A stretch of DNA of 32,918 nt, taken from IMG/VR virus record IMGVR_UViG_3300048586_000117, positions 1 to 32,918 of that record. One strand, 5' to 3'. The position numbers and the translations under genes were made by a program. Positions 1-32,918 of this stretch are shown here, piece after piece (positions within the stretch are counted from its first letter, which is position 1; every line of letters starts with the position of its first letter). The notes under the pieces were generated by a model, which saw nothing but the letters and a program-made list of their open reading frames with translations, ran no database searches and was not told the DNA's origin. This DNA comes from a virus.

Positions 1-162
1 TCGTATTGTGCAGGCGGATTGTCGTCATCGGCGCGGGTCTCCAACTTCCCCGTGCGCAGGGCAATACCCGCTTTGCGCCACGAAGAAAACAGGACAGGTG
101 CCGCAGGCACGGCCCAAAATGCGAAACCCCCCGGAAAGTTCCGAGGCGCTTCGACGTATGGA

Positions 163-212
163 TGGTGGGCGATAACGGATTTGAACCGCTGACATCTTCG
201 ATGTGAACGAAG
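163..212 (-). other. Prophage attachment site: 3' half of tRNA-Val(CAC)
   Basis: Read on the minus strand, this 50-nt piece starts exactly at the anticodon stem (CTTCG, loop TTCACAT, CGAAG). It continues through a 5-nt variable loop, a T arm with loop TTCAAAT, the 3' acceptor strand ATCGCCC and ACCA. The anticodon is CAC, for valine. The 5' half (acceptor, D arm) is missing and replaced by unrelated sequence from 213 on. Tyrosine integrases commonly target the 3' half of tRNA genes and regenerate the gene at one end, leaving a fragment like this at the other. Just left, at 132-143, the short palindrome CGGAA-AG-TTCCG may be the old tRNA terminator. Nothing else is recognised in 1-162, which should be host chromosome. 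Confidence 0.85.
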
Positions 213-374
213 CCACCCCCACGCAACCTGCGGAAACTCGTTAAAAGGAACGCTATTTAAACGGCTTACGTTGGCGGTTTTCGTGATCTGTTCACGTCTG
301 CACCAGTTCAATGAACCGAGGAACACTTCGTTAGTCAGCCTTCGCCAAGCTCGCGCTGCGGCACAACAGAGCAC

Positions 375-482
375 ATGGATATGCAGTGCCGTGTGCCGAG
401 CGCCAAGGATTTGCAGGGCTTGACCGTCAGGCGCCCGGTCACGCAGGTTGTGCGTTGGATATGGCGCGATGAGAGGGCCTGA
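375..482 (+). CDS. Small ORF (35 aa) directly upstream of the SRAP gene
   Basis: A 35-codon frame opens with ATG at 375 and stops with TGA at 480-482, two bases before the SRAP start codon. Such close spacing would allow translational coupling. The product is basic and Val/Arg-rich (C-terminus VVRWIWRDERA) with no recognisable domain. No clear ribosome binding site precedes it. It may be a short leader, a small protein, or chance. The flanking stretch 213-374 shows nothing else. Confidence 0.3.
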   Translation: MDMQCRVPSAKDLQGLTVRRPVTQVVRWIWRDERA

Positions 483-484
483 CG

Positions 485-1108
485 ATGTGCAACTTCTACA
501 CCTCAACACGGGCTGTCGACGCGATGCGGCAACTGTTTCCCGGCCGCACCTGGATCAACCTTGCAGGAAACCTGGAGCCGGGTGACGTCTATCCGGACCG
601 CATTGCGCCGATCATCCGATCCGATGGCGATGGCCTCGCGCTGCAGATGGCACGGTGGGGTCTGCCTTCCCCGCCACAGTTCCACAGCTCGTCTGGCATC
701 GACCGCGGCGTCACCAACGTGCGCAACACTGGGTCACCCCATTGGCGGCGGTGGTTGGGCCCCGAGCATCGCTGCCTCGTTCCCTTCACAAAATTCGCCG
801 AACCGAGGCCGGGCGGCCGAGGTGCCGGGAATGCGTGGTTTGAGATGGCGGATGATCAACCCGCATTCTTTGCCGGGATATGGGTGCCGCGCTGGACGTC
901 GATCCGCAAGCTGAAGGACGGCGAGACGACCGACGACCTCTTTGGTTTCCTGACCTGCGAGCCCAATGCCGTGGTCGCACCCATCCATCCAAAGGCCATG
1001 CCGGTGATCCTGATCGAGCCGGAAGAATGGGACGTCTGGATCCGCGCGCCGTGGACAGAGGCGAAGGGGATGCAGCGGCCCTTTCAAGGCCGCCTCTACC
1101 TTACTTGA
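485..1108 (+). CDS. SRAP / HMCES-YedK family DNA-protein crosslink protein
   Basis: The 207-aa product matches the SOS-response-associated peptidase (SRAP) family. These proteins bind abasic sites in single-stranded DNA and shield them by a thiazolidine bond through the N-terminal cysteine. The start is fixed by biology: translation must begin M-C so that Cys2 becomes the N-terminus after Met removal, and the protein starts MCNFY. Other family residues are present: Asn78 in TNVRN, Glu106 in the FAEP segment, and His168 in HPKAMPVIL, the usual H-x-R/K-M-P block. Length is normal (about 200-240 aa). The gene stands alone between the attachment site and a converging small gene. Its role in a phage could be genome protection during replication or lysogen fitness. 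It is not an error-prone polymerase cassette, because no umuC/dinP partner is present. Confidence 0.9.
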   Translation: MCNFYTSTRAVDAMRQLFPGRTWINLAGNLEPGDVYPDRIAPIIRSDGDGLALQMARWGLPSPPQFHSSSGIDRGVTNVRNTGSPHWRRWLGPEHRCLVPFTKFAEPRPGGRGAGNAWFEMADDQPAFFAGIWVPRWTSIRKLKDGETTDDLFGFLTCEPNAVVAPIHPKAMPVILIEPEEWDVWIRAPWTEAKGMQRPFQGRLYLT

Positions 1109-1135
1109 TGGCCGCCTGATCGTGAATATGAGGCA

Positions 1136-1342
1136 TCACAGCGCGGAGCCTCGAACCGGTGCTAGCGCTTCAGCCATGGAACTCGCACTCCCGCGATCGT
1201 TCCAGGCGTCGCACACCCAGTTGCGGGGCCCCTGCATGTTTCTTGCCTGAAACACGCGCCCGACCGGCACGCCGCTGCGCAGGCCCTCACGGTCTCCGGG
1301 ATCAGACCGGCCACCAATGATCGTCGGGCGTTGTGTCCACAT
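1136..1342 (-). CDS. Small conserved-looking protein (68 aa), function unknown
   Basis: The minus-strand frame could extend upstream to 1456, but the ATG at 1342 fits better. The C-terminal half has the layout VGRVFQ...GPRNWVCDAWN...GSASSMAEALAPVRG. This resembles a widespread family of small alphaproteobacterial proteins with the pattern V-G-R-I/V ... G-P ... W-x-W ... G-x-A-x-S ... E-A, whose function is not known. It converges tail to tail with the SRAP gene, 27 bases apart. No convincing Shine-Dalgarno precedes the ATG, so the start is uncertain. The upstream 1343-1516 region shows no other gene. Confidence 0.45.
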   Translation of the reverse strand: MWTQRPTIIGGRSDPGDREGLRSGVPVGRVFQARNMQGPRNWVCDAWNDRGSASSMAEALAPVRGSAL

Positions 1343-1516
1343 GCGTGGAATAGGTTTCTGTGATGGTCGCGTCAACTTCAGGGTCCATGGCTGACAGACA
1401 ACGGCCCGGGCAACGCCTTGGCCGCTATCTGCGGCGCTGCCATCTTTCGGCTGCATTTAGCCTCTATACACGTTTTCTATGGCAATCTGTCGCGAACGCG
1501 GGCAGAAGGCGGGAAA

Positions 1517-1596
1517 AACCGTAGCCAAATCACTTTGGCTTGTGGTTTCCTTTACACATACGAATTTCGACACCAGATCCAACTGGTGCCAACTGG
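1517..1596 (+). promoter_or_regulatory. Nested inverted repeat and tandem 8-mers upstream of the Fic module
   Basis: GCCAAA (1524-1529) and TTTGGC (1534-1539) form a perfect dyad. It is extended outward by AACC (1517-1520) and GGTT (1543-1546). Further down, CCAACTGG occurs twice with a 10-bp period (1579-1586 and 1589-1596), placing both copies on one face of the helix. The pair lies just before the start codon of the small gene that precedes Fic. This is the kind of layout expected for an autoregulatory operator of a toxin-antitoxin promoter, but no repressor is known. Confidence 0.45.
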
Positions 1597-1611
1597 CAAA
1601 GGATGGAGACC

Positions 1612-1812
1612 ATGTTGAACAACATGAACCTAGCATCGAATTCAGGACTGTTGCGCCGCCTGCAGGAGGCGGCAAGACGTGGGGTTACGGCTGAGGATCT
1701 ACACGCGCAACGGATATCGTTCATCGTCTCGTCGGTGAGCGATGAGCGGACAAAGGTCACCTCGGAGATGGTCGAGGCGGAGCTCAAGAAGATGAACGGC
1801 GAAGCGGCATAG
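1612..1812 (+). CDS. Small protein upstream of Fic, candidate antitoxin
   Basis: Start chosen at ATG 1612 behind GGAG (1605-1608). An ATG at 1603 and an upstream TTG at 1540 are also in frame, but only 1612 has an upstream match. The 66-aa product is helical and charged. Near its middle it carries S41-V-S-D-E45-R, which has the S-x-x-x-E core of the Fic inhibitory helix (canonical S/T-x-x-x-E-G/N) but Arg instead of Gly/Asn. The rest (TSEMVEAELKKMNGE) can be laid beside the C-terminus of VbhA-type antitoxins. The RISF....VTSEMV pattern also resembles a family of small rhizobial proteins of unknown function, so the antitoxin call leans on position. The Fic gene follows 16 bases downstream, evidently in the same operon. 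Confidence 0.55.
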   Translation: MLNNMNLASNSGLLRRLQEAARRGVTAEDLHAQRISFIVSSVSDERTKVTSEMVEAELKKMNGEAA

Positions 1813-1828
1813 GGTAGGCGATCGCTGT

Positions 1829-2548
1829 ATGATCCTGTTTGATTTGAGTGATTCAGAAGCTCACCCTGCTTATCAAGCCTTGGCGATCTCCAACGGGGAT
1901 CGCCAATTCAGCTTCCTTCTTTCGATCGTGTCTGCCGCAATTGACACGCAGCAAGCTTTCCTGTCGCAGGCCGTCCTGAAGGCACTGAATTTTCATGCCA
2001 TCGCGTGCCTGCACACCAATGCTGGCGAGTTCCGGCCCTGCGAGGTCCGCGTTGGTCCAGAGGGGCACCCAGACACCTATCACGCCCCAAACTACTTCCG
2101 CGTGCACGCGCTGATGGACAACTTCATCAACTATGTGAATGCGAACTGGAACAACGCCGACCCATTGAATCTTGCCGCCTTTGTGCTGTGGCGTCTTTGC
2201 GCCATCCATCCATTCATTAACGGGAATGGTCGAACTGCGAGGGCCGCAGCATACTTCACAATCTGCCTCAAGGCTGGCGGCTGGCTCCCAGGCAAAGAGA
2301 ATATGACCACGCTTTTGAAGCAGCACCCAAACTACACAAGTGCGCTCAAGCATGCCGACGCAACAGCCGCTGCGGGCAACCTTGATCTGTCGCCGCTGAT
2401 TGCCGTCATCGCGGATTGTGTGACGCAACAACTGGCGTCACGGGATGCTGACGATGATACCGTGATCGGTGAAGCCGATGATTACGTGGCTGGGGATGCC
2501 ACCGAGAGTGTTGGCGAGACCAAAGAGCCGGACCAGAACAATCAGTAG
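1829..2548 (+). CDS. Fic domain protein (predicted AMP-transferase / toxin)
   Basis: The 239-aa protein contains the Fic core. A flap segment, GEFRPCEVRVG (66-76), is followed by the catalytic loop HPFINGNGRTAR (127-138). His127 is the catalytic base, the GNGR anion hole binds the nucleotide phosphates, and Arg138 is the residue normally locked by an inhibitory glutamate. Fic enzymes usually transfer AMP from ATP to Ser/Thr/Tyr of a target. The metal-binding acidic residue usual at position 131 (HxFx-D/E-GNGR) is Asn here, so the chemistry or nucleotide choice may differ. The protein lacks an N-terminal or C-terminal S-x-x-x-E-G/N helix of its own. This fits a class I arrangement with a separate antitoxin encoded just upstream. 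The last 40 residues are acidic and probably disordered. Confidence 0.88.
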   Translation: MILFDLSDSEAHPAYQALAISNGDRQFSFLLSIVSAAIDTQQAFLSQAVLKALNFHAIACLHTNAGEFRPCEVRVGPEGHPDTYHAPNYFRVHALMDNFINYVNANWNNADPLNLAAFVLWRLCAIHPFINGNGRTARAAAYFTICLKAGGWLPGKENMTTLLKQHPNYTSALKHADATAAAGNLDLSPLIAVIADCVTQQLASRDADDDTVIGEADDYVAGDATESVGETKEPDQNNQ

Positions 2549-2637
2549 AATAACCAGCTCCAGAGTGCGATGGTCGTCTACTGATCTTCGCTGCGCTGCC
2601 CAGCATTCTACCGATTGAAGGGCTCTGACCGCTTGAG

Positions 2638-2862
2638 TCAGATGATGTCCCGCACCGTAATCTTCCCATCATACACGGTCTGTGCATGCGGCTCGGTCGC
2701 GCCCGCCCGGGCCTGTAGTTTCCACACCCCAAGTGTCAGCGCAGCCTTCGGAATCGTCGCGACGACGGTCCGCGGCGGAGTGATCGAGGTGCTGACCTCC
2801 AGTCTAGTATTGCCCTTGCGAACGGCGGCCGTTGACCATGTCAGGACGGGCGCATTGCCACC
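2638..2862 (-). pseudogene. C-terminal remnant of a phage tail/baseplate protein
   Basis: An open minus-strand frame without a plausible start codon runs from a TGA at 2863-2865 to a TGA at 2638-2640. Its last about 68 residues look like the end of the small beta-sandwich domain often found in Rhodobacterales phage tail genes: NAPVLTWSTA, then a hydrophobic-alternating stretch, then the ending VYDGKITVRDII. It lies downstream of the terminator that closes the tail operon, so it is probably not expressed from it. It looks like a truncated relic of an extra tail gene. The remaining sequence between 2549 and 3002 holds only this and the terminator hairpins. Confidence 0.42.
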
Positions 2863-2907
2863 TCAGTTGTTCGGTTGTGGAGGCGCTTGACGCCATCCAA
2901 CGGCAAC

Positions 2908-2962
2908 CCGCCAGAAGGCGGTCAGAGCGCGTCCCGCGTTGATGCTCACCGGGGCGCGCTCT
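2908..2962 (-). terminator. Terminator hairpins closing the late operon
   Basis: Two hairpins follow the last tail gene on the minus strand. The first is long: AGAGCGCG (2924-2931) pairs with CGCGCTCT (2955-2962), and CCC/GGG pairs inside extend it. The second is compact: CCGCC (2908-2912), a 4-base loop, then GGCGG (2917-2921), followed on the minus strand by GTTGCCGTT. T-tracts are weak, so this may be partly Rho-dependent, and the long stem could act in both directions. Confidence 0.6.
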
Positions 2963-3002
2963 GCTGTCATGATACAGGAGGCGGGGGACGGGGGGGAAGC
3001 CA

Positions 3003-4925
3003 TCAAGGCTTCACCGCATCCATGATCACGCACCAGTTATACAGCGGATAACTGGCCCCTGAAATCAGCGCCGTCCTGCTATCGGTGTCACGCAAGTTGC
3101 CAAGCGCATATGGCGAGTTATTCGGCACCGTCATGCCGGATCGTCCCCACCCATAGCCGAGGCGTGACCCGGCAGAAGCGGGTGCGGACAGGCTGAGCGT
3201 GATGGCTGACCCTACAAGTGAGACGCCGCTGATGATGTTCTGCAACGTGGTGTCGTCAGACGCCCACACGTCGAAGCCCATATTCGCCACGGCAGGGATA
3301 TTCGTAGTGTCGAAGGCATAGGTTCCGGTGCCGCCAGTCACTTCCAAAACAATCTCGGTGTCAGTCCATGACGTCACAGACCAGCGCACGGGGGCATGGG
3401 TTCCAGCCTCGATGTCCATCATCGTTTTGGCGAAGTATTCGCCCTTCATCTTCTGACCGAGCGTGCTCATGTGCGTGCCGTTGCGCCACTGCACCTGATA
3501 CAGGGGGAATATATCGACTGTCGCGTCTGCGTCAGCCACCGCAAGCTGACTAAGGCTAACGCTTGGGAAGCCCCCGGATGCTTGCCGAGATTGACACATT
3601 TGCCCGATGACAGTTCGAGGGTTTGCACCGGCATAGCCAGCCGTCACGCCTTGGGTTTTCACCTTGTCGATCAGCGTTACAAGCTTCGGCGCATAGGCCC
3701 CACGCGCGTCCCCAGCGTTCGAGAAGCCATGAACCCACCACAGCCAATCGAATGTCGCATCCTCGCCAGTCACGACTTTGGACCCGTTGATGTCCAACGC
3801 CGCCCGGTCCCAGTGCGCACTGTTGGTCAGCGTTTCGATATTCACGCCGTTCACTCCTGGGTGAATTGCGAAATACCGCCTGCCCAGCATGCGCCAATCA
3901 GTTTCGCCAATTTCGGCCAGCTTGCGGTCAACCAGCCGTCCCAAGCCGTGGTTCATGCCGCTTTCATAGACACGCTCACGTAGCAGTTGCGTCGTGGTGC
4001 GGTCTACGCCGCCAATATCGCTCTCAGCTACCCAGCTCTCCAAAGACTTGCCGAAGCTGCGGTTGCCGTGCTTGGTGTAGATGCTTTCCGCCGTGGTTTC
4101 CAAGCCGACCGAGTTGCTTTGCCCGTAGTGCATCACAACGGAATATGGCGGTGCCGGTTGCTGGAATGTGCTGTCGAGGATTTGCTGCCAGCGCCCGAGG
4201 ACCGCCATGATCTGGGCTTCGGTGAGTTCCCGGTTGATCGTCATCATGCCCCGGAATGTGCCGCTCGCCCAATCCGCCGCAGAGATCGTTCCGTCCCGCG
4301 TGCCGATCATCAACGGGTTTGGAGACAGCGCCGCCCCGGTGTTGTCCGTCACGACAAGCGACGACCCGACATAGGCGCTGATCGACGTTGCCGCCGAGTT
4401 TCGCACCATGGCGAATGGCAACGCTTGGCCGCGATAGTCGCCTGATATGCTGTGCTGTGACGCCCCAAGATGGAGCGTCATGGCACCCGTGGTCTTGGTG
4501 ATGACAAAGGAGCACCTGTTCGACACACCGCTGCGCACCCCACCAAACAGCATACTTGTCGCGGCGGCGGGTTCGGCGGCGACGTCAAACGCCATCAGCA
4601 ACGTGAACGGCCCGCTGGCCGGCACAGTCCAACCTGTCGGGTATTTGTCGCTCGCACCGTCCAGCACTACCCCGGTTGTGCTGCGGATGCCTCGATCCGC
4701 CAGCGTGGCCTGAGAAATCAGCCCGCCGCCCACTTGCTCACGGATCGAATGGACCGCCTCGCCAATCGCCGCCGGGGTTACGCCAGCATCGGAATACATG
4801 TGTTCCGGCGTGGCCTCAATCAGACGACCAGCGTATCCGCCCTCAAACAAAGAGAGCGCATCATACAACTGCGCGCCCCGCGCCCGCAGGATGAAAGGCG
4901 ACCGCAGCCGCATGAGGTCAAGCAT
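3003..4925 (-). CDS. Tail protein with SGNH/SASA-type esterase domain
   Basis: A 640-aa protein at the distal end of the tail module. Residues about 95-250 look like a concanavalin/laminin-G-type beta sandwich (GPFTLLMAF...RELTEAQI). Residues about 260-500 carry the signatures of the sialate O-acetylesterase-like SGNH family: GQSN at 268-271 with Ser270 as predicted nucleophile, a WWVHGFSNAGD block (396-406), and the His485 block NGTHMSTLG. A C-terminal beta-rich region completes it. Such enzymes remove acetyl groups from surface sugars, so this is likely a receptor-binding or spike protein that trims host polysaccharide during adsorption. The residue three before the catalytic His, usually Asp, is Asn482 here. 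The start overlaps the previous gene by 8 bases. Confidence 0.78.
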   Translation of the reverse strand: MLDLMRLRSPFILRARGAQLYDALSLFEGGYAGRLIEATPEHMYSDAGVTPAAIGEAVHSIREQVGGGLISQATLADRGIRSTTGVVLDGASDKYPTGWTVPASGPFTLLMAFDVAAEPAAATSMLFGGVRSGVSNRCSFVITKTTGAMTLHLGASQHSISGDYRGQALPFAMVRNSAATSISAYVGSSLVVTDNTGAALSPNPLMIGTRDGTISAADWASGTFRGMMTINRELTEAQIMAVLGRWQQILDSTFQQPAPPYSVVMHYGQSNSVGLETTAESIYTKHGNRSFGKSLESWVAESDIGGVDRTTTQLLRERVYESGMNHGLGRLVDRKLAEIGETDWRMLGRRYFAIHPGVNGVNIETLTNSAHWDRAALDINGSKVVTGEDATFDWLWWVHGFSNAGDARGAYAPKLVTLIDKVKTQGVTAGYAGANPRTVIGQMCQSRQASGGFPSVSLSQLAVADADATVDIFPLYQVQWRNGTHMSTLGQKMKGEYFAKTMMDIEAGTHAPVRWSVTSWTDTEIVLEVTGGTGTYAFDTTNIPAVANMGFDVWASDDTTLQNIISGVSLVGSAITLSLSAPASAGSRLGYGWGRSGMTVPNNSPYALGNLRDTDSRTALISGASYPLYNWCVIMDAVKP

Positions 4926-5205
4926 GGCTGACGCTCACGGCAACAGGCATATCCGCGTATACGTAGACACGGTTTGCGCCGGGGACTCCCGGGAAGAGCT
5001 GCGCCAACGTCAAGTCAGCCGCAATCGCGCCATATGGCAACAACAGAATGGCGCCGTCGATACTGGTCGGTGCGACGGCGCCGACCGTCGCCTTAAAGCG
5101 TGCCTCATACGCACCGTGCACTTGGATTCTGACCGCAGTCACATCCGCATCTGTCACAAGCACCCACTGCCCTACAGGAATGTTGATTGTGGTATTTCTC
5201 GGCAT
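4918..5205 (-). CDS. Small phage protein (95 aa), probably structural
   Basis: The product starts MPRNTTINIPVG and is rich in short beta strands, with no charged clusters, signal peptide or membrane segment. It lies between the lysis genes and the SGNH tail protein and overlaps the latter by 8 bases, so it is translated with it. An AGGGA ribosome binding site stands 5 bases before the ATG. The size and composition suit a small decoration or tail-adapter protein that may serve the neighbouring fibre, but this is inference only. Confidence 0.65.
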   Translation of the reverse strand: MPRNTTINIPVGQWVLVTDADVTAVRIQVHGAYEARFKATVGAVAPTSIDGAILLLPYGAIAADLTLAQLFPGVPGANRVYVYADMPVAVSVSHA

Positions 5206-5218
5206 GTTTTTCCCTCAT

Positions 5219-5305
5219 TCACAGAATGCAGATCCAGATCACCGCCCCCGCCAGCAAGGCAGGGGCGATCCACCAGCCCGAAGGCCAGTCTTGGCGGGGC
5301 GTCAC
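5219..5305 (-). CDS. Tiny single-pass membrane protein (28 aa) in the lysis region
   Basis: A GTG start overlaps the stop codon of the upstream holin-like gene (GTGA). The frame encodes a polar head (TPRQDWPSG) followed by a continuous hydrophobic stretch (WWIAPALLAGAVIWICIL) to the stop. AAGG lies a few bases upstream, inside the end of the preceding gene. The layout, stop/start overlap and single transmembrane helix in a lysis cassette support a real gene. It could modulate the holin or help outer-membrane disruption; no lipobox is present, so it is not a typical Rz1. Confidence 0.55.
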   Translation of the reverse strand: MTPRQDWPSGWWIAPALLAGAVIWICIL

Positions 5306-5637
5306 TTCAACGCCTTGATGGCCGCTCGGGCCTTGTCGAGAAGCACATCCTCGGTCGCACCGAGCTTCTTGATCGCGGTCGGGCTCGATCGCTTGGCGTA
5401 ATCGACAGCGGCCTTTACCGCCTCGGCCATGGGCGCGTTCGCAGGGGCCTGAGCGGCGCCCGTGGTGATGGCCTGATTGAGCGCATCACGCATGATGGCC
5501 TCGGCACGCAGGCCGACATAGCGGCGCACGGCAAAGAGCACGATCGCCAGCAGCGCAGAGAGACCGGTGGCGATCAGGTCGGTCAGCATCGGCGCAAGCA
5601 GAACCAGCGCCGAGTCGAGGTATTGCAGGACGTTCAT
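5302..5637 (-). CDS. Holin-like small membrane protein (111 aa)
   Basis: One strong hydrophobic segment lies at residues about 13-37 (LAPMLTDLIATGLSALLAIV...), followed by RRYVGL. A long helical, Ala/Lys-rich soluble tail ends KARAAIKALK. This topology, an N-terminal membrane helix plus a charged C-terminal tail with conserved-looking V-KK-..-A elements, resembles LLH-type phage holins. It is encoded between the endolysin and a 28-aa membrane peptide. Since a second, LydA-like holin candidate exists upstream of the endolysin, this one could instead be an antiholin or an inner-membrane spanin-like component. Confidence 0.65.
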   Translation of the reverse strand: MNVLQYLDSALVLLAPMLTDLIATGLSALLAIVLFAVRRYVGLRAEAIMRDALNQAITTGAAQAPANAPMAEAVKAAVDYAKRSSPTAIKKLGATEDVLLDKARAAIKALK

Positions 5638-5648
5638 GGGGTTTCCTT

Positions 5649-6350
5649 TCAGCCTTCAGGGAGAAGCGCGGCCCAGGTCTTGGGACCGCAGATGCCGTCA
5701 GCCGTCAGGCCTACGGATTTCTGGAATGCGCGCATGGCTGCATCGGTGCGGGCGCCGAACATGCCATCGGGCGTGACCTCATAGCCGGTGGCGGCCAGCA
5801 GGCCCTGCGCCTCGGCCACGGCCGCACCGCGCGAGCCGCGGCGGATCGCGGGATAATCGGGCTCGGGCGTCAGGGCATTTTCATAGTCCAGCGCGATATC
5901 GGCGATCTGGCGGGCGCAATCGGTGCCGTTGATGATGCGCCGTGCACTGACATAGTCGGCCTTGGCTGCGCCGATGTAGTGCGAGAGCTTCTTGCCGGTG
6001 AACCAGCCATCCCGCGAGCCGCGCACCAGCACCTCGGCCGCGATCTGCGGATCCATGGCGCGATCCGGATCGGTGATCAGGTCGACGCCGATCTCTTGCC
6101 CTGCGCGGATATAGTTCCGTTCCCAGGTCAGCTGCACGAAGCCGCGCCCATGCCACGGGTAATAGCGCAGACCCTGCCGGTACCGTTCAGCCTTGGCCCC
6201 GAGGTAATAGGCCTCTTCGACGGGCTGCATGGTCCGGTTGGTTTCCCAGAGGGACGTGGCCAGCACATAGGCCGTCTGTTGAATGGACAGGCCGAGCCGG
6301 TCGGCTGTCGCGATGATCAGCCGGGTGTGGCCCAGATCGAGGTCGGGCAT
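5649..6350 (-). CDS. Endolysin: GH19 chitinase-like lysozyme with peptidoglycan-binding domain
   Basis: The start is ATG 6350, behind GGAG with 7-base spacing; a TTG four codons upstream lies inside that region and is rejected. The 233-aa product has a GH19-type catalytic domain (residues about 8-150). It includes SLWET with Glu36 as the predicted acid, and the HGRGFVQLTWERNY block (67-80) typical of the family. Residues about 170-230 are a PG_binding_1 domain (RRGSRGAAVAEAQ...DGICGPKTWAAL). It should cleave the glycan strands of host peptidoglycan at the end of infection. There is no signal peptide, so release depends on a holin. It sits between two holin-like genes. Confidence 0.9.
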   Translation of the reverse strand: MPDLDLGHTRLIIATADRLGLSIQQTAYVLATSLWETNRTMQPVEEAYYLGAKAERYRQGLRYYPWHGRGFVQLTWERNYIRAGQEIGVDLITDPDRAMDPQIAAEVLVRGSRDGWFTGKKLSHYIGAAKADYVSARRIINGTDCARQIADIALDYENALTPEPDYPAIRRGSRGAAVAEAQGLLAATGYEVTPDGMFGARTDAAMRAFQKSVGLTADGICGPKTWAALLPEG

Positions 6351-6416
6351 TTCAGTCTCCAATGAAAAAGCCCCGCACGATGGCGGGGCCGTAGGGGGCG
6401 AAAAGGAACGGGCGGT

Positions 6417-6752
6417 TCAGACCTTGTTGCCCGCCGCGCCGATAACCCGGTCAATGATGTCGCGCGCGCCGCGCGGGCCGAGGTAGGACAGCGTTGCAAC
6501 GATGCCCGTGGTGACGGTTGACGACAGGCCGAGATAAGACCCAAGCGCCTCGCCCACGAACGCCATGCCAACAGCGGTCGGGACTTCCCAGATCAGGTGC
6601 AGGCCGATCAGCGGGCGCCGTCCGGCCCGGACCTCGCCACCGTGATAGATCAGCCGTCCAATCGCGGCGGCTGTCAGTGTGGCGCCTGCGGCGCCAGTCA
6701 GTGCTTGTATGGAGGCAATCAAGCCCCCGCCATTCGTGGGCGGCATTTCCAA
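6417..6752 (-). CDS. Holin, LydA / phage_holin_3-like (111 aa)
   Basis: The protein has several hydrophobic stretches (LTGAAGATLTAAAIGRLIYH; LIGLHLIWEVPTAVGMAFVG; LSSTVTTGIVATLSYLG). It also has the WEVP...GEALGSYLGL pattern of LydA-like (superfamily III) phage holins. It lies directly upstream of the endolysin. The start is a real question: AGGAG lies 7 bases before a TTG at 6752 and 13 bases before an ATG at 6746, so translation probably begins at TTG and possibly also at ATG. The two candidate products would begin M-E-M and M and differ by two residues, formally like the dual start of lambda S. Confidence 0.75.
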   Translation of the reverse strand: MEMPPTNGGGLIASIQALTGAAGATLTAAAIGRLIYHGGEVRAGRRPLIGLHLIWEVPTAVGMAFVGEALGSYLGLSSTVTTGIVATLSYLGPRGARDIIDRVIGAAGNKV

Positions 6753-6782
6753 TTCCGGTCTCCTGCGCGCGGTGGTAATTTG

Positions 6783-7385
6783 TCAGGCCAGCGCAGACAC
6801 AGCGGCCGCGACGATGGCATCGACCGCCGCCGCATCGGGCGCCGTCTCGATCTGGTAGATGGCGCCCAGCCGGGCAGTCTCGATCTGCGCCGCGATGCCC
6901 CGCCACAGCGCCGACATGTTGGCCCACAGCTGCGCAAGCTCGTAGGCGGTCGGGGCGGTGATCCCTACCTCGGCAGCCAGCATCGGGAACCCGGCCAGCG
7001 TGGCGGGCGTCTCTGACAGATAGCGCACTGCCTCGGCCTCTTTGGCGAGGTAGATCATTTCCTGCCCCGGAATGACCGTGATGTATTGCGAGCGAGCGGT
7101 AGAGGCAGCTTTGTTGACCGACCTAGTCGCCTGCTCGCGGGCCGCTTCCAGGCTGCGTGTCTCGACCCAAGCGCCCGCCGCCGGGTCGAAAGCGTGCGAC
7201 GGGCTTGGGCGCGGCGGTTTGTCCACCACCTGCCCATTGCTCACGTATTGCGTTTTCGGGCTCGATGCCTCCAGAAGCAGGATGCCGCCCTCATATCCAG
7301 AAAGCTGATCTTCCAGCATGGATTGCGGACAGTCGCCGGAGCAAAGGATGTGCCCATCCGCATCGTGGATCGTATAAGCGACCAT
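6783..7385 (-). CDS. Tail fibre assembly-like protein (200 aa)
   Basis: The N-terminal half looks like the phage protein that commonly follows gpJ or fibre genes: beta-rich, with YVSNGQVVDKPPRP and then HAFDPAAGAWVE, a motif shared by many small tail-fibre accessory proteins. The C-terminal half is helical and Ala-rich (about 85-200), ending AIVAAAVSALA. It is encoded 7 bases downstream of the gpJ-like gene and before the lysis genes. It is probably a chaperone or accessory for the tip fibres. No catalytic motif is visible. Confidence 0.6.
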   Translation of the reverse strand: MVAYTIHDADGHILCSGDCPQSMLEDQLSGYEGGILLLEASSPKTQYVSNGQVVDKPPRPSPSHAFDPAAGAWVETRSLEAAREQATRSVNKAASTARSQYITVIPGQEMIYLAKEAEAVRYLSETPATLAGFPMLAAEVGITAPTAYELAQLWANMSALWRGIAAQIETARLGAIYQIETAPDAAAVDAIVAAAVSALA

Positions 7386-7392
7386 TTCCCTC

Positions 7393-10300
7393 TCACTTGT
7401 ATGTCAGGATGGCGATCATCGTCAGAGTCGTATCGCCGGAAGCTCGGGCCCCGGCCCCGGCTTCGGCGCGCAACGTATGCGGACCCGAGCCCCCAGCAAC
7501 TGTGCGCGTGTGGGTGATTGTCATGGATGAGGCCTCTGAGCCGTCGAAGCCGCCGTAGTTGGCGCTTTCAACAGTCGTGCCGTTCCACTTAACCCGCATC
7601 TGAGTGATTCCGGTGATCATCTGAAGGTCCGAGGCCGTCGCAAGCACCACCAGCCGCGCCGCATAGGTCGGGTTGATTGTGATGTTGATACCACCCGCGC
7701 TTGTCGTCGGGTTGCCAGTGTTCGACAGGATGACCGAGACGGCATCATCGTCGATCTTCAGCGTGTTCACCGCCAGGTTGGCGATCTTTGCCCTGATGAT
7801 AATGGCATCCTTGATCTGCGCCGACAGCGTGATCAGCTCGCCGGTCGCCAGCTTGCTGGCCACGATGGCATTGGCCGCGATCTTGTCGGTGGTGATCGCC
7901 CCCGCGTTGATGTGGTTTGCCGTGACGGTTCCGTCGACGATCAGCTCGCCCGCGTTTCGGCGCGCAACACGAGGCCGGGCGATAAACACGTTGCCCACGT
8001 TCGCATCGTCGGCGGTTCGCACATATCGTGCTATGCCGCGCACTGCACCAGGTGGGGCCGTCAGAGTCCCGCCGACCTCAACCCATTGCCCCGGCGTTGT
8101 GATCGTCACAAGCGGGCAATTTGCGGCGCTAATTTCGTTCCCGTCGCGATCACGCCACGACACGGAACACCGCATGAGCGCGGTGCCAGAGCCGAGCCAG
8201 CACTTCATGGAAATATAGTATTCTTGCCCTGCCTCCGCCGTGAAGCGATTGTGCTCACCAAATGTGTTGATCCCCGCCGCCTGACCGGCAAACGGGATTG
8301 GCGAGATGCGCACCGCATACCTGGCATTCTCGGCGCCGGCCATTGGAGTGAAATCGACGCCCTGCTCACCAAAGGTGCAGTAGGTGTCATAGCCACCGTA
8401 TTTGCCCCAGACTGCCCCTGCGCTGCTCGGCTCCCCCGTGTCCATTTCACTGTCGGGCACCAGGCTCTGGAAATCGGTGACTGCGATCTTCGACGCGATC
8501 ACGGCACCAGCGGCAAGTTGATCCGCGCTTACCGCACCGGCTTGAATCTTGCCCGCCGTGACCGCGTTCGCGGCGATTTTTCCTGACGTAATGGCGTTGG
8601 CTGCGATATTATCCGCCTCGACAGCATTCGCTTGCAGCTTCGGCGTGCTGATTGCACCGTCAGAAATCTGCGTGGCGACGATCTGCCCAGTCAGATCGAC
8701 AGCCGGAACGGCAGCCGTCCACCCGCTCACGTCAGATGGCGAACCGAGATGGCGATACATTTTCCCATCGGTCGTCAGAAAGGCCACACGCCCCACGAAG
8801 TTCCCTGTCGCAGGCAGTGTCGCGACAATCTCCACAGGTCGGACATCAGCCGCAAAATCTGCCGCCCCAAGCGAACCGGGTTCGATCCCGGCATAGACTT
8901 CCGTCACCCATTCACCAGCGGTCGCGTCCCAGCGATAGAGCTGGCCGGGCGGGATCAGCATGACGAGTTGGTTCGGTTTCGACCCCGAGGCAGGCAGCAC
9001 GGCGACTGGTGTCACACCGGCCTCGAGGGCGATTTCCTCGAACCGATCCATCAGATCGCCCTCAAGGTCTTCCTCCCCGATGCCAACAGCAGGTGTGGTC
9101 GCGTTGACCCAAGCCGTCCATTCTGTCGGTCCATCCTGCCGGAGCCGCGCGCGCGCCTGATAGGTGGTGTCTGGGATGATGCCCTCGGCATAGAGCAGCG
9201 CCCCGGCATCGACATCGACGATCGAGAAGCCCTGGATATCGGCCTGTCCCTGCACCCGGATCTGCACGCGGATAGCAGGACTGTCGATGTCCGCCGCAGT
9301 CCAGCCGAACCGCAGCGCCGGGCGACGTTCCGCGCCGCTGCCGTCTCGGATCGAGGTCGGCGTGACAGACCAACCCGGCACTGGCTGATAGACCTTCACA
9401 TCGGGCAGCACTGAGGGCACATAGGTCGGCAGCTCGAAATCGCTGGACCAGTCGTAGTCGGTCGGATCGACCTCACGGATTTCCCACTGCTGCACCAGCG
9501 CGGCGTTCTCGACCACCTGCGCCACGTCGAAGTGCTTGGTGATGTAGCCATTGCGCTCGCTCGTCCATGCCACCACGTCCAGCGGCTCGATCCCGGCTGC
9601 ATAGTGCCCCAAGATGATCGTGTGCCTGCGCCAGCGCCGGTTATCCTTGAGCCATGCCAGCATCAGGCGCTGCACCTGTTGACGGATAGGCACGGCGGGC
9701 AGGCTCACCGACACCGGCAGCACGCGGCCCTGATCCTCGGTCACCCATGTCGCATTCGTCCGCTCGGGCGCGTCGTGGCTCTCCCACAGGCTCGACGGCT
9801 CCGGATAGCTGGCATTGATCGTGTTGTATGTCTCGGCCAGACCGGGGAACGGGTTGAACTCATGGCCCGAGGTGACAAGCAGATCGTCATCGCTGAAGAA
9901 GTAGACCGGCAGGCCCGGCCCGTGGGCGCGGATCTTGTATGTGCCGCCGATTTCCACGATCGACCCGGCACAAGACTTCAGCAGCTCTTCGATGATCTCG
10001 GCAGGCTCGTCATCGGCGACCTTGATCTCGAAGCCGCAGCGATAGCGCGCTTGCGTACCGCCACCGGCCAGCGTGACCAGCTCGTCGCACTTGTTCGCAG
10101 CGGCTGCCCAGACCGACAGCGGCAAATCTTCCTCGTCACACTTGCCACCCCACACCCGCCCGTCGGGAAGCTCGATGCCGCGAAGGATATTGTAGATGAT
10201 GACGACCGGGTTTTCGGTCCATTCCCAAGTCGCCTTGTTGTTCCAGCGATGCGCGCCAGACCCGCCGATGGTGCTGTCCTTGCGCGGATCGTAGAGCCTG

Positions 10301-10971
10301 ATCCCCTGCACCTCGAACAGCGGTTCCGGCCAACCGCTGTGAACCTCTTTCTCGAAATAATGATACATGACCGCGTAGGCCATGTTGCGCCCGATCATGT
10401 CCGACTGCCACGGGCGCTCAACCCCGCTGCTGAATTTCAACATCAACCTTGGCGATGCAGCGGTTTGGCTGCCCGTGAAAATATCGGCGGCATATAGATC
10501 ACCAGCCGCGTCGAACTCGATCCCGTCCCAGCTTACGCCGGTATTCATCGGCTCCCATTGCCCATTAATGGCAATGCGCGAAATCCCGGTGATCGGCATG
10601 TCGCTGATCTGGATCACGTCGAACATGTCGCGGTTATTCGATCCGAACGTCATGCGCGGCGCGATCCGGGTGCCCGCCGTGGCATAGCGCCCGACGATGA
10701 AGGACTGACTGAGCGTGCCGCCCTCTTGCGTCGTGTCGGTCTGGATGCCGCTTGACCGTGGCTTACCCATCAGGGCCGTGGAGAGCGCAGACAGGGCGAT
10801 AGAGACGCCGATCTTGAGGAGGCCAGCAGCCCATGCCGTCGACGCAATCGCGCTCGCAAGACCGACAGCCTTCACAGCGGCAAAGAAGCCTGTGATCGGG
10901 CCAGCGTGCGCCGGTTCCGCAAGCAGCAAAACCGCCCAGAAGGCGGCGAAGATCACAGAAATGATGTGCAT
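7393..10971 (-). CDS. Tail tip / host specificity protein, gpJ-like (1192 aa)
   Basis: The largest gene of the window, at the end of the tail-tip module and immediately after the NlpC-like protein, as in lambda-type tails. Residues 1-24 form an unusual signal-peptide-like stretch ending AEPAHAG, followed by a second hydrophobic Ala-rich region (30-70). Residues about 95-520 form the hub region, including DMFDVIQISDMPI and the EIIEELLKSCAG segment. A fibronectin-III-like stretch lies at about 535-640. A run of about ten-residue repeats of the type A-I/V-x-x-x-K-I-A-A-N follows (about 771-830), then a carbohydrate-binding-like domain, then a second repeat block (about 1022-1041) and a beta-rich C-terminus. 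It should form the receptor-contacting tip and determine host range. Confidence 0.85.
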   Translation of the reverse strand: MHIISVIFAAFWAVLLLAEPAHAGPITGFFAAVKAVGLASAIASTAWAAGLLKIGVSIALSALSTALMGKPRSSGIQTDTTQEGGTLSQSFIVGRYATAGTRIAPRMTFGSNNRDMFDVIQISDMPITGISRIAINGQWEPMNTGVSWDGIEFDAAGDLYAADIFTGSQTAASPRLMLKFSSGVERPWQSDMIGRNMAYAVMYHYFEKEVHSGWPEPLFEVQGIRLYDPRKDSTIGGSGAHRWNNKATWEWTENPVVIIYNILRGIELPDGRVWGGKCDEEDLPLSVWAAAANKCDELVTLAGGGTQARYRCGFEIKVADDEPAEIIEELLKSCAGSIVEIGGTYKIRAHGPGLPVYFFSDDDLLVTSGHEFNPFPGLAETYNTINASYPEPSSLWESHDAPERTNATWVTEDQGRVLPVSVSLPAVPIRQQVQRLMLAWLKDNRRWRRHTIILGHYAAGIEPLDVVAWTSERNGYITKHFDVAQVVENAALVQQWEIREVDPTDYDWSSDFELPTYVPSVLPDVKVYQPVPGWSVTPTSIRDGSGAERRPALRFGWTAADIDSPAIRVQIRVQGQADIQGFSIVDVDAGALLYAEGIIPDTTYQARARLRQDGPTEWTAWVNATTPAVGIGEEDLEGDLMDRFEEIALEAGVTPVAVLPASGSKPNQLVMLIPPGQLYRWDATAGEWVTEVYAGIEPGSLGAADFAADVRPVEIVATLPATGNFVGRVAFLTTDGKMYRHLGSPSDVSGWTAAVPAVDLTGQIVATQISDGAISTPKLQANAVEADNIAANAITSGKIAANAVTAGKIQAGAVSADQLAAGAVIASKIAVTDFQSLVPDSEMDTGEPSSAGAVWGKYGGYDTYCTFGEQGVDFTPMAGAENARYAVRISPIPFAGQAAGINTFGEHNRFTAEAGQEYYISMKCWLGSGTALMRCSVSWRDRDGNEISAANCPLVTITTPGQWVEVGGTLTAPPGAVRGIARYVRTADDANVGNVFIARPRVARRNAGELIVDGTVTANHINAGAITTDKIAANAIVASKLATGELITLSAQIKDAIIIRAKIANLAVNTLKIDDDAVSVILSNTGNPTTSAGGINITINPTYAARLVVLATASDLQMITGITQMRVKWNGTTVESANYGGFDGSEASSMTITHTRTVAGGSGPHTLRAEAGAGARASGDTTLTMIAILTYK

Positions 10972-10972
10972 A

Positions 10973-11389
10973 TCAGACCCGGAAAGCCCGCGTTGCAGCG
11001 GTGAGCGGCACTAGGACAAGGCCCGTGCGCGACATGACGTAGATCGAATGGCCCTGGACGATGCCAAGCGCCTCGACGTCATCCACCCCGTCAGACGGGA
11101 CAACGGCGATGTCACCCTCTTGCGCCATGATCGGTGGCACCTCGGGGTAAAGCGAGGCAGCCAGTGCGACATGATCGGCATGGCCCTTGTCTTGCAGCGC
11201 CTTCAATCCTTTGGCGAGGCTGCGGTATTTGCCCCGCCAGCCTTTGGCATGGTCAACGCCGGTCATTGCCAGCACAGCGCCCGCCGTGAATATCGCGCAG
11301 TCCAGCTTGCCAGCCTCGAACGGCAGCCGGTGGATGCTCGACAGATAGGCGGTCAGGCGGTGCTGCCAGTCTTTCGTCTTGGTCGTCAT
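10973..11389 (-). CDS. Tail tip cysteine peptidase-like protein (DUF6950 / gpK-like)
   Basis: The start is ATG 11389, overlapping the previous stop (ATGA) with AAGG 8 bases upstream; an in-frame GTG three codons earlier is rejected. The 138-aa product carries the NlpC/P60-related pattern of phage tail assembly proteins. Cys31 lies in AGKLDCAIF, and His114 in VQGHSIYVM after a GDIAVVP strand. Such proteins sit between gpL-like and gpJ-like genes and are thought to cut peptidoglycan peptides at the tail tip during DNA entry or to help tip assembly. The similarity to the gene-transfer-agent tail peptidase is evident from order as well. Confidence 0.78.
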   Translation of the reverse strand: MTTKTKDWQHRLTAYLSSIHRLPFEAGKLDCAIFTAGAVLAMTGVDHAKGWRGKYRSLAKGLKALQDKGHADHVALAASLYPEVPPIMAQEGDIAVVPSDGVDDVEALGIVQGHSIYVMSRTGLVLVPLTAATRAFRV

Positions 11390-11979
11390 GTGCCCCACCT
11401 TACTTTGACCGTGCCGCCGATGTCGGCGTAGCGCATGATCCGGTCACCCGACCGGCGCTGATACGCCTCGTCCGATTTCTTGGCCGGGATAACCCGCGTC
11501 AGACCCCGGCTGTTGCTGGCCAGCGTGATCGAGGCGGTTGCATCGCCGCCTTCCTCGGGCGTCGGGATGCTGACGCCGTCAATCCAGCCCTTGAAAATCC
11601 GCACCGGGCTGCCGAGTAGCGTGCCCTCTGCCGGGGCGAAGAAAGCGCGATGGATCTCCACCGGTGCCAACTTTGGCTCATAGCCGCGCAGGGCAATCTC
11701 CACCTCGGGCGCAATGCCGGACACGCTCACCTCTGGCTGCCAGACCTCAAGCCCGGCCCGCGCTGTCAGGTCAGGGATGCCAAGCAAGGCCCCTACCCCG
11801 AAGTATTCGCGCACCACGCTGTCAATCGTGAACTCGGCATGGTCGTCACCGTCCCACAGGCCGATGGTTTCGGTTGCGCCCGTGTCGCGGTTCTTGGCAC
11901 GGATCCACAGCAGGTGCCGCACAAGCAGGCCGTGGCGGGCGCTCAGGTTGCCCGCGATGATGCTCTCATAGGTCCGCAT
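11386..11979 (-). CDS. Tail tip/baseplate hub protein (DUF2163-like, gpL position)
   Basis: A 197-aa beta-rich protein. Features include LVRHLLWIRAKNRDTGATETIGLWDGDD and a SGIAPEVEIALRG strand typical of DUF2163/gpL-like tail proteins, then PVRIFKGWIDGV and ASNSRGLTRV. The lambda gpL group binds an iron-sulfur cluster through C-terminal cysteines; no cysteines are visible here, so that feature is absent. It overlaps the peptidase gene by 4 bases (ATGA). It probably connects tail tube, hub and the gpJ-like tip. Confidence 0.65.
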   Translation of the reverse strand: MRTYESIIAGNLSARHGLLVRHLLWIRAKNRDTGATETIGLWDGDDHAEFTIDSVVREYFGVGALLGIPDLTARAGLEVWQPEVSVSGIAPEVEIALRGYEPKLAPVEIHRAFFAPAEGTLLGSPVRIFKGWIDGVSIPTPEEGGDATASITLASNSRGLTRVIPAKKSDEAYQRRSGDRIMRYADIGGTVKVRWGT

Positions 11980-11980
11980 A

Positions 11981-12634
11981 TCAGCCCCTCAGCGTCTGTT
12001 GCAGCGTCAGGCTGATGCCGTCCGTCACAGCCACGCCTGCGGCCCCGGTGCTGCTCTCCACGAGGACAGCCTTCATCCACGGCTTGTTGAGGCGCACAGT
12101 GGCACCCAAGGCATAGCCGGGGCGAATGGTCGGGATAACCTCGAAAAGCGGCGTGAGGCCCGCGCCAGAGGCCACAGCGCCCGACACAACCTGATGGAAC
12201 GCATAGCGCGTCGGGTCGGTGCCGTATGTGAAGCTCAGATAATCACCCGGCGTGAGCGTGTAGCCAGCGGGCAGGCCGGTGATCCGGATTTCCCGCTGGT
12301 TCGCGTCAACCGTGTGCAGCGTCACCGTGGACGATGCAATGATGCTGCCGGTCGGGTCGTAGGCCGGGGCGAAGCAAGGTTTCGGGCGGATCAGCAAAGA
12401 CGCCGAAGGTTGCCGCAGCAGATGCAGCTTGGATCTGATTTGCTCAGCGTCACGGTGCCTTGCAGGCGACAGATCAAGCTGCACACGCCACAGACGCGCG
12501 CCCAACTCTGCCCGCATGACATCGCCGCCAGCGGATCGCGTGATAAGCTGGCTCGTCGGCAAGTCAAAAGACACGCGCCGAACCCGCAGATCCTCGAAGA
12601 AGGCTGCGTTTGAGACGGGATAGACCTGTGCCAT
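11981..12634 (-). CDS. Distal tail protein, unassigned (217 aa)
   Basis: The gene lies directly after the tape measure and a small coiled-coil gene, the place of distal tail or gpM-like proteins in lambda-type tails and of gp12 in gene transfer agents. The translation is beta-rich (RVSFDLPTSQLITRSAGGDV near the N-terminus; GYTLTPGDYLSFTYG in the middle) with no enzyme motifs. The start ATG overlaps the previous stop in the arrangement TAATG. A role in closing the tail tube at the tip is likely from position only. Confidence 0.6.
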   Translation of the reverse strand: MAQVYPVSNAAFFEDLRVRRVSFDLPTSQLITRSAGGDVMRAELGARLWRVQLDLSPARHRDAEQIRSKLHLLRQPSASLLIRPKPCFAPAYDPTGSIIASSTVTLHTVDANQREIRITGLPAGYTLTPGDYLSFTYGTDPTRYAFHQVVSGAVASGAGLTPLFEVIPTIRPGYALGATVRLNKPWMKAVLVESSTGAAGVAVTDGISLTLQQTLRG

Positions 12635-12830
12635 TAGCTGCGGTTCCTCGGGTCGCGCGAAATGCGGTTGAAGTGCTCAAACGAGAAATATTCGCCGGGC
12701 TTGATCGTGATCGTGGGCAAGCCAGCGGGCCTTTCCTCAAGCGCCGTCAGCCGCTCCTCTAGAGCCTTCACGCGCTCTTCCAGTGCCTTGATGCGGTCAT
12801 CCATTAGCTGCGCCTCCGTGGGTCGCCCGT
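12631..12830 (-). repeat. Duplicated gene junction flanking a 56-aa gene
   Basis: The 30-bp segment at 12631-12660 recurs in direct orientation at 12801-12830 with 24 of 30 bases identical, including a perfect 12-bp start (CCATTAGCTGCG). Each copy contains the end of one gene, a TAATGG stop/start overlap and the beginning of the next. As a result, the tape measure and the 56-aa protein end alike (GDPRRRS and RDPRNRS). The small gene is thus framed by copies of the same junction. Confidence 0.6.
12634..12804 (-). CDS. Small coiled-coil protein (56 aa) between tape measure and distal tail genes
   Basis: ATG at 12804 overlaps the tape measure stop (TAATG), and the TAA stop overlaps the next ATG in the same way, so coupling is strong. 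The first 28 residues are heptad-like with repeats of ALEER (MDDRIKALEERVKALEER), a short dimeric coiled coil. A PTITIKPGEYFSFEHFN segment and an RDPRNRS tail follow. No enzyme motif is present. It could help tape measure folding or tip assembly. Its C-terminus echoes that of the tape measure. Confidence 0.75.
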   Translation of the reverse strand: MDDRIKALEERVKALEERLTALEERPAGLPTITIKPGEYFSFEHFNRISRDPRNRS

Positions 12831-14870
12831 GTATTTCCTTATGGAATCTGGTTGTTGGCGTTGCGCTTTCGCCAGACCATGCTGGGTGATGTTTGCTGCA
12901 CGCTGGTCAACGCGCGCATCGAAGTATTCGCTGGCCGAGACGTAGACCTGCACAACCTGCGCTCCGCCCCCGGTGCGCTGGCCTTTCGTGTGGTCGATCA
13001 CGGTTTCGCGGGGGTGCAGCATGGCAAGGAAGCCGCCTTTCCCGTCGAGGCCACCGGTGCGTGAGCCCGCACCCGTGTAGCCACCACCGTCCATCGACAT
13101 CAGACCGCCAATCCAGCTTGTCACAGCACTACCGCCCGGCATTGAGTTCAGGATGCCCAAGGCCCCCTTCATCATCTGCACCTTGGCGATTTCCATCAGC
13201 AGGCTGGCAATGGCTTTCTTCGCGGCATCAGACCCCTCAAGGATCGACCCGAAAACCTCGCCCAAGGCATCCTTGCCGCGCTCACTGGCATCGGCAATGG
13301 CGTCCATCTTCTGCTTGGCGTTCTCAGCCTCAAGCGCGGCCTGCGCATAGGCGCGGGCCTGTTCCTCGATCTGTGCCGAAAGTTCGGGGGTGACTTCCTT
13401 GCCCTGCTCTTGCGCAGCGGTCAAAAGGGCGGCTTTCTGCTTGGCGTATTCGGCGGCATCGCCATAGACATTCTGGGCATTGGCCGCGTCCAGATAAGCA
13501 GCCGTCTCGACTTTCAGGGCGTCGATCCGCTGCTGCACATTCTCGACAGCCGCCGCGTATTTGTCGCGACTTGAACCTCCGCCACCTCCACCGCCCCGCT
13601 TTGGAGTATCCCACCCCCAATCCGCATCCATCTGGTCTGGGCGTGCTTTTGGCCGCGACGAAGAAGAAGGACCGGCGCCACCTTCCCCGGCATAGGGGTT
13701 TCCGAACCGGTTAAGGTCGGGCTTGAAGAAACCCTTTTCCGATACGTCAACCGGCCCCTGAGCCGACCCGATAGCCGCAGCCTGCTCCGCTGCCATCGCA
13801 AGTCGCTGTGCCAGCGTCAGGGCGTTCGCAGCCGCTGCCGCGATGCCAGAAGCCATATCAGTCCCGGCGATGCGAGAAGCCTCATCCGCCGCAGCGCCTG
13901 TATTCGTCGCCAGATCCTCTGAAGCGTCTGCGCTGGTCTCGATCATCGCCGCGTTCTTATTGACCTCAAGGCCCATATTGATGAGCGCCTCAAGCCCGGC
14001 GCGGCGTTCAGCCGTCAAATCCCCCTCCGACGAAAGCGCGCTTTGCGCCAGCCGGATCACTTCATTCATGGCGTCAACTTGCTCCCGGACGCCCTCGGCC
14101 ATATCGAACCGGTCCAATGCCGTCGCGAGCGCCTCAGCCTCTTGGCGGGTTAGACCGAACTTCTGCCGGATTTCCTCGATCTGCACAGCAATGCCGCTTT
14201 CGGCGGTGTATCGCGTGATCGGATCGGCCAAACCGACCTCAAGGCGCTTGATCTCAGACAGATAGCTCTTCACGCCTTCGAATTGCGTGTAGATCGCATT
14301 CATGGTGGTTTCGATGGCGCCAGCCAACCGAATGCGGGCCAGTTCGACCAGCGCTTTCTGCATTTCCCGCGCTTGCTCGGTATTGTTCCCGAACATGTCA
14401 TACATTTCAGACATGGGCGTCAGCATTTCCTGAACCGCCGTCTGATAATCCTTCGACGTCCCCTCAAGCTCTTTCAGGATATCATCCAGAGACTTGGCTT
14501 CCTCGCCTGCGCCAATCAGCATGGACACAAGCGGGATACCAGCCGCAGCGGCCACACCCACAATCGCGCCCAAGGCGCCAAACCCGCCCAGAAGCTGTGG
14601 AAGCTGCTGGCCGAGGGCGCGGGCAGCACCTTGGCCAGATGCAATCTGCACAAAGATATCCTGCACCTGGTAGGACACATTCTGCAGGTTCGCCGTGGCG
14701 CTACGTGACAGGCCACCGAACGACTTGCCGATATCCGCGTTGGCTTTCACGAAACTCTGCTGCGCGCGCTGCGAGGCCCGAATGGCAGCCGCCTCGATCC
14801 GTGCAAGCTGCTGCGCAAACTTCTGCTCGGTCAGGCCGATTGGCAGCTCAAGGCCATCAGTCTCTGCCAT
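12804..14870 (-). CDS. Tail tape measure protein (688 aa)
   Basis: The N-terminal region is helical (QQLARIEAAAIRASQRAQQ), followed by SYQVQDIFVQIASGQGAARA and a Gly/Ala-rich hydrophobic stretch (about 93-125: LLGGFGALGAIVGVAAAAG). This is the usual start of lambda/TP901-type tape measure proteins. Long helices follow, with a Gly/Ser-rich break near residues 423-433. The C-terminus has the DGKGGFLAMLHPRETVID element found at the end of many Rhodobacterales tape measures. If 1.5 Å per residue applies, the tail would be about 100 nm. It directly follows the chaperone frameshift gene and overlaps it by 14 bases, the standard order. Confidence 0.9.
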   Translation of the reverse strand: MAETDGLELPIGLTEQKFAQQLARIEAAAIRASQRAQQSFVKANADIGKSFGGLSRSATANLQNVSYQVQDIFVQIASGQGAARALGQQLPQLLGGFGALGAIVGVAAAAGIPLVSMLIGAGEEAKSLDDILKELEGTSKDYQTAVQEMLTPMSEMYDMFGNNTEQAREMQKALVELARIRLAGAIETTMNAIYTQFEGVKSYLSEIKRLEVGLADPITRYTAESGIAVQIEEIRQKFGLTRQEAEALATALDRFDMAEGVREQVDAMNEVIRLAQSALSSEGDLTAERRAGLEALINMGLEVNKNAAMIETSADASEDLATNTGAAADEASRIAGTDMASGIAAAAANALTLAQRLAMAAEQAAAIGSAQGPVDVSEKGFFKPDLNRFGNPYAGEGGAGPSSSSRPKARPDQMDADWGWDTPKRGGGGGGGSSRDKYAAAVENVQQRIDALKVETAAYLDAANAQNVYGDAAEYAKQKAALLTAAQEQGKEVTPELSAQIEEQARAYAQAALEAENAKQKMDAIADASERGKDALGEVFGSILEGSDAAKKAIASLLMEIAKVQMMKGALGILNSMPGGSAVTSWIGGLMSMDGGGYTGAGSRTGGLDGKGGFLAMLHPRETVIDHTKGQRTGGGAQVVQVYVSASEYFDARVDQRAANITQHGLAKAQRQQPDSIRKYTGDPRRRS

Positions 14871-15101
14871 TCCACCTGTCTCCTATTTCGCACAAGGCTT
14901 CATAATCGGCGTCGGAAATCGGCCCGCCGTTGTAGTGGTGCCCGCTGCCCTGCGCCCGGTTCCAGCCATCGAGGCAAGCCTCGAGCTCCCAGAGGGACAT
15001 GCGCTTAATCTCGGACGGCGCTATTCCGATGGCTGCGCCGTTTCCGTAGAGGCGGGAGAATTTGATGCGGGCGGCCCCGCCGCCGCCACCGCCTCCCCCA
15101 C
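14857..15101 (-). CDS. Frameshift extension of the tail assembly chaperone (gpGT-like)
   Basis: This frame is -1 to the upstream chaperone gene. It contains a compact domain (ARIKFSRLYGNGAAIGIAPSE, then MSLWELEACLDGWNRAQG) like the small TAC domains encoded next to tape measures in gene transfer agents and phages. The domain begins upstream of the only ATG in this frame (15000). Between the glycine codons and that ATG there is no ATG, GTG or TTG, so the N-terminal half of the domain could only be made by ribosomes slipping from the chaperone frame. The coordinates given start at the likely slip region; a 47-aa product from ATG 15000 is the alternative reading. Confidence 0.65.
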
Positions 15102-15437
15102 CGGGTCGTGTTCCTTCCCGGCGAAAGCCGCACTGATGATCGTAAACGCCAGCAGGTTCAGCTCGCCAATGTCGCCTTCCTCGAAGGCTTGGCGGGCTTT
15201 CCGATCGGCAGTGAAGCGATCCATGCCAGCTCCGATAAGACCCAGCCTCAGGCAATTGATGACTTCGCGGACCTTTACAGGGGCGAATGCCAGACTGCCG
15301 CGCTGCGCGCCCTGCGACAGCCGATAGCGAAGGTCGAGAACACCCGCCTCGGTCAGATCGTCGAGCGCTTCCAGTTCGCCGATGCGGAGGAGGAATTCAT
15401 CCTCCCCGCTCGGCCAGTTTGCCCGGATCGGCTCCAT
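15021..15437 (-). CDS. Tail assembly chaperone (GTA-gp10-like, Phage_TAC_11)
   Basis: The 138-aa product resembles gene-transfer-agent gp10 and phage TAC_11 proteins. Its helical core contains FLLRIGELEALDDLTEAGV, VREVINCLRLGLIGAG and ARQAFEEGDIGELNLLAFTI. These proteins coat the tape measure during tail assembly, like lambda gpG. The last about 30 residues (Ala/Pro/Ser-rich) are low complexity and coincide with the region where the -1 frame encodes the second domain. The start ATG overlaps the stop of the tail tube gene (TAATG). Confidence 0.82.
   Translation of the reverse strand: MEPIRANWPSGEDEFLLRIGELEALDDLTEAGVLDLRYRLSQGAQRGSLAFAPVKVREVINCLRLGLIGAGMDRFTADRKARQAFEEGDIGELNLLAFTIISAAFAGKEHDPVGEAVAAAGPPASNSPASTETAQPSE
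15073..15101 (-). promoter_or_regulatory. Probable programmed -1 frameshift site
   Basis: In the chaperone frame the minus strand reads GTG-GGG-GAG at 15101-15093, a run of five G. A GC-rich segment follows immediately and can fold with GGCGG pairing to CCGCC. The -1 frame reads through as a polyglycine linker into the second chaperone domain. It is not a perfect X-XXY-YYZ heptamer; the GGG codon alone re-pairs perfectly after a one-base slip. Confidence 0.5.
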
Positions 15438-15892
15438 TACGGACCTGCCACGACATCATGGAAGGTCATCTCGCCATCCGAGACGAGCGAGATATTCGTC
15501 TGGGCCTTGCCGCCGCGCTCGCCAGTCACCTCAAAGCCGGTGACGTGCACCTTGCCTTGCCAGTACTTGCCGGTGGTCACGTTGTCAGGGGCACCAACAT
15601 AGATCCGGGCGTTGATGCTCTCGGTCGAGTTGAAGGCTTCCCACCAGGTTTCCACCGCCTCGGCCGCCAGAATGCCCGAGCCGGTTGCGCTCAGGTCGAG
15701 GCTTTCGACGCCGCGCTCGATCCAAGACGGCAGTTCGGGGTCGTCGCAATCCGGGACGTTGACCTCGGTCGTGTTCTTGGAGAACGAGACGGTGTGGTTG
15801 TTCAGGCCGCAGGGACGGGCATAAGTCCCGGCAGGCGTGCCCTCTAGATAGATCGCGACAAGCGACCCGGCGTAGGTCGTCGGTTTCGCCAT
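15437..15892 (-). CDS. Major tail tube protein (151 aa)
   Basis: The start region MAKPTTYAGSLVAIYLEG and segments LNNHTVSFSKNTTEVNV, SWIERGVESLDLSATGSG and ISLVSDGEMTFHD match phage tail tube proteins (gpV / Phage_tail_2-like) of siphoviruses and GTAs. These form the stacked hexameric rings of the tail. Length is typical (about 135-160 aa). It lies between the tail terminator block and the chaperone, which is the expected place. A 56-bp gap with no other signal separates it from the preceding 52-aa gene. Confidence 0.85.
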   Translation of the reverse strand: MAKPTTYAGSLVAIYLEGTPAGTYARPCGLNNHTVSFSKNTTEVNVPDCDDPELPSWIERGVESLDLSATGSGILAAEAVETWWEAFNSTESINARIYVGAPDNVTTGKYWQGKVHVTGFEVTGERGGKAQTNISLVSDGEMTFHDVVAGP

Positions 15893-15948
15893 TTCAGGCT
15901 CCTGTAGAAGTGAACACCTTGCCCAAGGGCGTAAGGGCGCAGGGCCGC

Positions 15949-16107
15949 CTAGCGGCTCCTGATTTCCTCGACACGGTCACCCGCGACGGCAATGCAGGCC
16001 CGCGTCAGGCCTTGCCGGACCTCACCAGCCCGGAAGACCATGATGACCCCGCGTCGTGGCATGAACTCGAAATCCCGCAGCACGCGCCACATGCGCTGCC
16101 GTGGCAT
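15949..16107 (-). CDS. Small basic protein (52 aa) between tail terminator and tail tube genes
   Basis: ATG at 16107 overlaps the stop of the tail terminator gene (TAATG), and the frame ends with TAG at 15949-15951. The product is Arg-rich and starts MPRQRMWRVLRDFEFMPRRG. It continues IMVFRAGEVRQGLTRAC and ends VEEIRSR. The composition resembles a compact beta strand/helix protein. The stop/start overlap in an operon where nearly all genes are joined this way is the main support for its reality. Function is unknown; it may assist tail completion. Confidence 0.65.
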   Translation of the reverse strand: MPRQRMWRVLRDFEFMPRRGVIMVFRAGEVRQGLTRACIAVAGDRVEEIRSR

Positions 16108-16517
16108 TACTCGACCACCTCGACCACAAAGCGCAGATTGATGATGCCGTGCATCGTCAGGCCATCCGGGTCAGGCGAGACACGCGACAGCGGCGCCTCG
16201 GCCAGAACGAGCGCGTGATCGGTGAACTCGGGAAGCGCCAGAAGCACCTGCCGAACACGATCCACGATCTGCTTGCAATGGACACGCCCGACCTGCCGCG
16301 ACCAGACATCAAGCTGAAGGTTGATCTCTTCGATGCTGAGGCAGTCGTCATCCTCATAAACCGTGAACTCGGGGCCGAAGCTGATGTAACCCATCACGGC
16401 GCCCCAAGGATCTTTGGGCACACGATCATAGACGCCATTGACCAGCGCCATCAACGGGGCATCCCCAGACAGCGCAGAAACGATGGCGGCTTGAAGCTCA
16501 AGCGATGGCACGGGCAT
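16107..16517 (-). CDS. Tail terminator (DUF3168 family, 136 aa)
   Basis: The start PSLELQAAIVSALSGDAPLMALV followed by VYDRVP, then a GYISFGPEF strand and LQLDVWSRQVGR, is the pattern of DUF3168 proteins. The family caps the finished tail tube and joins it to the head (like lambda gpU and HK97 gp10-region proteins). Length is typical. It overlaps the upstream HK97-gp10-like gene by one base and the downstream small gene in TAATG fashion. Confidence 0.85.
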   Translation of the reverse strand: MPVPSLELQAAIVSALSGDAPLMALVNGVYDRVPKDPWGAVMGYISFGPEFTVYEDDDCLSIEEINLQLDVWSRQVGRVHCKQIVDRVRQVLLALPEFTDHALVLAEAPLSRVSPDPDGLTMHGIINLRFVVEVVE

Positions 16518-16930
16518 CAGCCGTTCACCCAGGCTGAACGCACAGCGCGCGTGATAGCCGACCGAACGCGGCGACGGTTAAGACGCCACGCCGGGTTGAA
16601 ATACGGGTTTGCCTTCATCTTCTTTGTCCCGTGCTCTTGCAGCTTCGCGTTCTGGAACTTCTGCCCGCGCTGGTTCGTCACAATGGTCGTGGCATCGCCC
16701 GCCTTCACGACAACACCGATGAAGCCGCGCTCCCCTTTGCTGGTCTTGATGCTGGCCGCATCCTCGACCCGGATCGACTGAACCAGCTCGCGCTGGTCCT
16801 TGGGCGCGAGGTAGCGCATGGCCGCTGCGACCTCATTTCCGCTGGCTGTTGTCTGTGCCTTCGCAGCGCGCAGGACCGCCGCAGCCTTGCGACGGAACAA
16901 GGCGCGCATGTTTTCTACGCCATCAACCAT
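16517..16930 (-). CDS. Tail completion / neck protein, HK97 gp10-like (137 aa)
   Basis: The start is taken as ATG 16930 (MVDGVENMRALFRRKAAAVL). The 65 in-frame residues upstream are a shadow of the head-tail adaptor gene. The pattern LVQSIRVEDAASIKT, GFIGVVVKAGDATTIV, LQEHGTKKMKANPYFNPAW is typical of HK97 gp10-like proteins, with the conserved EHGT...NPYF element. These occupy the neck between head stopper and tail terminator. It overlaps the upstream gene by 8 bases. Confidence 0.85.
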   Translation of the reverse strand: MVDGVENMRALFRRKAAAVLRAAKAQTTASGNEVAAAMRYLAPKDQRELVQSIRVEDAASIKTSKGERGFIGVVVKAGDATTIVTNQRGQKFQNAKLQEHGTKKMKANPYFNPAWRLNRRRVRSAITRAVRSAWVNG

Positions 16931-17264
16931 CGGCCACCCCACTTTCCGCCAGAAACTCGAGCCATAGCCGGTCCTGCGACGGTCGCGGAAACTCGCGGAC
17001 GTTGTATGGAACCCCATCGATGACACAACGCATGTCGCTGCTGATCGTGCGCGCCTCGGCACAATTCCGGACGGTGATGATGACCGGCTGACGCCCCTCC
17101 AGGCGCGATGCCATGACCGATTCACCGCCGCGCATGTATCGAACGTGGCAGAGATGCGAGAACACCGACGCCCAATCGGTCAGCGTGTTCCCGTAACCGT
17201 CCTCCAGACTGCCGCGCTTCTCAAACTGTGCGCGGCGCGTGAGCTGCCCGGCAGACATCCTCAT
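16923..17264 (-). CDS. Head-tail adaptor / stopper (phage_H_T_join, 113 aa)
   Basis: The product begins MRMSAGQLTRRAQFEKRG and continues DGYGNTLTDWASVFSHLCHVRYMRGGE, the classic start of head-tail joining proteins: a short beta barrel with W and R-G-G-E. Start chosen at ATG 17264, which overlaps the upstream stop (TGATG); a GTG one codon earlier is equally close. The protein closes the portal channel after packaging and offers the docking surface for the tail. Confidence 0.85.
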   Translation of the reverse strand: MRMSAGQLTRRAQFEKRGSLEDGYGNTLTDWASVFSHLCHVRYMRGGESVMASRLEGRQPVIITVRNCAEARTISSDMRCVIDGVPYNVREFPRPSQDRLWLEFLAESGVADG

Positions 17265-17812
17265 CACGACACCGGAAGGATTCGATGCCGCTCCATCAGG
17301 CGCACCGCACCATCTGGAACACCCGCCCCGGCATCCGCCCCACCGCCAGACCGGCGATCGAACATGTCCGTTGCAATCATCTTGACCGCGAGGATCAGAT
17401 CAGCCAGCGGCACAGCGGGGCCAACCACATAGTTGATCGTGACAGGATAGCCTTGACCCGTCACCACCGGCCAGTCAGCCGCTGGCACAAGCAAGGCCGG
17501 TGAATTGCCGATAACCTCGAGCCCGGTCACCGGGGCGCCATCGACGGTCATTTCGGTGACTTCCTGCACATGACCGCCCGGCAACCGAATGGGGCACCGG
17601 CCTGATGGCAGGCAAGACCGGCGCAGAACCGCAGCGCGTTGCACGAGCACACGCTGCGTTTCCTTCTCGACGGCGGCTGTCGCGGCCTGACCGATCCCGT
17701 CGATCACCTGATCATCATCCGAATGGGTGACGTTGAGGTGTTCCTTCAGGTCATCCAGACCGACTGCCGATTCCAGCAGTGGAGATATGGTCAAGATCGC
17801 GACAGGCGCCAT
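17264..17812 (-). CDS. Head-tail connector, gp6-like (182 aa)
   Basis: The start is ATG 17812 (MAPVAILTISPLLES), 1 base after the upstream stop; the longer in-frame extension is out-of-frame sequence of the neighbour. VGLDDLKEHLNVTHSDDDQVIDGIGQAATAAVEKETQR is the recognised N-terminus of phage_connect_1/gp6-like proteins, which form a dodecameric ring under the portal. The C-terminal half has VTINYVVGP and a helical LADLILAVKMIATDMFDRR segment, also typical. The order capsid - acidic protein - gp6-like - adaptor is standard. Confidence 0.85.
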   Translation of the reverse strand: MAPVAILTISPLLESAVGLDDLKEHLNVTHSDDDQVIDGIGQAATAAVEKETQRVLVQRAAVLRRSCLPSGRCPIRLPGGHVQEVTEMTVDGAPVTGLEVIGNSPALLVPAADWPVVTGQGYPVTINYVVGPAVPLADLILAVKMIATDMFDRRSGGGADAGAGVPDGAVRLMERHRILPVS

Positions 17813-17813
17813 G

Positions 17814-18146
17814 TCAGCCCTCTGCGGCTTGGGGCGCGATGCAGGCAGGGTTTGCGGCCCCGATCGCGACGAGTCGAGCGGCCTCTTCCTCGTCCAGCTC
17901 AACGGTGTCACCCGGCACCGCATCACCGTAGATGCAGGTCAAAACGACGCGCACTGTCTCAACCTCTTCCGGATCGTCGGGTGCTTTGGGATCGGCTGCC
18001 GTCTCGGGATCTGCAGCGACTTCCTGATCTTCCGGGGCCGCTGCCTGATCATCGGCGCCGGCTTGGATTGCCTCGCCCTGCGCCTGGTCGACGGGGGTCT
18101 GAACTTCCGCAGGATCAACTGCAGCCTCTTCGGTTTTCTTCGACAT
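17814..18146 (-). CDS. Acidic low-complexity head protein (110 aa)
   Basis: The start is ATG 18146 (MSKKTEEAAVDPAEV) with GGAG upstream; an earlier in-frame Met at 18209 has no support. Residues 1-65 are acidic and rich in Ala/Pro/Asp/Glu and likely disordered. The C-terminal part (VRVVLTCIYGDAVPGDTVEL, then DEEEAARLVAIGAANPA) is a compact domain like those found after capsid genes in many phages. The position between major capsid and connector matches lambda FI or head-fibre-type accessory proteins. The exact role is unknown. Confidence 0.65.
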   Translation of the reverse strand: MSKKTEEAAVDPAEVQTPVDQAQGEAIQAGADDQAAAPEDQEVAADPETAADPKAPDDPEEVETVRVVLTCIYGDAVPGDTVELDEEEAARLVAIGAANPACIAPQAAEG

Positions 18147-18219
18147 GATCGCTCTCCGATTTGATGGGATGAACGCACAGCGCGCAGGCGGCGCGCCGTG
18201 CTGCCTCAATCAGCTGCGA

Positions 18220-19437
18220 TCAGCTGGCGGCGTTCACGAAGGCGCGCACAGCGCCCACGTCCGCGAGGTTGCCGCCGCAGCGCATCCAAGCCATGAAGCC
18301 GACTTGCCCCTTCTTCGTGTAGGCCGAGTCCGTGAACCGGAACATCGACACATCAAGCGCATCGCGGACCTTGTAGCCCTTGAAGTCGCCGAAGAGGATC
18401 GAACGGGCCGAGGCGGCCATGTTCGCCATGTGCTGGTTCACGATGAGGCGCGAGCCAAGCAGCATGTCAGGCACGCCGCCGGGGATCGATTGCTCATAGC
18501 CGGGAACGAAGATCGGGCGGCTTTGGCCATCCTTGATCTTGCGCACCTGGCGCACGCTCAGGTCGTTCATCATGAACCCTGCGCCACCATTCTCGCGGTA
18601 GGCGGGATCAACCGAGTGTTGCAGGTCGATCAGGCTGTCATAGGTGATGGTCGTCACCTGCGACGTGCCGTTTGCGGCGGTCACGCCCACAGTTGCAGCC
18701 GTGACCATGCCGTTGGGCTGGCCGGTACCGGTGCCGGTGGTGAAGAGCTTGTTGGTGATCCGGCCAAGGCGGGTCACGATGCGACCATTCACAAACGCCT
18801 CGATATCCACCGCCGAGTCTTGCAGCAGTTCGATCGGAACCGTCACAACCTTGGACGAGAATTTGAACACGTTCAGCGCCACGGTGCCAAAGACGACATC
18901 CGCATCAGTTGCAGAAGCGTTTTCGGCGATGAGTTCGCCCTCTTCGGCCGTGCCATCCGAGGTCGGATAGGACATGGGATTGCCGCTTGCGGTCACCAGC
19001 ACGTCAGCAACGGCGCGCACTCCGCCGAAGGCCTTAAGCGCATCGATCACCGAAGAGGCGATATCGGTCGGAACGGTGAACCCACCTTCAGATCCGGTCG
19101 TGGTCGACATGGTGTTGCGGATCGTCGCCCAGTCTTCCTCGTTCAGAGCGCGATCGCCACCCTTCAGCCACTTCGAGTAAACCTCGAGGCCCTTGTCACC
19201 CTTGTCGCGGCCAAGGCGCGCAGCCGCATCGGCGACGTTCTGGCTGGCGGTATCATCCGCGAGCTTCGCATTCAGGTCGTGGATGCGCTTGATGCGCTCA
19301 TCGAGCGCGTTCAGCTCGTCGATGCCGTTGTCGTAGGCAGGACCGTCCGTGGCAGGATCGTAATCCGGCTTGTTGACGATTTCCTGAAGCGCAGCCGCAA
19401 TCTTGCCGCGCTGCTCACGCAGTTGCTGGAGAGACAT
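18220..19437 (-). CDS. Major capsid protein, HK97 fold (405 aa)
   Basis: Residues 1-105 are a charged helical region (LREQRGKIAAALQEIVNK, ELNALDERIKRIHDL), the delta/scaffolding domain that HK97-type proheads remove by proteolysis. The mature part starts near STTTGSEGGFTVP (110-122), the usual G-G-x-x-V-P entry. Further family marks are SSVIDALKAFGGVRAVADVL, DIEAFVNGRIVTRLGRITNK and TGTGTGQPNGMV. AGAAGGAG lies upstream of the ATG, the best ribosome binding site of the operon, in line with high expression. The protease gene directly precedes it. Confidence 0.93.
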   Translation of the reverse strand: MSLQQLREQRGKIAAALQEIVNKPDYDPATDGPAYDNGIDELNALDERIKRIHDLNAKLADDTASQNVADAAARLGRDKGDKGLEVYSKWLKGGDRALNEEDWATIRNTMSTTTGSEGGFTVPTDIASSVIDALKAFGGVRAVADVLVTASGNPMSYPTSDGTAEEGELIAENASATDADVVFGTVALNVFKFSSKVVTVPIELLQDSAVDIEAFVNGRIVTRLGRITNKLFTTGTGTGQPNGMVTAATVGVTAANGTSQVTTITYDSLIDLQHSVDPAYRENGGAGFMMNDLSVRQVRKIKDGQSRPIFVPGYEQSIPGGVPDMLLGSRLIVNQHMANMAASARSILFGDFKGYKVRDALDVSMFRFTDSAYTKKGQVGFMAWMRCGGNLADVGAVRAFVNAAS

Positions 19438-19495
19438 CCTCTCACTCCTTCTGTGGTTAAGCCGCGTCCGCGGCGGGGTATCCGGCGCGGCGCGC

Positions 19496-20245
19496 TCAGA
19501 CAGGGTTGGCCATAAGCCGCGCGTTCAGACGGGCGACACGCTGCGCCCGGTCCTTGATCGCAATGGCTTCGGCGTTCGGTTGCGCGTCCGGTTCAATCAC
19601 CGGCCCGGGCAGCGTCTCGGGGGCGGCCGCGAAGGCCGACAGGTCCCAGCGATTGGCGGCACGCTGAGTGTTTTCTTCGGCGACGGCATCGCAAAGACCC
19701 GCGGCTACGGCCTCTTCCGGCGTGAACCAGGTCTCGGCCGCCATCATAGCCTCGAAGGCCGCGCGATCGGTCTTGCCGTCTGCGCGGCCAGCGTAGGCAT
19801 CAGCAATCAGGCCATCGATCTTTTCCAGCAGATCGGCAGTGTCCCGCATGTCGGTGCAGTTGCCGATCGCAAGGCCCCAAGCGCGGTGGATCATCTGCAT
19901 GGAACCCGGAACCATGACACAGGTCGCGCAGTTCGATGCAATGACGCTGGCCGCAGAGGCGGCAAGACTGTCGATCTTCGCGGTGATCGGCGCAGGGTGC
20001 GACCGCATCTCGGCCACCATGGCCTGCGCCCCGAAAACCGACCCACCGGGCGAGTTGATCCGCAGTGTCACGGGCCCCGTGGTGGCGCGCAGGGCTTCGA
20101 TGAAGGCCGAAGGCGAAATGCCGCCCCACCATTCGGCCTCGAGATCGTCAGCCGCTATCGCGTCATAAAGCCAGATCGTGTTGTTCTCGGCCCGAAACTC
20201 GCCCTTGCCCTTGTTGGACATGCGCATCTGGATGTAGCGGCTCAT
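19496..20245 (-). CDS. ClpP/S49-like prohead protease (249 aa)
   Basis: Ser97 in DSLAASAASVIA and His120 in MQMIHRAWG are the predicted catalytic Ser and His. INSPGGSVFGAQAM (63-76) is the strand/oxyanion segment, and TWFTPEEAVAAGLCDAV is the C-terminal ClpP-type element. Phage ClpP-like proteases cut the scaffold domain of HK97-type capsid proteins during head maturation. The last about 50 residues form a separate charged tail. The start ATG overlaps the portal stop (ATGA). The gene sits between portal and capsid, as in HK97 and many siphoviruses. Confidence 0.92.
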   Translation of the reverse strand: MSRYIQMRMSNKGKGEFRAENNTIWLYDAIAADDLEAEWWGGISPSAFIEALRATTGPVTLRINSPGGSVFGAQAMVAEMRSHPAPITAKIDSLAASAASVIASNCATCVMVPGSMQMIHRAWGLAIGNCTDMRDTADLLEKIDGLIADAYAGRADGKTDRAAFEAMMAAETWFTPEEAVAAGLCDAVAEENTQRAANRWDLSAFAAAPETLPGPVIEPDAQPNAEAIAIKDRAQRVARLNARLMANPV

Positions 20246-21477
20246 GCGTCATCACCTTTCGACGGTGTCTGGGTCGGAACGGTGCCGACCATCTTCTTGG
20301 GCAGGCGCACCATGCGCCGGGCTTCCTCCAGGCTCAGGATCGAGGCCTCGCCCGCACGGCCAAGGCCGATCCGGACACCCTCAAACATCGCCTTGAAGTC
20401 GCCGCGCTCCAGTTCGGCAGTGTCGAACTCGGCACAATGCGTCGGACGCCGGAAGAACTTCCGGTTTATCTCGTTGTGGAAGGCGTTCAGGTGATCGCGC
20501 AGCGTGTAGCGCACGAAACCCGCACCCATTGCTTCGACACCCGTGCCCCAGCTGGAGGTCTTTTCCGTGTGCCCGATCATGAAGGGCGGCACGTTGAAGG
20601 CCCGGGCGATCTCTTCGATCTGAAATTTCCGGGTCTCCAGCAGCTGCATTTCCTCCATCGGCATGGTCAGCTCTTTCAGGTCGAGCCCGCCCTCGAGGAT
20701 CATCGGGCGACCGGCATTGGCCGGGCTCCGGTGAGCGTCCAGGCGCTCCTGCAGTGTGGCCCATTGCTCGTCAGTCAGGTTACCCGCCGCCTTAAGCAGG
20801 AAGTCTGGGCGCCCGGCATTCTGAAGGAAGTTGACCGAGAACTTCTGCGCCTCGATCGCCAGACGCCCACTGTGCCGCAGCGAATAGCGCAGCGCCGACA
20901 TGCCGCGCAGGCCGTTGAAGCCGAAGCCAGGGACGTGCAGCATGTCATCCTGATCCAGAACCCTGACCTTTGAGGCCTCGGCAGCCACTTTCGTCAGTGT
21001 CGGATCGGGCTGCACTTCGTAGATCAGCCTGCTGCCATCAGGGGTGGCGATCACGCGCACACGCTGCGGCAGCAGAGGCATCAGACCGGTGATGCTGCCA
21101 TCGCGCGCCCGCAGGATCTCCGCGAAGGCATCGCCATAGAGCAGCTTCGAGGCCGTCAGCATCGACCATCCTGCCGCAGCGGACCAGCGTGGGCAGAATT
21201 CTTCGTTCAGGACCCACCACAGCGGATGGCCATAGTCCTGCGCCAGATCGCCATCCTTGGCGCGCTGGTAGATGTTCATCGGCATCGCGGCAATCGCGCC
21301 TGAAATCAGCGATGTGCAGGCATAGACCGCCGTGACAGACATCGCCTCTTTCTCGGACGGCGCACCGCTACCAGTCCCGGTGAACGACTCCCACACGCCA
21401 TCGCCGCGACGAATGTTGCCGCTGTCGACCTCGGCACGGGGCCGGAACTTGTTCAAGATGCGCGCGAACAGGCTCAT
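20242..21477 (-). CDS. Portal protein, HK97 family (411 aa)
   Basis: The AMSVTAVYACTSLISGAIAAM segment, HPLWWVLNEEFCP, WSMLTASKLLYGDAFAEILR and DDMLHVPGFGFNGLRGMSALR are all typical of HK97-type portals, as is the IARAFNVPPFMIGHTEKTSSWG element toward the C-terminus. Twelve copies form the DNA entry channel at one head vertex. Length is normal. It overlaps terminase upstream and protease downstream by four bases each (ATGA), so it is translationally coupled to both. Confidence 0.93.
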   Translation of the reverse strand: MSLFARILNKFRPRAEVDSGNIRRGDGVWESFTGTGSGAPSEKEAMSVTAVYACTSLISGAIAAMPMNIYQRAKDGDLAQDYGHPLWWVLNEEFCPRWSAAAGWSMLTASKLLYGDAFAEILRARDGSITGLMPLLPQRVRVIATPDGSRLIYEVQPDPTLTKVAAEASKVRVLDQDDMLHVPGFGFNGLRGMSALRYSLRHSGRLAIEAQKFSVNFLQNAGRPDFLLKAAGNLTDEQWATLQERLDAHRSPANAGRPMILEGGLDLKELTMPMEEMQLLETRKFQIEEIARAFNVPPFMIGHTEKTSSWGTGVEAMGAGFVRYTLRDHLNAFHNEINRKFFRRPTHCAEFDTAELERGDFKAMFEGVRIGLGRAGEASILSLEEARRMVRLPKKMVGTVPTQTPSKGDDA

Positions 21478-23198
21478 GCGATACGGATCCTTGGTTCAAG
21501 CTTCGGCGCAGCCGCGGGGTTCAGGAACATCAGCATGGCCGCGTTGAACACAGCCATGAGCGGGTCGATCTTGGCCGCACCGGCAGCCTGTTTCGTGACG
21601 ATGTAGTTGGAACCTTTCAGCTCCTGTTTGGCGTTGCCCACGGCCCAGCCCATGATCGGCTGGCCGCCGTGGATCAGACGGCGCTCTTCCAGCTTCAGCG
21701 GAAGCGTCGAAATCGCGGTCTGCAACTTCCAGCCCTGACTGACCGCCACCACCTGCGGCTCACCAAGGCCACACGCCGCCAGCGCATCGACGAGCAGCGC
21801 AACGCCCGCCGAGTCGAGCCCGAAGGCCGCCGCCGCCGGCGCCTTGCCAGATGCCGCGACCAGTGCGCAAACGTCAGCCGCCTGCGCCGCCTGTTCCTCG
21901 CCAGTCGGCACCACGACAAGATCGCCATCGCGCTCGAAATCACGCAGCTGCGTGGCGATAAGCTTGCGCGCCTCGAAGACGCTCGGCCGGGCCCAACTGC
22001 GTGTCCACAAGAGCCACGCCTTGTCCTTGGCCCGCCGACCGATCACAGCCAGAGAGGCAAGGTCATCTGCGCCGCCCCAGTCCACGCCGACTGTCACGAC
22101 CTCGGATTCGTTCAGAAGCCGATCCAGCGTCAGACCCGGCTGCGCGCATTTCGGCCAGTCCCGCGCGCCGGGCCAGGCATCGCCAAACAGCGACTGCCCG
22201 ATCTCGACGTTCAGGTGTTGCGAGGCAAAGAGCGCAATTGCGCCGTCCCCGTTCTCCTCGGCCTTGGCCAGCTGATCCGCCAAAAATCCGGCATCGACAG
22301 ACCGGCCCATGTGCGGATTGACCAATGGCCATGTCGCCTGGTCTTTCCACCCATCGTTGACCGCCATTTCCACCGGCAGCTCATAGAGCACCGGTAGCAG
22401 CGAGGCGTTCAGATCGCCATCGCGCACGGCCCGCGCTTGCCGAAGCTCCGACTTGAACACGCCATGCGGCGGCGTCTTCGACTGCGTCGTGATCTGCAGC
22501 AGAAATCCCCGGTTCTGGGGGTGCGACAGACCCCCGCGGATCTCCACGAAGATCCCCTCGGCCTGCCTGTGCGAGGCAAAGACGTGGGTTTCATCGATCA
22601 GCACGATCGACGCCTTCGACCCGGTGATCACGTCCGCATCGGCGGCCTTGATCGTCATCTCTGACGGTACGTCCTGACTGAGATACCGGATCGTCTTGAT
22701 GTGCGAGTGAACCGAGAACAGGCTCGCGAGCGGCGTTCCCGATGGTGTTGCGGACAGTCGGATGATTCCGGCCGCCTGGTTGAAGCTGATCTCTGCAATC
22801 TTCTGCGTCGGCGCGATCAGCAGCGCCTCGGCATTCGGACGTTCATTCAGCAGCAGCGCCGTCACGATGATCGCCGCCGAGATCGAGGACTTCCCGTTCT
22901 TCTTGGGGATCAGGACGAAGTATTCCCGGATCATCCTCTGGCTGGTGACCGGGTCGAAGGCCCCGAAGATCGCCAGCACCAGGTCAAAGACCCACTCGCC
23001 GCAGACCTCGCCATAGGTCGGCGTGCCCTCGATGTCGGGCACCCGAAGGTTCTTGAAGATCCGCAGTGCCCGCTCGGCCCGTGCCCGGTCCAGCGGCAGC
23101 GCAGGCACGATCGACTTGCCTGCGCGGATGCGGTCTTTCCAGTCCGGCAGCGCTGTTGACCAAGCAGGGTCGAAGGCGCGGGCCGGTGTCATCAGCAT
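21474..23198 (-). CDS. terL: Terminase large subunit (574 aa)
   Basis: The N-terminal ATPase has Walker A IPKKNGKSS (97-105) and Walker B VLIDETH (199-205). The C-terminal nuclease begins VTVGVDWGGADDLASL (368-382), with Asp373 as the first metal-binding acid. This is the Terminase_1/YmfN-like HK97 type, which cuts concatemers and pumps DNA into proheads. The start MLMTP lies one base after the small subunit stop. The adjacent HNH nuclease gene and HK97-type subunits point to cos packaging. Confidence 0.94.
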   Translation of the reverse strand: MLMTPARAFDPAWSTALPDWKDRIRAGKSIVPALPLDRARAERALRIFKNLRVPDIEGTPTYGEVCGEWVFDLVLAIFGAFDPVTSQRMIREYFVLIPKKNGKSSISAAIIVTALLLNERPNAEALLIAPTQKIAEISFNQAAGIIRLSATPSGTPLASLFSVHSHIKTIRYLSQDVPSEMTIKAADADVITGSKASIVLIDETHVFASHRQAEGIFVEIRGGLSHPQNRGFLLQITTQSKTPPHGVFKSELRQARAVRDGDLNASLLPVLYELPVEMAVNDGWKDQATWPLVNPHMGRSVDAGFLADQLAKAEENGDGAIALFASQHLNVEIGQSLFGDAWPGARDWPKCAQPGLTLDRLLNESEVVTVGVDWGGADDLASLAVIGRRAKDKAWLLWTRSWARPSVFEARKLIATQLRDFERDGDLVVVPTGEEQAAQAADVCALVAASGKAPAAAAFGLDSAGVALLVDALAACGLGEPQVVAVSQGWKLQTAISTLPLKLEERRLIHGGQPIMGWAVGNAKQELKGSNYIVTKQAAGAAKIDPLMAVFNAAMLMFLNPAAAPKLEPRIRIA

Positions 23199-23199
23199 G

Positions 23200-23721
23200 T
23201 CAGTTCATCCCCCGGCGCACCCCAAGGTCGGGGTCTGCCGAAATCAGATCATTTGCCGCCAGGACGGCCCCCTGCTTCTTGCCGATCGGTGCCATCCGCG
23301 CAGGCTTGGCTTCTGGCTCCGACTTCTCGTCCGTCTCACCTGTCGCGCCACGGCGCAGATCGTCGGCGATGCGCATGCGGTCATTGTCCAGCAGCAGCTG
23401 GTGAAACGCCTTCATCGCCCCGACATTGCCCTTCTCACACTGCGCCCACAGCAGCTCGGCCCGCTTGGCCTCGAGCGCGTCCCGGGCGATCAGCCGAATC
23501 TTGAGCTCGGCAAAATAATGCTTCCGCAGCGTGGGCAGGCTCAGGCCCATAGCATGCGCGATGCGCTCATTCGACCAGCCAAGCGCCAGCAACAGCTTGA
23601 TTTTGTTAGCACTTTCAGGTGTGCGGACATGCTGAGGCCGCCCGCGCTTGCCTTTCCCCGGTGCATGGACCCACCCGAAGAGGCATCCTTGCCCCTCGGG
23701 ACCCTGATTTTCGCTGTCCAC
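23200..23721 (-). CDS. Terminase small subunit (173 aa)
   Basis: GTG start at 23721 behind a strong GGAGG, about ten bases upstream. Residues about 38-75 form a helix-turn-helix (NKIKLLLALGWSNERIAHAM, then GLSLPTLRKHYF), followed by helical residues (LLWAQCEKGNVGAMKAFHQL). This is the standard make-up of small terminase subunits that recognise the packaging site. The C-terminal third is polar and probably disordered. The preceding 51 bases (23722-23772) have G-rich and A-rich runs but no recognisable cos sequence. Confidence 0.88.
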   Translation of the reverse strand: MDSENQGPEGQGCLFGWVHAPGKGKRGRPQHVRTPESANKIKLLLALGWSNERIAHAMGLSLPTLRKHYFAELKIRLIARDALEAKRAELLWAQCEKGNVGAMKAFHQLLLDNDRMRIADDLRRGATGETDEKSEPEAKPARMAPIGKKQGAVLAANDLISADPDLGVRRGMN

Positions 23722-23772
23722 CAGAAAAAAACCTCCAGATGAGGGGGGAGCGGGTGCGGGGGCAAAAGGGTC

Positions 23773-24138
23773 CTAGACTTTACCCACCCCCCCCATCCGC
23801 CGGTCCAGCCTCTGTTTCGCGCCATCGTGGCAGGCCTTGCAGAGGCACTGCACGTTCGCCCGATCGAAGAACATGGCCCTGTCGCCGCGATGCGACCGGA
23901 TGTGGTCACCCACCAGCTTCGACGTGTTGCCTTCGATCTTGCCGCACATCGCACACGTGAACCGTGCCTCGGTCAGCACCTGCATGCGCAACTGTTTCCA
24001 CTCAGCCGAGTGATACCAGGCACGCCATCCTTCGATCTTGTCGCGGGTTTGGTCCCTGTCCGCGCCTTGCCCCATGACTGGGCGCAGCTTGAGGGACACT
24101 GTGCCGAGGCGTGACGGCATGGCCTTCAACCTTGGCAT
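23773..24138 (-). CDS. HNH endonuclease of the packaging module (121 aa)
   Basis: Start taken at ATG 24138 (MPRLKAMPSR). Zinc ligands Cys62-x2-Cys65 (TCAMC) precede the catalytic block VGDHIRSHRGD (76-86, Asp78-His79), then Asn95 in RANVQCLC and Cys100/Cys103-His104 (LCKACHDGAK). HNH proteins encoded beside terminase assist cos cleavage in HK97-type phages. It is the first gene of the late operon, directly after the hairpin at 24157-24194. Confidence 0.9.
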   Translation of the reverse strand: MPRLKAMPSRLGTVSLKLRPVMGQGADRDQTRDKIEGWRAWYHSAEWKQLRMQVLTEARFTCAMCGKIEGNTSKLVGDHIRSHRGDRAMFFDRANVQCLCKACHDGAKQRLDRRMGGVGKV

Positions 24139-24156
24139 ACCAACACCCCTAGAAAT

Positions 24157-24194
24157 GCGTGCGCCCGGTAGGGTGTATCCCTCCGGGCGCACGT
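24157..24194. terminator. Large GC-rich hairpin at the early/late operon junction
   Basis: GTGCGCCCGG (24159-24168) pairs with CCGGGCGCAC (24183-24192). Inside it, AGGG (24170-24173) pairs with CCCT (24179-24182) around a 5-base loop, and a C-G pair extends the outside. No T-run follows on either strand. It stands between the last early gene and the first packaging gene, about 20 bases before the HNH start codon. It could therefore be an attenuator, an antitermination target, or part of the packaging region. Confidence 0.6.
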
Positions 24195-24228
24195 CTCGAT
24201 GATGTCACACAAGATGCTGGCGGCGGAC

Positions 24229-25095
24229 TTAAGCGTCAATCCCCTTTGATCCACGTGGGGGAGCATAGGCCATGGCCATGCGATCAAGCGCAGCACACAG
24301 CGCACGGCGGGCAGAAGCGCGGTTCTCACCCTTGTCAGCCCAACCATGCGCAGACAGCACCGCACTGACCGTCTGCCCGCCTAGGCACACGGCATCCACC
24401 AGAGCCCTATCCCGTATCCCGGCGCGGGTGCCGCGTTGAGACGGGCGGATGCGGCGGATCGCCAGCGCAGAACCGTCACCAATGGCCCGTTGCATGGCGC
24501 GGATCAGATTACCCTCATGGATGACCGTATCAATGAACGATCCACCTTGCCCGCTACCGCCGCCATGAGCCTCAACCGAAGAGCAGCGCATGCCGGATGA
24601 TGCATGCCGCTCAACAAGCATGGCATAGCGCCGACCCGTGGAGACCTGCAGGGCAGAGAACAAAGGCGCCTGCTGCTCGCCACCCTTGCGGGCAGCGCGG
24701 CGTGCCTGACGTTCCATCACGTCGAACGCATCAGCGGCACGGGCGCAGTCGCGGCCACGATAGCCGACATGTTCCACCTTCCAGCCCGCCTCGCCTTCCG
24801 GCATCAGGCCCATGGGGCTCACAGCCACCATCGGGCCGCGCGCAGGCTGCGCGATCATGTCAGGGCCACAACGCTCAGGCGGGGCCGCCATAGCCATGCG
24901 ATAGCGCAGTTGCAGCTGATCGATCTCGAAGGACGACAGCTTGCGCAGGTGCTCCATTTCACAGCGCAGCGTGTTGCAGGCCCAGGTCAGCGCCTCCCGC
25001 AGGCTGCGGGCCTCGGCCAGAACAGCCGCATCAAGATCCGCTGGACGCGAGAAGGTCTCCGACATCGCCATTTCCATCACCACCGCCCTGATCAT
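24229..25095 (-). CDS. Phage protein of unknown function (288 aa), possible late regulator
   Basis: The ATG at 25095 overlaps the preceding stop (ATGA); MSETF ten codons in is an alternative start. The N-terminal part is helical (LREALTWACNTLRCEMEHLRK). The middle has Met/Gly/Arg-rich segments and DVMERQARRAARKGGE. The C-terminal region, ALVDAVCLGGQTVSAVLSAHGW followed by NRASARRALCAALDRM, reads like a helix-turn-helix with a recognition helix near QTVSAVLSAHG. It is the last gene before the late operon, where phages often keep their late activator or antiterminator. No known family was recognised. Confidence 0.7.
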   Translation of the reverse strand: MIRAVVMEMAMSETFSRPADLDAAVLAEARSLREALTWACNTLRCEMEHLRKLSSFEIDQLQLRYRMAMAAPPERCGPDMIAQPARGPMVAVSPMGLMPEGEAGWKVEHVGYRGRDCARAADAFDVMERQARRAARKGGEQQAPLFSALQVSTGRRYAMLVERHASSGMRCSSVEAHGGGSGQGGSFIDTVIHEGNLIRAMQRAIGDGSALAIRRIRPSQRGTRAGIRDRALVDAVCLGGQTVSAVLSAHGWADKGENRASARRALCAALDRMAMAYAPPRGSKGIDA

Positions 25096-25529
25096 TTCCC
25101 GGCCTCATCGCTCATCTTGTTGCCTTTGAACACGCCACCACCAAATATTGAGAACACGCCCCGGCCATCAGGGACGGCAGGGACGGACACCTGATTTTTA
25201 GGGACGGACATTGCGCCACGGTGCCAAAAGTTTTTCCATTTCAGTTCATCGGCTTGAATGAAGGTCAGGGACGGTAGGGACGATAGGGAAGGAGTTTTCC
25301 GCCTACGCGTAAGAAATGGTTTGAAGCATTCCGGCATCATATTTGCGCGCGCGCATACGTAGGCCGCAAAATGCCTCCCTAGCGTCCCTACCGTCCCAAA
25401 CCATGCACCAAGGCGTTGATTGCAAACGACTTCCCCCGGACCCCCGTTAAGGTTTCCCCGTCCCAACTTTTGGGTTTGCGTCCCTACCGTCCCGGCTGCG
25501 AACATCAATGGGGTGCGGGGCGTCTGCAT
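25092..25529 (-). CDS. Uncertain ORF (145 aa) running through the iteron array
   Basis: The frame begins at ATG 25529, overlapping the helicase stop (TGATG), and ends overlapping the next ATG (ATGA). This is the usual sign of a real gene in this operon. But it reads straight through the iteron array, so the product contains repeat-derived peptides (GTVGT, SLSSLPSLTF, VSVPAVPDG) and lacks a recognisable domain. It may be a small coupled protein whose DNA also serves as origin, or an open frame kept only for translational coupling. Confidence 0.35.
   Translation of the reverse strand: MQTPRTPLMFAAGTVGTQTQKLGRGNLNGGPGEVVCNQRLGAWFGTVGTLGRHFAAYVCARANMMPECFKPFLTRRRKTPSLSSLPSLTFIQADELKWKNFWHRGAMSVPKNQVSVPAVPDGRGVFSIFGGGVFKGNKMSDEAGK
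25170..25494. repeat. Symmetric iteron array, candidate phage replication origin
   Basis: Twelve 9-bp units close to AGGGACGGT are present. On the plus strand they lie at 25170-25187 (two), 25200-25208 (one) and 25267-25293 (three). On the minus strand they lie at 25372-25398 (three), 25457-25465 (one) and 25477-25494 (two). The 2-1-3 | 3-1-2 layout mirrors around 25332.5, to the base for the central and single units and to within one base for the outer pairs. GCCTACG (25301-25307) and CGTAGGC (25358-25364) share the same axis. The 40-bp arms 25268-25307 and 25358-25397 agree at about 33 positions. The centre holds an alternating GCGCGCGCGC run. The array lies directly downstream of the replicative helicase gene, as initiator-bound origins often do. 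Confidence 0.75.
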
Positions 25530-27334
25530 CACATGCCCCCTTCATCGCCATAGCCGCCCATATCGACCGGTGATCCGATGATCTTGCCGCGCTGGTCGCG
25601 AGGGGCATGGCGCAAGTCTCGACCAAACATGTCGGTCCACCTGACGCCGAGGTAGAACGTGGTCGAGGCCTTGTGCGCCTCAAAACTGCGCCCGGTCGCA
25701 GGGTGCCGCCACTTGCCGGCCTTTTCGCCCTTGATGCGCTTGGCGATGGTGTTTGGCTGCCATTCCCCGAGGCCATCGCGGGCACGCCAGAAGTTGAACG
25801 CCTCGATCATGTCCTTGGCCATGATCTTGTCTGTCGGGTCACCGGTCACGGTGGTGCAGTCGGTCAGGAACTGGCCGATCGGGTCACTCTCGGCCCGGAA
25901 CTCGGCAGTTGCCACCCGCACTTCCTCGGGCTCATCCAGACCGCCTTCCAGATAGTCGAGCAGGCCCTCGACAGCCCACCGCAAGATGCCCGGCGCCTCT
26001 TGCCTGAGCTTCTTCTGCAGATCCGGATCACGCTCGTCCTTCGTGATGTGCTGGTCAAAGGGCACCAGAAGCAGGCGGCGCCATATGCCCTCATCCGTGC
26101 CCCGGATATCCGGCTTGTGGTTGCCGCTGATTGTCAGCTTGAAGCACGGCAGGAACTCGAAGAAGTCCTGCTGCAATGCCCGAACCAGCATGGGTTCCCC
26201 GCCGGTCAGTTCCTTGATCAGGCCCTCTTGCCACTTCACCCCCTCATCTGGCTCACTGGCGCGCACGAAACGGGCGCCGACGAGTTGCACGAGGTCCGGA
26301 GTTGCATCGCCCCCGCCGCGCCGGTTCGAGCCCGTCAAACTCTCGATCTTGGCAACGGCAGCATAGTCACTGAGAAGCCAGGCCATAAGGTCGACCAGCA
26401 CAGACTTGCCGTTGGCCCCGGTGCCATAGAAGTAGCAGAGCTTCTGTTCGCCCGTCAGCGCGGTCATGCACAACCCGAACCAGCGCTGCAGGAAACGACG
26501 CATGCGCTCTTCCGGCATGATCCGACGCAGGAAGTCATCGAACCGCGGGCAAGTCGCCTTCGGATCGTAGGCGTGCGGGATGATCTTCGTCAGCAGCTGA
26601 TCACGCGCATGCGGGATGACATCGACCCGAGACACCTTGGAAAAGCCTGCGTCACCTCCCCCATCGACACTGAATCGGAGCACACCAGAAGCGCAGTTCA
26701 CGTCCAGCGCGCCTGCGTCCAGTTGATCGACTTGGCGAGAAAGCGCGATCGAGGCCTCATTGATCATGTTGCCGATCGGCGCTGAGTTGCCCGCATTCTT
26801 GGCGTGCCGCAGGCGCTGACCAATACTGTCCTGGACGCCAGACAGCACATGCATGATCTCATCGAGCTGCGGGCGCAGATCAGACAACTCGGCCTCTTGT
26901 TCCGGCGTCCGCTTGCTGGGCGGGATACGCTTCAGTCGCGCAATATCGGCCTCGATCTCAGCACGGCGTTCGACCAGTTCTGCCCGATCGGGAGGCACCG
27001 AGATAAAGCGGACCTCCTTTTCGATCAGGGGGCCGAGTGTCTGCGCCTTTCCGCGCACCACAAGCATGTCAGGGTCTTTGACCCAAACCTGCCCACTCCA
27101 GTCATACCAGCCGACGCGGGGCACCCAGATCAGGTTTTCACCGAAATGGATGCGGAACCTCTGGCCATTGCCGGTGTCGTTCAGCGTTTGCTCGGCACAG
27201 TTGGCGATCCGCGCCCAGAGTTCCGGATCTTCATCAGGGCCAAGCCCCGCCATTGGGTCGGCGGAAGGACGGGCGCGGCGCTCCGCCAACGGACTTATGC
27301 CCGCGAAAGCATCATCATCGTCATGGTCGCTCAT
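25529..27334 (-). CDS. D5/P4-family replicative helicase (601 aa)
   Basis: Start chosen at ATG 27334 (MSDHDDDDAF), overlapping the upstream stop (ATGA); 180 further in-frame residues are a shadow of neighbouring genes. The C-terminal half is an SF3 helicase of the phage/plasmid primase P4 type. It has Walker A GTGANGKS (304-311), a Walker-B-like ARFVRASEPDEG (354-365) and sensor LTISGNHKP (400-408, Asn405). The D5_N-type region precedes it, with a charged coiled-coil insert at about 115-165. No TOPRIM or archaeo-eukaryotic primase motif is visible, so it looks like a helicase without its own primase domain. It probably unwinds the phage origin, which lies just downstream. Confidence 0.9.
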   Translation of the reverse strand: MSDHDDDDAFAGISPLAERRARPSADPMAGLGPDEDPELWARIANCAEQTLNDTGNGQRFRIHFGENLIWVPRVGWYDWSGQVWVKDPDMLVVRGKAQTLGPLIEKEVRFISVPPDRAELVERRAEIEADIARLKRIPPSKRTPEQEAELSDLRPQLDEIMHVLSGVQDSIGQRLRHAKNAGNSAPIGNMINEASIALSRQVDQLDAGALDVNCASGVLRFSVDGGGDAGFSKVSRVDVIPHARDQLLTKIIPHAYDPKATCPRFDDFLRRIMPEERMRRFLQRWFGLCMTALTGEQKLCYFYGTGANGKSVLVDLMAWLLSDYAAVAKIESLTGSNRRGGGDATPDLVQLVGARFVRASEPDEGVKWQEGLIKELTGGEPMLVRALQQDFFEFLPCFKLTISGNHKPDIRGTDEGIWRRLLLVPFDQHITKDERDPDLQKKLRQEAPGILRWAVEGLLDYLEGGLDEPEEVRVATAEFRAESDPIGQFLTDCTTVTGDPTDKIMAKDMIEAFNFWRARDGLGEWQPNTIAKRIKGEKAGKWRHPATGRSFEAHKASTTFYLGVRWTDMFGRDLRHAPRDQRGKIIGSPVDMGGYGDEGGM

Positions 27335-27447
27335 TCCTGCTTCTCTCTGCCCTGCCGGGCTTCGGCCCGGTCTACGATGGCGCGCACGACCTCCGCGATC
27401 TGGCGCCAGCTTTTGTCGGTGGGTGCGGGCGGTACGGGTGGCATCAT
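27331..27447 (-). CDS. Small protein (38 aa) coupled to the helicase gene
   Basis: ATG at 27447 overlaps the stop of the 144-aa gene (ATGA), and its own TGA overlaps the helicase start (ATGA). The product is MMPPVPPAPTDKSW followed by one amphipathic helix (QIAEVVRAIVDRAEARQG). The double overlap strongly suggests it is translated. Function is unknown; a small partner of the helicase is possible. Confidence 0.6.
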   Translation of the reverse strand: MMPPVPPAPTDKSWRQIAEVVRAIVDRAEARQGREKQE

Positions 27448-27878
27448 CTTGCCTTCCCCCTGAACACGCCCTTGGGATCGACGCGGGACAAGAACGCGCG
27501 CTTTTCCGTATCTGGCATGCTCTGCCACAGCGCGACGAACAGCCGCTTGCGGGTTTCGGCCGCAAAGGCAGTTGTGCCCATGCGCCGCAGGCCCGCACCG
27601 ACATAGGCCTCGAGTTCGGCCGGGCTCGCGATGTCAGCCCAGAAGGTGGCATCGCTACGCATATTGTCCGCGAAGAAGGCAAGCTCCGGCGACCCTGCCC
27701 CGGCTTCCTCCAGGAACCCGGCCGCAGCTTCCAGCGCTGCGCGATTGTCCATCTCGGCAAGGCGATAGAGCGCGCGCAGGGCGGCCACCGCGACCATGTC
27801 ACGCTTCCATGCCCGAAATTCGGCCGAGGCCTCATAGGCCGATCGGATATCGTCCGCGCTGGCGGTTGCCCCATCCAT
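27444..27878 (-). CDS. Conserved-looking helical phage protein (144 aa)
   Basis: Start at ATG 27878, overlapping the stop of the multi-HTH gene (TGATG). The protein is almost wholly helical and Ala-rich. Features are AEFRAWKRDMVAVAALRALYR, then ELAFFADNMRSDATFWADIASP, and a C-terminal TRKRLFVALWQSMPDTEKRAFL. Composition and layout suggest a small all-alpha protein, perhaps acting with the replication genes on either side. No catalytic motif or known family was recognised. Confidence 0.7.
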   Translation of the reverse strand: MDGATASADDIRSAYEASAEFRAWKRDMVAVAALRALYRLAEMDNRAALEAAAGFLEEAGAGSPELAFFADNMRSDATFWADIASPAELEAYVGAGLRRMGTTAFAAETRKRLFVALWQSMPDTEKRAFLSRVDPKGVFRGKAR

Positions 27879-29311
27879 CACGCTGCCGCCTTCATCGGAC
27901 GGTTTGGCTTTCCGGCAAGCCCGAGTTCAGCAATATCCACCGAGATCGTCGCATGGCTGACGCGAAGCGCCTCTGCCATCTTCCGGATGCTCATGCCCTC
28001 GGCGCGCAGCCGCTCCACCTGCTTCTGGCGTTCCGCCTTGGCATTTTTCTCGCCGACCAATCCGAGCGCGCGAATGTCCATTGTGACGGTGTAGGAGCTG
28101 ATGCCCAATGCGGCGGTGATCTCGGCCAGCGATGCACCTGCAGCGCGCATCTTTGCGACCTTCTGACGCCTCATCTCTATAACATTGACCCTGCCTGTCC
28201 GCAGTCCGAGGCGTGCAAGGGTGCGGCGGACAGTGTTGACGGCCAATCCGACCCTTGAGGCGATCTCATCCTGTGTCAGCCCCTCAGCGACCAGATCGCG
28301 GATCACGTCATCCCGCTTGGCGATCGCCTCCCGGATCTCTGCCGCGCGGCCAGACCGCCCCCGCATCAGCGCTTCTTTCTGCGGAAGGATCGCGAAACCA
28401 AGAGCGCGGAGGTCTTTCCGCGCCGTGATGACATGCACGCCAACCTCAGCGGCAATGGCACTGACGGTCATTCCCTGATTATAGAGCGCCTGGACGCGGT
28501 TACGACGCTGGCTCTGCTGTTCCCGCTGCATTGCCAGCCGCTCTGACTTGGCAGAGGTCATCGAGACGCCGCTTACTGGCTGCAGTCCCATCCTCTTCAC
28601 GTCGAGCGCCACCACGCGGTTCGACAGGCGCAGAATCCGCGAGACTTCGGACATGTAGTGCCCTGCCTCGATCAACCTGCGCACCTCCGCGCGCCGCGAC
28701 AGAATGGCTGCTCGCGTGGCCGAGCATTCAGCCTTTACCCGTGGCTTGGCCTTGGGCCGTTCCCGACGCTTGACTTCGATCCCGAGCTTGGCCGCAACGG
28801 CCTGAACGACCTTGCGCGAAAAGCCAACATCAAGACCGATCTGGTCGGCAGTCCAGCCAAGCGCCGCAAGCTCTGCGATCCGGGCATTGCGGGCCAGAAC
28901 AGCCGGATGAACGGCATATGGCGTCTTCTTGGCGAAAATGCTGGTGGGTGGCTTGACCGGCTCGAGCCCCAGAACGAAGAGGTCAGTCGAAATTGTGCTG
29001 GGATTGACGCCCAGCCTGCGGGCGATCTCTGACGACCAGACGCCCTCTGCATGCATCCGGGCCACCTCGGCACGACGCGCGGCCATCTCTTCCGCCCGGA
29101 CAGGTGCCTTGCGGGCACGGATGTATGGCGCATCGCGCGCTGCCCGCTTTCTGGCCTCGGCATCTGGATAACGCAGCTGGTTTGTCTTTGGATCCCAAAC
29201 CGGCGCCTGCCAGGCACTCTTGCCAACTGGCAGCACCTGCACGGCGGCATCTGGAACCGGGCATCCGTAGCGTGCGGCGACCTCGGCCGCGATCTGTTGC
29301 TCGCGGGTCAT
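27878..29311 (-). CDS. Protein of seven tandem helix-turn-helix units (477 aa)
   Basis: After an N-terminal region (1-75), seven similar about 38-residue units occur at 79-117, 141-178, 206-244, 269-306, 332-370, 381-418 and 428-465. Each has the pattern R-x-x-V-x-x-L-x-A-x-G-x-[ST]-x-x-E-I-A-x-x-L-G-V-[ST]-x-x-T-V-x-x-D-[IL]-x-x-L-G-L, a DeoR/sigma-4-like HTH ending in LGL. Examples are EGLTQDEIASRVGLAVNTVR and EGMSIRKMAEALRVSHATIS. Spacing is 62-65 residues for the first units and 47-49 for the last. The start overlaps the DUF3310 stop (ATGA). An array of DNA-binding units encoded next to a helicase and an iteron origin suggests an origin-binding initiator or organiser. Confidence 0.85.
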   Translation of the reverse strand: MTREQQIAAEVAARYGCPVPDAAVQVLPVGKSAWQAPVWDPKTNQLRYPDAEARKRAARDAPYIRARKAPVRAEEMAARRAEVARMHAEGVWSSEIARRLGVNPSTISTDLFVLGLEPVKPPTSIFAKKTPYAVHPAVLARNARIAELAALGWTADQIGLDVGFSRKVVQAVAAKLGIEVKRRERPKAKPRVKAECSATRAAILSRRAEVRRLIEAGHYMSEVSRILRLSNRVVALDVKRMGLQPVSGVSMTSAKSERLAMQREQQSQRRNRVQALYNQGMTVSAIAAEVGVHVITARKDLRALGFAILPQKEALMRGRSGRAAEIREAIAKRDDVIRDLVAEGLTQDEIASRVGLAVNTVRRTLARLGLRTGRVNVIEMRRQKVAKMRAAGASLAEITAALGISSYTVTMDIRALGLVGEKNAKAERQKQVERLRAEGMSIRKMAEALRVSHATISVDIAELGLAGKPNRPMKAAA

Positions 29312-29535
29312 GCCGGCACCACCCCGGCAGCCAGCCGCCGTTCAATCTCCCGATCGAGATACCAGCGCGCCTTGCGCAGATCTTCGACGGCATCTGCTTT
29401 CAGGTCGGCACGCCAGATGTACTTCACCGCATTGCCGAGGCAGAACCCCATGTGTTCGGTGATCTGGATGCACTCGACCCCGCTCGGATGGCCCGTGTAG
29501 TGCGGCGGATGATTGACCATGTCGGGCTTTGTCAT
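29308..29535 (-). CDS. DUF3310 (SaV-like) protein (75 aa)
   Basis: Start at ATG 29535 with GGAGAGG directly upstream; a TTG five codons earlier is less likely. The product has the full DUF3310 pattern: VNHPPHYTG, then GVECIQITEHMGFCLGNAVK, then YIWRADLKADAVEDLRKARW and YLDREIERR. The family is common in phages and has been suggested to relate to nucleotide kinases, but its activity is unproven. It is part of the early operon, between a small ORF and the multi-HTH gene, each joined by ATGA overlaps. Confidence 0.88.
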   Translation of the reverse strand: MTKPDMVNHPPHYTGHPSGVECIQITEHMGFCLGNAVKYIWRADLKADAVEDLRKARWYLDREIERRLAAGVVPA

Positions 29536-29804
29536 GCCTCTCCCCAGCAAATCTTTTTGCTCTCAAGCACCCGCAGGTCGGTTGCCCGACCCGCGGGGCT
29601 CGCACTCTCCAAACGGAGTTTGGGCGCGCCACCGATCCCCGCCGCCGCGCCCCGGTGCGGTGCTGACCCCGGGAGGAGGAGGGAACCAGCGAGAAGGATC
29701 GAGTTCGAAGAGAAAGCGGGCGACGGCATAGCGCCGCCCGAGTCTTCCGCAGCACCAGAAGCAGGAAGGTGATTGCGGGCATCGGCACGACTGCGGCCGG
29801 GCAT
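29532..29804 (-). CDS. Small protein of unknown function (90 aa)
   Basis: The ATG at 29804 directly abuts the preceding stop (TAA|ATG) and the TGA overlaps the DUF3310 ATG (ATGA). The sequence is rich in Ser, Ala, Gly and Pro, with one short hydrophobic stretch (SILLAGSLLLPG) and a charged end (LRVLESKKICWGEA). No family was recognised and the composition is of low information. Reality rests on its tight fit between two genes. The DNA contains the dyad CCAAAC-GGA-GTTTGG. Confidence 0.45.
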   Translation of the reverse strand: MPGRSRADARNHLPASGAAEDSGGAMPSPAFSSNSILLAGSLLLPGSAPHRGAAAGIGGAPKLRLESASPAGRATDLRVLESKKICWGEA

Positions 29805-30167
29805 TTACCTGCCCTGCCCCAGATCGGCGCCGGAGAAATCGTCAGGCCACCAGCGCATGGCCTGCAGCACCACATCAATGTGCGGGCGCGAGAACGCCGT
29901 GAACCAGTTGCGCGCGGTCTGGACGGTCACGCCGAACATCACCGCGCAGGTCTCGGGATTGCCGCAGCGGCGGCGCACCACGCCCGCCCAGAACTCCATC
30001 GCCTCATCCCGGCTGATCTCTATCACCGGCAGCGCCTGAACCCGGCGCATGGCCTGGGCACTGCGCCCCCGCCCGCCATGCGGCGCAAAAGCACTGGACT
30101 GGGACATTTGGCCCCGAGGCGCGGCAGACTGGCCGCCAGTGATGGAATGGAGGGTGCGAGGTGACAT
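29805..30167 (-). CDS. HTH-containing early regulator (120 aa)
   Basis: The first 45 residues are polar and probably disordered. The C-terminal part has EFWAGVVRRRCGNPETCAVM, then FGVTVQTARNWFTAFSRPH, a helix-turn-helix with recognition helix VQTARNWF. It is the second gene after the Cro-like gene, overlapping it as TGATG. The position matches that of CII-like or other early activators in lambdoid phages, but sequence does not assign it to those families. Confidence 0.65.
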   Translation of the reverse strand: MSPRTLHSITGGQSAAPRGQMSQSSAFAPHGGRGRSAQAMRRVQALPVIEISRDEAMEFWAGVVRRRCGNPETCAVMFGVTVQTARNWFTAFSRPHIDVVLQAMRWWPDDFSGADLGQGR

Positions 30168-30412
30168 CAGGCGACGTCCTTTTGATCGGGCAGTGGGCCC
30201 GGTTGGTCAGATTGAGTTCCGGGGGATGGCAACCACGACCGCGCCGACACGGCACCGCCGGTCGCGTCCTCGATCTTCAAAGCAAGCTCGAGGCTCGGCG
30301 ACATTGTCCGAGCAACCAACTTCGAAATGGTTGCCTGAGTCACGCCAACCCTCTGGGCGAAGATTGCCTGCTTGATGCCGCTTCTGGCGAGATATGCGTT
30401 CAGGTCGCTCAT
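30167..30412 (-). CDS. Cro-like XRE repressor (81 aa)
   Basis: The first gene of the leftward early operon. Residues about 10-50 form an XRE helix-turn-helix: IKQAIFAQRVGVTQATISKL with recognition helix QATISKLV. A short acidic/Pro-rich tail ends in KDVA. It is transcribed from the promoter at 30420-30448 and divergently from the repressor gene. It should act as Cro, competing with the repressor for the operators in the shared 94-base control region. Confidence 0.85.
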   Translation of the reverse strand: MSDLNAYLARSGIKQAIFAQRVGVTQATISKLVARTMSPSLELALKIEDATGGAVSARSWLPSPGTQSDQPGPLPDQKDVA

Positions 30413-30419
30413 GCCACAT

Positions 30420-30448
30420 CATATGCGCGACATGAATATTCACGTCAA
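30420..30448 (-). promoter_or_regulatory. Leftward early promoter (cro promoter) with operator
   Basis: On the minus strand, -35 TTGACG (30448-30443), a 17-base spacer and -10 CATATG (30425-30420) lead to the cro start at 30412. The spacer contains the 10-bp palindrome TGAATATTCA (30433-30442), so a protein bound there would block RNA polymerase. The same -35, palindrome and CATAT -10 recur at 32216-32244. Confidence 0.75.
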
Positions 30449-30518
30449 GTATAAATATACGCGATGCGATTTTGCCGCTCATCCCCAATCAAGGGATAAT
30501 GGACGCATGAATATTTCG
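30449..30518 (+). promoter_or_regulatory. Further operator-like sites before the repressor gene
   Basis: GTATA-AA-TATAC (30449-30460) is a near-perfect dyad directly beside the cro -35 box. The repressor start itself reads ATGAATATTTCG (30507-30518), sharing eight bases with the palindrome ATGAATATTCAC at 30432. Three related sites in this stretch would allow graded control of cro and the repressor, as in other phage switches. No strong plus-strand -35/-10 pair is evident, which fits a weak, self-regulated maintenance promoter. Confidence 0.5.
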
Positions 30519-30800
30519 ACCATTCGCCGCCTGCGCGGCCTTACTCAAGTTGACCTAGCCGACATGACAGGGCTGACACAGCCCACGATCTCGCGCGCCG
30601 AGAACGGCGAAGACGGGACAACACTTGGCACATTCAAGCAGATCGCCGCAGCGCTAGGGGTAGGCCTTGCAGATCTCTTCGCCGACGACCGGACTAAGGT
30701 TGAGTCGGAGCTGCTTGGAGCGTTTCGGCGACTTCCGATTGACCGACAGAAGGGGTGGCTCGACATGGCGCGCTCTGTCGTTTCAGATCATCAGCAATGA
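30507..30800 (+). CDS. Short CI-like XRE repressor (97 aa)
   Basis: Start taken at ATG 30507 (MNISTIRRLRG); an in-frame extension upstream crosses the control region and is rejected. Residues 6-58 form a complete XRE domain: LTQVDLADMTGLTQPTISRA with recognition helix TQPTISRAEN, then LGTFKQIAAALGVGLADLF. Only about 40 residues follow (ESELLGAFRRLPIDRQKGW). There is no S24/LexA peptidase domain, so RecA-stimulated self-cleavage is not possible. It is the likely lysogeny repressor, divergent from cro. Confidence 0.82.
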   Translation: MNISTIRRLRGLTQVDLADMTGLTQPTISRAENGEDGTTLGTFKQIAAALGVGLADLFADDRTKVESELLGAFRRLPIDRQKGWLDMARSVVSDHQQ

Positions 30801-30870
30801 GCGCCAAGAACCTGTCAAATTCCTCATTGCTCATGCGAGCCAGCAACTGCTGAAAACTCAGCTCATTCAC
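30694..30870 (-). CDS. Small ORF (58 aa) antisense to the repressor 3' end
   Basis: A GTG start at 30870 follows GGAGGTGAT, close to a perfect anti-16S match, with about 6 bases between GGAGG and GTG. The frame runs to TAG at 30694-30696 and so covers the last 107 bases of the repressor gene on the opposite strand. The product is acidic-amphipathic (NELSFQQLLARMSNEEFDRF, then LALIADDLKRQ) with a loose tail. A -35/-10 pair lies upstream (30896-30923). It could be an antirepressor or a small regulator, and its transcript would be antisense to repressor mRNA. No homologue was recognised. Confidence 0.6.
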   Translation of the reverse strand: MNELSFQQLLARMSNEEFDRFLALIADDLKRQSAPCRATPSVGQSEVAETLQAAPTQP

Positions 30871-30895
30871 ACATCACCTCCGGGCCAATACCTCA

Positions 30896-30923
30896 AGATT
30901 AGGTGAACAGAACACGAACGCAA
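30896..30923 (-). promoter_or_regulatory. Possible promoter of the antisense ORF
   Basis: On the minus strand TTGCGT (30923-30918) and TAATCT (30901-30896) are 16 bases apart, 26 bases before the GTG at 30870. A dyad GGGTTG...CAACCC (30946-30951 / 30961-30966) lies just upstream. The rest of 30871-31061 is AT-richer than its surroundings and holds no gene. Confidence 0.4.
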
Positions 30924-31061
30924 CCGGGCTTAACCATTATTCTGTGGGTTGATCTGTGGACAACCCCAAGTCAAATTTCATTCAGATTTCATCGCTACCA
31001 GCTGCGTGGCGGGCTGAGGTCAAATTGTTCAAAGTCCTGATTTTGCGAGAGGGAATGCAAA

Positions 31062-31757
31062 TTGAGAACCACATGGCTCCTACTCTTGACGGTGGCGATA
31101 GCACCAGCCGCGCAGGCCACCACTGACGACGCGGCATTGATTGCAGAAGCGCAGAAATGCACCGAGATCGAAGGCGCTGGATTGCGCATGACTTGCTATG
31201 ACGCCGTGTTTACGGGAGACGGGAAAGCCATCCTGCCCCAACCATCCGGCGAACCCACCACTGAGGACCCAGGCGAGGTAGTCGACCTCCGCAATGAGAT
31301 CCCGCCGGGCGGCAAGTGGTCTGTGCAACGCAGCAAATCAGCGATGACCGACCAGGAATCCATCTTCCTTTCGGTCGAGTCCAACGAGGAGGTGCAGTGT
31401 CAGAAGTTTGGGCCTCCCAGCACGGTGCATCTTGTCGCACGCTGCCTGGAGAACCGAACCTCGCTCTACATCACGGGAGACTGCCACGTTGCCTCCGGGT
31501 TCTATGGGTATGGCAAGGTCACAGTACGATTGGACGATGGAAAGCCGTTCAACCGGAATATGGATGCCAGCACAGACAATCAGGCGCTTGGCCTCTGGAG
31601 CGGAGGAGAGGCGATACCCCTACTGAAGCAGATGCTCGGAAAAGAGCGGATGATCGCGAGGTTCACGCCATTTAGCAGCGACCCGGTCGAGCCTTCGTTC
31701 GATATCTCGGGGCTGGACGCGGTGATATCGACCCTGAGAGAGGCTTGTGGGTGGTAA
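31062..31757 (+). CDS. TagO/VasI-like exported protein (231 aa)
   Basis: Starts at TTG 31062, with GAGGG 8 bases upstream; no in-frame ATG exists near. Residues 1-19 are a signal peptide (LLLLTVAIAPAAQA). The mature part has the pattern of type VI secretion-associated TagO/VasI: LIAEAQKCTEIEGAGLRMTC near the N-terminus (Cys33, Cys45), KWSVQRSKSAMTDQESIFL, VHLVARCLENRTSLYI, VTVRLDDGKP, ARFTPFSSDP and the end FDISGLDAVISTLREACGW. Six cysteines suggest periplasmic disulfides. No T6SS genes are nearby, so it looks like a lysogenic-conversion gene placed next to the immunity region. Confidence 0.8.
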   Translation: MRTTWLLLLTVAIAPAAQATTDDAALIAEAQKCTEIEGAGLRMTCYDAVFTGDGKAILPQPSGEPTTEDPGEVVDLRNEIPPGGKWSVQRSKSAMTDQESIFLSVESNEEVQCQKFGPPSTVHLVARCLENRTSLYITGDCHVASGFYGYGKVTVRLDDGKPFNRNMDASTDNQALGLWSGGEAIPLLKQMLGKERMIARFTPFSSDPVEPSFDISGLDAVISTLREACGW

Positions 31758-31774
31758 TCACCCCATGAAGCGAA

Positions 31775-31804
31775 GCGCCGGAGGCTCGACACTGCCCCCG
31801 GCGC
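31775..31804 (+). terminator. Hairpin after the TagO-like gene
   Basis: GCGCCGG (31775-31781) pairs with CCGGCGC (31798-31804), and two further inner G-C pairs follow across one mismatch. There is no T-run behind it, so it may be a weak or Rho-assisted terminator. Confidence 0.4.
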
Positions 31805-31806
31805 GC

Positions 31807-31843
31807 CTCCATGATCGAGCTCTCACACCAATTGATCATGGAG
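31807..31843 (+). promoter_or_regulatory. Inverted repeat covering the zinc-ribbon ribosome binding site
   Basis: CTCCATGATC (31807-31816) and GATCATGGAG (31834-31843) are perfect 10-bp inverse copies separated by 17 bases. The right arm ends in GGAG, the only Shine-Dalgarno for the TTG start at 31851. In RNA the hairpin would hide it; in DNA the dyad could also be an operator. Confidence 0.6.
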
Positions 31844-31850
31844 ATTCGAT

Positions 31851-32069
31851 TTGACTGACCAGATTACGTTCAAGTGCAAGAAGTGCGCCGCCCCCCTAGC
31901 AATCGACAAGAACAACCCACCAGGAGACGACGATGACCTACTATGCAGAGGTTGCGGAACATCATTTGGGCGCTTCGGCGACGTCAAGGCGCAGATGATG
32001 GAGATCGCAAAACACGAGGTCGAGGCGATGACCAAGCAAGCGCTCGGGCTCAAGCCGAAGTGGAAGTAG
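31851..32069 (+). CDS. Small zinc-ribbon protein (72 aa)
   Basis: The start is TTG 31851, behind GGAG with 7-base spacing; an ATG at 31839 is in another frame. Two Cys pairs, Cys9-x2-Cys12 (KCKKC) and Cys32-x2-Cys35 (CRGC), frame a short loop and form a zinc ribbon. An amphipathic helix follows (KAQMMEIAKHEVEAMTKQAL). Such proteins bind nucleic acid or protein partners. It has its own terminator (32104-32127) and is separated from the TagO-like gene by hairpins, so it appears to be a single-gene unit. Confidence 0.75.
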   Translation: MTDQITFKCKKCAAPLAIDKNNPPGDDDDLLCRGCGTSFGRFGDVKAQMMEIAKHEVEAMTKQALGLKPKWK

Positions 32070-32103
32070 ATCCGGCGATATCGTGTCAATAAATGAGTCT
32101 AGG

Positions 32104-32127
32104 GGCCCCGCATTGCGCGGGGCCTTT
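32104..32127 (+). terminator. Rho-independent terminator after the zinc-ribbon gene
   Basis: GGCCCCGC (32104-32111), loop ATTGC, GCGGGGCC (32117-32124), followed by TTTGCTTT. This is a perfect 8-bp GC stem with a T-rich tail, 35 bases after the stop codon. Confidence 0.85.
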
Positions 32128-32215
32128 GCTTTCGCAGTTGTAGCATGCATCCAGCATCACTCACATGGGCCAACACCATTCCGGCGCAAGTTATGCGCAT
32201 TGCGAATTTTCATGC

Positions 32216-32244
32216 TTGACGTGAATATTCACGAGGCGCATATT
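32216..32244 (+). promoter_or_regulatory. Rightward promoter with palindromic operator, near-copy of the cro promoter
   Basis: -35 TTGACG (32216-32221), a 17-base spacer and -10 CATATT (32239-32244). The perfect 12-bp palindrome GTGAATATTCAC (32221-32232) overlaps the -35 and fills the spacer. Aligned with the cro promoter, the first 16 bases from TTGACG are identical and the -10 differs by one base. Repressor or Cro binding at both promoters is the simplest reading. The promoter drives the genes from 32274 on. Confidence 0.75.
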
Positions 32245-32273
32245 CGCCCCATCGCAACCCGATGGAGGCCACC

Positions 32274-32525
32274 GTGCCACTTATCCTCATCTTCGCCCAA
32301 CAGGCGCCGGCCAATGCGCCGGAACCGCCGAACCTTCGCCCAGAAGCGATCCACAGCAACGCCGCCCGCGCCATGCGCATCCTGCGCGACTTCGCTGCCT
32401 TTCACGCCTTGCCTGCCGATGATCAGCGCACCCTGTGGCGCTTTAACGCTGACCTGATCCGCGCATCCCGCAACCCGGTCGCCGTGCCCTCACGCAGCTG
32501 GCCCACCGATGGGGATGCAGCATGA
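32274..32525 (+). CDS. Small phage protein (83 aa), first gene of the rightward operon
   Basis: The start is set by its ribosome binding site. GGAGG (32264-32268) lies 5 bases before GTG 32274, whereas the in-frame ATG at 32262 has no upstream match and would leave the GGAGG inside the gene. The product begins VPLILIFAQQAPANAPEPP and then has a helical part (NAARAMRILRDFAAFHALPA, DDQRTLWRFNADLIRASRN). No family was recognised. Its stop overlaps the next start (ATGA). Confidence 0.65.
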   Translation: MPLILIFAQQAPANAPEPPNLRPEAIHSNAARAMRILRDFAAFHALPADDQRTLWRFNADLIRASRNPVAVPSRSWPTDGDAA

Positions 32526-32848
32526 TGGATAGCCGCCTTCCCCGCATCGATCCGCCAGCCGTCCGCTCACGCATGGCGCTGGACCGCCTCCGCGCCGCAT
32601 GGGACTGGGCGCGCGCAACGCATCCCGCCGTGCAGGACTTCGACAAGGGCCGCCCATCCCTGCGCGAGGTTGCAGTGAGCTCGACGTGGGTTCTGCGCGG
32701 CGACTGCCCCGATGGCCGTGAGCTGCACGCCTGCATCTATGACGATGCGCTGCAGATCCGCATCGCCACGCCCGGCCCCTATGCCCCCATTGCCCATGTC
32801 GCGCTGGACCTGCCCGCCCGTCTCGGCGGTCACCCCAAGGCTGCCTGA
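32522..32848 (+). CDS. Phage protein of unknown function (108 aa)
   Basis: ATG at 32522 overlaps the upstream stop. The first half is helical (RSRMALDRLRAAWDWARATH). The second half is a small beta-rich domain (SSTWVLRGDCPDGRELHACI, LQIRIATPGPYAPIAHVALD). No known motif. It belongs to the rightward operon that continues beyond the window and probably leads to recombination or integration genes. Confidence 0.65.
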   Translation: MMDSRLPRIDPPAVRSRMALDRLRAAWDWARATHPAVQDFDKGRPSLREVAVSSTWVLRGDCPDGRELHACIYDDALQIRIATPGPYAPIAHVALDLPARLGGHPKAA

Positions 32849-32861
32849 GGCTTTCCGGTGA

Positions 32862-32879
32862 CCGCCCTCGCGGGGGCGG
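32862..32879 (+). other. Short hairpin in the intergenic gap of the rightward operon
   Basis: CCGCCC (32862-32867) pairs with GGGCGG (32874-32879) around six bases. There is no T-run, and a new start codon follows 36 bases later, so it is more likely a structured spacer than a terminator. Confidence 0.3.
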
Positions 32880-32914
32880 CATCCCGAGACCCTCAGCCCA
32901 AAAGGATTTGCCCA

Positions 32915-32918
32915 ATGT
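32915..32918 (+). CDS. Start of the next gene, cut by the window edge
   Basis: ATG at 32915-32917 is preceded by AAGGA (32902-32906) with 8-base spacing. Only the start codon is in the window, so nothing can be said about the product. Confidence 0.5.

Follow-up and report, generated by a model that had tools for sequence, protein, structure and literature searches.

A mirror-symmetric array of twelve 9-bp units just downstream of a D5-type helicase gene is very probably the start site of phage DNA copying, to judge from its sequence. The array lies in a complete IMG/VR virus record of 32,918 bp, which was analyzed whole (the window). Computation reveals the array itself, a layout conserved among relatives, covariation of the units with a winged helix at the C terminus of the D5 protein, and IHF-like and G-rich elements. 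A preliminary description of the window had proposed that these units are the iterons of a phage origin beside a D5 helicase gene, and this reading is supported by recurrence of the layout, by the winged-helix covariation, and by the annotated origins of phages A2 and Sfi21. More specifically, we consider it likely that the array is a bidirectional, theta-type lytic origin that the phage's own D5 helicase recognizes by means of the winged helix at its C terminus.

All twelve units were found where they had first been placed (25170–25494), with six on the plus strand facing six on the minus strand in a 2-1-3|3-1-2 layout (Table 1). They carry zero to three mismatches to AGGGACGGT, the weakest being AGGGAGGCA at 25372–25380. 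The window scores 95/108 when fitted to this layout, compared with a median of 66 and a maximum of 73 among 300 dinucleotide shuffles in each of which the motif was re-derived, and real sequence taken upstream of D5 genes as a control (83 regions) scores at most 78. An unsupervised motif search of the window, a check proposed in the preliminary description, also retrieves the layout. Successive gaps across the array measure 12, 58, 78 (the core), 58, and 11 bp, so that the 58-base gaps are identical and the lengths of the outer gaps differ by one base, as had been noted. Mirror sums of 50665 for the single and triplet units confirm one axis at 25332.5, with the outer pair one base off, and the second dyad (GCCTACG/CGTAGGC) has the same mirror sum. 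A repeat search of the window pairs the two arms over 62 nt as an inverted repeat of 76% complementarity. The D5 stop codon (25529) lies 34 bp from the end of the array, close to the 35 bp originally estimated. A direct-repeat iteron origin of the lambda or plasmid type, with units in one orientation and a one-sided melting region, was rejected as a candidate, since here six units oppose six.

Table 1. Positions of the array units, associated elements, and D5 gene in the window.
Feature	Position	Strand	Details
Outer pair of 9-bp units, D5-distal arm	25170..25187	+	AGGGACGGC AGGGACGGA; starts 25170, 25179
Single unit, D5-distal arm	25200..25208	+	AGGGACGGA; start 25200
IHF-like counterpart (mirrored, weak)	25244..25256	+	GTTCATCGGCTTG; 3 mismatches; 10 bp outside triplet
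Inner triplet, D5-distal arm	25267..25293	+	AGGGACGGT AGGGACGAT AGGGAAGGA; starts 25267, 25276, 25285
Core between inner triplets	25294..25371		78 bp, ~51% GC (direct count)
Inner dyad arm	25301..25307	+	GCCTACG
Inner dyad arm	25358..25364	-	CGTAGGC
Inner triplet, D5-proximal arm	25372..25398	-	AGGGAGGCA, AGGGACGCT, TGGGACGGT; units 25372-25380, 25381-25389, 25390-25398
IHF-like site	25409..25421	-	AATCAACGCCTTG; 0 mismatches to WATCAANNNNTTR; 10 bp outside inner triplet
G-rich element, D5-proximal arm only	25433..25445	-	GGGGGTCCGGGGG
Single unit, D5-proximal arm	25457..25465	-	TGGGACGGG
Outer pair of units, D5-proximal arm	25477..25494	-	AGGGACGCA, CGGGACGGT; units 25477-25485, 25486-25494
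D5-type SF3 helicase gene	25529..27334	-	likely start MSDHDDDD; open frame to 27874
Region coding C-terminal winged helix (predicted unit-binding domain)	25637..25882	-	residues 485-566; secondary structure, covariation

The recognized phage genes of the window, namely portal (20242–21477), terminase large subunit (21474–23198), and D5 helicase, all lie on the minus strand. D5 contains the Pfam domains D5_N and DUF5906 and the primase_Cterm domain TIGR01613, and its predicted structure (pLDDT 90) matches the SaPI5 helicase 7ola. GC skew along the record has no turn at the array and is uninformative because nearly all large genes share one direction. D5 also has as a neighbor, beside a DUF3310 gene, a 477-aa protein (27878–29311, minus strand) in which helix-turn-helix domains recur several times. 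Near the record edges are plus-strand SRAP peptidase, Fic-domain, and VasI-like genes (485–1108, 1829–2548, 31062–31757), possibly host or cargo genes.

The layout recurs across relatives of this phage. Using tblastn and pattern scans, we collected D5-relative loci, 9 from phages and 160 from viral or bacterial contigs; a single-protein query against viral contigs found no relatives, and an alignment query did yield them. Unsupervised 9-mer search downstream of D5 recovers a mirrored array in most loci, and in an explicit layout fit 136/166 regions exceed the shuffle maximum of 77. The preliminary description would have been undermined by relatives without the array, and it withstood this comparison, with arrays (score at least 82) in 122/166 regions. 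Most array-bearing relatives are Rhodobacterales prophages and phages. Among the 93 non-redundant arrays of these 122 (D5 less than 95% identical), the commonest spacing is an arm gap of 58 bp, an outer gap of 12–13 bp, and a core of 73–76 bp. Both arm gaps are 58 ± 2 bp in 51 of the 80 non-redundant arrays with same-orientation singles, and another 13/93 arrays, several of them from Rhizobiales, are fitted best with an inverted single unit. The array starts a median of 73 bp past the D5 stop codon, with 14 of the 93 at 0.4–2.1 kb, including RR1-A, where two genes intervene. A conserved toprim-primase-type gene lies near the array in 76/93 relatives, but a search of the window gave no toprim primase. 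No array of this kind turned up in RcCronus, whose D5 is more distant, or by motif scan in Arthrobacter phage YesChef, and the fits of a Methylobacterium D5 plasmid (75) and of pGEOTH02 (65) fall inside the null range.

In four records that bear cyanobacterial phage labels (Synechococcus, Pseudanabaena, Microcystis, and Nostoc), D5 and the array are close to those of Rhodobacterales prophages, and the true hosts may be Alphaproteobacteria. The Methylobacterium plasmid (M. currus unnamed3, 46 kb) combines D5 with ParA and type I-E cas1e and cas2e. Phaeobacter inhibens pP88_h is a phage-plasmid with an array and repA/repB, in which an acyl-homoserine-lactone synthase adjoins an autoinducer-binding regulator. 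That D5 is the sole replicon of array-bearing phage-plasmids was rejected, as another plasmid cassette is present.

In contrast to the spacing, the unit words differ widely among relatives (AGGGAGGAT, TGGGCCTGA, ACGGCCCGA, and others), ranging from GGGAGGAT to GGGCCTGA, CGGCCCGA, GGGTCGTC, and GGACAGCT-like forms. What the relatives share is thus the scaffold, not the word. The nearest relative, a Gemmobacter aquaticus prophage whose D5 is 99% identical, aligns without gaps to the window at 95.2% identity across 600 bp around the array; 3 of the 14 differences in the array fall in units, which make up one third of its length, a deviation in the expected direction that is too small in number to test.

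Divergence of the unit tracks the C terminus of D5. For the 93 loci, we set the distance between units, pair by pair, against the corresponding distance for every conserved protein family encoded within ~5 kb. The correlation with the D5 C terminus (residues 470 onward) is modest overall (rho 0.217; partial 0.238 after accounting for the helicase domain) and exceeds all 500 label permutations, which reach at most 0.095, whereas the D5 helicase and N-terminal domains give 0.06. Other nearby conserved families have partials of at most 0.135, always below that of the D5 C terminus on the same loci, and unit divergence does not track the ATPase domain, terminase, toprim primase, or other conserved neighbors. 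At equal column entropy, C-terminal columns carry more unit information (P ~ 1e-5, variable classes), and within the predicted winged helix this excess peaks at the wing (mean z 1.86) and the recognition helix (1.67). For example, C-type units occur with F503, G/S526, T559, and G560 in 27/27 cases, and even the best predictors outside the C terminus are weaker; residues 526, 559, and 560 sit at the recognition helix and wing of the predicted structure. Unit class switches about seven times on the helicase-domain tree, and in a tree-paired test of only seven pairs, a number that cannot reach P = 0.05, four to five agree and none oppose (P ~ 0.06–0.13). Together, these patterns suggest that D5 binds the units through its C-terminal winged helix.

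Further elements occupy recurrent positions between the units. The integration host factor IHF has the consensus WATCAANNNNTTR, and IHF-like sites in the 58-bp gaps point at the inner triplet and end 10–11 bp from it. Sites with at most one mismatch are present in 46/93 D5-proximal and 29/93 distal arms, at a density of 8.9 per kb in arms vs. 0.3 per kb in flanking DNA, and IHF may bind there. A second element, GGGG-N1-4-GGGG and mostly GGGGTNNGGGGG, is found in 74/93 proximal arms (7.8 expected from shuffles) and 0/93 distal arms, and on the same strand in 46/93 cores (1.4 expected). It is ~70 times denser in the proximal arm than in the flanks (14.4 vs. 0.2 per kb). Since it is confined to one arm, this element is directional, whereas the units and bend sites are mirrored; a role in priming can only be guessed at. 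Cores have a median GC content of 55%, vs. 64% for their own loci (93 arrays), and the core of the window is only mildly AT-rich. In these cores, A/T bases are concentrated directly inside each triplet, CGCGCG is clustered, and CGCGCGCG tracts occur in 38/93 (2 expected). TACGC recurs in relatives 9–12 bp inside the triplet edge.

These features are consistent with a mechanism in which a D5 (SF3) helicase would load itself on the array, as at SaPI origins. Each six-unit arm (2-1-3) would gather helicase subunits, and IHF bound in the 58-bp gap would bend the arm and bring the outer pair and single unit beside the inner triplet. With the arms gathered and bent in this way, two D5 hexamers could load face to face across the core, opening it and starting two forks. 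Binding, the stoichiometry of six plus six, bending, melting, and bidirectionality are each inferred.

Other roles for the array can be weighed against the same evidence. Being intergenic and potentially bound by D5, it could be an operator through which D5 or a phage repressor controls the operon or downstream late genes, and some initiators do self-regulate at their own origin. However, the array lies downstream of the D5 gene rather than at its promoter, a fixed 325-bp mirrored geometry with bend sites is unusual for operators, and two annotated origins occupy the same place; transcriptional control is unlikely. Still less probable is a plasmid-type partition site. Centromeres can be repeat arrays and two array carriers are phage-plasmids, but array-bearing phage-plasmids have a separate repA/repB or ParA/ParB-type cassette elsewhere, most of the remaining carriers are integrated prophages, and the array goes with D5. 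We give almost no weight to the array being part of a coding frame: although a 146-aa minus-strand ORF spanning it is open (25092–25532), only 31/93 arrays are open in any frame, the frames vary, and no conserved family covers the array.

Packaging is the remaining alternative, with the repeats serving either as binding sites for the small terminase or as the borders of a cos cut. HNH/terminase is indeed the next conserved gene cluster, and the RcapNL record marks a 26-nt "3' cohesive overhang" at both ends, inside its array. Yet RcapNL was later listed as circularly permuted (PMC8601537), at odds with that overhang, and Pthi1 has the array yet behaves as pac-type (PMC6536676). Moreover, unit divergence tracks no terminase-side family, the phage-plasmids L184 and pP88_h share the array geometry although one has a TerL and the other a gpA-type terminase, and the cos site of Sfi21 lies ~6 kb from the Sfi21 origin. 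We consider packaging very unlikely, and overall a replication origin is preferred, with the terminase/cos, coding, and operator readings either rejected or disfavored.

As candidate origins, these arrays offer ~90 distinct natural examples with a single geometry and many recognition words, so that an SF3 helicase recognition code becomes readable and testable. In a bacterial phage that is tractable, two hexamers with six sites each becomes a prediction that can be counted, and it bears on the double-hexamer question for SaPI and SV40. The layout also provides a rule for locating origins in many uncharacterized prophages. A broader and distinctly tentative proposal is that temperate phages of Alphaproteobacteria might share a general origin code: a rigid, IHF-folded scaffold of six plus six would provide one site per D5 hexamer subunit, the unit word and its matching winged helix would be exchanged together, keeping replication separate, and the G-rich element of one arm would give direction (e.g., first priming).

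Comparison with known origins suggests a place for the array among those of self-loading helicases. The alpha protein of phage P4, an SF3 helicase-primase of the P4 family, binds its own iterons, and P4 uses two separate loci (ori and crr); here, by contrast, a single mirrored array holds all units, and most relatives encode the primase in a separate gene. Records of phages A2 and Sfi21 annotate a replication origin just downstream of a D5-type gene, and mirrored repeat groups are present in both annotated stretches. In Lactobacillus phage A2, the rep_origin has mirrored groups of ACGGGAGGAT units at 64-bp spacing, but fewer units and an AT-rich core. In Streptococcus phage Sfi21, a 302-bp noncoding element has repeats mirrored around a centre, but with a AGTTACTT-like unit, fewer inner units, and a strongly AT-rich core; its AGTTACTT/AAGTAACT groups were read by eye and missed by motif scan. 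According to PMC6356513, which cites Foley et al. 1998, the Sfi21 element works as an origin on its own once infection activates it. Mirrored repeats after D5 are also seen, by motif scan with no shuffle null, in Methanoculleus virus Blf4 and a Listeria phage.

The closest mechanistic parallel is the SaPI rep-ori of staphylococcal islands, where a D5_N/Primase_Cterm helicase lies beside an origin with opposite-orientation repeats (PMC9894130, PMC10061031) that direct two self-loading helicases (PMC9894130). The window likewise has opposed repeat clusters around a centre beside a helicase gene, and an SF3 helicase of the D5_N/Primase_Cterm type as its candidate initiator. Relative to SaPI, as known from published description, the array here has fixed 2-1-3|3-1-2 9-bp units, 58-bp gaps that contain IHF-like sites, a G-rich element on one side only, and a GC-richer core. 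The SV40 origin is alike by analogy only: T-antigen, also an SF3 helicase, is loaded on opposed sites, where it forms a head-to-head double hexamer (PMC9894130), but the initiator domain and number of sites differ. The preliminary description knew of no origin with the mirrored 2-1-3 layout. This holds for the fixed 2-1-3|3-1-2 layout, for which we found no published description in open-access text; mirror symmetry itself is not new, since opposed repeats that recruit two head-to-head helicases are already described at SaPI and SV40 origins (PMC9894130). The array is a probable variant of the self-loading-helicase origin, and what it adds is a rigid 2-1-3|3-1-2 scaffold kept across dozens of phages, paired change of unit and winged helix, and mirrored IHF-like sites.
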